Source: Candidatus Poribacteria bacterium
GTDB taxonomy: Bacteria > Poribacteria > WGA-4E > PCPOR2b
Assembly (NCBI GenBank): GCA_021295755.1
Contig: JAGWBT010000033.1
Coordinates: forward strand, 5,178-53,466
Length of the DNA stretch: 48,289 nt
Reading direction: 5' to 3'
Part shown: in pieces, positions 1 to 48,289 of the stretch
Layout: the number at the start of each line of letters is the position of its first letter
Numbering within the stretch: the first letter of the stretch is position 1
Program-made: the position numbers and the translations under genes
The notes under the pieces: generated by a model
Databases searched by the model: none
What the model saw: only the letters and a program-made list of their open reading frames with translations
What the model was told of the DNA's origin: nothing

Positions 1-116
1 CGTTCAAAGTTTGGGAATTTGTTACCGGATATCATCAAATCTTCACGAATCTTCATCTTACCCTCCAGTCTCATCAAACCACATGAAACCTCATCGGGAT
101 TCAAGGATTAACAGGC

Positions 117-229
117 AGGACTTACGCACTTCGATTGTAGTTGCCCGATTCATCGGGCGTTGGGAACGGTGTCCTGCGACGATGAATCGCCGAACTACAG
201 GGCTTTAACCGTTTAGCTGCGTAAGTCCT
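117..229. repeat. MITE-like element with AGGACTTACGCA inverted ends
   Basis: The element begins with AGGACTTACGCA (117-128) and ends with its exact inverse complement (218-229). TAACAGG occurs on both sides (109-115 and 229-235), which may be a target duplication. Inside are two opposed hairpins, each preceded by GTAG: one at 137-158 (GCCCGAT, TC, ATCGGGC) and one on the minus strand at 180-198. The 64-bp core (136-199) recurs at 44238-44301. There is no coding capacity, so it is a non-autonomous element or a composite with a REP pair inside. The rest of the first 336 bases shows no gene. Confidence 0.65.
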
Positions 230-240
230 AACAGGATTAG

Positions 241-303
241 AAAAAAAACGCAAGGACGCTATGACGCAGAGAAAAAAAAGAAAAACCTTTGCGCCTTTGC
301 GTT
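241..303 (-). terminator. Probable terminator downstream of the first dehydrogenase
   Basis: On the minus strand an arm reading AACGCAAAGGCGC is followed, after a T-rich loop of about 30 nt, by GCGTCCTTGCGTT and then a run of T. It lies 34 bases past the stop of the minus-strand gene at 337-1503. The large loop makes this weaker than a textbook terminator; it could also be one end of a repeat. Confidence 0.4.
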
Positions 304-336
304 AAAATATTGTTTTCACGTTTCACGCATCACGTT

Positions 337-1503
337 TCACGAGGCTTGCACCTCTTCCCAACGCTCCGTTTCCCATGAGCGTTCAATCACACCCAACACC
401 TTAGCCACAGCCAACGCCTCACGAAAAGCAGGTTCACCTTGGCGTCCATCTCGGATCGACTTCAAGAATTGATAGGATTCGATCATCTTCAAGTCTTCGT
501 AGCCTAAGCCGACACCGGGACCGGGATTGAAATAGGCATGAAACGGGTGTTCAGGACCACTCACGATACGGGTGTAGCCATTAGGCGCATCATCTCTGTC
601 GGAAAGGAACAGATGGAGCTCATTCATGCGCTCAAAGTCCCAACTTAACGCGCCGCGTGTGCCGTGCACCTCAAACGCCATCTGACACTCCGGACCATTT
701 ATGACACGACACCCCTCCAACGTACCGTGCGCCCCATTAGAAAATTGTACCAGCGCACCAACATAATCTTCGTTGGTAACTTCTCCCGTCGGACCATCTG
801 TGCGGACAGAAAAATGTGTGCCTTCGCCGGGCGTAGCAAGTGGTCGTTCTGAGAAGAAAGTCTCGCGGTTGCCCACCAAACGGTTGATTGGACCGGCTAT
901 CATCTGTGCCATATCAACGACATGCGACATCAGGTCGCCCAAGGTTCCTAACCCCGCCACCTCGCGCTGGAAACGCCATGAAAGCACGGCGTGTGGGTTG
1001 CTGGCATAGCCTGCAAAGAAACGTCCGCGATAGTGTGTAAGCCTGCCGAGACGCCCCTCCTCAATCAACTGCCGGGCGTATTGCACGAGCGGGGTCCATC
1101 GGTAATTATAGCCCACGCAGGTCAAAACGCCAGCCCGTCGAGCGGCATTTTCGATCGCGGCGGTCTCCTGTGGATTCCGACCGACAGGCTTCTCGCAGAA
1201 GATATGCTTCCCCGCTTCGGCAGCCGCTGTCGCAATTTCGAGGTGCATACTGTTTGGTGCGGTGATGTTGACAAGTTGCACCTCCGGATCAGCGATAACC
1301 TGTCTCCAATCCGTAGCGTATCGTTCAAAGCCCAAAAACGTCTGCGCTTCACGGGCACGGGCTTCTACCTCATCGGCGCAGATGACTAGGTGCGGCTGAA
1401 CCCCACAGTCTTGAAAGCGGGTCGGAATCTGTCGGTAGGAGCGGCTGTGCACAGTCCCCATCCACCCCATACCGATGACACCGATACCTATCGTTCGCGT
1501 CAT
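337..1503 (-). CDS. Gfo/Idh/MocA family NAD(P)-dependent oxidoreductase
   Basis: 388 residues, the usual length for this family of sugar and inositol dehydrogenases. The N-terminal Rossmann fold has the dinucleotide loop GVIGMGWMG (residues 8-16) and the family signature CEKP at 103-106, whose lysine is the usual catalytic residue. The C-terminal alpha/beta domain (about 130-360) forms the substrate pocket. The minus-strand start has GAGG a few bases upstream. It lies 28 bp after a small beta-propeller gene, and a mannonate-dehydratase-like gene is further upstream, so a role in sugar-acid catabolism is likely. The substrate cannot be told from sequence. Confidence 0.9.
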
Positions 1504-1531
1504 AGCTGACCTCAGAATTCAGGGGTTTCTG

Positions 1532-2155
1532 TTAAGTGCGTTCCAACGCGATTTTGCATATCGTCTTCTCTGCGTCATCGCCGTACCAGAAATGGGCACC
1601 ATCCCACGTCAAGCCGTGCGGTTCACCGGGACATTCAAAGGAATCGAGAACGTCCCCGGAATTCGGGTCAATTTGGGAGATGATGTGCGTGTCGGTGTCC
1701 GCACTCCACAACGATTTACCGTCCCAAGCAATCCCGTGCGGTCGTGTGCCGGGCGATGGAAATTCTGCCAATATTTCCCCCGTCTCAGGAGAGACCTTAT
1801 AGTGCCGATCTGACTGCACATCGGCACTCCACAGCGATTCGCCATCCCAAGCGAGCCCATGTGGACTCGGTCCCGGCGGTGGAAATGAGGTGACAACTTT
1901 CAAATCCGACACGGTTAATTTGTACAGGATTTTTTCTCCGATGTCAGAATACCAGAAATGGCTTCCATCACATTCGAGTCCGCTGGAACCCGATGTAGGT
2001 GGATTTACGGTAAGGATAACCTCACCGGTCTGCGGATTAATTTTGTGTAACGTCCCACCACCCTCGACGCTCCAGATGGCACCATCTTGCCAAGCAAGCC
2101 CGTTGGTACCTGGTCCCGGACAATTAAAACTGGTTGCGATTGATGCTTTTAACAT
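1532..2155 (-). CDS. Small beta-propeller protein with glutamine-cyclotransferase/SMP-30-like repeats
   Basis: 207 residues built almost wholly of repeats of about 45 residues. Each has a PHGLAWDG-like turn followed by LWSAD and a segment like P-TGE, giving four to five copies. This is the blade pattern of NHL, SMP-30 and glutamine-cyclotransferase-like propellers. No signal peptide is seen. I chose the internal ATG at 2155 rather than the longer reading frame because AGGAAGGAGAT lies just upstream and the repeat domain begins there. Five blades or fewer is short for a closed propeller, so it may dimerise. The enzymatic role is unknown; the neighbours suggest a lactonase-like or binding role in carbohydrate metabolism. 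Confidence 0.7.
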   Translation of the reverse strand: MLKASIATSFNCPGPGTNGLAWQDGAIWSVEGGGTLHKINPQTGEVILTVNPPTSGSSGLECDGSHFWYSDIGEKILYKLTVSDLKVVTSFPPPGPSPHGLAWDGESLWSADVQSDRHYKVSPETGEILAEFPSPGTRPHGIAWDGKSLWSADTDTHIISQIDPNSGDVLDSFECPGEPHGLTWDGAHFWYGDDAEKTICKIALERT

Positions 2156-2208
2156 TGTCAATCTCCTTCCTATGGTTGGGGAACAAAATTTTATCTTCAG
2201 CCCCGATT

Positions 2209-2377
2209 TATGGTAGATTTTAGAATTACTTAGACACTCCCAATACACAGCCAACCCCCTAAATCCCCCAACTCCCCTTGTCTTTCCCCTCTTATCAGAG
2301 GGGTTCAGGGGGACTTTGGAAACTTCACGTAGGTCAGAGTTATTGGTACATATCTACCTGTTTTTAGAATTCACTAT
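2209..2377. mobile_element. MITE-like element, TA-flanked, copy 1 (169 bp)
   Basis: The left end reads TATGGTAGATTTTAGAATTA, continuing into CTTAGACACTCC. The right end, read inward on the other strand, is TATAGTGAATTC followed by TAAAAACAGGTAGA. The same two end types bound the elements at 11445-11546 and 35872-36074. Both ends begin with TA, as expected for Tc1/mariner-IS630-type insertion. The interior has a C-rich/G-rich inverted stretch (2261-2312) but no ORF. It separates two minus-strand genes that probably once formed a continuous operon. Confidence 0.65.
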
Positions 2378-2386
2378 AGTTGTCAA

Positions 2387-3604
2387 TTACGGTCGTACTA
2401 CCGATCCATCTGCTTTTCGATCTTCGGCGGCATAATTGGGCACCTTCGCTCGGTCGGCGTCCAGAATTTGCGTCGCCTCCGCCTCGTCAATGTCAATCCC
2501 CAGTCCCGGTTGGTCATTGGCGTAGAGGTATCCGCCCTCAAGAATCGCGTGTCCGGGGAAGATATCAAGTTCTTCTTGACTGAAATGGTTTTCCTCCTGA
2601 ATACCGAAACTCCAACTTGCCAGATCCAAGTGCATTGCCGCCACCTGATTAACAGGATCATTGTCTCCGCCCTCCTGCCAAGCCGTGTTGACACCGAACC
2701 ATTCACAGAGGGTAGCAATCTTCCGGCACGGGGTGATGCCGCCGCCCTTCGACACTCGCACCCGGACGAAGTCGATCAGCCGCTCGGTGATGAGGGGCGT
2801 CCACTCGTGAGGGTTGATGAAAAGTTCACCCATCGCCTGTGGGGTAGTGCACTGCTGCCGAATCAGACGAAACCAATCAATCTGTTCAGGCGAGAGGACA
2901 TCCTCAAGGAAAAAGAGACGGTAAGGTTCTAGGAGCTTCGACAACGTCACCGCACACTGCGGGCGAAGGTGCTCGTGCACGTCGTGCGTGAGTTTCGGTC
3001 CGAACCCCAATTTCGATCGCAGATATTCAAACATCTTCGGGATGCTCTCAATGTATGCCTCATCATCGAAGGCAGGGGCATTAGACCAAGGGTTCTTCGG
3101 TTGACCCGCCTTATCGGCGTCAATAAACCCACCACCGCCGTACCCACCAAGCTGACAGCGAATGACCGAATATCCCTCCTCCATATAGCGCCGAATATCA
3201 TCCTCAAGTTCGGCGAAATCGCCACCGCCAGCATGGGCATAGCACGGCACGGCAGAACGACAAGGACCGCCGAGAAGTTGGTAGACCGGCATCCCAGCCT
3301 CTTTCCCCTTGATGTCCCAGAGTGCCATGTCGATGCCGCCCAATGCGGTGTTCGAAATTGCCCCATTCCGCCAGTAACCACTGGTAAGGGTAGACTGCCA
3401 GATGTCTTCAATATGCCCAACCTCCCGACCAATCAGACGAGGGGCAATACACTCCTCCACCGCCGTGACGACTGTTTGTGGGTGGTAGTGGTCGCTGGCA
3501 GAACCAATACCGTAGAGTCCCGGCTGATCAGTGGTGATCTTCACAATCACCCAAGTCCCATTTACCCGTGTACGAATACATCGTATCTCTTTGATTTTTG
3601 CCAT
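2387..3604 (-). CDS. Enolase-superfamily dehydratase, mannonate dehydratase (ManD/RspA)-like
   Basis: 405 residues. The N-terminal capping domain (1-125) and (beta/alpha)7-beta barrel align by eye with ManD/RspA: an IEDIWQ segment, a GGIDMALWDIKGK segment, and metal ligands D208, E234 and E260 at the family positions, with H210 and H212 in the DVHEH motif. The C-terminal DQPGLGIDIDE motif is also family-typical. Where ManD has a His in a CHG-type loop, this protein has WQEGGDNDP (309-317), so activity on D-mannonate is doubtful. It probably dehydrates an acid sugar feeding the downstream dehydrogenase. The start has AAAGGGTAA a few bases upstream. Confidence 0.85.
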   Translation of the reverse strand: MAKIKEIRCIRTRVNGTWVIVKITTDQPGLYGIGSASDHYHPQTVVTAVEECIAPRLIGREVGHIEDIWQSTLTSGYWRNGAISNTALGGIDMALWDIKGKEAGMPVYQLLGGPCRSAVPCYAHAGGGDFAELEDDIRRYMEEGYSVIRCQLGGYGGGGFIDADKAGQPKNPWSNAPAFDDEAYIESIPKMFEYLRSKLGFGPKLTHDVHEHLRPQCAVTLSKLLEPYRLFFLEDVLSPEQIDWFRLIRQQCTTPQAMGELFINPHEWTPLITERLIDFVRVRVSKGGGITPCRKIATLCEWFGVNTAWQEGGDNDPVNQVAAMHLDLASWSFGIQEENHFSQEELDIFPGHAILEGGYLYANDQPGLGIDIDEAEATQILDADRAKVPNYAAEDRKADGSVVRP

Positions 3605-3912
3605 AGAAAGTTACCCTTTTTGGTCGTATCTACCACCTTGTTAAAAATAGATTATGATACCTTATGGTTACATGCTACCTACCGACATACAGAACTATAA
3701 ATTCAACCGTTACAATTATCTCTAACATACCCCACTTGGAGTACCTTGTCAACAAGAAATTGTGCTTATACTTACAAATCCATCCCACATTTTTTCCTTG
3801 ATTATTTTCTTAGAATCGCCTATCATTTCCTTGTTTTCACCCCTGTTTTCACGAGGGTAAGTTCGGACAGACCTGAAGATCCAACAATCAAAAGTGAAAG
3901 GAGACACAAAAG
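3605..3912. other. Divergent intergenic region upstream of the dehydratase and DoxX genes
   Basis: 308 bases without a gene. A possible plus-strand promoter has TTGTCA (3746-3751) and TACTTA (3769-3774) with 17 bp between, which is only a fair match. AAAGGAGA lies ten bases before the DoxX start. No repeat or hairpin stands out. Confidence 0.35.
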
Positions 3913-4344
3913 ATGGTCTTGACTTTTTTGGATAAACATCGAGACATCGGTTTATTAATCCTTCGGATCGGATTTGGGTGTCTGTTCCTCTTTCATGGGC
4001 TTCCGAAATTGTTCGGCGGTCCTGAGAAATGGGAAAGGCTCGGTGGAGCGATGGCAACTCTTGGCATTACATTTCTACCGGCGTTTTGGGGATTCATGGC
4101 TGCAATTTCGGAGGCTTTGGGGGGCATCTGTCTCATCCTCGGCTTATTTATTAGACCCGCCTGTATCCTTTTGACAATAACGATGTTAGTCGCTGCTGTA
4201 AGTCATCTGGGTCGCGGGGAGGGTTTGGGTGGCGCTGCGCATGCGCTCAAAGCCGCCATCGTTTTTCTGAGCTTGATTCTGATTGGGCCTGGTAAGTACA
4301 GCCTCGATGAAAAACTGAGTTCTGATAGCAGCGATGACGCATAA
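3913..4344 (+). CDS. DoxX family membrane protein
   Basis: 143 residues with four hydrophobic segments (about 12-32, 50-72, 74-95 and 108-125). The family's LRIGFGCLFLFHGLPKLFGG signature is at the N-terminus, followed by GLFIRPA and LGRGEG motifs. DoxX-type proteins are integral membrane proteins linked to thiol and oxidative stress or to quinone-dependent oxidation; the exact substrate is unknown here. It is followed 27 bp later by a DnaJ-like gene on the same strand. The start is supported by AAAGGAGA upstream. Confidence 0.85.
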   Translation: MVLTFLDKHRDIGLLILRIGFGCLFLFHGLPKLFGGPEKWERLGGAMATLGITFLPAFWGFMAAISEALGGICLILGLFIRPACILLTITMLVAAVSHLGRGEGLGGAAHALKAAIVFLSLILIGPGKYSLDEKLSSDSSDDA

Positions 4345-4371
4345 TACTGTTTGATACACAGGGAAAATTAG

Positions 4372-5238
4372 ATGGCAGAAAGAGATTACTATGAAGTCCT
4401 TGGGGTGAATCGGAACGCTTCTCCAGAGGAGATTAAGCGTGCCTACCGCAAGGTCGCGCTGCAGCATCATCCCGATAAAAACCCGGGAGATAAAACAGCA
4501 GAAGAGAAATTTAAAGAAGCCTCAAATGCTTACGACGTGCTATCGGATCCAGAGAAGCGGAAGATCTACGACATACGTGGGCACGCGGGTGTTCATAACG
4601 CTGGATTTCAAGGGTACACGAACTTTGAGGACATTTTCACCAATTTTGGAGACATCTTTGGGCGTGAGGTCTTTGGGAATTTCGGTGATGTCTTCGGAGA
4701 TGTATTCAGCAGGGAAAACCCCACCGGTTTCGGTCCACAACGCCGCGGTAATCTACGAACAAAATTGACAATCCCGTTTGAGGAATCGATACTGGGTGCG
4801 GAAAAGCGGATTCAGGTGAACGACCGAACCCTTACTATTAAGATTCCCGCGGGGATAAAAGATGGTCAATCATTGCGCCTTACCGGTCAAGGAGACCTGA
4901 CTGCGAGTGGACAGCGCGGCTCACTGATTGTGAAAATCGCCGTTCAACCGCACCCGAATTTTAAGCGCGAGAATCTAGATCTCGTGACCCAAGTTACGGT
5001 GCCTTTCACACGTGCAACCTTGGGCGGTAAAGTGCGTGTGCCAACCCTGAAGGGAGATATTGATCTGAAGATTCCTGCGGGGACGCAGCCGGACCAACAG
5101 TTGAGGGTCCGCGGGGCTGGTGTTGTCGATTCGTCGAAGCGCAAAGGCGATCTACGCGTCCAGATCAAAATCGAAATCCCACGTTCATTGACAAGAAAAC
5201 AGAAGGAATTATTAAAAGAACTAGAGAAAAACTTATAA
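4372..5238 (+). CDS. DnaJ-class co-chaperone without zinc finger (CbpA-like)
   Basis: 288 residues. The J domain (4-68) carries the HPD motif at 33-35, which stimulates DnaK ATPase. A Gly/Phe-rich segment (about 75-125) with repeated NFGD-like units follows, then two C-terminal beta-barrel substrate-binding domains (about 127-285) with the [14 protein letters not shown] motif. There is no CXXCXGXG zinc finger, so this is type II (CbpA/DnaJB-like) rather than housekeeping DnaJ. No dnaK or grpE is nearby. Confidence 0.9.
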
Positions 5239-5242
5239 TTCA

Positions 5243-5297
5243 GTAATAGGTGAGTGGCAGGGCGGTGAAATGTTTGACTGCGCCACTCACCTATTAC
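5243..5297. repeat. Perfect 16-bp inverted repeat between the dnaJ-like gene and ndk
   Basis: GTAATAGGTGAGTGGC (5243-5258) is inverted exactly at 5282-5297, with a 23-base loop. No T tract follows on either strand, so it does not look like a simple intrinsic terminator. It may be a palindromic repeat or an mRNA-stabilising hairpin. Confidence 0.6.
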
Positions 5298-5321
5298 ACA
5301 TTACGACAAATAGGCGGTTAA

Positions 5322-5786
5322 ATGAACCCAGAGAAAACCTTAGTCTTAATTAAACCAGATGGCGTTCAACGCGGACTCATCGGCGAAATCATCGCCCGCT
5401 TTGAGCGCAAGGGGCTTAGACTCGTAGGACTTAAATTACTCCAACTCCCAAAAGATCGAGCGGATCAACTCTACGCGCCACATCAGGGAAAGTTTTTTTA
5501 CGACTACCTCATCCAATTTATGACTTCGACGCCGATCGTGGCGATTGCCCTTGAGGGACGAGATGCTATCGAACTCGTGCGTCTAGTAAACGGGGCAACA
5601 AGACCCAACGAATCCCAACCCGGCAGTATCCGTGGCGATTTCTCGATCGATATCACTCACAACGTTGTCCACGCTTCAGATTCCCCTGAGAACGCGGAAC
5701 GTGAGTTAGACATTCTATTTGATCCAAGCGAACTTGTTGACTATCCACGAATTGATGACGCGATTCTTTATAGCCCGGACCTGTAG
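5322..5786 (+). CDS. ndk: Nucleoside diphosphate kinase
   Basis: 154 residues, against about 140 for the family; the extra length is a C-terminal tail. It transfers the gamma phosphate between nucleoside triphosphates and diphosphates through a phospho-histidine. The KPDGVQRG loop (11-18), the RPNESQPGSIRGDF segment and the active-site NVVHASDS motif with catalytic H117 are all present. The usual HASDS/HGSDS and ATNP-type segments are slightly divergent. It stands alone with respect to nucleotide genes; the pyrimidine cluster is 8 kb away. Confidence 0.95.
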   Translation: MNPEKTLVLIKPDGVQRGLIGEIIARFERKGLRLVGLKLLQLPKDRADQLYAPHQGKFFYDYLIQFMTSTPIVAIALEGRDAIELVRLVNGATRPNESQPGSIRGDFSIDITHNVVHASDSPENAERELDILFDPSELVDYPRIDDAILYSPDL

Positions 5787-5837
5787 TCCACTCAGGTTGC
5801 GTCAAGTGTAACGAAGCAGCATCGCAGAGGGAAAATC

Positions 5838-6854
5838 GTGGCTCAAAATAACAATCTACTTTTCAGTACCGACGATTGGGTTGAAATCTACCGCACGACA
5901 GACGAGTGGGAATCAAACCTAATTCAGACAATGCTCGGCAATAAACAGATTCGTTGCCGCCCTGAATACATACGGAACGCTGATAGGCAACGTCAGATTA
6001 TCCTTTTCGTCGATCCTGAGGACCTAGTTGATGCCTTAGAAATCGTTAGTCAAACCGGTCTAGCAATAACGAATAAGGAATACGAAAATCAGCATACAGA
6101 TGATGAAAGTGATCCCAATCTAGAACGCGACGCAAGGACCTCGGAAAGCGATCTTCCACAACCAACGCCAACAGCGGGAACAGCAACTATAATTGCGGAG
6201 CGCGAGGGGATTGGCAAAATCGCCCATTACATCGGACGGGGATATGAACTGCAAGTTGGACCAACGCCGTATTATATGGTCGAAGAAGACCGATGGGAAG
6301 AGTTTACCGATTTTAGTGCCCAACGCCAAGAGTTCTCAATTCTCATTAGGCACGAGTATCCGAATCTGTCCCTATGGCTTAAACGAGAGAAGTTATTTGC
6401 AGAATTTACCCATTTAGTGGAAGCCACTTACCGTGATGTGCCGCCAGCCCGTTCGGAAAACCGTCAACAAACTGAATCTGCGTCTGACAGCACTGGTGCG
6501 ACTGAAGTTCAAATTAACCGTCTTGCCAAGTTCGGGCTATGGGTATCGTTGGTTTCCCTCCTAGGCGTAATTGTTCAACTACCGTGGTACGCCAGTATGA
6601 TTCTCGCCCTACTTGCTGCAGTCACCTGCTGCATCGCAAAATATCAGATCGATCGCAGCAATGGAACACTTAAAGGAAATCTAATCGCTTTTCTAGCAAT
6701 TATTATCGCTTGCATTGTGATTGCCATAGCTTGGAGACAACGCCAGCCGAGCCTACCAGAATCATCGGATTTGCAATCCGCCTTCCAACCCCATCAAGCA
6801 GACACCCGTTACAACACGCAACTGGGGAGCAAAATATGGCTGCTTGTGTCATAG
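5838..6854 (+). CDS. DUF2007-like protein with C-terminal membrane segments
   Basis: 338 residues. Residues 10-75 resemble the DUF2007 putative signal-transducing domain: EWESNLIQTMLGNKQI, then an ILFVDPEDLVDALEIV segment. An acidic linker follows. A second soluble region of about 80 residues (128-200) matches nothing I recognise. The C-terminus has at least two membrane segments (about 232-272 and 282-298). The C-terminal 19 bp overlap the next gene, so the two are probably cotranslated. Function is unknown; the layout suggests a membrane-anchored sensor or scaffold. Confidence 0.65.
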   Translation: MAQNNNLLFSTDDWVEIYRTTDEWESNLIQTMLGNKQIRCRPEYIRNADRQRQIILFVDPEDLVDALEIVSQTGLAITNKEYENQHTDDESDPNLERDARTSESDLPQPTPTAGTATIIAEREGIGKIAHYIGRGYELQVGPTPYYMVEEDRWEEFTDFSAQRQEFSILIRHEYPNLSLWLKREKLFAEFTHLVEATYRDVPPARSENRQQTESASDSTGATEVQINRLAKFGLWVSLVSLLGVIVQLPWYASMILALLAAVTCCIAKYQIDRSNGTLKGNLIAFLAIIIACIVIAIAWRQRQPSLPESSDLQSAFQPHQADTRYNTQLGSKIWLLVS

Positions 6855-7522
6855 TTTTCGTGAAAAATCCTGTTCCCGGTCAAGTTAAAACCCGTCTTAC
6901 ACCTTATCTTTCGCCAGAGCAGGCTGCGTCACTATATCGGGCGTTCCTCGTCGATTGGTGCAATGCCCTTTCCACAATCTCTACAGCCCACCATGTAATT
7001 GCCTATACGCCACCCGAAGGCTTGAGTGCCTTACAAACCCTAATCGGTGAAGATCCGGTTTATATACCTCAAGTAGACGCATCGCTGGGCGAACGCTTAA
7101 TTGCCGCTGCGCGTTGGGCGTGTAATCAGGGATATACGAAATTTTTATTCGTGGGATCAGATAGCCCAACGCTACCACCCCAGTATGTCGAACACACACT
7201 CGATTTACTAGAATCGCGCGACATCGTCATCGGTCCCAGTGTGGACGGTGGCTACTACCTGATTGGCTTTTCAAAGCATGGGGCGTCTTTGTCGATTCCC
7301 ACCATCTTTGAGGGAATCGCATGGAGCACCGAGGTCGTCTTTCGTCAAACACTTGGGAAAATTCAGGCGGTTAATGCGCGATTGGGGTTGCTGCCGCCAT
7401 GGTACGATGTAGATACCCCCACAGGACTGCAGCTATTACGGGATCATCTGTTTGGGATGCACCTTGCAGGGGAAAGCAGCCCCGCACCTCAAACATATAG
7501 CAAATTAACAGAGTGGTTCTAA
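6836..7522 (+). CDS. TIGR04282/DUF2064 family glycosyltransferase-like protein
   Basis: 228 residues from the ATG at 6836, preceded by GGGGAG. The frame is open further upstream, but the domain starts here. The nucleotidyl/glycosyltransferase-A-like fold shows FVKNPVPGQVKTRLTPYLSPE near the N-terminus, FVGSDSPTLPPQYV in the middle and the GPSVDGGYYLIGF motif. These are hallmarks of the family annotated as 'arsenosugar biosynthesis glycosyltransferase'. Whether it makes arsenosugars here is unknown, since no arsenic methyltransferase is nearby. It overlaps the preceding gene by 19 bp. Confidence 0.85.
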   Translation: MAACVIVFVKNPVPGQVKTRLTPYLSPEQAASLYRAFLVDWCNALSTISTAHHVIAYTPPEGLSALQTLIGEDPVYIPQVDASLGERLIAAARWACNQGYTKFLFVGSDSPTLPPQYVEHTLDLLESRDIVIGPSVDGGYYLIGFSKHGASLSIPTIFEGIAWSTEVVFRQTLGKIQAVNARLGLLPPWYDVDTPTGLQLLRDHLFGMHLAGESSPAPQTYSKLTEWF

Positions 7523-7695
7523 GTTACCAAAACAGGAAAGGTTTGATAGTAACTTTATATCCTAACTATCGTTTTACATACTACGATTAGCGTTTTAGTG
7601 GTGTGGATTACAGGGATAAGAATTGGTCGCTTACCAAGGCTTAATTCATGTTACACACATCTTGTCTTGCGAGGTTTATTGCATCATTTTTCGGC

Positions 7696-7724
7696 TTGAC
7701 GAAGGTTGAGAGATCGGGTATTAT
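7696..7724 (+). promoter_or_regulatory. Sigma-70-type promoter for the GatB/YqeY gene
   Basis: TTGACG (7696-7701), a 17-bp spacer and TATTAT (7719-7724) lie about 47 bases upstream of the ATG at 7771. AAAGGA precedes that ATG. Confidence 0.6.
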
Positions 7725-7770
7725 TTCATCCTGTTTGCAATAGATTATATAAAAAAATAAAGGATTTGTT

Positions 7771-8214
7771 ATGGGACTCAAAGAACAGTTAAATGAAGAT
7801 ATGAAGCAGGCGATGAAAGCGAAAGACAAAAATCGTCTGTCTGCAATTCGCATGGTGCGCGGTGCTGTCCGGGATAAGGAAATCAATAGTAAGGTTGAGT
7901 TGGATGATGACGGCGTTTTAGAGGTAATTGCTAGCCAGATTAAGAAACGGAAGGATGCACTAGAACAGTTGCGTAAATCCAATCGCGATGACCTCGTTGA
8001 TGCCGAAATGGAACAGATTAAGGCATTGCAAGAATTCCTCCCTGCCCAACTTTCGATGGAAGAAATCGAAGCCGCCGTCATAGGTGCGATTGAGGAGCTA
8101 GGAGCGACATCAATGCGAGATATGGGCAAAGTCATGGGCACACTCGTTCCGCAGTTGAGAGGCAAAGCAGACAACTCGGTTATCAGCCAAATTGTCAAGC
8201 AGAAATTGAGCTAG
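7771..8214 (+). CDS. GatB/YqeY domain protein
   Basis: 147 residues, the full length of the stand-alone YqeY family. It shows the characteristic helical N-terminal part (MKAKDKNRLSAIRMVRGAV), the RKSNRDDLVDAEMEQIKAL centre and the GKVMGTLVPQLRGKADNSVI C-terminus. The family resembles the tail domain of GatB, which binds tRNA, but the role of the free-standing protein is not well defined. The next gene, a sigma-54 activator, begins four bases after the stop. Confidence 0.92.
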   Translation: MGLKEQLNEDMKQAMKAKDKNRLSAIRMVRGAVRDKEINSKVELDDDGVLEVIASQIKKRKDALEQLRKSNRDDLVDAEMEQIKALQEFLPAQLSMEEIEAAVIGAIEELGATSMRDMGKVMGTLVPQLRGKADNSVISQIVKQKLS

Positions 8215-8218
8215 CGCG

Positions 8219-9616
8219 ATGAACGACCAAACCACTATCCTCGTTGTTGATCCGGACCAACGACAGCGCGAAATGATTTGTCTCACGCTTGAGCGCGAAA
8301 GGTTGCATGTGCTCGCGACTCGCACAATGTATGAGGCGTTAGACCGCATCGAACGATTAGATATTGATATTCTGATCGCCCCACTCATAGGAGAACGATT
8401 TGATGGACTCAAACTCTTTGAAGCCGCCTACGAGCGGAATCCCGATGTCGGCGCGATCTTCATCACAGCGTCAAACGTCCTAGAAACCGAAGTTGGCATT
8501 AAAGCCACGGTTCACATGGGGGCAAGCTATCTTCTACCTAAACCCTTCAACCCCGCCCAACTGATAGCCCTCCTCCACAGGATACTTGAAAATCAGCGAC
8601 TCACCCTAGAAAATCGACAATTACAATCCCAGATTGATGAGCGGGTCGGGCTCATCCAATTAACAGGGCATTCACCGAGGATCCAAGAGATTCGAGATCT
8701 TATTGCACAGGTCGCCCCAACAAAAGCAACCGTCATGATCCGCGGGGAACGCGGCACTGGGAAAGAACTGGTCGCCCGCGCTATACACCACCGAAGTTTA
8801 CGGCGGGGTCCCCTCGTTATATTTAACTGTGCAGCCCTGAACGAAGGCCTTGCGGAATCCGAACTCTTTGGACATGAACGAGGCGCGTTTACAGGCGCGT
8901 ACCAGACACGGCAAGGACGATTTGAAGCAGCGCACGGAGGAACGTTATTTCTCGATGAAGTGGGACAATTAAGTTTATCAAACCAAGCAAGACTCTTACG
9001 AGTGCTTGCCGAGAAGGAGTTTCAGCGCGTCGGTGGGAATGAATTAATAGAGATCGATGTTCGCGTTATTTGTGCAACGAATCGCAATCTGGAAAAGGCG
9101 GTAGAACAGGAAAAGTTTCTACCGGATCTTTACGATCGCCTGAACGTAATCCGAATCTCTCTACCACCTCTCCGTGAACGAAGCGAGGATATTCCACTCC
9201 TAGTCAAAACCTTTACAGAAGAATTTTGCCGGGAAAACCGGATGATGACGAAGGGCATGACTTCCCGCGCAATGCACGTGTTGATGAAATATGACTGGCA
9301 GGGAAATGTGCGAGAGTTGAGAAACTGTATAGAGGGTATGGTCATTATGTCGAACCAACTAGAACTCGATATTGATGATATTCCGGAGCACATTCTCAAA
9401 TCCGCCGGCGTCAGTTCACCTGTTATCCTCTCCGCTCCCACCGTTATAGATACTGGCGTGGCAGCGCTGCCTTCATCAGGATTGCAGGTTGAAGTGGGAA
9501 TGTCAATGGCAGAAATTGAGAAGGAAGTTATTCGATCGACACTCCAATATGCTGGCAATAACAGAGCAAAAGCTGCAAAAAGATCAAGGAACATAATTTG
9601 TGCGACGAATAGTTAA
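8219..9616 (+). CDS. NtrC-like sigma-54 activator with degenerate receiver and lost DNA-binding helix
   Basis: 465 residues. An N-terminal receiver domain (5-120) is followed by an AAA+ sigma-54 interaction domain (about 148-385) with Walker A GERGTGKE, the sigma-54 contact loop GAFTGA and Walker B GGTLFLDE. The C-terminal Fis helix-turn-helix begins (NNRAKAAK) but breaks off into RSRNIICATNS and stops. The receiver lacks its phosphoacceptor: the position normally Asp is P55, and the acidic pocket reads VDPD, though K108 and T83 are kept. It probably cannot be phosphorylated in the usual way or bind an enhancer normally. It overlaps the next gene by 17 bp. Confidence 0.85.
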   Translation: MNDQTTILVVDPDQRQREMICLTLERERLHVLATRTMYEALDRIERLDIDILIAPLIGERFDGLKLFEAAYERNPDVGAIFITASNVLETEVGIKATVHMGASYLLPKPFNPAQLIALLHRILENQRLTLENRQLQSQIDERVGLIQLTGHSPRIQEIRDLIAQVAPTKATVMIRGERGTGKELVARAIHHRSLRRGPLVIFNCAALNEGLAESELFGHERGAFTGAYQTRQGRFEAAHGGTLFLDEVGQLSLSNQARLLRVLAEKEFQRVGGNELIEIDVRVICATNRNLEKAVEQEKFLPDLYDRLNVIRISLPPLRERSEDIPLLVKTFTEEFCRENRMMTKGMTSRAMHVLMKYDWQGNVRELRNCIEGMVIMSNQLELDIDDIPEHILKSAGVSSPVILSAPTVIDTGVAALPSSGLQVEVGMSMAEIEKEVIRSTLQYAGNNRAKAAKRSRNIICATNS

Positions 9617-10391
9617 TTCAACCTCTGTTTCAATTTGTGTCCAATTTGCTCTGGGCAATGCTCACCTCTTTGCAGCGAGTGACGATTTCAACAGCGATAG
9701 TGGAACTCCGGGTATCTTTGGCGCAATTCTTGGTGTTGTGGTCCCGGCGCTGATCGTCATTGCCATCGGAGGCGGTATCTATGTCTGGTTGCGTCGGAAA
9801 AAAACCTCGTTGACTGACCTATTTCCACGGCGACGGACACATACAAATTGGGATATATCATCATCAACACACACATCTCCCCCGTTATCTTCGATGCCAC
9901 CCCGTGGCACCGGGCGCATCGACAGATTCGACCCATTGACCGAACCAGATAACCCATTAGATCAGGAGGAATTTACCCTTGAGTCTATTGCATTCGCAGA
10001 ACTAGAACGTGCACTAGTCTTGCGCGAGTCGAACCGTATCCAAGAATACTACGAAGCAATTGCGATAATTATCAAACAGTATGTGGGGGAAAAATATCAA
10101 ACCAAGAGCCTAGATGCTACTACAGGACAAATCCTATCCGCGCTCCCCAACGGCTTGACCGATAGCGTTACGGATCACGTCGGTGAGATTCTCCTATCTT
10201 GCGATATGGTTCAATTTTCTAGGCATCGCCCCTCCCGTTCAGAATTGGACCGCATCTATCAGACAGCGCGGGAGTTTCTTGAAAGCCAAATTGTTGGGAC
10301 CTCCATTGAAGCAGATGAAGTTGAAGTGGAGGAAGAAGTGGATGAAGATAACGAGATGTATAGGCATTACAGGAGACGGCTTCAAGACTGA
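9600..10391 (+). CDS. Membrane-anchored protein of the MoxR/Bat-type locus (DUF4381/DUF4129-like)
   Basis: 263 residues from a GTG at 9600, with AAGGA nine bases upstream inside the preceding gene. A short N-terminal region with a possible signal peptide is followed by one clear membrane segment (about 40-62) and a basic stop-transfer patch. A disordered linker leads to a helical domain (about 115-230) resembling the cytosolic domains next to MoxR ATPases: IQEYYEAIAIIIKQYV, a T-G-ILSAL segment and FSRHRPSRSELD. The acidic tail is rich in Glu and Val. Its position 32 bp before a MoxR gene supports a shared complex. Exact function is unknown. Confidence 0.65.
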   Translation: MRRIVNSTSVSICVQFALGNAHLFAASDDFNSDSGTPGIFGAILGVVVPALIVIAIGGGIYVWLRRKKTSLTDLFPRRRTHTNWDISSSTHTSPPLSSMPPRGTGRIDRFDPLTEPDNPLDQEEFTLESIAFAELERALVLRESNRIQEYYEAIAIIIKQYVGEKYQTKSLDATTGQILSALPNGLTDSVTDHVGEILLSCDMVQFSRHRPSRSELDRIYQTAREFLESQIVGTSIEADEVEVEEEVDEDNEMYRHYRRRLQD

Positions 10392-10423
10392 ATCTCGGTG
10401 TTCGCCTGAATCAAGGAGCAAGG

Positions 10424-11416
10424 ATGAGAGAATCTGATCTGACCGCGTTGAACGAAAGGATTCAGGAGACGAGTGCCTTCGTTGAAGAGATCTTTGAAGA
10501 AATTCGGAAGGCTATCATCGGACAGAAATATATGATCGAGCGGATGATTATCGGATTGCTCTGCAACGGTCATATCCTGTTAGAGGGTGTTCCCGGCCTC
10601 GCCAAGACAACCGCTGTCCAAGCGCTTTCCAGCACGATTGCCGTCTCTTTCAAACGCCTTCAATTTACCCCTGACCTTCTGCCCGCCGATCTGATCGGCA
10701 CCCAAATCTATAACCAACGTTCAGGCGATTTTTATGTCAAAAAGGGTCCCATTTTCGCTAACCTTGTTCTCGCCGACGAGATTAACCGTGCACCCGCCAA
10801 AGTGCAAAGCGCACTCCTCGAAGCGATGCAAGAACGTCAGGTCACAATCGGTGATGAAACCTACCCGCTCGACCCACCATTCCTCGTTCTAGCAACCCAA
10901 AACCCAATCGAGCAAGAGGGAACGTATCCTCTACCAGAAGCGCAGGTAGACCGGTTCATGCTTAAATTGCAGGTGACCTATCCCTCACGGACGGAAGAAC
11001 TTTCCATCCTACGGCAACTCACACGCGAAGACCCCCAACCGATTCAACAAGTCATATCGCCCCAAGAAATTCTCCAACTTCGTACAACAGTCCGTGAAAT
11101 CTACATGGACGAGAAGATCGAAAACTATATTGTCGACCTCGTCTGCGCTACCCGCGAGCCGGCAAGGTATCAACTGGATCAACTGACAGATCTCATCGAA
11201 TACGGCGCATCGCCACGGGCGACGATCTTCCTCGCAACGGCTGCCAAAGCCCACGCCTTCCTCTGTCATCGCGGGTATGTAACGCCAGAAGATGTCTACG
11301 CAGTGGGCATGGATGTCCTTAGACACCGCGTTATCGTCAGCTACGAAGCGGAGGCGGAAGAAATCTCCTCCGAACAGATTATCAAACAGGTTTTTGAAGG
11401 GGTCGAAGTGCCTTAA
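10424..11416 (+). CDS. MoxR family AAA+ ATPase
   Basis: 330 residues, typical for the family. Walker A GVPGLAKTT, Walker B LVLADEINRAP, sensor ATQNPIEQEGTYPLPEAQ and the C-terminal lid with GASPRATIFLATAAKAHA are intact. MoxR ATPases act as chaperone-like remodelers that assemble or activate partner proteins, often VWA-domain proteins. The usual DUF58 and VWA genes do not follow; only a MITE-like element and a secreted protein lie downstream, so the module is abbreviated. AAGGAG precedes the ATG. Confidence 0.93.
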   Translation: MRESDLTALNERIQETSAFVEEIFEEIRKAIIGQKYMIERMIIGLLCNGHILLEGVPGLAKTTAVQALSSTIAVSFKRLQFTPDLLPADLIGTQIYNQRSGDFYVKKGPIFANLVLADEINRAPAKVQSALLEAMQERQVTIGDETYPLDPPFLVLATQNPIEQEGTYPLPEAQVDRFMLKLQVTYPSRTEELSILRQLTREDPQPIQQVISPQEILQLRTTVREIYMDEKIENYIVDLVCATREPARYQLDQLTDLIEYGASPRATIFLATAAKAHAFLCHRGYVTPEDVYAVGMDVLRHRVIVSYEAEAEEISSEQIIKQVFEGVEVP

Positions 11417-11444
11417 CAGAAAGTCGTATGATTTTAGTCGCCTT

Positions 11445-11546
11445 TATAGTGAATTCAAAAAATAAATAGACATTTTCGCCCCCGGTAGGTGCGGTTGGAA
11501 ACCGCACCGGTTTGGAGTGTCTCATTAATCCTTAAGGTCCACTATA
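11445..11546. mobile_element. MITE-like element, TA-flanked, copy 2 (102 bp)
   Basis: The left end is TATAGTGAATTC followed by AAAAAATAAATAGACA. The right end, read inward on the other strand, is TATAGTGGACCTTAAGGATT, continuing to GAGACACTCC. These match the two ends of the copies at 2209-2377 and 35872-36074. The interior consists largely of one GTAG-preceded hairpin (11485-11508: GGTGCGGTT, GGA, AACCGCACC). A solo copy of the other family's end (TGCGTAAGTCC, about 11554-11564) lies just outside. Confidence 0.6.
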
Positions 11547-11604
11547 ATTCCTTTGCGTAAGTCCCAATTCTGGAAACATTCTCTCCCAAAAGGAGAGGTC
11601 CCCC

Positions 11605-12360
11605 ATGAAAAAAGACGCGTTGACAGCCATTTTTTTCTGTGCTTTGGTTTTGTTTTTAGTTGCCCCTTCTGCCGCACTAGTTTTGGATTTTGAAAATCCA
11701 GAACAGTTAAACCAATTGGAAGTCCTACGCGAAACTGATGGTCGCTGGAAATCTATGAATAATGTCGATGATCCGTTCCAATTAGAGATTGTAGATGGTG
11801 CGCTGCGATTCACATCAGGTGGAATGTGGAACCTTATTGCGATAAAAGATCTCCAATTTACCCATGGAACGATATACTATAAAATGAAATGGCTAGAAGG
11901 AGGGTGGTGTCAGATTGGAGCGTTTTATCGGCTACAAGAGACACCGCATCTTCCACATTATCAAGTAACCCTGTCCGCTGAACTTCAACCAGACAGGAAA
12001 CCTGAAGGGCTGAAGTGGCTGGATTGTGAAGTAGTTATGTGGAATGGCCTGTCTAGTAGACAAAGTACCACGAAGCCGATACAGGGATGGGACAGGGAAC
12101 CCGTGAACCAGTGGTTCGAGGTTAAAATCGAAGTCAAAAGCGGTGAACACATTGTATTTGCGGGACCCGAAGACCAACTAGAGAAAGTTGTCGAGATAAA
12201 GGTAGAAACGCAAGGCAAAGGAAGGGTTGGTTTGTTAACCTACAGCCCGACACGCGAGGTTGTGCTGATTGATGATTTTGAAATAATACAGTCGGCGTTT
12301 GCTGTAGAAATGCACAAGACTTTAGCAAACACGTGGGGACAGATAAAAGCATCTCAATAG
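11605..12360 (+). CDS. Secreted protein of unknown function, concanavalin-like fold suspected
   Basis: 251 residues with a clear signal peptide: KK, then a hydrophobic stretch ending about residue 24 (APSAALV). The mature part begins LDFENPEQLNQLEVL and contains alternating beta-strand patterns such as GTIYYKMKWLEGG, NQWFEVKIEVKSGEHIVFAG and GRVGLLTYSPTREVVLIDDFEI. The last resembles the end of LamG or DUF1080 (3-keto-disaccharide hydrolase-like) jelly-roll domains, in which IDDFEI is common. No catalytic residue can be named. AAAGGAGAGG precedes the start. It was probably transcribed separately from the MoxR gene. Confidence 0.6.
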   Translation: MKKDALTAIFFCALVLFLVAPSAALVLDFENPEQLNQLEVLRETDGRWKSMNNVDDPFQLEIVDGALRFTSGGMWNLIAIKDLQFTHGTIYYKMKWLEGGWCQIGAFYRLQETPHLPHYQVTLSAELQPDRKPEGLKWLDCEVVMWNGLSSRQSTTKPIQGWDREPVNQWFEVKIEVKSGEHIVFAGPEDQLEKVVEIKVETQGKGRVGLLTYSPTREVVLIDDFEIIQSAFAVEMHKTLANTWGQIKASQ

Positions 12361-12472
12361 TTGGCACGCTGACATTTTGCTGTCGTCAATTCGGAAAACG
12401 CTGTAATCGTTGGGCTACCCGTCAAAAACCGAGGTGGGTAATATGAAATTAATCCAAGATGCAAGCAAAAAC

Positions 12473-13261
12473 CTAATTTCTGTTCTCCTCATCCAAAAGT
12501 TCCTCCAACTCCTCTAGGAAATCCACCGCGTCATCCTCATCTCCGTCGCTCTCTCCTTGTCCTTCTAGTCCCTCTTCCACCGATTCCAGATCTGACCGAA
12601 ACTCAATCAGGTTACTCAAATAACGTTCACGGGTGACGTTTTCTGCGTCCCCATAATTCTCACGCAAACACTCACCACAGAATTTTCCGATCTGTTGAAT
12701 TCCTAAATTGACCTGATCCAATGCACCTGGGCGGTCCTCCTCCATTAGACGCAGTTCAGCGTTCGCCATGCTATTCATCATGAGCATATAGCCCTTATAC
12801 TGGTAACTTTCCCACGCAATCTCAGAAGGGGCAAATTCCTTTGCCATATTCGTAACGGCAAGGTTTGTGTTGGTGTCGCGTTTGACATCTGCCCACCGTT
12901 TAATCCCCGCGAACAACAGATAACGGGTATACCTATCGTACGATTCTCGGAATAAGACACGCCAATCCTCCGGTGTTAAACCAAATCCCTCATCGCTACC
13001 GTGCTGCTGTTTATAATCCTCAAGTTGTTCGCAGAAGTATTCATAGTAGGACTCCCGCCCATGGGGTCTCTTGCCATCGGGGCGACCGGAGGTGTAGATA
13101 CGCGAAATTGTGAACGCATTTGATTGCACTACAACAACCTCTTTCCCTTCCGCCAACTTTAAGACCTTTATTGGGTGAGCGACATCAAACGCTAAACTAT
13201 CCAAAATCTCATCAAGTGCACGCACCAGACGTGTGTTTCTTTCAACCTGATTCGTTGCCAT
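12473..13261 (-). CDS. Hypothetical acidic protein
   Basis: 262 residues, not recognised. It is soluble, with no signal peptide or membrane segment, and largely helical by composition. A region at about 95-150 has several Tyr and Arg. The C-terminal 30 residues are strongly acidic (SDGDEDDAVDFLEELEELLDEE). A very strong ribosome binding site, AGGAAGGAGAT, lies just before the ATG. It is the last minus-strand gene after carB, 125 bp downstream of it, and may be the distal member of that transcript. It ends convergent with the secreted-protein gene. Confidence 0.6.
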   Translation of the reverse strand: MATNQVERNTRLVRALDEILDSLAFDVAHPIKVLKLAEGKEVVVVQSNAFTISRIYTSGRPDGKRPHGRESYYEYFCEQLEDYKQQHGSDEGFGLTPEDWRVLFRESYDRYTRYLLFAGIKRWADVKRDTNTNLAVTNMAKEFAPSEIAWESYQYKGYMLMMNSMANAELRLMEEDRPGALDQVNLGIQQIGKFCGECLRENYGDAENVTRERYLSNLIEFRSDLESVEEGLEGQGESDGDEDDAVDFLEELEELLDEENRN

Positions 13262-13386
13262 TTTTATCTCCTTCCTATCAATATGTAGTATGCCATGTTA
13301 TATTGCTAGAGCTAAGGACATGCTGTAAAATTTCCCAAGAATTATCTTCTTCTATTTCTTCATGCTTTATGCTTTACCCTTCACGT

Positions 13387-16300
13387 TCAATAATAATCTT
13401 GCAGCGGAGTCACAGTAATCTCGCCACGACGGAGCGCCTCAATACCATTGATTGCCGCTGACGCACCTGCGATTGTAGAAAATAGGGTAATCCCGTAATC
13501 AATTGCCATTTGCCGAATTAATTCCTCGTTCGGACGATGTGCATAGCCGGTAGGCGTGTTGATAATGAGATCGACAGCGTTGTTTTTAACATAATCGTGG
13601 ATGGTCGGGCGCCCTTTGCCGATACTATGAACCAGTGTCACTTCCATGCCGTTGCGACGAAGTACCTTCGCTGTGCCGTGCGTAGCAATCAGTTGAAATC
13701 CCAGATCAACTAGCTTTTTAGCGATGAAGATGATGGCACGCTTATCCTTATTTTTCACGCTGATGAACGCATGACCGTCGAGAGGTAATCCATAGCCGAC
13801 CGCCTGTTGCGCTTTGGCAAAAGCAATGCTCAGGTCTGCATCAATCCCCATCACCTCGCCTGTCGATTTCATCTCAGGACCGAGTTGGGAATTTGCCCCC
13901 GGAAAACGGTTGAACGGAAACACAGGTGCCTTTACTGAAAAATAATCCGGCTCGATCTCGTTCGTAAATCCAAGTTCTTCAAGAGTCCTTCCCGCCATGA
14001 TGCGGGCGGCGAGTTTTGCTAACGGCACCCCAATGGTCTTGCTTACAAACGGCACGGTCCGCGACGCACGGGGGTTGACCTCTAACACATAAATCTCATC
14101 GTTTTTTATCGCATACTGTATATTCATCAACCCGCGCACGTTGAGTGCCTTTGCAAGCGCGTCAGTATACTCTTTGAGCGTATTGATCTGCTCTTCAACA
14201 AGGGTGTAAGGCGGTAACACACAGTCGCTATCTCCAGAGTGGATCCCTGCTTCTTCGATATGTTCCATGATACCGCCGACAACGGTGAGGTTCCCGTCGG
14301 AAATCGCATCAACATCAACTTCGATTGCATCTTCCAAATACTTGTCAATTAGCACAGGATGTTCGGGTGAGGCTGCGACCGCCGAATCCATATATGCTTC
14401 CAGTGCATCTTGATCATAGACAATCTGCATCGCCCGTCCCCCCAAAACATACGAAGGACGCACCATCACCGGATATCCAAGCGCTGCGGCGATTGGCGTG
14501 GCTTCTTTGACTGAAGTTGCCGTACCATTTGGGGGCTGCTTCAAGCCAAGTCCATCAAGCAACTCTGTGAACTGCTTCCGATCTTCAGATCGCGCAATAT
14601 CCTCTGGGCTTGTCCCGATAATCGGAACACCCGCTTTCTGGAGCCCGAGCGCAAGATTCAAGGGTGTTTGCCCGCCAAGCTGCACGATAACCCCATCCGG
14701 CTTTTCCCGATCAACGATGTTTAACACATTTTCGTGCGTGAGCGGTTCAAAGTAGAGTCGATCCGAGGTGTCGTAATCCGTGCTCACGGTTTCGGGATTG
14801 CTGTTGACCATAATGGTCTCATAGTTATCCTCTTTAAGTGCGAGCGCCGCGTGAACGCAACAATAATCGAACTCAATCCCTTGACCTATTCGGTTCGGAC
14901 CACTTCCCAAAATTAAGATCTTCTTTTTCTGGCTGGGTCTGACCTCATCCTCCATGCCATAGGTAGAATAGTAGTAAGGCGTCTCCGCTTCAAACTCCGC
15001 AGCACAGGTATCCACCGTCTTAAACGTGGCTTCAATCCCGTGCTCTTTCCGCAGCCCTCGGATGCTTGCTTCAGAGGCGTTCCAAAGTTCCCCTATCTGC
15101 CGGTCCGAGAATCCATACTGCTTTGCTTTGCGAAGCAGGAAAACGGACGAATCAGGCAGAGCGTCCAGATTGCTCTCGCTTCCGGCTCTCCGAATTTCTT
15201 CCTCGAAATCGATAATCTCCTTTATATTATACAGGAAAAATGGATCGATGTGTGTATATCCGTGAATCTGATCGATACTCATTCCGCCTTGGAAAGCCTG
15301 TTTGATATAAAGGATGCGCTCCATATTGGGGATGGTCAACTTCTGTGGAAGTTCTGAGACCGGCAATTTCTGCAGGGGTTGGCTGTCAAGTCCCGCCCAA
15401 CCGTTTTCCAACGATCTCAACCCTTTCTGCAATGATTCCTTGAACGTCCGTCCGATTGCCATCGCTTCACCCACGGACTTCATCATCGTCGTCAATGTCT
15501 CATCGGTGCCAGCGAATTTCTCAAACGCCCAACGCGGAATCTTTGTCACGACGTAATCAATGGTCGGCTCAAACGACGCAGGGGTTTTGCGCGTAATATC
15601 GTTGGGTAACTCGTCAAGCGTATAACCGACAGCTAACTTGGCTGCGATCTTCGCTATCGGAAATCCAGTTGCTTTCGAGGCGAGCGCAGAACTCCGAGAA
15701 ACCCGCGGGTTCATTTCAATCACAACCTGTTTCCCTGTATCTGGATCGACCGCAAACTGGATATTTGAGCCACCGGTGTCCACCCCAATTTCACGAATGA
15801 TCTTAATCGCCGCATTCCGCATCTGTTGATACTCTTTGTCCGTTAAGGTTTGGGCAGGTGCAACCGTAATGCTATCGCCTGTGTGAACTCCCATCGCATC
15901 GAAATTCTCAATAGAACAGATAATCACGACGTTATCCGTTCCATCCCGCATGACCTCAAGTTCGAATTCTTTCCAACCGATTACCGACTCTTCGATTAAC
16001 ACCTCGTTGACTGGACTCAACCCCAATCCGTACTCGACCATATCCCGAAACTCTTCGATATTGTAAGCAATACCGCCGCCTGTACCGCCGAGCGTAAACG
16101 CAGGTCGAATAATTGCTGGGTAACCGATCTCCTCAACGACGGTAATCGCCTCGTCATACGTATGAGCTATGCCACTTTTTGGCACCGCCAAGCCGATGTG
16201 CTGCATTGCCCTTTTGAATAGATCACGATCCTCCGCTTTCTGGATGGCGGGAAGTTTCGCACCAATCAACTCGACCCCGTACTTATCCAACACACCCGAT

Positions 16301-16611
16301 TCAGCAAGTTCAACAGAGACATTCAGTCCTGTCTGTCCACCCAAAGTTGGGAGTAAGGCTTGGGGGCGCTCTTGAGCAATAATTCGTTCGGCGATATCTG
16401 CGCTAATCGGTTCAACATAGGTTCGGTCTGCAAGCTCCGTGTCCGTCATAATCGTTGCCGGATTACTGTTGACAAGGACAACCTCATACCCTTCCTCCTT
16501 CAAGGATTTACACGCCTGAGTGCCCGAATAGTCAAACTCACAGGCTTGACCGATAATAATCGGGCCGGAGCCGATAATTAGGATCTTTTTGATGTCAGTT
16601 CGCTTTGGCAT
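13387..16611 (-). CDS. carB: Carbamoyl-phosphate synthase large subunit
   Basis: 1074 residues, full length. It uses bicarbonate, two ATP and the ammonia delivered by CarA to make carbamoyl phosphate for pyrimidines and arginine. Two homologous ATP-grasp halves are visible: the first begins [20 protein letters not shown], the second [20 protein letters not shown] at about residue 555. Repeated [19 protein letters not shown] and [19 protein letters not shown] metal/ATP sites are intact. The C-terminal MGS-like domain (from about 935) with THGTAK is the allosteric region. The start is 22 bp after carA, indicating one transcript. Confidence 0.98.
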
Positions 16612-16633
16612 GGTGATCTACCTCATCGTATCC

Positions 16634-17818
16634 TTACTTTTTATGTTCCTGCATCAGATCTGTAAACCTCTTAAAAAGATAATTTGCGTCATGGGGACCG
16701 GGAGACGCTTCCGGATGGTACTGCACAGAGAAGATTGGATATTCACTGTGTTCCATCCCTTCAAGGGTTTGATCGTTCAGATTAATATGCGTCACCTTTA
16801 CATTGTTTGGTAGTGAGTCAATGTCCACACAAAAACCGTGATTTTGTGAAGTAATTTCGACCTGATCTGTGTCAAATCGTTTTACTGGTTGATTTGCACC
16901 GCGATGTCCGAATTTGAGTTTGAAGCTCTTTCCGCCGAATGCAAGTCCCAGCAATTGATGCCCCAAACAGATACCAAAGGTCGGCTTCGTTCCAATCAAT
17001 TGTTGAATTGTCTTGATACCGTATTCAATCGGCTCCGGATCGCCGGGACCGTTGGATAAGAAGATACCATCTGGATCTGCGTCGAGAATCTCTTCTGCGG
17101 AAGTGTGTGCCGGAACTACTTGCACCTGACAACCGTGTTGAGTAAGTTGGCGTAAGATATTATATTTGACCCCGAAGTCCACCGCAATGACGCGGAATTG
17201 GGGGGTTGACGGTGCCTCAATCTCTGTTGTGTCAAAGTCAATTGTGAGTTGGGAATTTTTATCATTGGCAGTAGAAGTCAAATCAGGGAGGGTGCTTGAT
17301 TCGGGATCGTGCGTCTCCCATAAGTACGGATTGGGACATGTCACGTACTGAACCATATCCATCCCGACGAGTCCGTGCCACGCCTGTGCTTTGGCAACTA
17401 AACTTTGAAGATTAAGGTCTTCCGTCGAGAGTACGCCATCCATGACACCATGTACTCTGAGTCGCTTGGTCAATGCGCGTGTATCGATACCGTGGATGCC
17501 GATAATCTCATTTTCTTCAAGGTAGCTACCGAGGTTGGACTGTGAACGCCAATTGCTTTCGTATGCACTATATTCACGCACAACAAATCCTTCGGCTTGC
17601 GGTCGAATTGATTCGACATCAATTTCGTTGCAGCCATAATTGCCGATCAACGGGTAGGTCATCGTGACGATCTGCCCCTTGTAGGATGGATCGGTGAGAA
17701 TCTCTTGGTAGCCGGTCATGCTGGTGTTAAAAACCACCTCACCGGAAGTTTCCCCGGTTGCGCCGAAATGTTCGCCTTCAAAAGTTGTTCCATCCGCCAA
17801 TGCGAGAATTGCTTTCAT
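16634..17818 (-). CDS. carA: Carbamoyl-phosphate synthase small (glutaminase) subunit
   Basis: 394 residues, full length. It hydrolyses glutamine and channels ammonia to CarB. The N-terminal CarA domain (1-150) includes FNTSMTGYQEILTDPSYKGQ. The class I amidotransferase domain has FLSNGPGDPEP, the nucleophile in FGICLGHQLLGLAFGG, and the His-Glu pair in VQYHPEASPGPHD. It starts 3 bp after the retropepsin-like gene ends and is followed directly by carB, so translation is probably coupled. Confidence 0.97.
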   Translation of the reverse strand: MKAILALADGTTFEGEHFGATGETSGEVVFNTSMTGYQEILTDPSYKGQIVTMTYPLIGNYGCNEIDVESIRPQAEGFVVREYSAYESNWRSQSNLGSYLEENEIIGIHGIDTRALTKRLRVHGVMDGVLSTEDLNLQSLVAKAQAWHGLVGMDMVQYVTCPNPYLWETHDPESSTLPDLTSTANDKNSQLTIDFDTTEIEAPSTPQFRVIAVDFGVKYNILRQLTQHGCQVQVVPAHTSAEEILDADPDGIFLSNGPGDPEPIEYGIKTIQQLIGTKPTFGICLGHQLLGLAFGGKSFKLKFGHRGANQPVKRFDTDQVEITSQNHGFCVDIDSLPNNVKVTHINLNDQTLEGMEHSEYPIFSVQYHPEASPGPHDANYLFKRFTDLMQEHKK

Positions 17819-17821
17819 TGG

Positions 17822-18469
17822 TTAGCCGTCCTTACTCTCAACAGGTTTGAAAATTATTCGTCTCTCACTCTGCCTAAACTCAATATGAAAAGCATCAAAC
17901 ACATCTTGTCTGCCTACAATCATGTCCTCAATGTCCTCGTCTTGACACCAAGCAACCATCGCACTGACAGGATGCCCGTCAATCACTATATCAATTCTCC
18001 GTAGCAAATAGCTAACTCCCCCACCTATACCTTGCGCAAACGATAATATTTCCTCATCACTACGAGATAGACCAAGCGATCTACCTGTATGGAACGGAAT
18101 TAGACTGATGTCTGCTCCAGAGTCAATCAACATTTCACAGTTTTGAATCTCTCCGTGATTCGTTTGCAAATTCACAAGATATACAGGTTCCCACAGATCT
18201 TCTCTTAAACTTCGTAGGCGCAACGTGCGAATCCGCACCTGCTTGACCCCCCGAGGAACGAGAAAAAGCGTCATCTTTCCGTCATGGATTGGTGGAGAGG
18301 AAGCAGCTAACTGTTCTCGTTTGCGCTTTGCCTCTGTAAAGTCTTCGGCTACGCCTACAATCTGGGTGTCGTTCAGAATGATAACTACCTTGCCTTCATA
18401 TCGCTTTGGGTGCCTATAGATCTCTTGGAGCCATTGCTGTGTTCGTCGTTTTTCCATGAGTCCCATCAC
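17822..18469 (-). CDS. Retropepsin-like aspartic protease domain protein with DUF5678-like N-terminus
   Basis: 215 residues. Residues about 20-75 resemble the short DUF5678 fold (YEGKVVIILNDTQIVGVAED, then a helix and LFLVPRG). Residues about 95-205 look like a retroviral-type aspartic protease: the active-site LIDSGAD with D116, then ISLIPFHTGRSLG and an IVGRQDVFDAFHIEF ending. Such proteins act as homodimers, each giving one Asp. No substrate is known. The first start is GTG at 18469 with AAGGGG just before; ATG at 18466 or 18457 is equally possible. It sits 3 bp before carA inside the pyrimidine cluster. Confidence 0.7.
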   Translation of the reverse strand: MMGLMEKRRTQQWLQEIYRHPKRYEGKVVIILNDTQIVGVAEDFTEAKRKREQLAASSPPIHDGKMTLFLVPRGVKQVRIRTLRLRSLREDLWEPVYLVNLQTNHGEIQNCEMLIDSGADISLIPFHTGRSLGLSRSDEEILSFAQGIGGGVSYLLRRIDIVIDGHPVSAMVAWCQDEDIEDMIVGRQDVFDAFHIEFRQSERRIIFKPVESKDG

Positions 18470-18528
18470 CCCTTCAGAGAATAAACGGTGTTGCTATCTA
18501 GGATATACCTCTCATCTGCCATGAGTGC

Positions 18529-19074
18529 TTAAATTTCCTCCCTCAAAATCGAGTACAATTTCATATCGTGAAACTGCCCTCTAACGCAGACATATTTGCG
18601 CATGATACCCTCAAGGGTCATGCCAACCTTCTCCATCACGCGAGCGGAGGCACAGTTCTCAACCATGCAAGTCCCCTCAATCCGATTGAGCTGCCAACGT
18701 TCAAAACCGAATTGGATGATCGCCTGAGCGGTCTCAGTTGCATAACCCTTCCCCCAATACTGCCGACCAATATTGAAGGCGATTTCTGCCCTTTTGTGCT
18801 CAAAGTTCACGTTGTGCAAAAAGCAGTTTCCGATGACCTTACCATTTTCGGGCAGGACAACTCCCCAACACGCAAAATCATCGGTTGTTACCCATGCAAT
18901 AAAGTCTCTACTGTCTTCTATCGATTGGTGCGCCCGCCAGAAGAGGTACGTTGTCACCTGCGGATCTGAAACCCATTCAAATATATCTTCGGCATCCTCC
19001 ATTTTCAACGTTCTTAAAAGCAATCTTTCGGTCTCTATCGCAGGTAAATCCTTGAAGCGCTCATCCTGAGCCAT
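18529..19074 (-). CDS. GNAT family N-acetyltransferase, RimJ/RimL type
   Basis: 181 residues. The fold starts with IETERLLLRTLKMEDAEDIF, typical of the Acetyltransf_3 (RimJ/RimL) branch. It has the acetyl-CoA loop region AFNIGRQYWGKGYATETAQ and the VENCASARVMEKVGMTLEGI motif near the C-terminus. It would acetylate an amino group on a protein N-terminus, an antibiotic or a small molecule; which one cannot be told. It lies between pyrC and the retropepsin-like gene on the same strand, with a MITE-like element upstream that may separate it from pyrC. Confidence 0.9.
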   Translation of the reverse strand: MAQDERFKDLPAIETERLLLRTLKMEDAEDIFEWVSDPQVTTYLFWRAHQSIEDSRDFIAWVTTDDFACWGVVLPENGKVIGNCFLHNVNFEHKRAEIAFNIGRQYWGKGYATETAQAIIQFGFERWQLNRIEGTCMVENCASARVMEKVGMTLEGIMRKYVCVRGQFHDMKLYSILREEI

Positions 19075-19103
19075 ACCCCACCCCGTTTAGAAATGACTTA
19101 ATC

Positions 19104-19198
19104 AGGACTTACGCAAATTCAGCACGCGGCGCGAGATTTTTTTTAACCCCCTAAATCCCCCTTATCAGGGGGACCTATGAACCAACTGCGTAGGTCCT
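19104..19198. repeat. MITE-like element with AGGACTTACGCA ends (95 bp)
   Basis: AGGACTTACGCA (19104-19115) is answered by TGCGTAGGTCCT (19187-19198), an inverse with one mismatch. The middle holds a C-run and G-run hairpin (CCCCC, TTATCA, GGGGG). It has the same ends as 117-229 but a different core. It lies in the gap between the GNAT gene start and the pyrC stop. Confidence 0.6.
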
Positions 19199-19242
19199 AT
19201 TAATTTTGTTTTTCTTACGCATTACGTTTCACGTTTCACGCT

Positions 19243-20511
19243 TCAGGTTACAACACCGTCCCGGATCGTCATCACAGCCCATCCTTTCAATTCCCAACCG
19301 TCAAAGGGTGTATTGCGGCTTTTGGAGGGAGACTGTGTTACATCTACTGTTGCAACCTTCTCCGGATCTATTAACGTCACGTCAGCCGCTGCACCGATGG
19401 AGAGTGTCCCACGATCAATCTGCAGAATCTTCGCCGGAACACAGGTCATCTTCGCTATTGCGTCCGATAGCGTGAGTTGCCCAGTGTGGATAAGCCGGTC
19501 AAACACAAGCGGCACGCAGGTCTCTGATCCGATGATACCCGGCGGGGCTTCAAGCATACCCTGCGCCTTTTCAAACGGGGTATGTGGCGCGTGGTCTGTC
19601 GCAATCGCATCGAGCGTCCCATCCTTGATCCCTTCAATGACAGCATCAACGTCAGTCTGCGTGCGCAAGGGTGGGTGCATCTTGGCATCCGTACCATGTT
19701 CTTCCACTGCTGCGTCAGTAAGCGTAAAGTGATGCGGCATCGCTTCGGCAGTGACATTGACCCCTCTGCGTTTACCCCAACGGACAAGGTCAACGGATCC
19801 TGCTGTGCTGACATGGAGGACATGGAGGTGCCCGCCGGTCAGTTCAGCAAGCATGATGTCGCGGGCAACGATTATATCTTCCGCAGCGTTGGGGCTTCCG
19901 ATTAGGTTCAACCGACGCGACGTTTCACCGAGATTCATAACCGCCCCTACGTCGAGGTTATGCTCTTGACAGTGAACCATCACGGGGAAGTTGTGTTTTG
20001 CACTTAACGCCAACACATCGCCCATCAACCCAGCGTCCATGACTGTTTTGCCATCGTCCGATAGCCCAATGGCACCGGCTCCTAACAGTGCCGATGCATC
20101 GGTTAACACCTTGCCATCAAGATTTTTTGTGATACTACCGATTGGAAAAACATTCGTCGCACCAACCTTCTTCGCTTGCGACCGTATCAATTCGATAACG
20201 TCAGGCGAGTCCGCCACTGGATCGGTATTCGCCATACACGCAACGGAAGTAAATCCACCAGCCGCCGCCGCGCGGGTGCCTGATGCGATTGTCTCCTTAT
20301 GCTCAAAGCCGGGTTCCCGGAGGTGAACGTGCATATCAATCAAGCCCGGCGCAACAATTAGTCCCGTTGCATCAACAGTTTGAGAAGCTTCAACTTCAAT
20401 ACGGTCAGCGATTCGATCGATTTTCCCATCACGAATCAGGAGATCGCCAGTGGTGTCAATCCGGTTGGCAGGGTCAATAATTCGACCGTTACGGATGAGT
20501 ATCCGACTCAT
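19243..20511 (-). CDS. pyrC: Dihydroorotase (class I)
   Basis: 422 residues, typical of class I enzymes, which close carbamoyl aspartate to dihydroorotate using two zinc ions in a TIM barrel. The metal motifs are all present: DMHVHLREPG (HxH), the VMVHCQE and LHVLHVSTAG histidines, and ATDHAPHT with the catalytic Asp. Its ATG overlaps the pyrR stop by 4 bp, so translation is coupled. pyrB, which makes its substrate and usually lies between these two genes, is absent here. Confidence 0.97.
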   Translation of the reverse strand: MSRILIRNGRIIDPANRIDTTGDLLIRDGKIDRIADRIEVEASQTVDATGLIVAPGLIDMHVHLREPGFEHKETIASGTRAAAAGGFTSVACMANTDPVADSPDVIELIRSQAKKVGATNVFPIGSITKNLDGKVLTDASALLGAGAIGLSDDGKTVMDAGLMGDVLALSAKHNFPVMVHCQEHNLDVGAVMNLGETSRRLNLIGSPNAAEDIIVARDIMLAELTGGHLHVLHVSTAGSVDLVRWGKRRGVNVTAEAMPHHFTLTDAAVEEHGTDAKMHPPLRTQTDVDAVIEGIKDGTLDAIATDHAPHTPFEKAQGMLEAPPGIIGSETCVPLVFDRLIHTGQLTLSDAIAKMTCVPAKILQIDRGTLSIGAAADVTLIDPEKVATVDVTQSPSKSRNTPFDGWELKGWAVMTIRDGVVT

Positions 20512-21062
20512 GAGTCGTCCTCCTCGTAGATTACCGCCCGGTCAACCCCATCCTCTTCGACCAACTGAACCCGAACAATCTCTTTACGTGAAGTCGGGAT
20601 ATTCTTGCCGATGTAGTCCGCTGCAATCGGGAGTTCACGATGACCCCGGTCAATGAGGACCGCCAACTGAATTGCTGCGGGTCGTCCAAAATCCATAACT
20701 GCGTCCATGGCAGCGCGGACGGTGCGTCCGGTGTAAAGCACCTCATCAACCAAGATAACACGCTTCCCTGTCGGATCAAACGGGATCTCTGTGCGATTCA
20801 CTTTAATCGTTTCATCATATAGGTTCACATCATCTCGATAAAGCCGCACATCAACGACACCAACCGGAACCTGAACCCCCTCGGTTCGCTCCAGATGTTC
20901 AGCGATTCGACGTGCCAAGTGATCCCCTCGACTTTTAACGCCAATGACCGCTAGATCCGCAATTTCTTGGTGACTCCGCTCCAAAATCTCATGCGATATT
21001 CGGACTACCGCTCGCCGAATGTCCTCCGCCGTCATCACTTGTGTCTTTTCACGCATTTGCAT
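20508..21062 (-). CDS. pyrR: Bifunctional pyr operon regulator / uracil phosphoribosyltransferase PyrR
   Basis: 184 residues, full length. PyrR binds pyr leader RNA in response to UMP and UTP, favouring termination, and has weak uracil phosphoribosyltransferase activity. The PRPP-binding motif reads VILVDEVLYTGRTVRAAMD; the first acidic pair is DE rather than the usual DD. The start follows 24 bp after the HD-domain gene stop. A matching RNA target is seen in the leader upstream (21782-21795), so the gene probably regulates its own operon. Confidence 0.95.
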   Translation of the reverse strand: MQMREKTQVMTAEDIRRAVVRISHEILERSHQEIADLAVIGVKSRGDHLARRIAEHLERTEGVQVPVGVVDVRLYRDDVNLYDETIKVNRTEIPFDPTGKRVILVDEVLYTGRTVRAAMDAVMDFGRPAAIQLAVLIDRGHRELPIAADYIGKNIPTSRKEIVRVQLVEEDGVDRAVIYEEDDS

Positions 21063-21086
21063 AATCTTCCCTCACACCAACCCTTC

Positions 21087-21665
21087 TCAAGTCAGATCTT
21101 CCCGCCGCTGATACAAGAGGTCAATAATCTCCCGTATCAAGGGAGAATCGTCAAAACTCCGAAAATTCCAAGGATTTGTCCAAAATTTGTCCAGCGATCG
21201 ATAGCCAACCTTTTCGTATTCCAAAACCTGAATCATCAACTCAAGTTTATCCGCAGCTCGCACCAACTTCCCTTCAATAGATGTTCCGTTTTCAAACTCA
21301 TCCCAAAGTTGTATATATTTTTTTTGAAGGGGACCAAAGTGTTCAAACATTGATTCAACGGCGGTCCGTTCGCCTGCTTTCTTGACTTCTTCGGGAATAT
21401 ATTTAAGTGCCGGAAACGGCAAATCCCCAATTCGCGCTTCAGCGACCTCGTGCAATAACGCAAGACGCATCACCTTTTCCACGTCCAACGGAACCTTCTG
21501 CTCAGTCAACACATCCGCTAGAATCATCGACAAAAGCGACACCCGATAGCAGTGATCCGCGATACTCTCAGCATCTTTGATACCGCGAAAACGCCAGCCG
21601 GTGCGTGGCAGGTTCTTGAGAACGCCAATCTCCTCAATAAAGTCTAATACAGCTTGTGCATTCAT
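21087..21665 (-). CDS. HD-domain hydrolase of the YfbR/HDDC2 (5'-deoxynucleotidase) type
   Basis: 192 residues from the ATG at 21665; the frame extends further, but through the terminator hairpin. It resembles HDDC2/YfbR proteins, which dephosphorylate nucleoside monophosphates: PRTGWRFRGI near residue 20, ESIADHCYRVSLLS with H38, LALLHEVAEARIGDLP with H72, and LVRAADKLELMIQVLEYE. The canonical metal-binding HD pair is H72-E73 here, a conservative change. It is the first gene behind the PyrR-type attenuator and runs into pyrR, so it is probably a pyrimidine nucleotide phosphatase regulated with the pathway. That role is inferred from context. Confidence 0.85.
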   Translation of the reverse strand: MNAQAVLDFIEEIGVLKNLPRTGWRFRGIKDAESIADHCYRVSLLSMILADVLTEQKVPLDVEKVMRLALLHEVAEARIGDLPFPALKYIPEEVKKAGERTAVESMFEHFGPLQKKYIQLWDEFENGTSIEGKLVRAADKLELMIQVLEYEKVGYRSLDKFWTNPWNFRSFDDSPLIREIIDLLYQRREDLT

Positions 21666-21692
21666 CAGCAACCAAATCCGGGCATAAAAAAA

Positions 21693-21717
21693 GCCTCCCC
21701 TACACGAAGAGGGAGGC
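21693..21717 (-). terminator. Attenuator terminator in the pyr leader
   Basis: On the minus strand GCCTCCC (21711-21717) pairs with GGGAGGC (21693-21699), followed at once by a T run (21686-21692). It sits about 28 bp upstream of the HD-domain gene with no minus-strand gene before it. That position fits an attenuator that ends transcription inside the leader. Confidence 0.75.
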
Positions 21718-21772
21718 ACTTAACAATTCAATAGTTTTTGAGATATGAGGATAGCCGTCAATCATGTTGATG

Positions 21773-21807
21773 CCCTTTCCTAACCTCACGGGATCAGATT
21801 AAAAGGG
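21773..21807 (-). promoter_or_regulatory. PyrR-binding anti-antiterminator hairpin
   Basis: On the minus strand GATCCCGTGAGGTT (21782-21795) matches the PyrR target ARUCCNGNGAGGYU at 13 of 14 positions. It is closed by a CCCTTT/AAAGGG stem (21802-21807 with 21773-21778). This is the arrangement of PyrR attenuators: the bound hairpin disables the antiterminator and lets the terminator at 21693-21717 form. The leader runs about 175 nt from the predicted promoter to the first gene. Confidence 0.75.
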
Positions 21808-21846
21808 AAAATTTTTCATGCACGCCAATGTCGTTAAACTTATTTA

Positions 21847-21875
21847 AGTGTAGCACAATTAATCTGCTTTTGCAA
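21847..21875 (-). promoter_or_regulatory. Sigma-70-type promoter of the pyr operon
   Basis: On the minus strand TTGCAA (21870-21875), a 17-bp spacer and TACACT (21847-21852) lie about 50 bp upstream of the PyrR-binding hairpin. It is divergent from the promoter at 21904-21932. Confidence 0.6.
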
Positions 21876-21903
21876 GGGAAATGTTGAGCCTTTACTTCTC
21901 TCA

Positions 21904-21932
21904 TTGACATCGCACGAAAATTCTGCTAAACT
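21904..21932 (+). promoter_or_regulatory. Sigma-70-type promoter for the DapA-like genes
   Basis: TTGACA (21904-21909), a 17-bp spacer and TAAACT (21927-21932) lie 70 bp upstream of the ATG at 22003, which has GGGAG before it. Confidence 0.7.
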
Positions 21933-22002
21933 TACCTCATCAATAAAATTTTTGGTCAGCCAAAAAGTATCATTCCGAATTTAGATTAACGGGAGAACAT
22001 CT

Positions 22003-22941
22003 ATGTCCATTGATACACCAACCCTTTTAGATGCTTTAGATTCTGTGACTGCCATTCCAATCATCCCCTTCAAAGATGGCGAAATTGATTACGCAGGACA
22101 CGCAAAAAATATCAGCTACCTGATGCAGAACAACTACCTAGAAGGCGATCGGAAGCGCGTGATTGCAATCGCTGGAACGAGCCTCATCCATCACGTCAGC
22201 TTGGAGGACCAAACACGTATAATGGATGCCACAGGCCGCGAGATGGCGGGTGATGGGGTTCTGATGTCAGGTATTGTGCCGAACCCAATCGGGGACGCAG
22301 GGAAACTCATCGAAGCGCAGTCTAACCTGCAGCGTCCACCCGATGTATACCTGATAATGCCTTTAACAGGAATCTCAAATCCCAAAGGTGTATATGAACA
22401 GTACATGAAGTTTGGTGAACAGTACGGCGAATCCTGCGATGCACGATTCCTCTACTACTTCCGCCAGAAAAAAGAACTTGATGCAATGATCCGTCTAGTC
22501 AATGATTCACCACATTTTATCGGTGTGAAGATTGGCACAGGTGTAGAAGACGTAGAATCAATCATTGATGGTGTGGGAGACAGTGGACTTGTAGTTTGGG
22601 GTATCGGCGATCGATGCACACGCCCGGCGGAACTCGGCACGAAAGGACATACATCCGGAATCGCTGTCCTATGCGCACGTGCCTCCGATGAGATCAACAA
22701 TGCCCAACGTCGCGGTGATTACGAAACCTCCCATCAAATTGAGGCGGACGTCTTTGGTCTTGAAGAGATCCGTTTTATGAATGAGCGCCTCTATAACTAT
22801 TCTGCTGTGATAGAAGCGATGAATCTCAGCGGCTTTAGTGATATTGTAGGCGGCACCGGCGGCCCATTTAACCCGCGTGTTCCATCGGAAATTTCAGCAC
22901 AGGTACAGGAAGCGATTCAACCGCTCAAGAAGTACCATTGA
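22003..22941 (+). CDS. Divergent DapA-superfamily aldolase/lyase
   Basis: 312 residues with the (beta/alpha)8 pattern of dihydrodipicolinate synthase and N-acetylneuraminate lyase, but divergent. The Schiff-base lysine is K176 in IGVKIGTG. A tyrosine pair at 151-152 occupies the catalytic Tyr strand. The usual GTTGE loop has become AGTSLIHH (57-64). The family condenses or cleaves pyruvate-type substrates. It is followed 30 bp later by a more canonical paralogue, so the two probably act in one pathway, perhaps sugar-acid or amino-sugar breakdown. The substrate is not predictable. Confidence 0.8.
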   Translation: MSIDTPTLLDALDSVTAIPIIPFKDGEIDYAGHAKNISYLMQNNYLEGDRKRVIAIAGTSLIHHVSLEDQTRIMDATGREMAGDGVLMSGIVPNPIGDAGKLIEAQSNLQRPPDVYLIMPLTGISNPKGVYEQYMKFGEQYGESCDARFLYYFRQKKELDAMIRLVNDSPHFIGVKIGTGVEDVESIIDGVGDSGLVVWGIGDRCTRPAELGTKGHTSGIAVLCARASDEINNAQRRGDYETSHQIEADVFGLEEIRFMNERLYNYSAVIEAMNLSGFSDIVGGTGGPFNPRVPSEISAQVQEAIQPLKKYH

Positions 22942-22971
22942 TACAGTGGACAATCAAGGAGAATAAAGACT

Positions 22972-23868
22972 ATGAAGGGAAGATTTGAAGGCATTCTGAC
23001 ACCAACGATAACGCCTTTGGACGAAAAAGAGCGGATTGATGAGTTGGGATTTGTAAGACATCTCAACCGTTTAATCGATAACGGTGTGCACGGCATCTAT
23101 CTGCTTGGCACTTCAGGAGAATTCACAACGCTGACAAACGCGGAACGTCAACGCGCAATCGAAATCGCTGCCAATACGGTCGGTGGGCGCGTCCCGATTA
23201 TCTGCGGTGTGATGGATTCAAGCACCCAGCGGGTCGTCCAAAATATTGAAATCGCACAGGAATTTAAGATTGATGCTGTTGCGGCGACGCCACCCTACTA
23301 CTACCCATCAATCAGCAACGCTGACATCGTCGATTTCTACAAGACCATCGCTCAAAGCACGGATCTGCCGGTGGTTATCTACAATATCCCGGTGATGGTG
23401 AAGACAGCAATCCCGCCGGAAGTTGTCCGTGATTTAGCGGAGAGTGTGGAAAACATCGTCGGAATTAAGGATAGCTCAGGGGATTGGACTAACTTCCTCA
23501 AAATGCTTGCCTACCTTGAAGACAATGAGGATTTCTCAATCATGCTCGGTTCTTATACCTTAGCGGGTGGAGCAATCTTGTTCGGGGCAGCAGGAGCCGT
23601 TATTTCAATCTCCAATGTCAATCCGAAAACTTCTGTTCAGCTGTATGATGCCGCGAAGGCACAGCAGATTGATGAAGTGCATCGCCTGCAGAAACAGATC
23701 CTTGAACTGAGCAAACTCTACGGCTACGGCGCAGCAATCAGTTGTCTGAAAGCCTGCATGGAACTGCTCGGCGTTTGCAGCCACTATACCACCAGTCCCC
23801 TCCTGCCGGTGGCTGACGCAGCGAGAGGTGAGCTACGGGATCTGCTGACTAAACATGGACTAATTTAA
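22972..23868 (+). CDS. DapA/N-acetylneuraminate lyase family protein
   Basis: 298 residues, normal length. The pyruvate-binding GTSGE loop (46-50), catalytic Tyr in VVIYNIP (Y137) and Schiff-base lysine in VGIKDSSG (K166) are all intact. It could be dihydrodipicolinate synthase for lysine, or a sugar-acid aldolase such as KDG or KDPG-type. The neighbouring divergent paralogue and the lack of lysine genes favour the latter. A ribosome binding site (AAGGAGAA) is present before the ATG. Confidence 0.88.
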   Translation: MKGRFEGILTPTITPLDEKERIDELGFVRHLNRLIDNGVHGIYLLGTSGEFTTLTNAERQRAIEIAANTVGGRVPIICGVMDSSTQRVVQNIEIAQEFKIDAVAATPPYYYPSISNADIVDFYKTIAQSTDLPVVIYNIPVMVKTAIPPEVVRDLAESVENIVGIKDSSGDWTNFLKMLAYLEDNEDFSIMLGSYTLAGGAILFGAAGAVISISNVNPKTSVQLYDAAKAQQIDEVHRLQKQILELSKLYGYGAAISCLKACMELLGVCSHYTTSPLLPVADAARGELRDLLTKHGLI

Positions 23869-23872
23869 CGCA

Positions 23873-23969
23873 AGCCCTATTGTAGGTCGATTTTCCAAAA
23901 TCGAAAATACCTAGCACATAGCGTGATAGTCTAGTGTTTTGTTGAGATATGAATCTCGACCTACGGGCT
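23873..23969. repeat. Paired inverted GTAG hairpins (BIME-like)
   Basis: GTAG (23882-23885) precedes the hairpin CGATTTT-CC-AAAATCG (23888-23903). On the other strand GTAG (23961-23964) precedes GAGAT-TCAT-ATCTC (23944-23957). The pair is bounded by AGCCC (23873) and GGGCT (23965-23969). This opposed layout resembles a bacterial interspersed mosaic element made of two REP units. It fills the 149-bp gap before aroA. Confidence 0.6.
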
Positions 23970-24017
23970 ACCTAGCAACTTAGATTTATTTAATCCCAAA
24001 ATAGAGAAAATCCCTCG

Positions 24018-25286
24018 ATGATCGAGATCCAACCCCTCCAGAAACCAATCAACACAACAGTCACAGTGCCCGGTTCAAAGAGCTACACGAATCGGGCATT
24101 GCTTGTCGCTGCGCTCGCTGAAGGACGTTCCCGACTGACAGGTGCTCTTTTCAGCGATGACACCCACTATATGTGTCAGGCGTTGCGGCGACTCGGCGTT
24201 CAGATTGAGGCAAACGAGAAGGGATGTACATTTGAAGTAGTTGGAAACGGCGGAAAGATCCCCGTCGATCACGCCGAACTTTATATCGGCAATGCAGGCA
24301 CGGCAGCACGCTCGCTTGTCAGCTACCTTGCGCTCGGTAAGGGCGAATTTACCATCGACGGCGATGCGCCGATGCGTCGGAGTCGTCCCATTTCAGATCT
24401 GCTTGATGCGCTCAAGCAACTCGACGTTGATGTTCGTTCAAAATTCGATAACGACTTTCTACCGTTGATTGTTCGTGCAAACGGACTCAAGGGTGGGAAA
24501 ACTTGCCTTGATGCCAGCAAGAGCAGTCAGTTCTTGACTTCGCTGATGCTCGTTGCCCCCTACGGCGAAAAAGGGATGGGGATTGAGGTCGTGGGAGAGA
24601 TGAAAACACCCTACATCGATATTACCACCTCAGTAATGAAGGGGTTCGGCGTGGACGTGGCTCACGATAATTACAAATTCTTTTATATTGAAGGCGGGCA
24701 GCGCTATCAACCCCGTGAATACGCCATCGAGCCAGATGCTTCCAACGCCTCCTATTTCTTCGCTGCGGCTGCGATCACCGGTGGTCGCGTCCGAGTGACC
24801 AACCTTAGTATGGACTCCGCACAAGGCGATGTCCAGTTTGTCAATGTCCTAGAACAGATGGGCTGCCAAGTGAAACGTTTCGGTGCTGATATAGAAGTTA
24901 TTGGACCAGATCGGCTCAAAGGAATCGATCTGGATATGAAAGCGATCTCCGATACATCGTTGACTCTCGCCGCGATTGCTCCCTTTGCGGAGAGCCCGGT
25001 GACCATTCGGAATATCGAACATACACGCCATCAAGAAACAGATCGCATACATGCCATGGTCACGGAACTCCGAAAACTTGGTGTCCCTGTCGTTGAGCGT
25101 CAAGATGGCGTTGAGATATCACCCGCCCAAATTACGCCCGCGGAGATTGAAACATATAAAGACCACCGGGTTGCAATGAGTTTTTCGTTGATTGGCTTGA
25201 AAGTGCCGGGGATTTGGATTAAAGATCCGGCGTGCGTAAACAAGACTTTCCCGACCTTTTTTGACGTGTTGACAAGGTTGAAGTAG
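24018..25286 (+). CDS. aroA: 3-phosphoshikimate 1-carboxyvinyltransferase (EPSP synthase)
   Basis: 422 residues, full length. It joins phosphoenolpyruvate to shikimate-3-phosphate, the sixth step of the shikimate pathway. Signatures are PGSKSYTNRAL (18-28), the GNAGTAARSL loop (91-100), DAPMRRSRPI and the C-terminal DHRVAMSF. The loop residue equivalent to E. coli Pro101 is Ser (S99), a position where changes lower glyphosate binding in class I enzymes. aroK and aroQ lie 2.3 kb downstream, separated by an alcohol dehydrogenase and a peroxiredoxin gene. Confidence 0.95.
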   Translation: MIEIQPLQKPINTTVTVPGSKSYTNRALLVAALAEGRSRLTGALFSDDTHYMCQALRRLGVQIEANEKGCTFEVVGNGGKIPVDHAELYIGNAGTAARSLVSYLALGKGEFTIDGDAPMRRSRPISDLLDALKQLDVDVRSKFDNDFLPLIVRANGLKGGKTCLDASKSSQFLTSLMLVAPYGEKGMGIEVVGEMKTPYIDITTSVMKGFGVDVAHDNYKFFYIEGGQRYQPREYAIEPDASNASYFFAAAAITGGRVRVTNLSMDSAQGDVQFVNVLEQMGCQVKRFGADIEVIGPDRLKGIDLDMKAISDTSLTLAAIAPFAESPVTIRNIEHTRHQETDRIHAMVTELRKLGVPVVERQDGVEISPAQITPAEIETYKDHRVAMSFSLIGLKVPGIWIKDPACVNKTFPTFFDVLTRLK

Positions 25287-25325
25287 AGGGCGATGAACAC
25301 CCTAAGCGAAGAAGGTGAGCTATAA

Positions 25326-26354
25326 ATGAAAGGTGTCATTTTTTTAGGAGATCGACGAGCGACCGTCAAGGATTTTCCCGATCCTGAGCCGGGTTTTGGG
25401 GAAGTCCTTGTTCGTATGATGGCAACCGGCATCTGTGGGAGCGACTTGCACATCTACCGCCTTAGTCCCGATCTGCTCCAAGGACGTGAAAATCGCATTC
25501 CCGGTCATGAACCGAGCGGTATTGTTGAGGCAGTTGGTGAAGGCGTAAATCGTATCAAAGTTGGCGATAGTGTTTGTATCAACCACTACCGCAGTTGTGG
25601 GCATTGTAAACAGTGTGCGGCGGGGTATTTTCAGTGGTGCTCCGAGAGCAGAGGGTACGGCGGTCCCATTGACGGTTCACACGCCGATTTTGTCCTCACC
25701 GATGAACGCAACTGTGTGGTCATGCCTCAATCCGTCAGTTTCACCGATGGCGCATTTATCGCCTGTGCCGGTGGAACTGCCTATTCTGCCATGTGTAAAC
25801 TCGATGTGTCGGGAAATACGACGCTTGCAGTTTTTGGGCTGGGTCCCGTCGGATTGAGCGGTGTCCTGCTCGCGAAAGCGATGGGCGGCTATGTAATTGG
25901 CGTGGATGTCATCGATGAACGTATCAGATTGGCAGAACGGATTGGCGCAGACATCGCGATTAATGCCCAAAAGGAAGAGCCACTTGATGTGATTCGTGAA
26001 ATTGCTGGAGCGGATGGATGCGACCTTGCGTTTGAAGCATCGGGCAGTCCATCGGGGCGCATGAACGCAGTGAAGTGTCTGCGGCGCGGTGGGAAAGCCG
26101 CTTTTGTCGGCATCGGCAACAACGAACGTGTGATTAATCCAACAGAGATTATCAATCGAGAATTGACGTTGATGGGATCTTATGTCTTACCGCTTCAGCA
26201 GTCCTATGACCTGATTAGCTTCCTAGATCGGCGGAACCTTTCATTTGCACCAATCGTGACGCATCAGTTTACGATCGCGGATGGTGTAGAAGCCTATCAA
26301 ATTGCTGACCACTCTCGAAGTGGCAAAGTCGTGTTCACATGGACAGCGGACTGA
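25326..26354 (+). CDS. Zinc-dependent medium-chain alcohol dehydrogenase
   Basis: 342 residues. The catalytic zinc site has Cys in ATGICGSDLH and GHEPSG. The structural zinc lobe has four Cys (CGHCKQCAAGYFQWC: spacing 2, 2, 7). The nucleotide-binding fold has FGLGPVGLSGVLLAKAMG. These are typical of the sorbitol/threonine dehydrogenase branch, which oxidises secondary alcohols with NAD. The start is 39 bp after aroA, so the two may be cotranscribed although the functions differ. The true substrate is unknown. Confidence 0.93.
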   Translation: MKGVIFLGDRRATVKDFPDPEPGFGEVLVRMMATGICGSDLHIYRLSPDLLQGRENRIPGHEPSGIVEAVGEGVNRIKVGDSVCINHYRSCGHCKQCAAGYFQWCSESRGYGGPIDGSHADFVLTDERNCVVMPQSVSFTDGAFIACAGGTAYSAMCKLDVSGNTTLAVFGLGPVGLSGVLLAKAMGGYVIGVDVIDERIRLAERIGADIAINAQKEEPLDVIREIAGADGCDLAFEASGSPSGRMNAVKCLRRGGKAAFVGIGNNERVINPTEIINRELTLMGSYVLPLQQSYDLISFLDRRNLSFAPIVTHQFTIADGVEAYQIADHSRSGKVVFTWTAD

Positions 26355-26506
26355 TGGTCTAAGGCATAAATATGTGGATAGTTGACTCGCGGGCAAAACG
26401 TGAAAGCGAATATGTGTAGTTGGCAAATCCACCGATCTACTTTAGAGGAGGGGCACAATGTCACGCATTCGTAATTATCAGCGCAATAAGTGCGAAGGAG
26501 AAACAG

Positions 26507-27421
26507 ATGGAAACATTCAAAGATCTGAAAGTTGGTATGGCAGCACCGGATTTCACACTCAATGACGGAAACGGAGCCGTCCATAACCTACGCGATTATC
26601 TAGGGAAAAAGAATGTCGTCTTGGCATTTTATCCCAAGGACTTCACCGGCGGCTGAACGACAGAACTCCGCTCGCTCCGGGACGAGTTGAGCCAAATTCA
26701 GGGGACGGATACGGTCCTTTTAGGGGTTAGCGTCGATGATGAAGCCTCTCATAAAAAATTCCAAGAAGAGGAGAAGTTTGGGTTTCCTCTGCTCGCCGAT
26801 ACGAAATTCGAGGTCAGCAAGGTCTATAGCGGCATTATGGAAAGGTTTCAGGCTTCTAATCGATCGACCTTCGTTATTGACAAAGCAGGATATATTCGTG
26901 CAATAGATCGAAACGTGAACACGCAAACGCATGGAGAAGATCTCGTCAAACTAATCAATGAAAGCATTCCGGGGCCAATTCAGGTCGGGCAGCCTGCACC
27001 AGACCTTATCGCTTCTGATCAGGACGGCAATACCCATCAACTCAGCAGCTTCGAGGGGAAAAAGAACGTTGTGTTAGCGTTCTATCCCAAAGACTTCACC
27101 GGCGGCTGAACGGCAGAGGTATGCTCGCTCCGGGATGAGTCGAGTACATTTGCCGAACACGATACCCAAGTCTTCGCAATTAGCGTACAAGATGCAGCGT
27201 CTCACAAGAAGTTTGCTGAAGAAAACAATCTTAACTTTCCATTGCTGGTGGACACAGGACGCCATATCAGTTTGCTCTTTGGTGCGACAGACAAATCGGA
27301 CGGTTTGAGCAGTCGCATAACGGTTGTCATCGACAAAGAGGGCAAGATTATCAAACTCGATAAACAGGTCAACGCGAGGACACACGGCAAAGACCTAGCG
27401 GATTTCTTCGAGTCGATGTAA
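26507..27421 (+). CDS. Tandem peroxiredoxin with two selenocysteines (UGA at codons 50 and 201)
   Basis: Reading through two TGA codons (26654-26656, 27107-27109) gives 304 residues: two BCP/AhpC-type peroxiredoxin domains (about 1-150 and 155-304). Each TGA falls at the peroxidatic Cys of the FYPKDFTGG-C-T motif. Domain 2 also keeps a Cys five residues later (U-T-A-E-V-C), the usual BCP resolving cysteine; domain 1 lacks it. It should reduce peroxides using thiol partners in the cytoplasm. A conserved hairpin lies 18 nt after each TGA (26666-26691, 27123-27140). Other genes here end at TGA and use TGG for Trp, so UGA is not generally recoded. AAGGAG precedes the ATG. Without readthrough the product stops at residue 49. 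Confidence 0.85.
26666..26691 (+). promoter_or_regulatory. Candidate bacterial SECIS hairpin 1
   Basis: The 5' arm CTCCGCTCG (26666-26674) pairs with CGAGTTGAG (26683-26691) with one internal mismatch. The loop is CTCCGGGA, 18 nt after the UGA. A hairpin at this distance within the coding region, with G in the loop, is what bacterial SelB recognises. An identical loop and core recur after the second UGA. Confidence 0.65.
27123..27140 (+). promoter_or_regulatory. Candidate bacterial SECIS hairpin 2
   Basis: GCTCG (27123-27127) and TGAGT (27136-27140) flank the loop CTCCGGGA (27128-27135), again 18 nt after the UGA; two pairs are G-U. The 13 bases GCTCGCTCCGGGA are identical to hairpin 1 although bases just upstream differ. 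CTCG with CGAG at 27141-27144 is an alternative pairing. Confidence 0.5.
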
Positions 27422-27505
27422 TACGCCCGAAAAATGGCTCCTCTAAAGCTAAATTGCCAATCTAAGTAACGTCCATTTAGCTTGCCATACCGGGCAAAGA
27501 ATTGC

Positions 27506-27534
27506 TTTACAATTGTCCGCAACAGGTGTATACT
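27506..27534 (+). promoter_or_regulatory. Sigma-70-type promoter for aroK
   Basis: TTTACA (27506-27511), a 17-bp spacer and TATACT (27529-27534) lie 27 bp upstream of the GTG at 27562. The placement argues against any start upstream of about 27540. Confidence 0.6.
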
Positions 27535-27561
27535 AATACCCTTACGGGGTGGGGGAAATTT

Positions 27562-28101
27562 GTGAGAAATATTGTCTTGGTTGGTTTCATGGGAACAGGC
27601 AAGACCTCAGTGGGGAAAAGACTCGCCGATCGGCTAGAGATGCCGATGATTGATACAGACGATATAATCACAGAAGACAGCGGAATGGACATCCCTGACA
27701 TCTTCGCCCGGTATGGCGAAGCACACTTTAGGGATTTAGAGAGCGCAGCGGTTTGTAAGGCAGCGAATTTAGAGGGCCATGTGATCTCAACAGGCGGTGG
27801 GATTGTCCTGCGAGAATCAAATTTGGATATGCTCAAGCGTACAGGTGTTGTCTTCTGTTTGACAGCAACCTCAAAGGAGATTTGGCGACGTGTTGGGAGT
27901 GAAACGCACCGACCGTTGCTGCAAGACCCCAATCCATTGAGCAAGATTGAGCAAATGCTTATAGAACGTCGCCCTTTTTACGCCCGTGCCGATCACCAGA
28001 TCTCAACCACAGGGTTATCAATTAAAGCGGTCACAGATAAAATCGTAGAGATATTTCAGCAGAGTCTTCATTCGGGGCGAGCGGTTGTAAAAAAGAATTA
28101 A
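27562..28101 (+). CDS. aroK: Shikimate kinase
   Basis: 179 residues from the GTG at 27562. It phosphorylates shikimate at the 3-OH using ATP. The P-loop GFMGTGKTS follows the start; the shikimate-binding Asp and Arg lie in MIDTDDIITE and FRDLE; STGGGIVLR and the lid region with THRPLL are intact. A TTG at 27502 gives a longer frame but lies within the predicted promoter, and G-rich GGGGTGGGGGAA precedes the GTG. aroQ follows 4 bp later, forming a coupled pair. Confidence 0.93.
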   Translation: MRNIVLVGFMGTGKTSVGKRLADRLEMPMIDTDDIITEDSGMDIPDIFARYGEAHFRDLESAAVCKAANLEGHVISTGGGIVLRESNLDMLKRTGVVFCLTATSKEIWRRVGSETHRPLLQDPNPLSKIEQMLIERRPFYARADHQISTTGLSIKAVTDKIVEIFQQSLHSGRAVVKKN

Positions 28102-28105
28102 TGAT

Positions 28106-28546
28106 ATGAACATCTTACTGATTCACGGACCCAATCTCCAACTCTTGGGAAGACGACAGCCCGAAATTTATGGCAGTCAGACGCTGGACGACATCAATTC
28201 GCATCTGTGCGAAATTGCTTCAAAACGGAGCGTTGATCTCAAGGTCTTTCAGGCTAATTCCGAAGGTGCAATCGTCTCCTTCATTGGGGACAATATCGAC
28301 TGGGCGGATGGCGTTATCATCAATCCTGCGGCTTATACGCATACGAGTGTTGCGATCCGGGATGCTTTGTCCGCTATTAATCTCCCAGTAATTGAGATCC
28401 ATCTCTCCAACGTGCACACCCGTGAGTCTTTTCGCCAGCATTCCTACATTTCCCCCATTGCTGTCGGGGTGATTTGTGGATTTGGGGCGCATGGCTATGA
28501 TTTGGCGTTGGACGCGATGATTCAGGTTTTGCAGCAGGCAGATTGA
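28106..28546 (+). CDS. aroQ: 3-dehydroquinate dehydratase, type II
   Basis: 146 residues, typical of the dodecameric type II enzyme that dehydrates 3-dehydroquinate to 3-dehydroshikimate. The lid motif GPNLQLLGRRQPEIYG with the catalytic Tyr (Y22), NPAAYTHTSVAIRDAL, EIHLSNVHTRESFRQHSYIS with the catalytic His, and GFGAHGYDLAL are all present. It completes a local set of three shikimate genes with aroA and aroK. Confidence 0.96.
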   Translation: MNILLIHGPNLQLLGRRQPEIYGSQTLDDINSHLCEIASKRSVDLKVFQANSEGAIVSFIGDNIDWADGVIINPAAYTHTSVAIRDALSAINLPVIEIHLSNVHTRESFRQHSYISPIAVGVICGFGAHGYDLALDAMIQVLQQAD

Positions 28547-28618
28547 TAGGATCGAGGAAAAGCAGATGAGAGAAACTTTAGAAACTCATTCTTTTGAAAG
28601 ACCGAAAAGGAGAATTTT

Positions 28619-29176
28619 ATGGCAGCACTCAATGACTTACGAAATGGTTTAGTTATCCGACTCGATAACATTATGTATACTATCGCCGATTGTCAACACG
28701 TTAAGCCCGGCAAAGGGGGTGCGTTTGCTCGCACAAAACTCAAGCGGGTCACCGACGGAGCAGTTATCGATCGGACATTCCGCTCAAAAGACACAATCGA
28801 AACCGTTCGCCTTGAAGAACGTGATATGCAATATATGTATAATGATGGCACACTGTTGTACTTCATGGATAACGAAACCTTTGAACAACACCAACTACCG
28901 GAAAACCTTCTGAACGATGGAATGAAGTTTCTCAAAGAAGGAGAGACGATCCGGGTCAAAGTCGATCAAGATATCCCAGTAGCAATCGAATTACCAACAT
29001 TTGTGGAACTTAAAATTGTTGATACAGATCCCGGCTTACGCGGCGATACCGCCAGTGGCGGGTCAAAGCCAGCAACGCTCGAAACAGGTGGGGTAGTCCA
29101 AGTGCCCCTATTTGTTGAAAATGGTACGACAATCAAGGTTGATACCCGTACAGGAACATATGTAGAGAGGGTTTAA
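28619..29176 (+). CDS. efp: Translation elongation factor P
   Basis: 185 residues, full length. EF-P binds between the P and E sites of the ribosome and relieves stalling at proline runs. Three OB-like domains are seen. The tip loop VKPGKGGAFARTKLK carries the lysine (K32) that is modified in many bacteria; the modification enzymes are not in the window. AAAGGAGAA precedes the ATG. It is followed 3 bp later by accB, a common arrangement with aroQ upstream. Confidence 0.97.
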   Translation: MAALNDLRNGLVIRLDNIMYTIADCQHVKPGKGGAFARTKLKRVTDGAVIDRTFRSKDTIETVRLEERDMQYMYNDGTLLYFMDNETFEQHQLPENLLNDGMKFLKEGETIRVKVDQDIPVAIELPTFVELKIVDTDPGLRGDTASGGSKPATLETGGVVQVPLFVENGTTIKVDTRTGTYVERV

Positions 29177-29179
29177 TCT

Positions 29180-29647
29180 ATGCCGAGAGAAAAATCACCA
29201 TCCGCTACAGAACTCCTGCAACAAGTCTGCGACATCATGGAAGAGCGAGATTTGACAGAGGTCCTTCTGCGCGAGGATGGTATTACTTTGAAGGTCCGGC
29301 GAGGCAGTGAACCTGTACCTGTCGCGTTTTCGCAGCCGAACGACACGTTGCCCTTACCAAGCGCGGAACAAGTCGAGTCTCCTGCGGCACAACTGTCACC
29401 AGAAGTGGGAGAACTCGTACGGTCACCGATGGTGGGACTGTTTTATGCCTCTCAATCGCCGGAAGCTGCGCCTTATGTGGAAGTTGGAAGCGTTGTATCA
29501 GAAGACGATACTTTGTGCTTGATTGAAGCGATGAAAATTTTCAACGATGTCAAGCCAGATTTTCCCTGCGAGATTCTTGAAATCCTCGTTGAAGATACAA
29601 CGACTGTTGAGTTTGATCAGCCCCTATTTCGCGTGAGGCGGATGTGA
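29180..29647 (+). CDS. accB: Biotin carboxyl carrier protein of acetyl-CoA carboxylase
   Basis: 155 residues. An N-terminal helical region is followed by a variable linker with Pro and Ser, then the biotinyl domain (about 78-155) with the IEAMKIFNDV motif, whose lysine (K119) carries biotin. RSPMVGLFYASQSPEA is the thumb-containing region typical of AccB. It carries CO2 from AccC to the carboxyltransferase in fatty acid synthesis. accC, which usually follows, is missing; rsgA comes next. Confidence 0.95.
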   Translation: MPREKSPSATELLQQVCDIMEERDLTEVLLREDGITLKVRRGSEPVPVAFSQPNDTLPLPSAEQVESPAAQLSPEVGELVRSPMVGLFYASQSPEAAPYVEVGSVVSEDDTLCLIEAMKIFNDVKPDFPCEILEILVEDTTTVEFDQPLFRVRRM

Positions 29648-29780
29648 AGGGAATTTGGCGCGTCGGTTAGGTTGAACGGGAATCGATAAAAAAATGGGTT
29701 GAAATGCCTCCCTCAACCTCCCCCTGAGATCCAACACCTCATAACTGACCCACGCAAACCTGCAGAGGTCATTGAAAACT

Positions 29781-30992
29781 ATGGCAATGTCCGTTTACGC
29801 AGGCACAACTTTAACCGAAGCGCAAAAAATTGTCGAAGGTGACTACTCGGCTTTTGATTGGCGGGAGCGCATCATCTATCCCAAGGTTTATCTTGATATG
29901 AATCCAGCGATTCGGGATGCGGAGAATGCCCTTGACAACGATAAGGACAAACCGGTCGTTGTCACATTGCTGCTCAAATCAGAGAAAATGCTTGTCAAAA
30001 ATCGTGTCAGACGTCTCAGTGCCATCAAAGCTGCGCGAATTATATCGGACGAAGAACTTCTAAAACGGACAGGCTACCTCTTCGACAACGAAAAATTGGT
30101 CGGACTTCCCGAAGGTGTCGTGATGCGTGCAAGCAATGGTGTTTACATTGTGCAGTGCGATGTGAATCGATATCAATGTTCACTGCGGGGAAAACGAGAT
30201 GCGTTTAGTAAAAATCAGCAGGTCTATGTGGGCGACCGAGTCAAAGTTCAGATGATTGATGAAAAGCATGGCGTCATTGCAGCCATCATGCGTCGCAACA
30301 GTCAATACAAACGAAGGGGAACGCAGTCTAAAGGGGTTGTTCTCATTCCAAATCTTGATAGGCTCGTCATCGTTTCTTCCGTAAAAGAGCCACCAATCTG
30401 GCAGCAAATGCTGGACAGGTTCCTCGTTATCGCCGAAGCATCAGGGGTTGAGCCACTTATCTGTTTCAATAAAATTGACACGCTCGAAGACCGCTCAGAA
30501 GTGGATTCGATGACCGCGCTTTACGAGAAAATTGGTTATCGGACAATCATCACGAGTGCAACGACTGGCGAGGGAATCGAGGATTTGAAAGTGCGGTTGA
30601 AAGGTAAGATCTCGGCACTCTCTGGATTGTCGGGCGTCGGGAAATCCTCGCTCCTGAATGCCATTCAACCCGGCTTGAAATTGAAAACAAACGAAGTGAA
30701 CCCGCGACGGGGCGGCAGACATACGACCGTTGCAACCCAACTTTATAGCTTGGACCTGGGCGGTTTTATCGCCGATACGCCGGGGCTTCGCGAGCTGCAC
30801 TTTTGGGACATTGAGTCTCGCTTGATGGACCGCTATTTTCCAGAGATGAATTCGCTCCGAGAGCAGTGTACGAAAGATTCTTGTACACATATTCGTGAGG
30901 AAGGTTGTGCGGTGCAAGCGGACCTAAAAACAGGGGGCATCTCGAAGTTTCGGTATCAGAGCTATTGTGAATTTCAAAAATCGAGCAATTAG
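29781..30992 (+). CDS. rsgA: Ribosome small-subunit GTPase RsgA with long N-terminal extension
   Basis: 403 residues; RsgA proteins are usually about 300-350. It is a circularly permuted GTPase acting in late 30S assembly. An OB-fold (about 114-180), NKID (220-223), P-loop GLSGVGKSS (from 282), DTPGLRE and a zinc knuckle (C363, C368, H370, C376) are present. The first 113 residues are an extra region of unknown function, charged and partly helical (AFDWRERIIYP, RRLSAIKAARIISDEELLKR). The ATG at 29781 was preferred over a TTG at 29772 because GAGG upstream fits it better. Confidence 0.9.
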   Translation: MAMSVYAGTTLTEAQKIVEGDYSAFDWRERIIYPKVYLDMNPAIRDAENALDNDKDKPVVVTLLLKSEKMLVKNRVRRLSAIKAARIISDEELLKRTGYLFDNEKLVGLPEGVVMRASNGVYIVQCDVNRYQCSLRGKRDAFSKNQQVYVGDRVKVQMIDEKHGVIAAIMRRNSQYKRRGTQSKGVVLIPNLDRLVIVSSVKEPPIWQQMLDRFLVIAEASGVEPLICFNKIDTLEDRSEVDSMTALYEKIGYRTIITSATTGEGIEDLKVRLKGKISALSGLSGVGKSSLLNAIQPGLKLKTNEVNPRRGGRHTTVATQLYSLDLGGFIADTPGLRELHFWDIESRLMDRYFPEMNSLREQCTKDSCTHIREEGCAVQADLKTGGISKFRYQSYCEFQKSSN

Positions 30993-31070
30993 TTGTGATG
31001 TAGACAAAATCGTGGGAATTTTGTTGAGCATAATTGATTAGAACAGCAAAGAATGGGAGACGCAGGAAGC

Positions 31071-32750
31071 ATGCAAAACGAACTTAAACGTCAAAGCTAT
31101 GTGATTACTGATGGTCCAGATCGAGCAGCAGCACGCGCCATGTTGATGTTCGGCGACGATGGACTAAAGCCTGAAGATCTGGATAAGCCGATCGTGGGGG
31201 TCGCCAATACATGGATTGAGATTGGACCTTGCAACTACCACCTCCGCCGCCTTGCTGCAAAAGTGAAGGAAGGTATCCGGGCAGCAGGTGGTACACCTCT
31301 CGAATTTAATACAGTCAGCATTTCAGATGGAATTAGCATGGGCACCGAGGGAATGAAGGCATCGCTCATCAGCCGAGAGGTGATCGCGGATTCCATCGAA
31401 CTGGTTTGTCGCGGCAATATGTTTGACGCGGTTATTACGCTTTGCGGATGCGACAAAACTGTGCCCGGCACAGTGATGGCACTGGCCCGTCTAGACATAC
31501 CCTCTCTGACGCTTTACGGCGGATCAATTATGCCCGGTCGTTTTCAGGACGAAGATGTGACAATTATGGAGGTTTTTGAAGCGGTGGGGGTGCACGCTGC
31601 AGGTAAAATCACTATCGAAGAACTTGATGACCTTATCAGCAAAGGCTGCCCCGGTCCAGGCGCTTGTGGTGGTCAATACACCGCCAACACAATGGCAACC
31701 GCTGTCGAGATTCTTGGGATGGCACCAATGGGTAGTGGCAGCGTCCCTGCAGTGGATAAAAATAAAGATGATGTTGCATTCCAAGCAGGTCAGTTGGTTA
31801 TGGAAATGCTAGCTGCTGACCGACGCCCTAGCCAAATCATCACCCGACGTTCGCTCGAAAACGCAATATCCTCGGTGGCGACAACCGCCGGTTCAACGAA
31901 TGGCGTCCTTCATCTGCTCGCAATTGCACACGAAGCCAATATTCCATTGACAATCGACGACTTTGAAGAAATCCGATCAAAGACACCAATCTATGTAAAC
32001 CTCAGGCCCGGCGGACGTTTTGTCGCCGCAGATCTGCATGACGCTGGCGGCATTCAGCTTGTTGCCAAACGTCTGATGGAAGCTGGACGCCTCCACGCCG
32101 ACGAACTCACCGTAACGGGACAGACTATCGGTGAAGCAGCTGCCAGTGCTGTCGAAACAGAGGGGCAGGAAGTTGTCTTCCCTGTGTCGAAACCGATTAA
32201 ACCAACCGGTGGGTTCGCAATACTCAAAGGCAATCTCGCTCCCGATGGCTGTGTCATTAAATTAGCCGGCCATGATAGAACCGTCCATAGAGGTCCAGCG
32301 CGTGTCTTTGAACGCGAGGAAGACACCTTTGCAGCGATTAAGGACGGCACTATCCAGCCGGGCGATGTGGTTGTTATCCGCTACGAAGGTCCCGCTGGGG
32401 GTCCCGGTATGCGAGAAATGCTCGGTGTTACTGCCGCAATCGTCGGGGCCGGACTGGGTGAAGATGTCGCCCTCATGACAGATGGCAGGTTCTCCGGTGC
32501 CACGCACGGCTTCATGATTTGTCATATTGCGCCGGAAGCGGCACACGGCGGACCGATTGCGATACTACGTGACGGCGACATTGTCGTGATAGACGCCGAA
32601 GCACTTCGGATTGACGTTGAGCTTTCGGACGAGGAAATCCAAGCGCGACTCGACGAATGGACACCTCCAGCACCGCGTTACACCCGTGGGGTGATGGCGA
32701 AATATGCTCGTCTCGTGTCATCAGCGTCCGAAGGCGCTGTGACCGGATAA
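31071..32750 (+). CDS. ilvD: Dihydroxy-acid dehydratase
   Basis: 559 residues from the ATG at 31071, with AGGA five bases before; an ATG at 31053 adds six residues. It makes 2-keto acids for valine, isoleucine and pantothenate. Cluster-binding cysteines lie in [18 protein letters not shown] and [34 protein letters not shown] near the C-terminus is typical. No other branched-chain genes are nearby. The frame and both domains are complete. Confidence 0.96.
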
Positions 32751-32772
32751 CAATAGGACGTAGGAGAACAGT

Positions 32773-33543
32773 GTGCAAGATAAAATTGTCGGTCGAAATT
32801 CAGTGCTGGAACTCCTACGCCGCGGCAACCGTGAAATTGAACGGATTCTTATCGCACAAGGAAACAACCACCCGCGCCTCCGGCAAATTCGTGTCATCGC
32901 TGAGAAAAGCGGCATCCGCTGCGATTTTACACCACGTCGGGAATTAGATCCGATGGAAACCGATGTTCCACATCAAGGGGTTATCGCCCTTGTCAGTCCT
33001 GCCAGTTATATCGATCTTCCAAGTCTCATCACAAACGCACAAGGCTCGAATCATCCACCGCTATTCATTATGCTCGATCAAGTGCAGGATCCCCGGAATC
33101 TCGGCGCAATTATTCGCACAGCGGATGCCGTCAATGCTGACGGACTCATCCTTCCGAAGGATCGAGCCGCCGGCATTACAACTGCTGCACACAAAGCCTC
33201 GGCGGGCAGCTCTGAGTATGTGTCAATCGCTCAAGTGACCAACCTTGCCCGAACGATTGAGATCCTCAAGGACGCTGGCATCTGGGTGATTGGCGCGGAT
33301 CAGACAGCCCCCACGTCTTACACGCAGGCAGATTTGACAGCGCCGACTTGCCTTGTCCTCGGTAATGAGGCAGAGGGACTTCGTCGTCTCGTTAAGGAGA
33401 AATGCGACCTACTGATCCACCTCCCCATGTTTGGGCATGTCCCATCGCTCAACGTTTCGGTCGCCGCGGGCGTTCTGCTGTACGAAGTCATCCGTCAGAG
33501 AGGGAATACCGATTCAGTATCAGAACGTGTGAAAACGGGTTAA
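32773..33543 (+). CDS. rlmB: TrmH/RlmB family 23S rRNA 2'-O-methyltransferase
   Basis: 256 residues from a GTG at 32773 with AGGAGA upstream. The N-terminal substrate-binding domain opens with KIVGRNSVLELLRRG. The SPOUT domain has LDQVQDPRNLGAIIRTADAV (motif 1), LVLGNEAEGLRRLV (motif 2) and HLPMFGHVPSLNVSVAAGVL (motif 3), which form the knotted SAM site. It methylates a ribose in 23S rRNA, as RlmB does at G2251 in E. coli; the exact site is inferred by family only. Confidence 0.93.
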   Translation: MQDKIVGRNSVLELLRRGNREIERILIAQGNNHPRLRQIRVIAEKSGIRCDFTPRRELDPMETDVPHQGVIALVSPASYIDLPSLITNAQGSNHPPLFIMLDQVQDPRNLGAIIRTADAVNADGLILPKDRAAGITTAAHKASAGSSEYVSIAQVTNLARTIEILKDAGIWVIGADQTAPTSYTQADLTAPTCLVLGNEAEGLRRLVKEKCDLLIHLPMFGHVPSLNVSVAAGVLLYEVIRQRGNTDSVSERVKTG

Positions 33544-33590
33544 GATTTTCATCGGACTTCTCACACGCTCTTATAGGACACAAAATCACT

Positions 33591-34967
33591 ATGCAGATCA
33601 ACGACTCAATCACCGTCGAACAACTCAAACCGAAACTTGAGCATCTGTTTGAACTTTCGGGAAAGAAGATTCTGGCAATCGAAGATACATGGCCCCCTGA
33701 AAAAGGAACGCCGGTGTTCACTGTTGCCGGTCAGTATACCACGCGAGGGTGGACGGAGTGGACGCAGGGATTCCAATTCGGTTCCGCACTTTTGCAATTC
33801 GATGCAACAGATGACGAGCAGTTCCTCGAAATCGGGCGGAAGAATACGGTCGAAAAGATGGCACCCCATCTGACGCATATCGGCGTACACGACCACGGGT
33901 TCAACAACGTCTCGACCTATGGTAATTTAAGGCGTATGATCCTTGAGGGACGTATCCCGCATAACGATTGGGAACTCCATTTCTACGAGCTTGCGTTGAA
34001 AGCGTCGGCAGCGGTGCAGGCGAGTCGCTGGTCAAAGACAAAGGATGGGAAAGGCTATATCCCCTCTTTCAATGGTCCCCATTCACTTTTTGCGGACACT
34101 ATCCGCTCGTTGCGAGCGTTGGCGTTGGGACATAGCTTAGGGCATGTACTGATGGGCGAGAACGACCAACCAATCCCTTTGCTAGAACGACTGTTGCACC
34201 ACTCCGAGACAACCGCAACCTATAACGTCTACTACGGCGACGGCCGCGATGCGTTTGACATACGTGGGCGTGTCGCGCACGAATCGATCTTTAACATGAA
34301 CGACGGCAATTACCGCTGTGCAAGTAGCCAGCAGGGATATTCACCATTTACAACATGGACGCGAGGACTCGCTTGGATTATCACCGGCTATGCCGAGCAA
34401 CTGGAGTTCTTTGAGACGCTGGCAGACGATGATCTTACCCCCTATGGTGGGAAGGCAAGGGCAATCGATCATATACTGAAAGCCGCCAGAGCAACCTCCG
34501 ATTTTTATATTGAGAACACAGCCTTAGACGGCATCCCATATTGGGACACCGGGGCACCACGGCTAGCTCAACTTGGATTCTATCTCGAACAACCTGCAGA
34601 CCCGTTCAACGATGTTGAACCTGTGGATAGCTCCGCAGCCGCCATCACCGCGCAGGGGTTGATTCGACTAGGAAATTACCTCAAGAAACAGGGAGAACAG
34701 GCAGCAGGAAAACGCTACTATCAGGCGGGATTAACGGTTGCTGCTACGCTCTTTGCCGAACCGTATCTTTCGGAATCTGACGAGCATCAGGGCTTAATCC
34801 TGCATTCAATCTACCATCGTCCAAACGGTTGGGATCATATTCCTGAAGGTAGCGCGATTCCCTGTGGCGAATCGTCGATGTGGGGCGACTATCACGCACG
34901 AGAACTTGGATTGCTTCTGCTACGGGAATTGGAGAATCAACCTTATCCGACTTTTTGGGGGAAATAG
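33591..34967 (+). CDS. GH88-like unsaturated glucuronyl hydrolase family protein
   Basis: 458 residues from the ATG at 33591. The frame extends upstream within rlmB, but the domain begins here. The (alpha/alpha)6-barrel markers of GH88 are present: NMNDGNYRC, the GYSPFTTWTRGLAWIITGYA helix, DGIPYWDTGAPR, DSSAAAITAQGLIRLGNYL and the closing WGDYHARELGLLLLREL. GH88 enzymes hydrate unsaturated uronic acids left by polysaccharide lyases. No signal peptide is seen, so it probably acts in the cytoplasm on imported oligosaccharides. No lyase or transporter is nearby. Confidence 0.75.
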   Translation: MQINDSITVEQLKPKLEHLFELSGKKILAIEDTWPPEKGTPVFTVAGQYTTRGWTEWTQGFQFGSALLQFDATDDEQFLEIGRKNTVEKMAPHLTHIGVHDHGFNNVSTYGNLRRMILEGRIPHNDWELHFYELALKASAAVQASRWSKTKDGKGYIPSFNGPHSLFADTIRSLRALALGHSLGHVLMGENDQPIPLLERLLHHSETTATYNVYYGDGRDAFDIRGRVAHESIFNMNDGNYRCASSQQGYSPFTTWTRGLAWIITGYAEQLEFFETLADDDLTPYGGKARAIDHILKAARATSDFYIENTALDGIPYWDTGAPRLAQLGFYLEQPADPFNDVEPVDSSAAAITAQGLIRLGNYLKKQGEQAAGKRYYQAGLTVAATLFAEPYLSESDEHQGLILHSIYHRPNGWDHIPEGSAIPCGESSMWGDYHARELGLLLLRELENQPYPTFWGK

Positions 34968-35024
34968 TAGGGGACACAGATCTTCATACCACTTGGGATG
35001 AGCAGATATAAACCGAAGACTTTC

Positions 35025-35048
35025 GTAGGGTTCAACGATCGTTGAACC
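35025..35048. repeat. GTAG-preceded perfect 20-bp palindrome (REP-like)
   Basis: GTAG (35025-35028) precedes the perfect palindrome GGTTCAACGATCGTTGAACC (35029-35048). It has the same architecture as the hairpins at 137-158, 11485-11508, 23882-23903 and 44239-44260, with a different stem. A transcription-factor operator is a possible alternative, as it lies 78 bp before a dioxygenase gene. Confidence 0.5.
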
Positions 35049-35125
35049 GCGCAAGAATAACAATCTTCAGGAAATCTTGATCTTGCGTCAGAACAAACAT
35101 CACAAAAAAATAGGGGAATCTATCA

Positions 35126-35866
35126 ATGCAATTAACAGACAAACAGGTGCAGCAATTTCATGAAGAAGGCTATTTGATTTTTGAAAGTTTAATCCACGGT
35201 GAAAAACTCAAGGCTTATCAGGATCTCTTCGATGATCTAGTTGAGCGCAGCCTCGCCCTCCCAGTTGACGGTCCACACTGGACCTTTGAATTCGGCGAAG
35301 ATCACAAGCCGATTCCAGGATTCTTACACAAAATTCAGGGTGTATGCGTCGTTGAGCCGAAGGTCCTAGATCTCGCCCAAGAAACGGCAATCCTTGACCG
35401 AGTCCAAACACTCGTCGGTCCCGACATCGACGTATTCGGCACCAAATTCTTTCCCAAACTGCCGAATGGCGGCACCTCGGTGCACTGGCATCAGGATAAC
35501 TACTACTTCGGCACAAACACAGACCGAATTGTTAGTTGCGGTATTTACCTTCAGGACGCTGACCGTGAGAATGGTTGTTTGAGAGTGGTTCCGAAAAGCC
35601 ACCTGTCCCAAGAGATTGTGGAGCATCACCGAAGGCAGGGGGCACACGGAAGTTGGACCGAAGTAGATGAATCGAAAGCCCTCGATGTAGAGGTGCCCGG
35701 TGGCACGGTGGTCTTCTTCTCATCGAATCTTCTCCACGGAACCTACGAGAATCGCAGTAACCGCCCTCGCTACAGCACCGCTTGGCACTATATCCCCGCT
35801 GATCTGCCTCTAGACCGGTTCCCACGCGGCGGTTACGAAGATCGGCACATTGTTCGCGGAAATTAA
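35126..35866 (+). CDS. Phytanoyl-CoA dioxygenase (PhyH) family protein
   Basis: 246 residues. PhyH-type enzymes are Fe(II)/2-oxoglutarate oxygenases. The metal triad is H122 and D124 in WHQDNYYFG with a distal His in FFSSNLLHGTYENRS, followed by the 2-oxoglutarate-binding Arg (NRSNRPRYS). GCLRVVPKSHLSQ is the family's conserved turn. The substrate is unknown; bacterial PhyH proteins hydroxylate many small molecules. AGGGGAA precedes the start. It ends 6 bp before a MITE-like element. Confidence 0.92.
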   Translation: MQLTDKQVQQFHEEGYLIFESLIHGEKLKAYQDLFDDLVERSLALPVDGPHWTFEFGEDHKPIPGFLHKIQGVCVVEPKVLDLAQETAILDRVQTLVGPDIDVFGTKFFPKLPNGGTSVHWHQDNYYFGTNTDRIVSCGIYLQDADRENGCLRVVPKSHLSQEIVEHHRRQGAHGSWTEVDESKALDVEVPGGTVVFFSSNLLHGTYENRSNRPRYSTAWHYIPADLPLDRFPRGGYEDRHIVRGN

Positions 35867-35871
35867 CATAC

Positions 35872-36074
35872 TATGGTGAATTAGAAAAATAAGTAGACAT
35901 TAAAAGTAGATAGTTTTTTGTAACACGATCTGTTAGATTGTGATCCCAAGCCGCAAACGCTACCTATGGCAAATTGCCCTTTACATCGGAGGCGTGCAGC
36001 GTATACCGTAACCCTGCCAACAGGTTTCTGACGTGCTCATTCACAGTGTCTAAGTGATTCTAAAATCTACCATA
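35872..36074. mobile_element. MITE-like element, TA-flanked, copy 3 (203 bp)
   Basis: The left end is TATGGTGAATTAG followed by AAAAATAAGTAGACAT. The right end, read inward on the other strand, is TATGGTAGATTTTAGAATCA, then CTTAGACAC. The right end is nearly identical to the left end of the copy at 2209-2377 over about 29 bases. No ORF lies inside. It fills the gap between the two dioxygenase genes, and its end is 12 bp from the next start codon. Confidence 0.7.
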
Positions 36075-36086
36075 AAAGAGGGGGAT

Positions 36087-36878
36087 ATGCTCAGTCACTC
36101 TGAAATAGAATCATTCCTTCAAGACGGCTATGTTATCCGCAGAGACGTATTATCTCAAACGGATATCGAAACATATCGCGCCGCTGTCGATTCCATCCTG
36201 CACAAATGCCGCGTCGAAAAGGCACATCAATACTTGCGCTACGTCAACGGCGAACAAGATGACATCTGGGGCGTAAACCACATCTTTCATCCAAGCATCA
36301 GAGAAGCAGCCCTCGTCGAATCGCTTGCACATCCCCAGATTTTGGACGTAATCGAAAGCCTAATTGGGACGCGGTTGCGCTATCATCTGTGCACACTGTT
36401 GGTCAGTCCGGAACGCAAGCCATATCATATCAACTGGCATCGGGATTCAACAAGAGATGGCGAGGTGCCTCGCGAACAACTGATAGCAAAACTCAAGGGC
36501 GGCGTCCAACTGAATGGCGCGTTATACGATGATGAAACCCTCACCATCGTCCCGGGCAGCCACCGACGGGAATTCACCGACACCGAACGACATATCCTAC
36601 GGAATTCGCCCAAAACTGACATGCCCAACCAAATGGCTGTCCAACTAAAGGCGGGTGATATTGTTTTCTACAACTCCAGCCTGATCCACAAAGGATATAA
36701 CCGGTCAGGGGCAATCCGCCAGACACTACATTACGCACTTGTGGCTGCACCGCCCGAAGGCGAACCGCCCAACCCGGATAGCCCTACGAGTCAGGAGTGG
36801 TTAAACGATCCAGCGTTCCTTGAAAGTCTCAACCCGCGAATCAAACCGCTTTTTGATAACTGGTTAAAATACGGATAA
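36087..36878 (+). CDS. Phytanoyl-CoA dioxygenase (PhyH) family protein
   Basis: 263 residues from the ATG at 36087, with GAGGGGG upstream; the longer frame begins inside the MITE-like element. Iron ligands are H118 and D120 in NWHRDSTRDG and a distal His in NSSLIHKGYNRSGAIRQTL, with Arg for 2-oxoglutarate. TIVPGSHRREFTDTE is the conserved turn. It is only distantly similar to the gene before it, so this is not a simple recent duplication. It is followed 14 bp later by an acetamidase gene, a likely operon partner. Confidence 0.92.
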   Translation: MLSHSEIESFLQDGYVIRRDVLSQTDIETYRAAVDSILHKCRVEKAHQYLRYVNGEQDDIWGVNHIFHPSIREAALVESLAHPQILDVIESLIGTRLRYHLCTLLVSPERKPYHINWHRDSTRDGEVPREQLIAKLKGGVQLNGALYDDETLTIVPGSHRREFTDTERHILRNSPKTDMPNQMAVQLKAGDIVFYNSSLIHKGYNRSGAIRQTLHYALVAAPPEGEPPNPDSPTSQEWLNDPAFLESLNPRIKPLFDNWLKYG

Positions 36879-36892
36879 CAGAGGAGGGGTTT

Positions 36893-37828
36893 ATGGCAAC
36901 ACATAATTTTGAACCAACTGTTTACCACGTTGCAATCGGGGCACACGAACCGGTGCTCCATATCGACAGCGGCGATACTGTCATCACAACAACCGTTGAC
37001 GCCGGTGGCGTTGATGCCGCCGGAGAGACGGTCACTGAAGGTGGTAATCCGCAGACGGGACCGTTTTATATTAATGGTGCAGCACCGGGGGATACGCTTG
37101 CTGTCCACTTTGATCGCTTAGTTCCCAATCGGAAGATGGGTAGAACCTCAACGGTAATTGCCCCGCACGTTCTAGACGCACAGTATGTAGCGTCCGATCT
37201 GCCGGAGAATGGTCGCGGAGACTGGGAGATCGATCTGGACAAATGGACAGCGACCCTCGTCTCACCGGAAACAAGCCTCGGTAGGCTTACGTTGCCGTTA
37301 GAGCCGATGGCGGGATGTTTTGGTGTTGCCCCACCGCGCAAACAGGCAATCTCCACAGCGACCTCTTCAACACACGGTGGGAACATGGACTACCGCGGTT
37401 TTTGTGAAGGTGTTACCGTCTATCTTCCTGTCTTTGTGGATGGTGCGCTGTTTCACATCGGGGATGGACATGCTGTACAAGGTGACGGTGAGATTGTCGG
37501 AACCGGGATTGAGATCTCGTTTGACGTGCAGTTTACAGTCAACGTAATTAAAGGCAAAGAGATCGGTTGGCCCCGCGCGGAAAACGACGACTACATCCTA
37601 ACGGCTGGAAATGCACGCCCCTTGGATCAGTGTGTGCAGCACGCCACGACGGAAATGGTTCGTTGGCTTAACGAACTCGGCTTGGAGGGCAACGCACCCC
37701 ATATCCTACTCGGTCAGTGTGTGGAGTACGATATGGGCAACGTCTATGACCCAGCGTATACGATGGTCTGCAAGGTGAAAAAGAGCATCTTGCGGGATAT
37801 TGGTTTAACCCTGAACCCGCTGATCTGA
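36893..37828 (+). CDS. Acetamidase/formamidase family protein
   Basis: 311 residues, full length for the FmdA/AmdA family, which hydrolyses short amides to ammonia and acid. Markers are the GGNPQTGPFYINGAAPGDTL segment, MAGCFGVAPP, the GGNMDYRG motif and ADGALFHIGDGHAVQGDGE-like segment (here with VDGALFHIGDGHA). GAGGAGGGG lies just before the start. Positioned behind a dioxygenase gene, it may act on the amide left after oxidation of a nitrogen compound; that link is inference. Confidence 0.93.
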   Translation: MATHNFEPTVYHVAIGAHEPVLHIDSGDTVITTTVDAGGVDAAGETVTEGGNPQTGPFYINGAAPGDTLAVHFDRLVPNRKMGRTSTVIAPHVLDAQYVASDLPENGRGDWEIDLDKWTATLVSPETSLGRLTLPLEPMAGCFGVAPPRKQAISTATSSTHGGNMDYRGFCEGVTVYLPVFVDGALFHIGDGHAVQGDGEIVGTGIEISFDVQFTVNVIKGKEIGWPRAENDDYILTAGNARPLDQCVQHATTEMVRWLNELGLEGNAPHILLGQCVEYDMGNVYDPAYTMVCKVKKSILRDIGLTLNPLI

Positions 37829-37862
37829 AGATAGAAGCTGTGAAACGGAGTTGCAATTGCTT

Positions 37863-38049
37863 TCACGGTACGGGAATACCCAGTTGCCGACAGATTCGTC
37901 TTGCTGTGTAATCAGGAATCTCCCTATGACGAGGCACCGAGGTCCGACGATTCATAGTCGGGTTTTCCCCAAATCGAATGGTCACCACCCTCACGCACAA
38001 ACTGGCATCCATGCCAACGCAGATGTTTGAGAAGGTCTCTTCGTTTCAT
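37863..38049 (-). pseudogene. hicA: Frameshifted HicA toxin gene
   Basis: The first half reads MKRRDLLKHLRWHGCQFVRE, then GGDHSIW, typical HicA mRNA interferase with its His. After SIW the frame is lost by one extra base in GGGGAAAA (about 37966-37973). In the next frame the family's C-terminus continues, ENPTMNRRTSVPRHREIPDY, to a TGA at 37863-37865. The span is 187 bases, exactly one more than 62 codons. It overlaps hicB by 4 bp. Without correction a 41-residue product results, probably inactive. A sequencing error or programmed shift is the alternative. Confidence 0.8.
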
Positions 38050-38330
38050 GGAACAGCGTCCTGCGGAACCAAGGTCACACGAGATGTAGACTGAAGCAAG
38101 AGGTAAATTGGTTCTTCTAAATCCGCCTCCGGATCTGTACAAGTTGGATCAGGTTGTGGAAGGGACTCGCCATGTAATAAGTTTGTCTCTGCCATATCAA
38201 CCAAGGCACTTGCTAACAGTCGTCGTGCTTCTTCTATATCTTTACCACAAGTGATGACACCCGGAAAATCAAGCACTTCCGCATGAACACCTTCATCTAG
38301 TAACTTGTACATCGCTTTGTAAGTCAACAT
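38046..38330 (-). CDS. hicB: HicB-family antitoxin
   Basis: 94 residues. It has the partially degraded RNase H-like fold of HicB: MLTYKAMYKLLDEGVHAEVL, then DFPGVITCGKDIEEARRLLA and SALVDMAE, followed by a Pro- and Asp-rich middle. There is no clear DNA-binding C-terminal domain. It would neutralise HicA by binding it and probably represses its own promoter. The order hicB then hicA, with a 4-bp overlap, is the common inverted arrangement. Confidence 0.85.
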   Translation of the reverse strand: MLTYKAMYKLLDEGVHAEVLDFPGVITCGKDIEEARRLLASALVDMAETNLLHGESLPQPDPTCTDPEADLEEPIYLLLQSTSRVTLVPQDAVP

Positions 38331-38377
38331 AATCTATCTCTATTCATTAAATGGGATTGTTGAATTATTAGTCGAAT

Positions 38378-39010
38378 CTAGAATAGCGTCAGCTTGGGGG
38401 ACTCAGGGGCTTCTGATAGTTTACGCTTCGCCTCAGCAATATCATCAATCAGAACTTGTCGGGCACGCGTATACGTTTCACCTTCTTGCCTCAATACGAA
38501 TGCAGGATTATAGGTCGCCAATACAAATGGGGCATAAAGTGTATCTGTGAACCATTGACCTCGTTCCTCGGTCATGCGAAAACCTTTGTGGATGAGGGTA
38601 TTGGCGGCAGGGCTTCCCATACATAAAATAACCGACGGGCTAATCAACGTCAGTTCCCCGTCGAGCCATTTTGAGCACGCCTTAATCTCCCCGGCTTTCG
38701 GCGGACGGTTTCTTGTGGTGCCTCCCTCTCGGACAGCAGCGCGACATCTGAGGACATTCGTTATCCAGATTTCATCACGGTCTAAGTCGTTCGCATGAAG
38801 CACCTCGTCGAGCAGAACTCCTGACGGGCCCGAAAATGGAACTAGCGTGTGTTCATCCGTCGCCGATGGACCTTCAGCGACAATAACAAGTTTGGAGGTA
38901 GGATCGCCGTTACCGAAGACAACGTTCAACCGGGTTTCCGCCAATCCGCAATCGGTGCAGACGACCGCTTGTGCTTTCAGCGCTTCCATTTTTTCAAAAA
39001 CTTCGGTCAT
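38378..39010 (-). CDS. Family 4 uracil-DNA glycosylase
   Basis: 210 residues. It removes uracil from DNA in base-excision repair and carries a 4Fe-4S cluster. Candidate cluster cysteines are C18 and C21 (CTDCGLAETR), C89 and C112. The active-site region reads VAEGPSATDEHTLVPFSGPSG, a variant of the family's EAPG/ED motif, with YNPAFVLRQ replacing the usual HPS-type motif. The ATG at 39010 has GGAGGG six bases before; an ATG at 39016 lies too close to it. Confidence 0.85.
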   Translation of the reverse strand: MTEVFEKMEALKAQAVVCTDCGLAETRLNVVFGNGDPTSKLVIVAEGPSATDEHTLVPFSGPSGVLLDEVLHANDLDRDEIWITNVLRCRAAVREGGTTRNRPPKAGEIKACSKWLDGELTLISPSVILCMGSPAANTLIHKGFRMTEERGQWFTDTLYAPFVLATYNPAFVLRQEGETYTRARQVLIDDIAEAKRKLSEAPESPKLTLF

Positions 39011-39165
39011 TTCCATCCCTCCTCAAACAGATGTAGGACGCATGATAACACAGGGAATCAAAAGTTGTCAATTTCTATACCCGGAGGCACTTGTGTAAGG
39101 AGGTTGCCAGTCTGGCTGCCCCTGTGGGAAAATAACTCAAACCACCAATCCGGCGAAACTTCCTA

Positions 39166-39194
39166 TTGACAAAAACACTCCAGATGTGTATCCT
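39166..39194 (+). promoter_or_regulatory. Sigma-70-type promoter for the first amidohydrolase
   Basis: TTGACA (39166-39171), a 17-bp spacer and TATCCT (39189-39194) lie 34 bp upstream of the GTG at 39229. Confidence 0.65.
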
Positions 39195-39228
39195 ATAAAG
39201 GACGCTACAACTGTTTAAGGAGAAAACT

Positions 39229-40311
39229 GTGGAGACGTGGGATACAAAACCGAGTTTTATTCGGTCAGATCTTCCATTGATTGACTGTGACATTCATAAT
39301 CGTGTACCATCGTTGGGAACCCTTTACCCATACCTACCGGACTTTTGGGTTGAGTACTGCAGCACCTCCGGATTTGGAGGACCTGAAATGGGGGACTACC
39401 CAGGGGGCGCACCGACATCAGCACTTCCAGATACGAAGCCTGAAGATGGACCGCCGGGATCAGACTTAGAGTTGCTGCGAGAGCAGACGCTCGACTTCTG
39501 GGAAGCGGACTACGGCATCCTGAACTGCGCGTATTGGGTGCAAACCGTTCATAATGAATATCTGGCAGCGGCACTCGCTACCGCGGCCAACGACTGGCAG
39601 GTCGAACATTGGCTTGACCCGGAGCCGCGTTTGCGCGCCTCGTTGGTTGTTTCGAGTCAGAATCCACTAACAGCAGTGCAAGAGATTGAACGCATGGGCG
39701 ATCATCCCGGATTTGTGCAGGTACTGTTGCCGGTGCGCTCACTGATGCCTTATGGTAAGCGACACTATGATCCAATTTTCGAGGCTGCTGTCCGCCATAA
39801 CCTTGTCGTTGGTATCCATTACGGTGGGGCGGCGGGCATCCCTCCAAGTCCGAGTGGTTGGTTTTCGACCTACTTGGAGGAATACGCTGGCGCGGGCCAG
39901 ATTTTCCAAGCCCAAGTCATCAGTTTGGTCACGGAAGGCACGTTCGATCGATTTCCAGATCTGCGAGTGACCTTAATCGAAGGCGGCTTTACGTGGCTAC
40001 CGTCGGTCATGTGGCGGATTGATAAGGAATGGAGAGGACTGCGCCACATTACACCGTGGATTAAACGACTGCCGTCGGACTATATGCGAGAACACCTCCG
40101 TTTTACGCTTCAACCAATGGACGCACCGCCGGATCCCAAGCAGTTTCTTCGGATGATTGGTCAGCTTGATTCGGACGATATGCTCATGTTTTCAACCGAC
40201 TACCCACACTGGCAATTTGATTCCCCGGAGGAGGCTTTGCCGATGGGATTGCCGGAATCACTGATGAAGAAGATTCTAGCGGAAAATGCACGAGAGTTTT
40301 ATCAACTGTAA
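39229..40311 (+). CDS. Amidohydrolase 2 family metal-dependent hydrolase
   Basis: 360 residues from a GTG with AAGGAGAA seven bases before. It is the PF04909-type TIM barrel (ACMSD-like decarboxylases and hydrolases): an N-terminal LPLIDCDIHNRVP motif, the VVGIHYGGAAG histidine, VTLIEGGFTWLPSVMWRID, and FSTDYPHWQFDSPEEALP. The following gene is a paralogue with the same motifs. Such enzymes hydrolyse or decarboxylate ring-derived carboxylates. A Rieske protein gene follows the pair, which hints at an oxidative aromatic or amide pathway. Confidence 0.88.
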   Translation: METWDTKPSFIRSDLPLIDCDIHNRVPSLGTLYPYLPDFWVEYCSTSGFGGPEMGDYPGGAPTSALPDTKPEDGPPGSDLELLREQTLDFWEADYGILNCAYWVQTVHNEYLAAALATAANDWQVEHWLDPEPRLRASLVVSSQNPLTAVQEIERMGDHPGFVQVLLPVRSLMPYGKRHYDPIFEAAVRHNLVVGIHYGGAAGIPPSPSGWFSTYLEEYAGAGQIFQAQVISLVTEGTFDRFPDLRVTLIEGGFTWLPSVMWRIDKEWRGLRHITPWIKRLPSDYMREHLRFTLQPMDAPPDPKQFLRMIGQLDSDDMLMFSTDYPHWQFDSPEEALPMGLPESLMKKILAENAREFYQL

Positions 40312-40444
40312 AATGTATCAGGATTACCTTGTAAATCCTGTTCCAGCCCATTTGGGGTGAGCGCATCTAAACTTGTTTAGCTAGCGAACCCCCAACTTGA
40401 TCCTGAAAATCCAGAAATTCACGTTCAATAAGGAGGAAACGTAG

Positions 40445-41506
40445 ATGAAAAGCACACGGGAAAAAGTTCCTGTCATTGACACCGATATTCACAACAACCT
40501 CGCATCGCCGGAATCGCTGCATCCATACCTCTCTGAACGCTGGCGCAAGCATCAGGGGATGATAGGTGGACGCGGTCACGCAGGGTCCAACTATCCGCGC
40601 GGGATGCCCCATGCAGCTCGGCACGACGCTTGGCCCCCATCCGGGCTTTCACCGGGCGCAGATCTTGCTTTTATGCAGGAGCAATTGCTCGACGCCTGGG
40701 ACTTTGAATACGGGGTTCTGAATCCATTGATGGGCGGCAGCGGACTCAATCTGGAGTACGTCGCAGCGATCGCACGGGCGATTAACGATTGGCAGGTCGA
40801 AGAGTGGACTACACCCGAACCACGCCTGAAGGCATCAATTGTCGTTCCCTATGAAGATGGAGAATTGGCAGCGGAGGAAATCCATCGGCGCGGTGAAGAT
40901 CCGAACTTTGTCCAAGTGCTATTGATTGCGCGCACGGACGAACCGTTGGGACGGCGGAAGTATTGGAAGATATATGAAGCCGCAACGCAGTATGATCTCC
41001 CGATCGGCATCCACTTCGGTGGTGTCGGCGCGGGTCCAATCACCGGCGCAGGTGCGCCCTCCTACTACATTGAGGACCACGGCGGTATGCCACAGGCGTT
41101 CCAGACACAGGTGATTAGCCTTGTTTGTGAAGGTGTTTTTGAACGGTTTCCCACACTCAAGTTTGTCTTGATTGAAGGGGGCTTTGCTTGGTTCCCGCCG
41201 TTGATGTGGCGGCTCGATCAGAATTGGAAGAAACTGAAAGAGGAAGTTCCCGATCTGAAAAAGTTGCCGTCAGAGTATATGAAGGAGCATTTCTGGCTCA
41301 GTTCGCAGCCGGTGGAAGAACCTCCCAAACGGGAGTATTTCGACCTGTTGCTTGAGCAGCTCAACGCACGCGAAAAATTGATGTTCGCAACCGATTATCC
41401 GCATTGGGACTTCGATGCGCCCGATCGTGCCTTCCCGACGAGTCTTGCGCCGGACGTAAGGCGGCGGATCATGGCGGATAATGCACGCGAGTTGTATAAA
41501 TTGTAG
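40445..41506 (+). CDS. Amidohydrolase 2 family metal-dependent hydrolase (paralogue)
   Basis: 353 residues, clearly related to the gene before it along its whole length: VPVIDTDIHNNLASPESLHP, PIGIHFGGVGAGP, FVLIEGGFAWFPPLMWRLDQ and FATDYPHWDFDAPDRAFP. AAGGAGGAAACG lies just before the ATG. The two probably arose by tandem duplication and may form a hetero-oligomer or act on related substrates. A terminator-like hairpin follows at 41530-41578. Confidence 0.88.
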   Translation: MKSTREKVPVIDTDIHNNLASPESLHPYLSERWRKHQGMIGGRGHAGSNYPRGMPHAARHDAWPPSGLSPGADLAFMQEQLLDAWDFEYGVLNPLMGGSGLNLEYVAAIARAINDWQVEEWTTPEPRLKASIVVPYEDGELAAEEIHRRGEDPNFVQVLLIARTDEPLGRRKYWKIYEAATQYDLPIGIHFGGVGAGPITGAGAPSYYIEDHGGMPQAFQTQVISLVCEGVFERFPTLKFVLIEGGFAWFPPLMWRLDQNWKKLKEEVPDLKKLPSEYMKEHFWLSSQPVEEPPKREYFDLLLEQLNAREKLMFATDYPHWDFDAPDRAFPTSLAPDVRRRIMADNARELYKL

Positions 41507-41529
41507 AAGTCTACAAATCAACAAATCGT

Positions 41530-41578
41530 TCAGGGGTTCGGTTCATGGGGGTTTCATTCATGATGCCTGAACCCCTGA
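41530..41578 (+). terminator. Terminator-like hairpin after the amidohydrolase pair
   Basis: TCAGGGGTTC (41530-41539) is inverted exactly as GAACCCCTGA (41569-41578), followed by TCTTTATT. The loop is 29 bases and the T tract weak, so termination may be partial. Confidence 0.45.
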
Positions 41579-41616
41579 TCTTTATTACTACATTTCATAC
41601 AATACAATAGAATCCT

Positions 41617-42048
41617 ATGGCAAAACATGTAGTTGCAACCGTAGACGAAATTCCGCCGGGTGAACGCAAAATCGTCGAACTTGAAGGACGATCACTCGGC
41701 GTTTTTAATATTAATGGCGAGTTTTATGCCGTGCGGAATATCTGTCCCCATCAGGGCGCACCCCTATGCGAGGGACGTCTGACAGGGCTTCTTCAGTCCG
41801 ATGTACCCGGTGAATACACATACACCCGCAAAGGCGAAATTTTGCGATGCGTCTGGCACGGTTGGGAGTTTGATATCAAAACGGGACAGTCGTGGTGGAA
41901 CCCAGCGCAGAAGCGTGTCAGAAAGTACCCGGTGGAGGTAGAGGACGGGGCGACGGTGGCGTCAGGGCTGCAAAAGGGACCGTACACCGCCGAGACCTAT
42001 TCCGTAACCGTCGATCAGCAGTATGTGGTCATTGACATACCCGAATAA
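41617..42048 (+). CDS. Rieske 2Fe-2S domain ferredoxin-like protein
   Basis: 143 residues. The cluster ligands are C43 and H45 (CPHQGAPLC) and C78 and H81 (CVWHGWEFD). The segment between them has an extra 18-residue insertion (TGLLQSDVPGEYTYTRKGE). The size and lack of a catalytic domain fit a ferredoxin subunit that feeds electrons to an oxygenase, or a small stand-alone Rieske protein. No oxygenase is adjacent; the two amidohydrolases upstream are the only likely partners. Confidence 0.92.
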   Translation: MAKHVVATVDEIPPGERKIVELEGRSLGVFNINGEFYAVRNICPHQGAPLCEGRLTGLLQSDVPGEYTYTRKGEILRCVWHGWEFDIKTGQSWWNPAQKRVRKYPVEVEDGATVASGLQKGPYTAETYSVTVDQQYVVIDIPE

Positions 42049-42128
42049 CGGACGTGAATCCAACCTTTCCCGCTGTAAAATATCAGTGACTCCCCGAAGC
42101 AAATCTGTTATACACCCTTTAGAACACG

Positions 42129-43049
42129 ATGGCTATTTTTCGGTTGAACATAGAAAATGACAATCTACACAGCGCTGAACCCATCGTCGCGAAAGAAACT
42201 AACATCGAGCTTGAAAAGCATATCGAGAGTTGGCTAGAAAACAGCCCGTGGGCACTTGTCGAAGGAGAATCCATCCTCTGGATTGGTAGACAAACGAGCG
42301 TCAATGTCGAAGAAAGTACTATCTTCCTTGACCTACTTGGTATTGATTTTGAAAGAAACCTTGTTATTGTCAAACTGAAAAGGGGCAAGGCTCCAAGGAA
42401 CGTTGTCGCACAATTGCTTGAATACGCGGAATGGGCAGAAAAACTTTCAGATGAGCAGATCTGTGAGATAGCAGAAACTTACTTCCAGACCGCGAAAAAA
42501 GAGACAACCCTTCAAAAAGTTTTCAGTGAAGTATTTGAAAACGAAATGCTAGCCTTGAATAGGAGGCTACGTTTATTCATTGTAGCAGAAGAGATACCAG
42601 CCTCGGTATCGCGCGTTTGTAGATTCCTCCGAACCTCCCATGGCATGGACATCAACTGTCTAGTTGTTTCAACATTCCAAACGGAATCGGGAGAAGTGCT
42701 TGTCAACACGGAAGCAAAGATTGGACAGGAAGACGTCGTCGTACCCAAATCTGCAAGGCAGCTTGCGCGATGGTCGGGCGACAAGCCGGTTAAGGAAGTA
42801 GTGTTGGACGCAGTGCGGGAAATAACGAAAGGAAATACAGACACTAATTTTTCACCCAAACAAGTTTCCACACACCTCTTGGAAAAGTATCCCAACTTCA
42901 AGGTAAGTAATGTCGGAGTTGAACTTGCTGCGGGATGCCCCAATCTTCTGTCACATCATCATCATTTTGTCAAGCATAAATACTATTGGCGGGTAAGACC
43001 TGGAATTTATCGTCTATATGACCCTGAAAGAGATAAGGTAGAAACGTGA
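42129..43049 (+). CDS. NucS/DUF91-like PD-(D/E)XK nuclease family protein
   Basis: 306 residues. Residues 24-110 match the DUF91/NucS-type nuclease pattern: IELEKHIESWLENSPWAL, EGESILWIGRQTSV, DLLGIDFERNLVIVKLKRGK and VVAQLLEYAEW. The catalytic ExK pair appears as K-L-K, with Lys in the usual Glu place, so cutting activity is uncertain. The C-terminal part (about 200-306) resembles a winged-helix or HTH-like module ending in YYWRVRPGIYRLYD. It may be a defence or repair protein; no partner genes are recognised. Confidence 0.7.
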   Translation: MAIFRLNIENDNLHSAEPIVAKETNIELEKHIESWLENSPWALVEGESILWIGRQTSVNVEESTIFLDLLGIDFERNLVIVKLKRGKAPRNVVAQLLEYAEWAEKLSDEQICEIAETYFQTAKKETTLQKVFSEVFENEMLALNRRLRLFIVAEEIPASVSRVCRFLRTSHGMDINCLVVSTFQTESGEVLVNTEAKIGQEDVVVPKSARQLARWSGDKPVKEVVLDAVREITKGNTDTNFSPKQVSTHLLEKYPNFKVSNVGVELAAGCPNLLSHHHHFVKHKYYWRVRPGIYRLYDPERDKVET

Positions 43050-43160
43050 TAAGTAGGCTAACTAATCGTCTCAGTTGACAGCGAGAACTGTGGTTTTGAT
43101 AATGGCGGCTGCTGAACTAAAGCATTAGATGAAAACCCAATCAAAAAGAGATAAACCTGC

Positions 43161-43388
43161 ATGGCAAAGGTTGATAAACTAAAGGAAGAAATTGGCTGGT
43201 TAAAAATTATATTCGCCATTCTGATTGCCACGGACATTTCACTGGTCGCTTGGGGAATTCAGAACTACGGAAAAACTAGGGTACTTCTGCTTATAATTGG
43301 TGCAGTAGGGGTATTTCTGTTTACATCTGTAATCATTTGGATCAATAGAGTTGCATATCGAAAGATTAATGAATTGGAGGAATTGTGA
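43161..43388 (+). CDS. Small two-helix membrane protein
   Basis: 75 residues: a short charged N-terminus (KVDKLKEEIG), membrane helix about 13-33, NYGKTR loop, membrane helix about 40-60 and a charged coiled-coil-like tail (RKINELEEL). No family function is known to me. The stop TGA shares a base with the next ATG (TGATG), so the two small proteins are translationally coupled. They lie upstream of a toxin-antitoxin-like pair. Confidence 0.6.
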   Translation: MAKVDKLKEEIGWLKIIFAILIATDISLVAWGIQNYGKTRVLLLIIGAVGVFLFTSVIIWINRVAYRKINELEEL

Positions 43389-43480
43389 TGGAATGGCTTG
43401 CAGTTGTTATGTTTATAGTGTTTATCCTCGGTATGTGTATAGTAGCACGAGATGCCATAAAAAACGCCAACAAACGTTAA
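43388..43480 (+). CDS. 30-residue single-helix membrane peptide
   Basis: MEWLAVVMFIVFILGMCIVA and then RDAIKNANKR: one hydrophobic helix and a basic tail. It is too short for most gene finders. It starts inside the stop codon of the preceding 75-residue membrane protein, with GGAGG in the end of that gene as ribosome binding site. A role as a small partner of that protein is a guess. Confidence 0.5.
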   Translation: MEWLAVVMFIVFILGMCIVARDAIKNANKR

Positions 43481-43572
43481 CACAGGGCCTACGGAGTTGA
43501 TATAAAATATCGTCTCCGTTCCGGGAATCGAGGACCTGTAAGGGCGAAACCAGGAAACTCAGGAGGCTAAAA

Positions 43573-43899
43573 ATGGGGGTAATTAAATCACATATTGAAA
43601 TCACACCGGGTGTTTGCGGTGGCAAACCTCGCATTGCTGGACACCGCATTCGGGTGCAAGACATCGTGATAATGCACGATAGAATGGGCAAGGACCCATA
43701 CGAGATTGCTAATCACTACCCTTTAATTACATTAGCCGATGTTTATGCCGCACTGGTCTATTATATGGACAACATGGAAGAAATTCGCAGGGACATTACG
43801 GAGGCAGAGAAATTAGAGGATGAGATGCGTACCAAGACCCCTTCTCTACTGATGCAGAAGCTCAAGGAACGCACTCAAAAAGATGCCTCAAGCGATTAA
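43573..43899 (+). CDS. DUF433 (VapB45-like) antitoxin
   Basis: 108 residues. The DUF433 core ITPGVCGGKPRIAGHRIRVQ, then DIVIMHDRMGKDPYEIANHYP and LADVYAALVYYMDN, is a short winged-helix-like DNA-binding domain. A charged helical C-terminal tail probably binds the toxin. CAGGAGG lies just before the ATG. It overlaps the downstream DUF5615 gene by 17 bp, the usual order for this toxin-antitoxin type. Confidence 0.88.
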   Translation: MGVIKSHIEITPGVCGGKPRIAGHRIRVQDIVIMHDRMGKDPYEIANHYPLITLADVYAALVYYMDNMEEIRRDITEAEKLEDEMRTKTPSLLMQKLKERTQKDASSD

Positions 43900-44209
43900 A
43901 TTCCACCTTGATGAGAATGTGAATCCGGCCATTGCAAAGGGGCTCCGGATTCGCGGCGTCAATGTAACAACCACACAAGAGGTTGGACTCATAGAGGCAG
44001 ACGATTAGGAACAAATCGAATTTGCGAAAGCTGAGGGACGGGTCGTTTTTACGCACGACGATGATTTTCTTCGTATTCAGATTGATCACACCGGGATTGT
44101 CTATTGTGGACAAGGCAGACGCACTATTGGAGAGATTATCCAGTGGCTCATCTTGATATGGGAAACTCTTGACCCGGAAGACATGGAAAATCAGATGGAA
44201 TTTATCTAA
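43883..44209 (+). pseudogene. DUF5615 PIN-like toxin gene with in-frame amber stop
   Basis: Starting at 43883 the frame gives FHLDENVNPAIAKGLRIRGV, TTTQEVGLIEADD, then TAG at 44006-44008 (codon 42), then EQIEFAKAEGRVVFTHDDDF and onward to a TAA at 44207-44209. That is 108 codons, the full length of DUF5615 proteins. The acidic residues expected in a PIN-like nuclease (DEN, HDDDF) are on both sides of the stop. So a single base change has cut the toxin, leaving the antitoxin intact. Confidence 0.8.
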
Positions 44210-44222
44210 ACCGCACACATCA

Positions 44223-44323
44223 AACTTAAAGATTTACTGTAGTTGCCTGATTCATCGGGCGTTGGGAGTTGTGTTGTGAGGCAATGAATCGCCGAACTAC
44301 AAGGCTTTGAGCGTTCAAGTCCA
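44223..44323. repeat. Degraded copy of the 117-229 repeat with inverted GTAG hairpins
   Basis: The 64 bases at 44238-44301 match 136-199 closely, and similarity continues through GGCTTT-A-CGTT. GTAG (44239-44242) precedes GCCTGAT-TC-ATCGGGC (44245-44260). On the minus strand GTAG (44297-44300) precedes a CGAT-TC-ATTG hairpin. The terminal AGGACTTACGCA ends are worn away. It lies directly upstream of a dehydrogenase gene. Confidence 0.65.
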
Positions 44324-44336
44324 AAGGAACCCAGGT

Positions 44337-45527
44337 ATGTCAAAACTAAATATCGCGCTGGTCGGTGCAGGCAGACGCGGTGGGGGTGCACACCTCCCTG
44401 TCATTGCCAAACTGAAAGATGTCTACAACCTCGTCGCAATTTGTGATATAGACCAAGCGGTCGCTCAACAATACGCCGAGCAATATGGTGCGAACCCCTA
44501 TACCAGCGTCCGAGATCTGGTGGCACATGAAAAACTAGATGCAGTGGATATCACCGTGCCCGGAATCGCACATCACGCCATCGCCTGTTTTATGGCAGAT
44601 GCCGGCGTGAACATCATCGTCGAGACACCAATCGCCGTGACATTGCCGATGACAGATCTCATGATCGAAACGGCGCAGAGAAACAACGTCAAACTAGAAG
44701 TGGCAGAAAACTACTACCGTGCACCACGAGAACGTTTTCTATCCGCTGTGATTGATTCGGGCGTGATAGGCGAGGTGGGGCGAATCTACCGAATCTTCTA
44801 CGAAGGCGGCTACCACGGCATGAGTATGCTTCGGCTGCGTGCGAACGGAGAGCCGAAGTCTATCCTCGGTATCGCCCAATCCACGCCAGTCATCCCAATC
44901 ATCGATCGCATGAAACGTCACCACACAAGTGATAACTGGACATTCGGCTTCCTAGAGTTTGACAATAACGCAACTGCTCTGATGGTCTATTCCAACGTCA
45001 TTCATGCCCGTTCACTGGGACGTGGGCAGGGCGGTATTTCGCAGATTGACGGTAGCAAAGGAACTATTGTCGGCGAGGAGATCCACGTTGTACCGCCCGA
45101 AGATTTGGAGAACGGCGCGAAAAGTATCGGTTATCAGCCGAAGCGTACGACAATTGATGTAGATGGAACTGAGGTGATAGAGAAGATTGAACTAGAACTT
45201 CCAGACCAACTGATTACATGGGAAAACCCACTAAGGGACTACCCACTCACCGAAGGACAGGTCCCGGTCGCCGATGAATTGTTGAGCCTCGCGAATGCAA
45301 TTATCCATGACACCGAGCCGGAGTACGGCGCACAACTCGGACGGCAAGATCAGGAGATGAATATCGCCATGAGTGAATCCGCCAAACAGAGTCGAGCTAC
45401 TTTGACCTTCCCGTTGACCGATCTCACCGAAACCGAGCGCGACATACACGACAACTATGAAGGACAGCATGGTCATCCGATCGATGATGTCGAAGCTGGC
45501 ATTGACCTCTTCTTCCCGCGTCAATGA
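44337..45527 (+). CDS. Gfo/Idh/MocA family protein with altered EKP motif
   Basis: 396 residues from the ATG at 44337, preceded by AAAGGAACCC. The Rossmann loop ALVGAGRRGGG (7-17) and the C-terminal domain with NWTFGFLEFDNNATALMVYS are clear. The family's EKP motif reads VETPIAV (95-101): Thr97 replaces the usual catalytic Lys. So it may use another residue or bind sugar without the standard chemistry. Its end overlaps by 7 bp the convergent enolase-superfamily gene. It is distinct in sequence from the dehydrogenase at 337-1503. Confidence 0.88.
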   Translation: MSKLNIALVGAGRRGGGAHLPVIAKLKDVYNLVAICDIDQAVAQQYAEQYGANPYTSVRDLVAHEKLDAVDITVPGIAHHAIACFMADAGVNIIVETPIAVTLPMTDLMIETAQRNNVKLEVAENYYRAPRERFLSAVIDSGVIGEVGRIYRIFYEGGYHGMSMLRLRANGEPKSILGIAQSTPVIPIIDRMKRHHTSDNWTFGFLEFDNNATALMVYSNVIHARSLGRGQGGISQIDGSKGTIVGEEIHVVPPEDLENGAKSIGYQPKRTTIDVDGTEVIEKIELELPDQLITWENPLRDYPLTEGQVPVADELLSLANAIIHDTEPEYGAQLGRQDQEMNIAMSESAKQSRATLTFPLTDLTETERDIHDNYEGQHGHPIDDVEAGIDLFFPRQ

Positions 45528-46654
45528 TACTCCGCTGCTACTAAAGAGTTGAAACGCGCTTCATCCCACTCAGCCCCCCACCCCGGCACATCTGGCGGAG
45601 ATATGCGCCCATCCGAGACCAACGGCGCATTCAGCAGCCCCCACTCCTGCCCCTGCTGACGATTGCCATCGGAAGCAGCAGAAAAGGACTCGTAGAAATC
45701 CGTGTTATCGATACAGCAGCCTAAGTGTGCATGGAGGAGTCCAAACAACCCACCCTGACCGTTGAGTTCTACATTCGTCCCATACAGTTCCGCAAAGTGA
45801 GCTAACTTCAGAACCTGAGTTGTACCGTGCCGGGCATTGACACGGAGTCGATCTGTTGCGCCGTGGATAAGCCACTGCGAGGACAATCCGATGTCGTGCA
45901 TCAACATCTCCGTCGCCATCACCGGAATCGTTAGCTCTCGACACAGTTCTTGGTAGAGATTCATCTTCTGCTCGTGGAACGGCTCCTCCAACCAGACAAA
46001 GTCCAATTCCTCCATGACATGCCCCACCTCAATCGCTTCGCGCAAGGTATAAGAACAGACTGGATCGTGAAGCAGCACATAGTCAGGTCCGACAGCCTCC
46101 CGCACCTCACGTAAAATTGGGATATCCGCTTTGCCGCCCTTGTAGGAATGGAATTTGTAGGCGTTAATCCCTATTTCCCGTCCTGTCTCAATGGCTTGCA
46201 GATAGTCCGCCACCGTGCCATCCCCACCCGTCAGGTAGACAGGAAATTGCTCCCGCACCCGACCTACCAAGGCATAGACCGGGAGATCTGCGACCTTGCC
46301 AGCAATGTCCCAGAGGCAGTTGTCAAAGTCCCCAAACCAACCGGGAGGCTGGTAAACCCAGCGCGTTCCCTTGTGCAGCATCTGGTATAGTTTTTCCCGA
46401 TCTAGTGGGTCCTCCCCTAACACCTGCGCCCGCAAAATCGCTGCCTGTGCAGGAGACATCGTGGTGGTACACCTGCCTGTGATACCGGCATCGGTTTCCA
46501 CCTGAATAAAGGTCTGTTGTGCCGGCTGATCGCTCGGTAGCCCTTTGTGGGTGTACTGAATGCGGCGCAAATTCGGAACTTGCACCAATTTATGTCCACT
46601 GCCCTTGCGTTCCGGATGCTCAAGGATGTAGAGTTTTACAGCTGTGATTTTCAT
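45521..46654 (-). CDS. Enolase-superfamily (mandelate racemase/muconate lactonizing-like) protein
   Basis: 377 residues. The capping domain has MKITAVKLYILEHPER at its start. The barrel has metal-ligand strands at LLHDPV, VWLEEPF and VMATEMLMHD (D, E, E), and the first-base region AYKFHSYKGG. The C-terminal WGLLNAPLVSDGRISPPDVPGW is typical of dehydratases. A substrate such as an acid sugar is likely but cannot be named. It diverges from a DapA-like gene 296 bp away, as in hexonate or hexuronate catabolic sets. Confidence 0.88.
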   Translation of the reverse strand: MKITAVKLYILEHPERKGSGHKLVQVPNLRRIQYTHKGLPSDQPAQQTFIQVETDAGITGRCTTTMSPAQAAILRAQVLGEDPLDREKLYQMLHKGTRWVYQPPGWFGDFDNCLWDIAGKVADLPVYALVGRVREQFPVYLTGGDGTVADYLQAIETGREIGINAYKFHSYKGGKADIPILREVREAVGPDYVLLHDPVCSYTLREAIEVGHVMEELDFVWLEEPFHEQKMNLYQELCRELTIPVMATEMLMHDIGLSSQWLIHGATDRLRVNARHGTTQVLKLAHFAELYGTNVELNGQGGLFGLLHAHLGCCIDNTDFYESFSAASDGNRQQGQEWGLLNAPLVSDGRISPPDVPGWGAEWDEARFNSLVAAEYH

Positions 46655-46950
46655 AGCATTTCTCCGTCAAATCATCTCATGGAGGCTTCATTACAAAGAA
46701 TGGTGTAAAACAGAGTAAGACGTCCGGATAGTGTAGCCGATTGCCCAATTCGGATCAAGATCAAAAACCGAGACTTGAGCACAAATAGGCTATTTTCCAC
46801 TTGACGTGCTCATCAATTTCTGCGAAGATAGAATAATATTCAAAATCCCTGTTGATAAAATATAACGAGACTTGCCTGAAAGGATTAGAGATACGCCTAT
46901 TTGGGGCGAAATTCCGTCTACTGTATCATCACCATTTAGGAGGAGTAGTT

Positions 46951-47853
46951 ATGAAAACTGAATTTCACGGTATATTTCCTGCGATCATTACGCCGATGAC
47001 GCCGGAGGGAAAGTTAAATGAAGTGGCTTTTCGCAAAGTCATCGAATTCAACATCCAAGCGGGCGTCCACGGCTTCTGGGTAGCCGGAGGTACTGGAGAA
47101 AGCGTTCTGTTAGACGATGAAGAGAACAATCGGATCGCGGAGGTTATTGCAGACCAATCCAACGGCAGAATAAAGAACATCATGCACGTCGGCGCGCCAA
47201 CAACCGCACGGGCTGCCAAGATGGCAGAACATGCCGCCAAGGCTGGTGTTGAATCAATCTGCTGTGTGCCACCCTTCTTCTATGGGCGCGACGATGCGGA
47301 GATTGTCGAGCACTACCGCATTGTCGCAGCTGCGGCTGATCTACCCCTGTTTGTTTATAACTTACCCGGTGCCACCGGCGTTGAAATCACCCCTGCCTTG
47401 ATGCGGAAAATTCAGGAAGGAGTACCACAGTTGGCTGGACTGAAGCATTCTGCGGTGACATTCGGTAATGTCCGCGCTTTCGCCAAGATGGGACTCTTCT
47501 GCTTAATCGGAAACAGCCGATTAATGCTACCTGCCCTGACGATTGGTGCCACAGGCTGCGTAGATGGTCCACCAAACATGGCGCCCGAACTTTGGGTAGA
47601 GATTTGGAACGCCTACCAAGCTGGAGATTTGGATCGAGCGGAAGCTGCCCAAGACAGGGCTTGTGATGCGGCAGACAGAGTCATGGCGTGCGGTGGTGGG
47701 TTTCATGCTCTCCTCAAGGCAACCCTCAGTGAACGGCTTGGGATCGATTGTGGTCATCCCAGACCTCCCGGATCTCCCCTGACCGTCGAACAACAGACAG
47801 CATTGAGGAAATGTGTCGCCGAACTTGGGTTGACCAACGTCACCGTTTCTTAA
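46951..47853 (+). CDS. DapA/N-acetylneuraminate lyase family aldolase
   Basis: 300 residues from the ATG at 46951 with AGGAGGAG upstream; an upstream ATG at 46852 is less likely. Catalytic features are intact: GGTGE (46-50), Tyr136 in FVYNLPG and Schiff-base K165 in AGLKHSAV. It is the third DapA-like gene in the window. Its divergence from an enolase-superfamily dehydratase suggests a 2-keto-3-deoxy acid aldolase in the same route. Lysine synthesis is the alternative. Confidence 0.88.
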   Translation: MKTEFHGIFPAIITPMTPEGKLNEVAFRKVIEFNIQAGVHGFWVAGGTGESVLLDDEENNRIAEVIADQSNGRIKNIMHVGAPTTARAAKMAEHAAKAGVESICCVPPFFYGRDDAEIVEHYRIVAAAADLPLFVYNLPGATGVEITPALMRKIQEGVPQLAGLKHSAVTFGNVRAFAKMGLFCLIGNSRLMLPALTIGATGCVDGPPNMAPELWVEIWNAYQAGDLDRAEAAQDRACDAADRVMACGGGFHALLKATLSERLGIDCGHPRPPGSPLTVEQQTALRKCVAELGLTNVTVS

Positions 47854-48016
47854 CGAGATTTGTCCCTGCATATGGAATAGTAGAACCCGCGGCCACTTGG
47901 TTCTTTGTTCTGCGATTCCCGACAGTATCAAGGACAGGTTGCCGCGGACGAAGTATTGAGATTTGGCAGCACGGCTCTATCCTCCCCATTAAGACCTACT
48001 TAACAGGAGAGAAACG

Positions 48017-48289
48017 ATGAAGGTCAATCCACAACAATTGCAAGATGATGGTTATATCATCCTGCGGGAGGTTATGACGATGTACGCGCCAGTTTTGAAG
48101 TGCTTGTTGAACGTCAAAAGGAGATATGGGCACAGGAAGGCAATCCAAGTGGGTGGGAAACCGGTGCGCAACCGCGACTGGTACACTTCGAGAACCTCAT
48201 CGACGAAGAAACCGCCAACACTGTTGAGAGTTGGATGCACGAAAACACCCTAGGCGTGGGCAGCCAACTGTTGAGCGTCCCCGAACAAA
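48017..48289 (+). pseudogene. Phytanoyl-CoA dioxygenase family gene, frame-disrupted and cut by the window end
   Basis: The frame from the ATG at 48017 (AGGAGA upstream) begins MKVNPQQLQDDGYIILREVM, typical of PhyH proteins. It then goes out of frame. From 48079 the plus-two frame continues convincingly to the window end (DVRASFEVLVERQKEIWAQE, then PRLVHFENLIDEE and SQLLSVPEQ). The usual few residues between EV and DVR are missing, so a small deletion not divisible by three is likely. The gene runs beyond the window. An assembly error is possible. Confidence 0.65.

Follow-up and report, generated by a model that had tools for sequence, protein, structure and literature searches.

Several parts of the system described here are already known: REPs headed by GTAG, RAYTs, BIMEs and stem families specific to individual RAYTs (PMC2817692, PMC3733652, PMC3116915, PMC8266576). 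In vitro, the TnpAREP enzymes of E. coli and S. maltophilia cut REPs and join them (PMC8266576). In Anabaena variabilis, GTAG-15 dimers lie inside long TATAGGA...TCCTATA palindromes (PMC3733652, section 7).

The window analysed here is a stretch of 48,289 nucleotides (contig C33, positions 5178-53466) from a genome of 5.03 Mb in 257 contigs, hereafter G000. Two opposed hairpins at 23882-23964 are its central feature. This locus is very probably a BIME of GTAG REPs, belonging to the family whose candidate transposase is the RAYT encoded on contig C149. The original prediction had listed seven hairpins in the window, each with GTAG in front. All seven (7/7) lie where it placed them, with GTAG standing 0-2 spacer bases before each, and the three opposed pairs (137/198, 23882/23964 and 44239/44300) are present as well (Table 1).

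Table 1. Features of the window and the cognate RAYT gene (window positions unless a contig is given)
Feature	Position	Strand	Description
S1 MITE, 115 bp	116..230	.	ends CAGGACTTACGCA...TGCGTAAGTCCTA; target duplication ACAGG at 111-115 and 231-235
Hairpin	137..158	+	GTAG-TT-GCCCGAT(tc)ATCGGGC; family GTAGTTGCCCGATTCATCGGGC; inside S1 MITE 116-230
Hairpin	177..198	-	GTAG-TT-CGGCGATtcATCGTCG, 1 mismatch; family GTAGTTCGGCGATTCATCGTCG; opposed partner, inside S1 MITE
S2 MITE, 102 bp	11445..11546	+	TATAGTGAATTC...GGTCCACTATA (TATAGTG...CACTATA)
Hairpin	11485..11507	+	GTAGGTGCGGTT..AACCGCAC; family GTAGGTGCGGTTGGAAACCGCAC; inside S2 MITE
Lone S1-type TIR	11554..11564	-	TGCGTAAGTCC; beside S2 MITE
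S1 MITE, intact, 97 bp	19103..19199	.	interior CCCCCTAAATCCCCCTTATCAGGGGG; target duplication TTAAT; absent from the original prediction
Intergenic gap, 149 bp	23869..24017	+	between a dihydrodipicolinate-synthase-family gene (22972-23868) and an EPSP synthase gene (24018-25286)
BIME/REPIN-like unit	23882..23964	.	two opposed REPs, two stem types, GTAG heads outward
REP	23882..23904	+	GTAGGTCGATTTTCCAAAATCGA; stem family GTCGATTT; outer stem pairs decayed
REP	23941..23964	-	GTAGGTCGAGATTCATATCTCaAC; stem family GTCGAGAT; one decayed pair
REP-like palindrome	35025..35048	+	GTAGGGTTCAACGATCGTTGAACC; variant of GGAACAAC family
Decayed S1 MITE interior	44238..44315	.	GTAG-TT hairpin at 44239 and opposed partner, without TIRs (L018)
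Hairpin	44239	+	GTAGTTGCCTGATTCATCGGGC, one G-T pair; interior of decayed S1 MITE
Intact RAYT gene	C149:14253-14762		NF047646, 144 bits (curated cut-off 80); TnpArep 4er8, E 1.3e-18

GTAG was expected to be enriched before hairpins, and this is borne out in an 846-kb sample of the genome (made up of the window and the beginnings of contigs taken by number, with a few contigs passed over). Among the 256 tetranucleotides found 0-3 nt before perfect hairpins, GTAG ranks first (51 vs 8.7 expected, z 14), whereas CTAC stays at expectation (9 vs 8.7); the head therefore stands on one side only. A census of 1.95 Mb, assembled from stretches of the genome, gives a hairpin-heading rate of 29.7 per 1000 for GTAG vs 3.5-8.4 for 10 of 11 other heads (CTAC 5.2). 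TAGG, at 24.9 per 1000, overlaps the same sites. The census comprises 259 distinct GTAG-hairpin places, 187 of which fall outside the ORF tiling that makes up 88% of the sequence.

The pair at 23882-23964 is flanked by genes which run in the same direction. It joins two stem families which commonly occur together: the GTCGATTT REP is the usual opposed partner of the GTCGAGAT family, and 10 such pairs, at most 120 bp apart, were counted in 1.95 Mb. All 16 copies of the GTCGATTT family in the census are located outside MITE zones (13/16 outside the ORF tiling), as are 42 of the 44 GTCGAGAT places with respect to both MITE types, S1 and S2 (28/44 outside the tiling). As single-stranded DNA, 23882-23964 folds at -13.3 kcal/mol (z -3.85). 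The stem foot is decayed in both REPs, so this particular copy may no longer serve as a substrate.

Three Y1-transposase genes were found in G000. Only the one on C149 is an intact RAYT of the right group, above the curated NF047646 cut-off and matching the solved TnpArep 4er8; the gene on C22 is a RAYT broken into two pieces by a frameshift and that on C74 is IS200-like. In the alignment with 4er8, the HUH histidines correspond (DHFHLL with EHMHCI), as do the tyrosines of DYIHYNPVKHG and DYIYINPVKHG, which we take to be catalytic; in the C149 RAYT this residue is Y121. The original prediction had tied its case to a RAYT gene with matching hairpins on its flanks, and the C149 gene is bordered by GTAGGTCGAGATTCAYATCTCGAC, the same hairpin as at 23964-23941. 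Upstream, GTAGGTCGAGATTCACATCTCGAC occurs twice; downstream, several related copies follow, and an opposed GTAGGTCGAGTTTCCAAACTCGAC is also among the flanking hairpins. A RAYT of Zixibacteria (L074), 59% identical to that of C149, has GTAGGTCGAGATTCCAATCTCGAC upstream and an opposed GTAGGTCGATTTTCTAAAATCGAC downstream, stems which are nearly those of the window pair.

The distribution of exact copies of GTCGAGATTCAY, the consensus REP of the GTCGAGAT family, was followed in 30 genomes. Copy number is highest where the intact RAYT resides (74 in G000). Five congeners without an intact cognate RAYT hold 5-33 copies, two same-family genomes with broken cognate RAYTs hold 1 and 8, and 22 of the 30 genomes searched hold none. 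The many copies that persist in congeners lacking a cognate RAYT count against the assignment to this RAYT family.

By analogy with the described enzymes, the C149 RAYT would bind the GTAG-headed hairpin on single-stranded (lagging-strand) DNA, cut beside it and then move the REP pair. Passage through single-stranded DNA is suggested by how the E. coli and S. maltophilia proteins behave in vitro (PMC8266576). The predicted substrate is single-stranded GTAGGTCGAGATTCATATCTCGAC, whose reverse complement should not be cut equally.

The changing stems had been taken to imply several subfamilies, which agrees with the census: G000 holds a dozen or more GTAG-hairpin stem families. Across RAYTs, stem similarity tracks protein similarity (Mantel r 0.594, reached by 0/5000 shuffles), like stems cluster together on the RAYT tree, and RAYT genes from relatives and from other phyla have stems of their own at their borders. 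Several stems orphaned in G000 flank RAYTs elsewhere: GCGGGGCA / GTAGGCGGGGCATCTTGCCCCGC in the relative G003 (L248), TAGGCATA / GTAGTAGGCATACTCCGTATGCC in G002 (L117), GTGCGGTT at four loci (L107, L108, L125 and L264) and GTAGGTGCGGTT..AACCGCAC in G010, G015 and G024. Likewise, the GTAGGTGCGGTTGGAAACCGCAC stem of the 11485 hairpin flanks RAYT genes in other genera. Such families are remnants or incomers, since their RAYT sits in relatives and not in G000. For the GGAACAAC family, the largest after GTCGAGAT, no RAYT was found among the RAYT loci examined.

One could suppose that the C149 RAYT, the single intact one, moves the extra families in trans, in place of RAYTs since lost, as the genome combines one intact enzyme of the right group with a dozen or more stem families. 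We consider this unlikely: the stems correspond to those of other RAYT lineages found in relatives, and the S. maltophilia TnpAREP is sensitive to the loop base and to stem mismatches (PMC8266576). If cutting by the C149 RAYT proved to be limited to GTCGA stems, one RAYT per stem family would be supported.

Orthologous sites in congeners differ in their content. The gap corresponding to 23869-24017 is empty and 25-26 bp long in G001 and G005, is filled by the same REP pair in G002, and holds an S2 element in G003 and S2 together with other repeats in G004. The REP at 35025 and the S2 element at 11445 are both absent from the same place in G004; around the former, the gap is 158 bp here vs 48 bp there. 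These comparisons bear on the proposal that selection maintains the hairpins as Rho-independent terminators or as structures that stabilise mRNA, and that they are not mobile DNA. Most hairpins do lie outside ORFs, as does the pair between its two same-direction genes, and E. coli REPs have such roles (PMC8266576). However, the site is empty in two congeners and occupied by unrelated elements in two more, so that position is not conserved; unlinked places share sequence far beyond what a terminator needs; the head is one-sided; and a search against Rfam gave no family match. We regard the proposal as very improbable.

The insertion junction of the BIME cannot be placed to the base from the congener alignment. 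In the G002 orthologue (L331), the REP pair is followed on its right by a stretch of ~14 bp, ACGGGTTGATCTAA, which resembles the gene end to the left of the pair and equals the single copy of that end at the vacant G005 site, as if 14 bp of target had been doubled. From the G002 alignment, an ancestral target duplication might be suspected; the likeness counts against an IS200-like mechanism, which does not predict such doubling. The right-hand stretch beside the BIME in G000, CGGGCTACCTAGCAACTTAG, is itself repeated elsewhere, which weakens the target-duplication reading.

Downstream of this locus, the window contains a two-domain peroxiredoxin-like ORF of 333 aa (26420-27421, +), whose frame stays open only when two in-frame TGAs are read through. 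A tRNA-Sec gene is present in the genome (L163:4762-4855). The ORF is likely a fused double selenoprotein because both TGAs, in AFYPKDFTGG[TGA]T, stand at the place of the active cysteine.

The remaining hairpins are bound up with two types of MITE. The S1 elements at 116-230 and 19103-19199 possess TIRs and a target duplication, have no coding capacity and share their ends with a full IS; a 78-nt repeat occurs in two copies with 85% identity, at 137-198 and 44239-44300. The S1 end GGACTTACGCA has 129 copies in G000 vs 1 of the reversed control, and 48 S1 TIR pairs, many with 5-bp duplications, occur in 1.95 Mb. In relatives, the same ends (YAGGACTTACGCA or YAGGAGTTACGCA) and 5-bp duplications are common to elements of 1.04-1.09 kb which encode IS701-family transposases (NF049921); in G000, no match to this family exceeds its cut-off. 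The 1.5- and 2.3-kb TIR pairs of G000, considered as autonomous S1 parents, hold ordinary genes. S1 interiors are unrelated to the transposase gene and vary (GTAGTTGCCC/GTAGTTCGGCG, GTAGGGAACAAC, GTAGGCGGCGCA or the CCCCCTAAATCCCCC hairpin). With few exceptions, the GTAG hairpin stands 5, 7, 8-9 or 19 nt from the adjacent TIR, depending on the stem. Separately, G000 contains three similar copies of an S1-ended element of 367-377 bp (L065:7605-7981, L183:12624-12991 and L214:6039-6405) whose interior is long and structured and lacks any ORF of 80 aa. A single-contig genome of the same order (G019) carries about twenty near-identical copies of the IS701-type element, so the S1 parent looks recently active in the order.

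Further copies of the S2 element at 11445-11546 exist in G000 at 89-95% identity, and 22 S2 TIR pairs occur in 1.95 Mb. Their interiors are GTAGGTGCGG, GTAGGCGCTG, GTAGTAGGCA or the CCCCCTAAATCCCCC hairpin, the last being shared with S1. When S2 was examined as an IS630-type element, it showed TATA ends and its place in G004 was empty; no full-length parent was found. Presumably both S1 and S2 MITEs are moved by DDE-type transposases. The hairpin CCCCCTAAATCCCCCTTATCAGGGGGACTT is an interior common to S1 and S2 (window 19103-19199; L047, L169, L202 and others), and its lead-in supplies CTAA, CCTA and CCCT, ranks 2, 4 and 5 after GTAG before hairpins in the 846-kb sample.

The GTAG-TT type of 137, 198 and 44239 does not behave as a free REP: 17/20 of its places in the census are in S1 zones (13/16 for the 137 family, 4/4 for the 177-198 minus-strand family), and so are 39 of all 259 GTAG-hairpin places, S1 shares which are somewhat high because 20 stretches of the census were picked for holding S1 ends. 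None of the RAYTs examined is bordered by GTAG-TT stems of this type. Judged by their sequence context, the hairpins at 137, 198 (minus), 11485 and 44239 are MITE cargo or interior, and the free REPs of the window are only the 23888/23944 pair and 35029. The prediction of one REP/BIME system thus does not cover all seven, because four lie inside S1 or S2 MITEs. If the C149 RAYT were found to cut TTGCCCGAT, S1 interiors would be true REPs.

The opposite extreme, that all hairpins are parts of DDE-type MITEs, that GTAG is a coincidence of their interiors and that no RAYT system acts, would fit these four and the 39/259 and 20/259 places in S1 and S2 zones, but is hardly credible since 200/259 places lie outside both (including all but two GTCGAGAT places and every GTCGATTT copy), the same free hairpins flank a RAYT gene in a REPtron, and RAYT phylogeny tracks stem sequence.

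We return to the reading in which free REPs and MITE-borne hairpins coexist. Tentatively, and with rather more doubt than confidence, the centres of the S1 and S2 frames may be regarded as exchange sites for GTAG hairpins, REPs then being spread by two transposition systems. The suggestion comes from unrelated stems at fixed distances from the TIRs and from CCCCCTAAATCCCCC in both frames. RAYTs, or else template switching at hairpins, might place or swap the hairpins in MITEs, which DDE transposases would then copy. As cargo, REPs would be able to spread even in places without an acting RAYT. GTAG before a hairpin alone does not define a REP, since DDE-type MITEs carry some such hairpins as cargo.

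In comparison with known systems, the locus shares with GTAG REP/RAYT REPtrons the GTAG head, a perfect stem of 8-9 bp, a loop of 2-4 nt, a REP-bordered RAYT, stem families for each RAYT lineage and opposed pairs (PMC2817692, PMC3733652, PMC8266576). It differs in its bacterial lineage, the nearest RAYTs outside the order being those of Zixibacteria and Anaerolineales, and in that a single intact RAYT of the group accompanies at least a dozen stem families in one genome. As in the Y/Z2 BIMEs of E. coli and the REPINs of Pseudomonas, an opposed pair of two stems belongs to one RAYT system (PMC2817692, PMC3116915); E. coli REPs have a bulge, whereas the stems here are short and perfect like those of group 3 REPs. 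S1 shares its ends and 5-bp duplications with IS701-family ISs and MITEs (NF049921), but G000 has no transposase at the family cut-off and S1 interiors are unrelated to the transposase gene. The closest parallel to the MITE-borne hairpins is Anabaena variabilis, where GTAG hairpins also lie inside a larger TIR-bounded palindrome, and this palindrome is not seen without the hairpins (PMC3733652); here, in contrast, two unrelated TIR frames each hold several interchangeable hairpin types, and an IS701-family transposase is linked to one of the frames. The range of GTAG-REP/RAYT systems thereby grows to include a bacterial lineage that has received little study; orthologous sites provide direct comparative evidence that elements were gained or lost, and many natural RAYT/stem pairs become available for testing recognition rules. 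New relative to the described systems are this lineage, the number of stem families that a single genome contains, and REPs carried as modular cargo by two MITE frames unrelated to each other.

Follow-up and report, generated by a model that had tools for sequence, protein, structure and literature searches.

The closest precedent for the elements described here is RUP with its partner IS630-Spn1. In the portions of PMC2229807 and PMC3049150 that treat RUP, it is described as about a hundred short intergenic elements with IS630-like inverted-repeat ends, inserted at TA. The elements of Candidatus Poribacteria are similar in copy number, intergenic location, IS630-like ends and TA, but RUP as presented there is a simple 107-bp repeat of another phylum, whereas the poribacterial ends enclose several cores, at about 100 to several hundred bp; the two are likened by description, and membership in RUP is not claimed. 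The passages on BOX in PMC3049150 report that in S. suis the same boxB modules are framed by end modules of two kinds, a precedent for modular cores, as one poribacterial core, P, also lies between two kinds of ends. BOX differs in that its ends are not described as IS630-like in those passages, ISSpn2 being proposed instead, and in that the poribacterial cores are differing sequences rather than tandem boxB. The Correia elements or NEMIS of Neisseria, as outlined in part of PMC2229807, are also short and TA-terminated and have size variants, which differ by a 50-bp internal segment; the poribacterial cores vary in sequence, beyond one internal segment, and a matching insertion sequence was found. 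A biochemical model for the poribacterial transposase, again likened by description, is offered by ISY100, a member of the IS630/Tc1/mariner group whose transposase, according to the sections of PMC2170065 that deal with it, binds to the element ends, cleaves the DNA and integrates at TA, duplicating it in vitro; ISY100 differs in being an autonomous insertion sequence of a cyanobacterial host.

The window, i.e., the whole stretch of 48,289 nucleotides analyzed here, contains three elements that can be regarded, with a probability of roughly 0.93, as MITEs (miniature non-autonomous transposons) of a Candidatus Poribacteria IS630-family insertion sequence. All three had been listed in an earlier note made from the window alone, and all are present where it placed them, with small corrections of coordinates. 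Element 1, on the minus strand, starts at 2209 as reported and ends at 2378, not 2377 (170 bp); its B end (2209-2236) lies on the left and its A end (2351-2378) on the right of a P-type core. Element 2 (11445..11546, plus strand, 102 bp) comprises an A end (11445-11472), an R-type core whose palindrome begins at 11484, and a B end that has diverged and contains an indel. Element 3 (35872..36074, plus strand, 203 bp) is complete, with the A end at 35872-35899 on the left and the B end at 36047-36074 on the right; its core falls outside the main P and R classes by word matching and appears H-like by eye. All three begin with TAT and finish with ATA. The A end has the form TATRGTGAATT..AAAAATAA.TAGACA and the B end TATGGTAGATTTTAGAATTA.TTAGACA, and the two match each other as imperfect inverted repeats. 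That each element has one end like TATRGTGAATT and another like TATGGTAGATTTTAGAATTA, as the note had put it, is true of five of the six ends. The exception is the right end of element 2, a loose match that reads inward as TATAGTGGACCTTAAGGATTAATGAGACAC and goes unrecognized by the ungapped matrix (score -25.8); by eye it looks like the B end of the R subfamily, carrying a small indel. The left end of the same element is a good A end, scoring 47.6 with the 28-bp matrix. The five recognized ends score 34.7-51.8 with the 28-bp matrices, and the next-best position in the window 4.7, which serves as a consistency check because the matrices came from the same genome. The 20-base B pattern with at most 3 mismatches matched the window twice, against 0.00 in 100 shuffles, while the 11-base A pattern with at most 2 mismatches, weak on its own, gave 31 matches against 22.3 expected.

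The genome of origin (G000), a 5.03-Mb draft in 257 contigs, holds well over 100 further ends. With at most 3 mismatches, B ends were found at 139 sites and A ends at 126, against 1 and 0 for the reversed-pattern controls, and the A end is present in 32 of the 39 genomes examined, own genome counted. A same-genus relative with a single-contig genome, G001, gave no A-end match, and the remaining five congeneric genomes, the own genome among them, gave 48-130. The own-genome catalogue was built from 120 loci read out of these 139 B and 126 A places, the ends being paired within 450 bp first and then within 700 bp; element 2 is absent from it because of its B-end indel. One A end was paired with one B end in 99 of the 100 catalogued elements of the own genome, 77 of the 79 of G003, and all 41 of G005. 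Lengths range from 101 to 383 bp in the first own-genome list and from about 100 to several hundred bp overall. The elements are thus short, carry terminal inverted repeats and no transposase gene, and occur in many copies (100 in the own genome).

A transposase gene bounded by both ends was found in two relatives, G002 and G019, as part of IS630-family insertion sequences of 904-908 bp. There is one in G002 (L071, 908 bp) and there are two in G019 (L072, 904 bp, and L086, 907 bp), in each of which the transposase region follows an A-type end and precedes a B-type end, so that these ends are common to the MITEs and to the insertion sequences; a 764-bp locus in G015 (L082) is a relative of the insertion sequence with an internal deletion. 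L072 has a single open frame, and in L071 and L086 two frames meet at a run of A, which suggests a frameshift. The L072 protein contains HTH_Tnp_IS630 and DDE_3 domains and scores above the NCBIfam IS630 cut-off; a sequence search of the PDB returned no match for it. A scan of the genome collection with this protein, reaching close relatives only, left 79 loci, all from Poribacteria. In 24 of these the ends were inspected, and the same overall arrangement recurs; many of the ends have diverged, which counts against derivation of the MITEs from IS630, and some were missed or cut off. At L290, L291 and L301 the A ends score 24.7-35.6 and the B ends 35.5-43.8, with negative scores elsewhere in the same loci. 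A DDE_3 search gave one weak match in the own genome and matches in nine of the ten relatives searched. The one copy of the insertion sequence seen in the own genome, a draft assembly, is truncated by a contig end, has a divergent, poor A end, and is about 60% identical to the query across the first 102 residues; no intact partner of the recent MITE copies was seen there. By eye, MITEs and insertion sequences have no obvious sequence in common beyond about 28-30 bp.

TA is exactly at both borders in 89 of 102 elements, and the flanks of the 102 sites display a palindromic preference, A-[AT]-[CT]-TA-[AG]-[AT]-T; the 13 elements without TA at one or both called borders speak against the IS630 reading. 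The proposal of the earlier note that TA borders reflect insertion of the Tc1/mariner-IS630 type is borne out by nested cases and by empty sites, with one exception. In four cases (L024, L026, L027 and L053) one element lies inside the end of another, and in all four, taking out the inner element and leaving one TA restores an intact outer end. Empty sites of the window elements were sought by searching eight relatives with the joined flanks, and they end at TA for the first two elements but not for the third. G001 (GATTTAGTTG) and G005 (AATTTAGCTA) lack an insertion at site 1, which is occupied, with other interiors, in G002, G003 and G004. Site 2 is empty in G005, where the junction is CTTTAATTCC; G004 has CA where TA is expected. 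Site 3 is empty in the same-genus relatives G001, G002, G003 and G004, and in these four alignable genomes the junction lacks the TA (three have CA and G002 has TCA), a further point against IS630-derived MITEs and a result that goes against one of the criteria set in the earlier note, while the own genome implies TA at this site. The simplest reading would be that a C-to-T change preceded the insertion, the TA then presumably being duplicated.

Transposition of the following kind would account for these elements. Each MITE has a non-coding core flanked on either side by about 28 bp resembling the parent's termini, A the upstream and B the downstream one. A full insertion sequence would supply the IS630 transposase in trans, which would recognize both ends and excise the element; insertion would follow at TA in the palindromic context given above, with duplication of the TA. 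Copies build up mainly between genes. Only the ends would be needed, so that the core may be any of a few palindrome-rich modules. We infer this mobilization in trans, the cut-and-paste mode, and the origin of the cores.

The middles of the elements are not unrelated, as the earlier note had it, but belong to a few recurrent classes. Simple word matching divided the 100 own-genome elements into 48 with R cores, 40 with P cores, 6 with H cores and 6 that fell in no class; the R class consists of GGTAGGTGCGGTT..AACCGCACC palindromes and the P class of GTCCCCCTGATAAGGGGGATTTAGGGGGTT. The suggestion that the ends captured several sequences stands in a modular sense only, the interiors being recurrent palindromic cores and not random captures. 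One A-end subtype occurs in 33 of the 48 R elements and the other in 30 of the 40 P elements. The core words are many times denser within elements than outside them in the sampled loci, which were picked for containing elements. The own genome has 70 occurrences of a 14-bp palindrome, CCCGATWWATCGGG, against 0 for its letters read backwards; many element cores contain it, and it also appears at in-place changes.

A second, miniature-transposon-like family, whose ends of the form AGGACTTACGCA...TGCGTAAGTCCT are unrelated to A and B, is represented by 18 elements in the sampled loci and the window together, and 8 of the 18 carry the P core, which is therefore present between different end modules. 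Two members are located in the window, neither with an assigned strand: one at 19104..19198, with the ends AGGACTTACGCA and TGCGTAGGTCCT and the same P core inside, and one at 117..229 with another palindromic core, which recurs alone at 44238-44315. Among 65 sampled P cores, from loci chosen by IS630-type ends, 58 lie by ends of that type, 6 by AGGACTTACGCA-type ends and 1 by neither; for R cores, 63 of the 66 sampled lie by IS630-type ends.

The sharing of the P core between families with unrelated ends speaks for an additional process, in which, besides transposition, the ends act as a shell: recombination or template switching among dispersed copies, even of unrelated end families, would swap the cores where they stand, and an old insertion would change its interior without moving. 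Of the filled sites shared between species, six have clear junctions, namely site 1 (shared by L010 and G003, and also filled in G002 and G004), L122/L214, L146/L196, L149/L275, L001/L211, and L147/L258, and in none of the six is the interior unchanged, as exchange would have it. L001/L211 and L147/L258 each represent one element, with the same flanks and much of its sequence in common, in which a palindromic piece has been inserted or replaced, which also favors exchange. The other four have different interiors at the same TA, and these can be obtained by independent hits on preferred sites. Such sites, non-coding and effective as targets, were estimated at about 1,400 per genome, a figure derived from one 48-kb window, in which ORFs were masked crudely and the target matrix was itself built on these elements; with this number, reinsertion is sufficient for the four different-core cases, and exchange was therefore demoted to a rival of transposition. 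Further points against exchange are the orientations, which are opposite between the two species at L122 and likewise at site 1 in G004, and the cores, which mostly track the A-end subtypes, a pattern that amplification of entire elements would produce. Moreover, draft assemblies, with N runs inside several elements, can blur interiors. Exchange in place is thus considered unlikely, and it is similarly doubtful that the cores form a separate exchangeable layer which passes between unrelated MITE end families and whose turnover is faster than that of ends and position. Outside the six, L136/L285, L105/L251 and L035/L210 may be shared sites, but their junctions are uncertain; L108/L232, L011/L251 and L134/L198 were set aside as not clearly orthologous (flanks short of the junction or a repeat-only match), as were most rows past the first five in a further comparison. 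At L214 (G005:C35:30600-32737) a gene-length stretch lies between two similar elements in a composite-like arrangement, and the own genome has one element there.

Element 3 is located between two genes of the PhyH (phytanoyl-CoA dioxygenase) family, both on the plus strand: 35126..35866 upstream (E 2e-32) and 36087..36878 downstream (E 2.4e-16, scanned as 36054-36878). It ends 12 bp from the ATG at 36087, exactly as the earlier note had said, and the two genes, 19 nt apart in G001, are 220 nt apart with the element between them. An influence of element 3 on the expression of its neighbors is plausible. Promoter-like matches are slightly above those of shuffles (2 vs 0.7 and 1 vs 0.3), and an outward TATAAT is present at 30 of 199 ends, a raw count taken without a background, which is not promoter evidence. 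The elements are biased towards intergenic positions: for 10 of 86 elements the joined empty site lies in an ORF of at least 100 aa, compared with 234 of 400 random positions in the window. This location between genes would also suit hairpin regulatory RNAs or terminators kept for their function, whose resemblance to transposons would be secondary, and so would the folding of the three window elements, each better than its shuffles (z of -2.20 for element 3, and of -2.65 and -2.90 for the other two). Inverted-repeat ends, however, give good folds for trivial reasons, an Rfam scan of the window gave no match, no terminator-like site was found in the elements scanned, and mobility is evident from the insertion polymorphism between species and from the nested insertions at TA, so that a regulatory RNA is a very improbable explanation. 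A chance likeness of short AT-rich sequences, to which only the 11-base A pattern, alone barely above expectation, could point, is refuted by the genome-wide counts against controls, the A-B pairing, the nested insertions and the empty sites.

The IS630-derived MITE, as these elements are read here, is a kind already known, and what is unusual is the varied, hairpin-rich middles. A literature search on MITEs, insertion sequences and repeats in Poribacteria found no report of MITEs in the titles and abstract openings. For a bacterial MITE family it has a high copy number, and it also has a probable partner transposase, a target preference that can be measured, and orthologous sites, both filled and empty, in several species; it provides a dataset suited to the question of whether in-place replacement changes the interiors of MITEs or preferred sites are simply hit again.

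Elsewhere in the window, at 26507-27421 on the plus strand, there is a fused two-domain peroxiredoxin-like frame with in-frame TGA codons at 26654 and 27107, each in the catalytic position within an FTGG(TGA)T motif. Its product looks like a protein with two selenocysteines, and the own genome contains a tRNA-Sec match above its cut-off.
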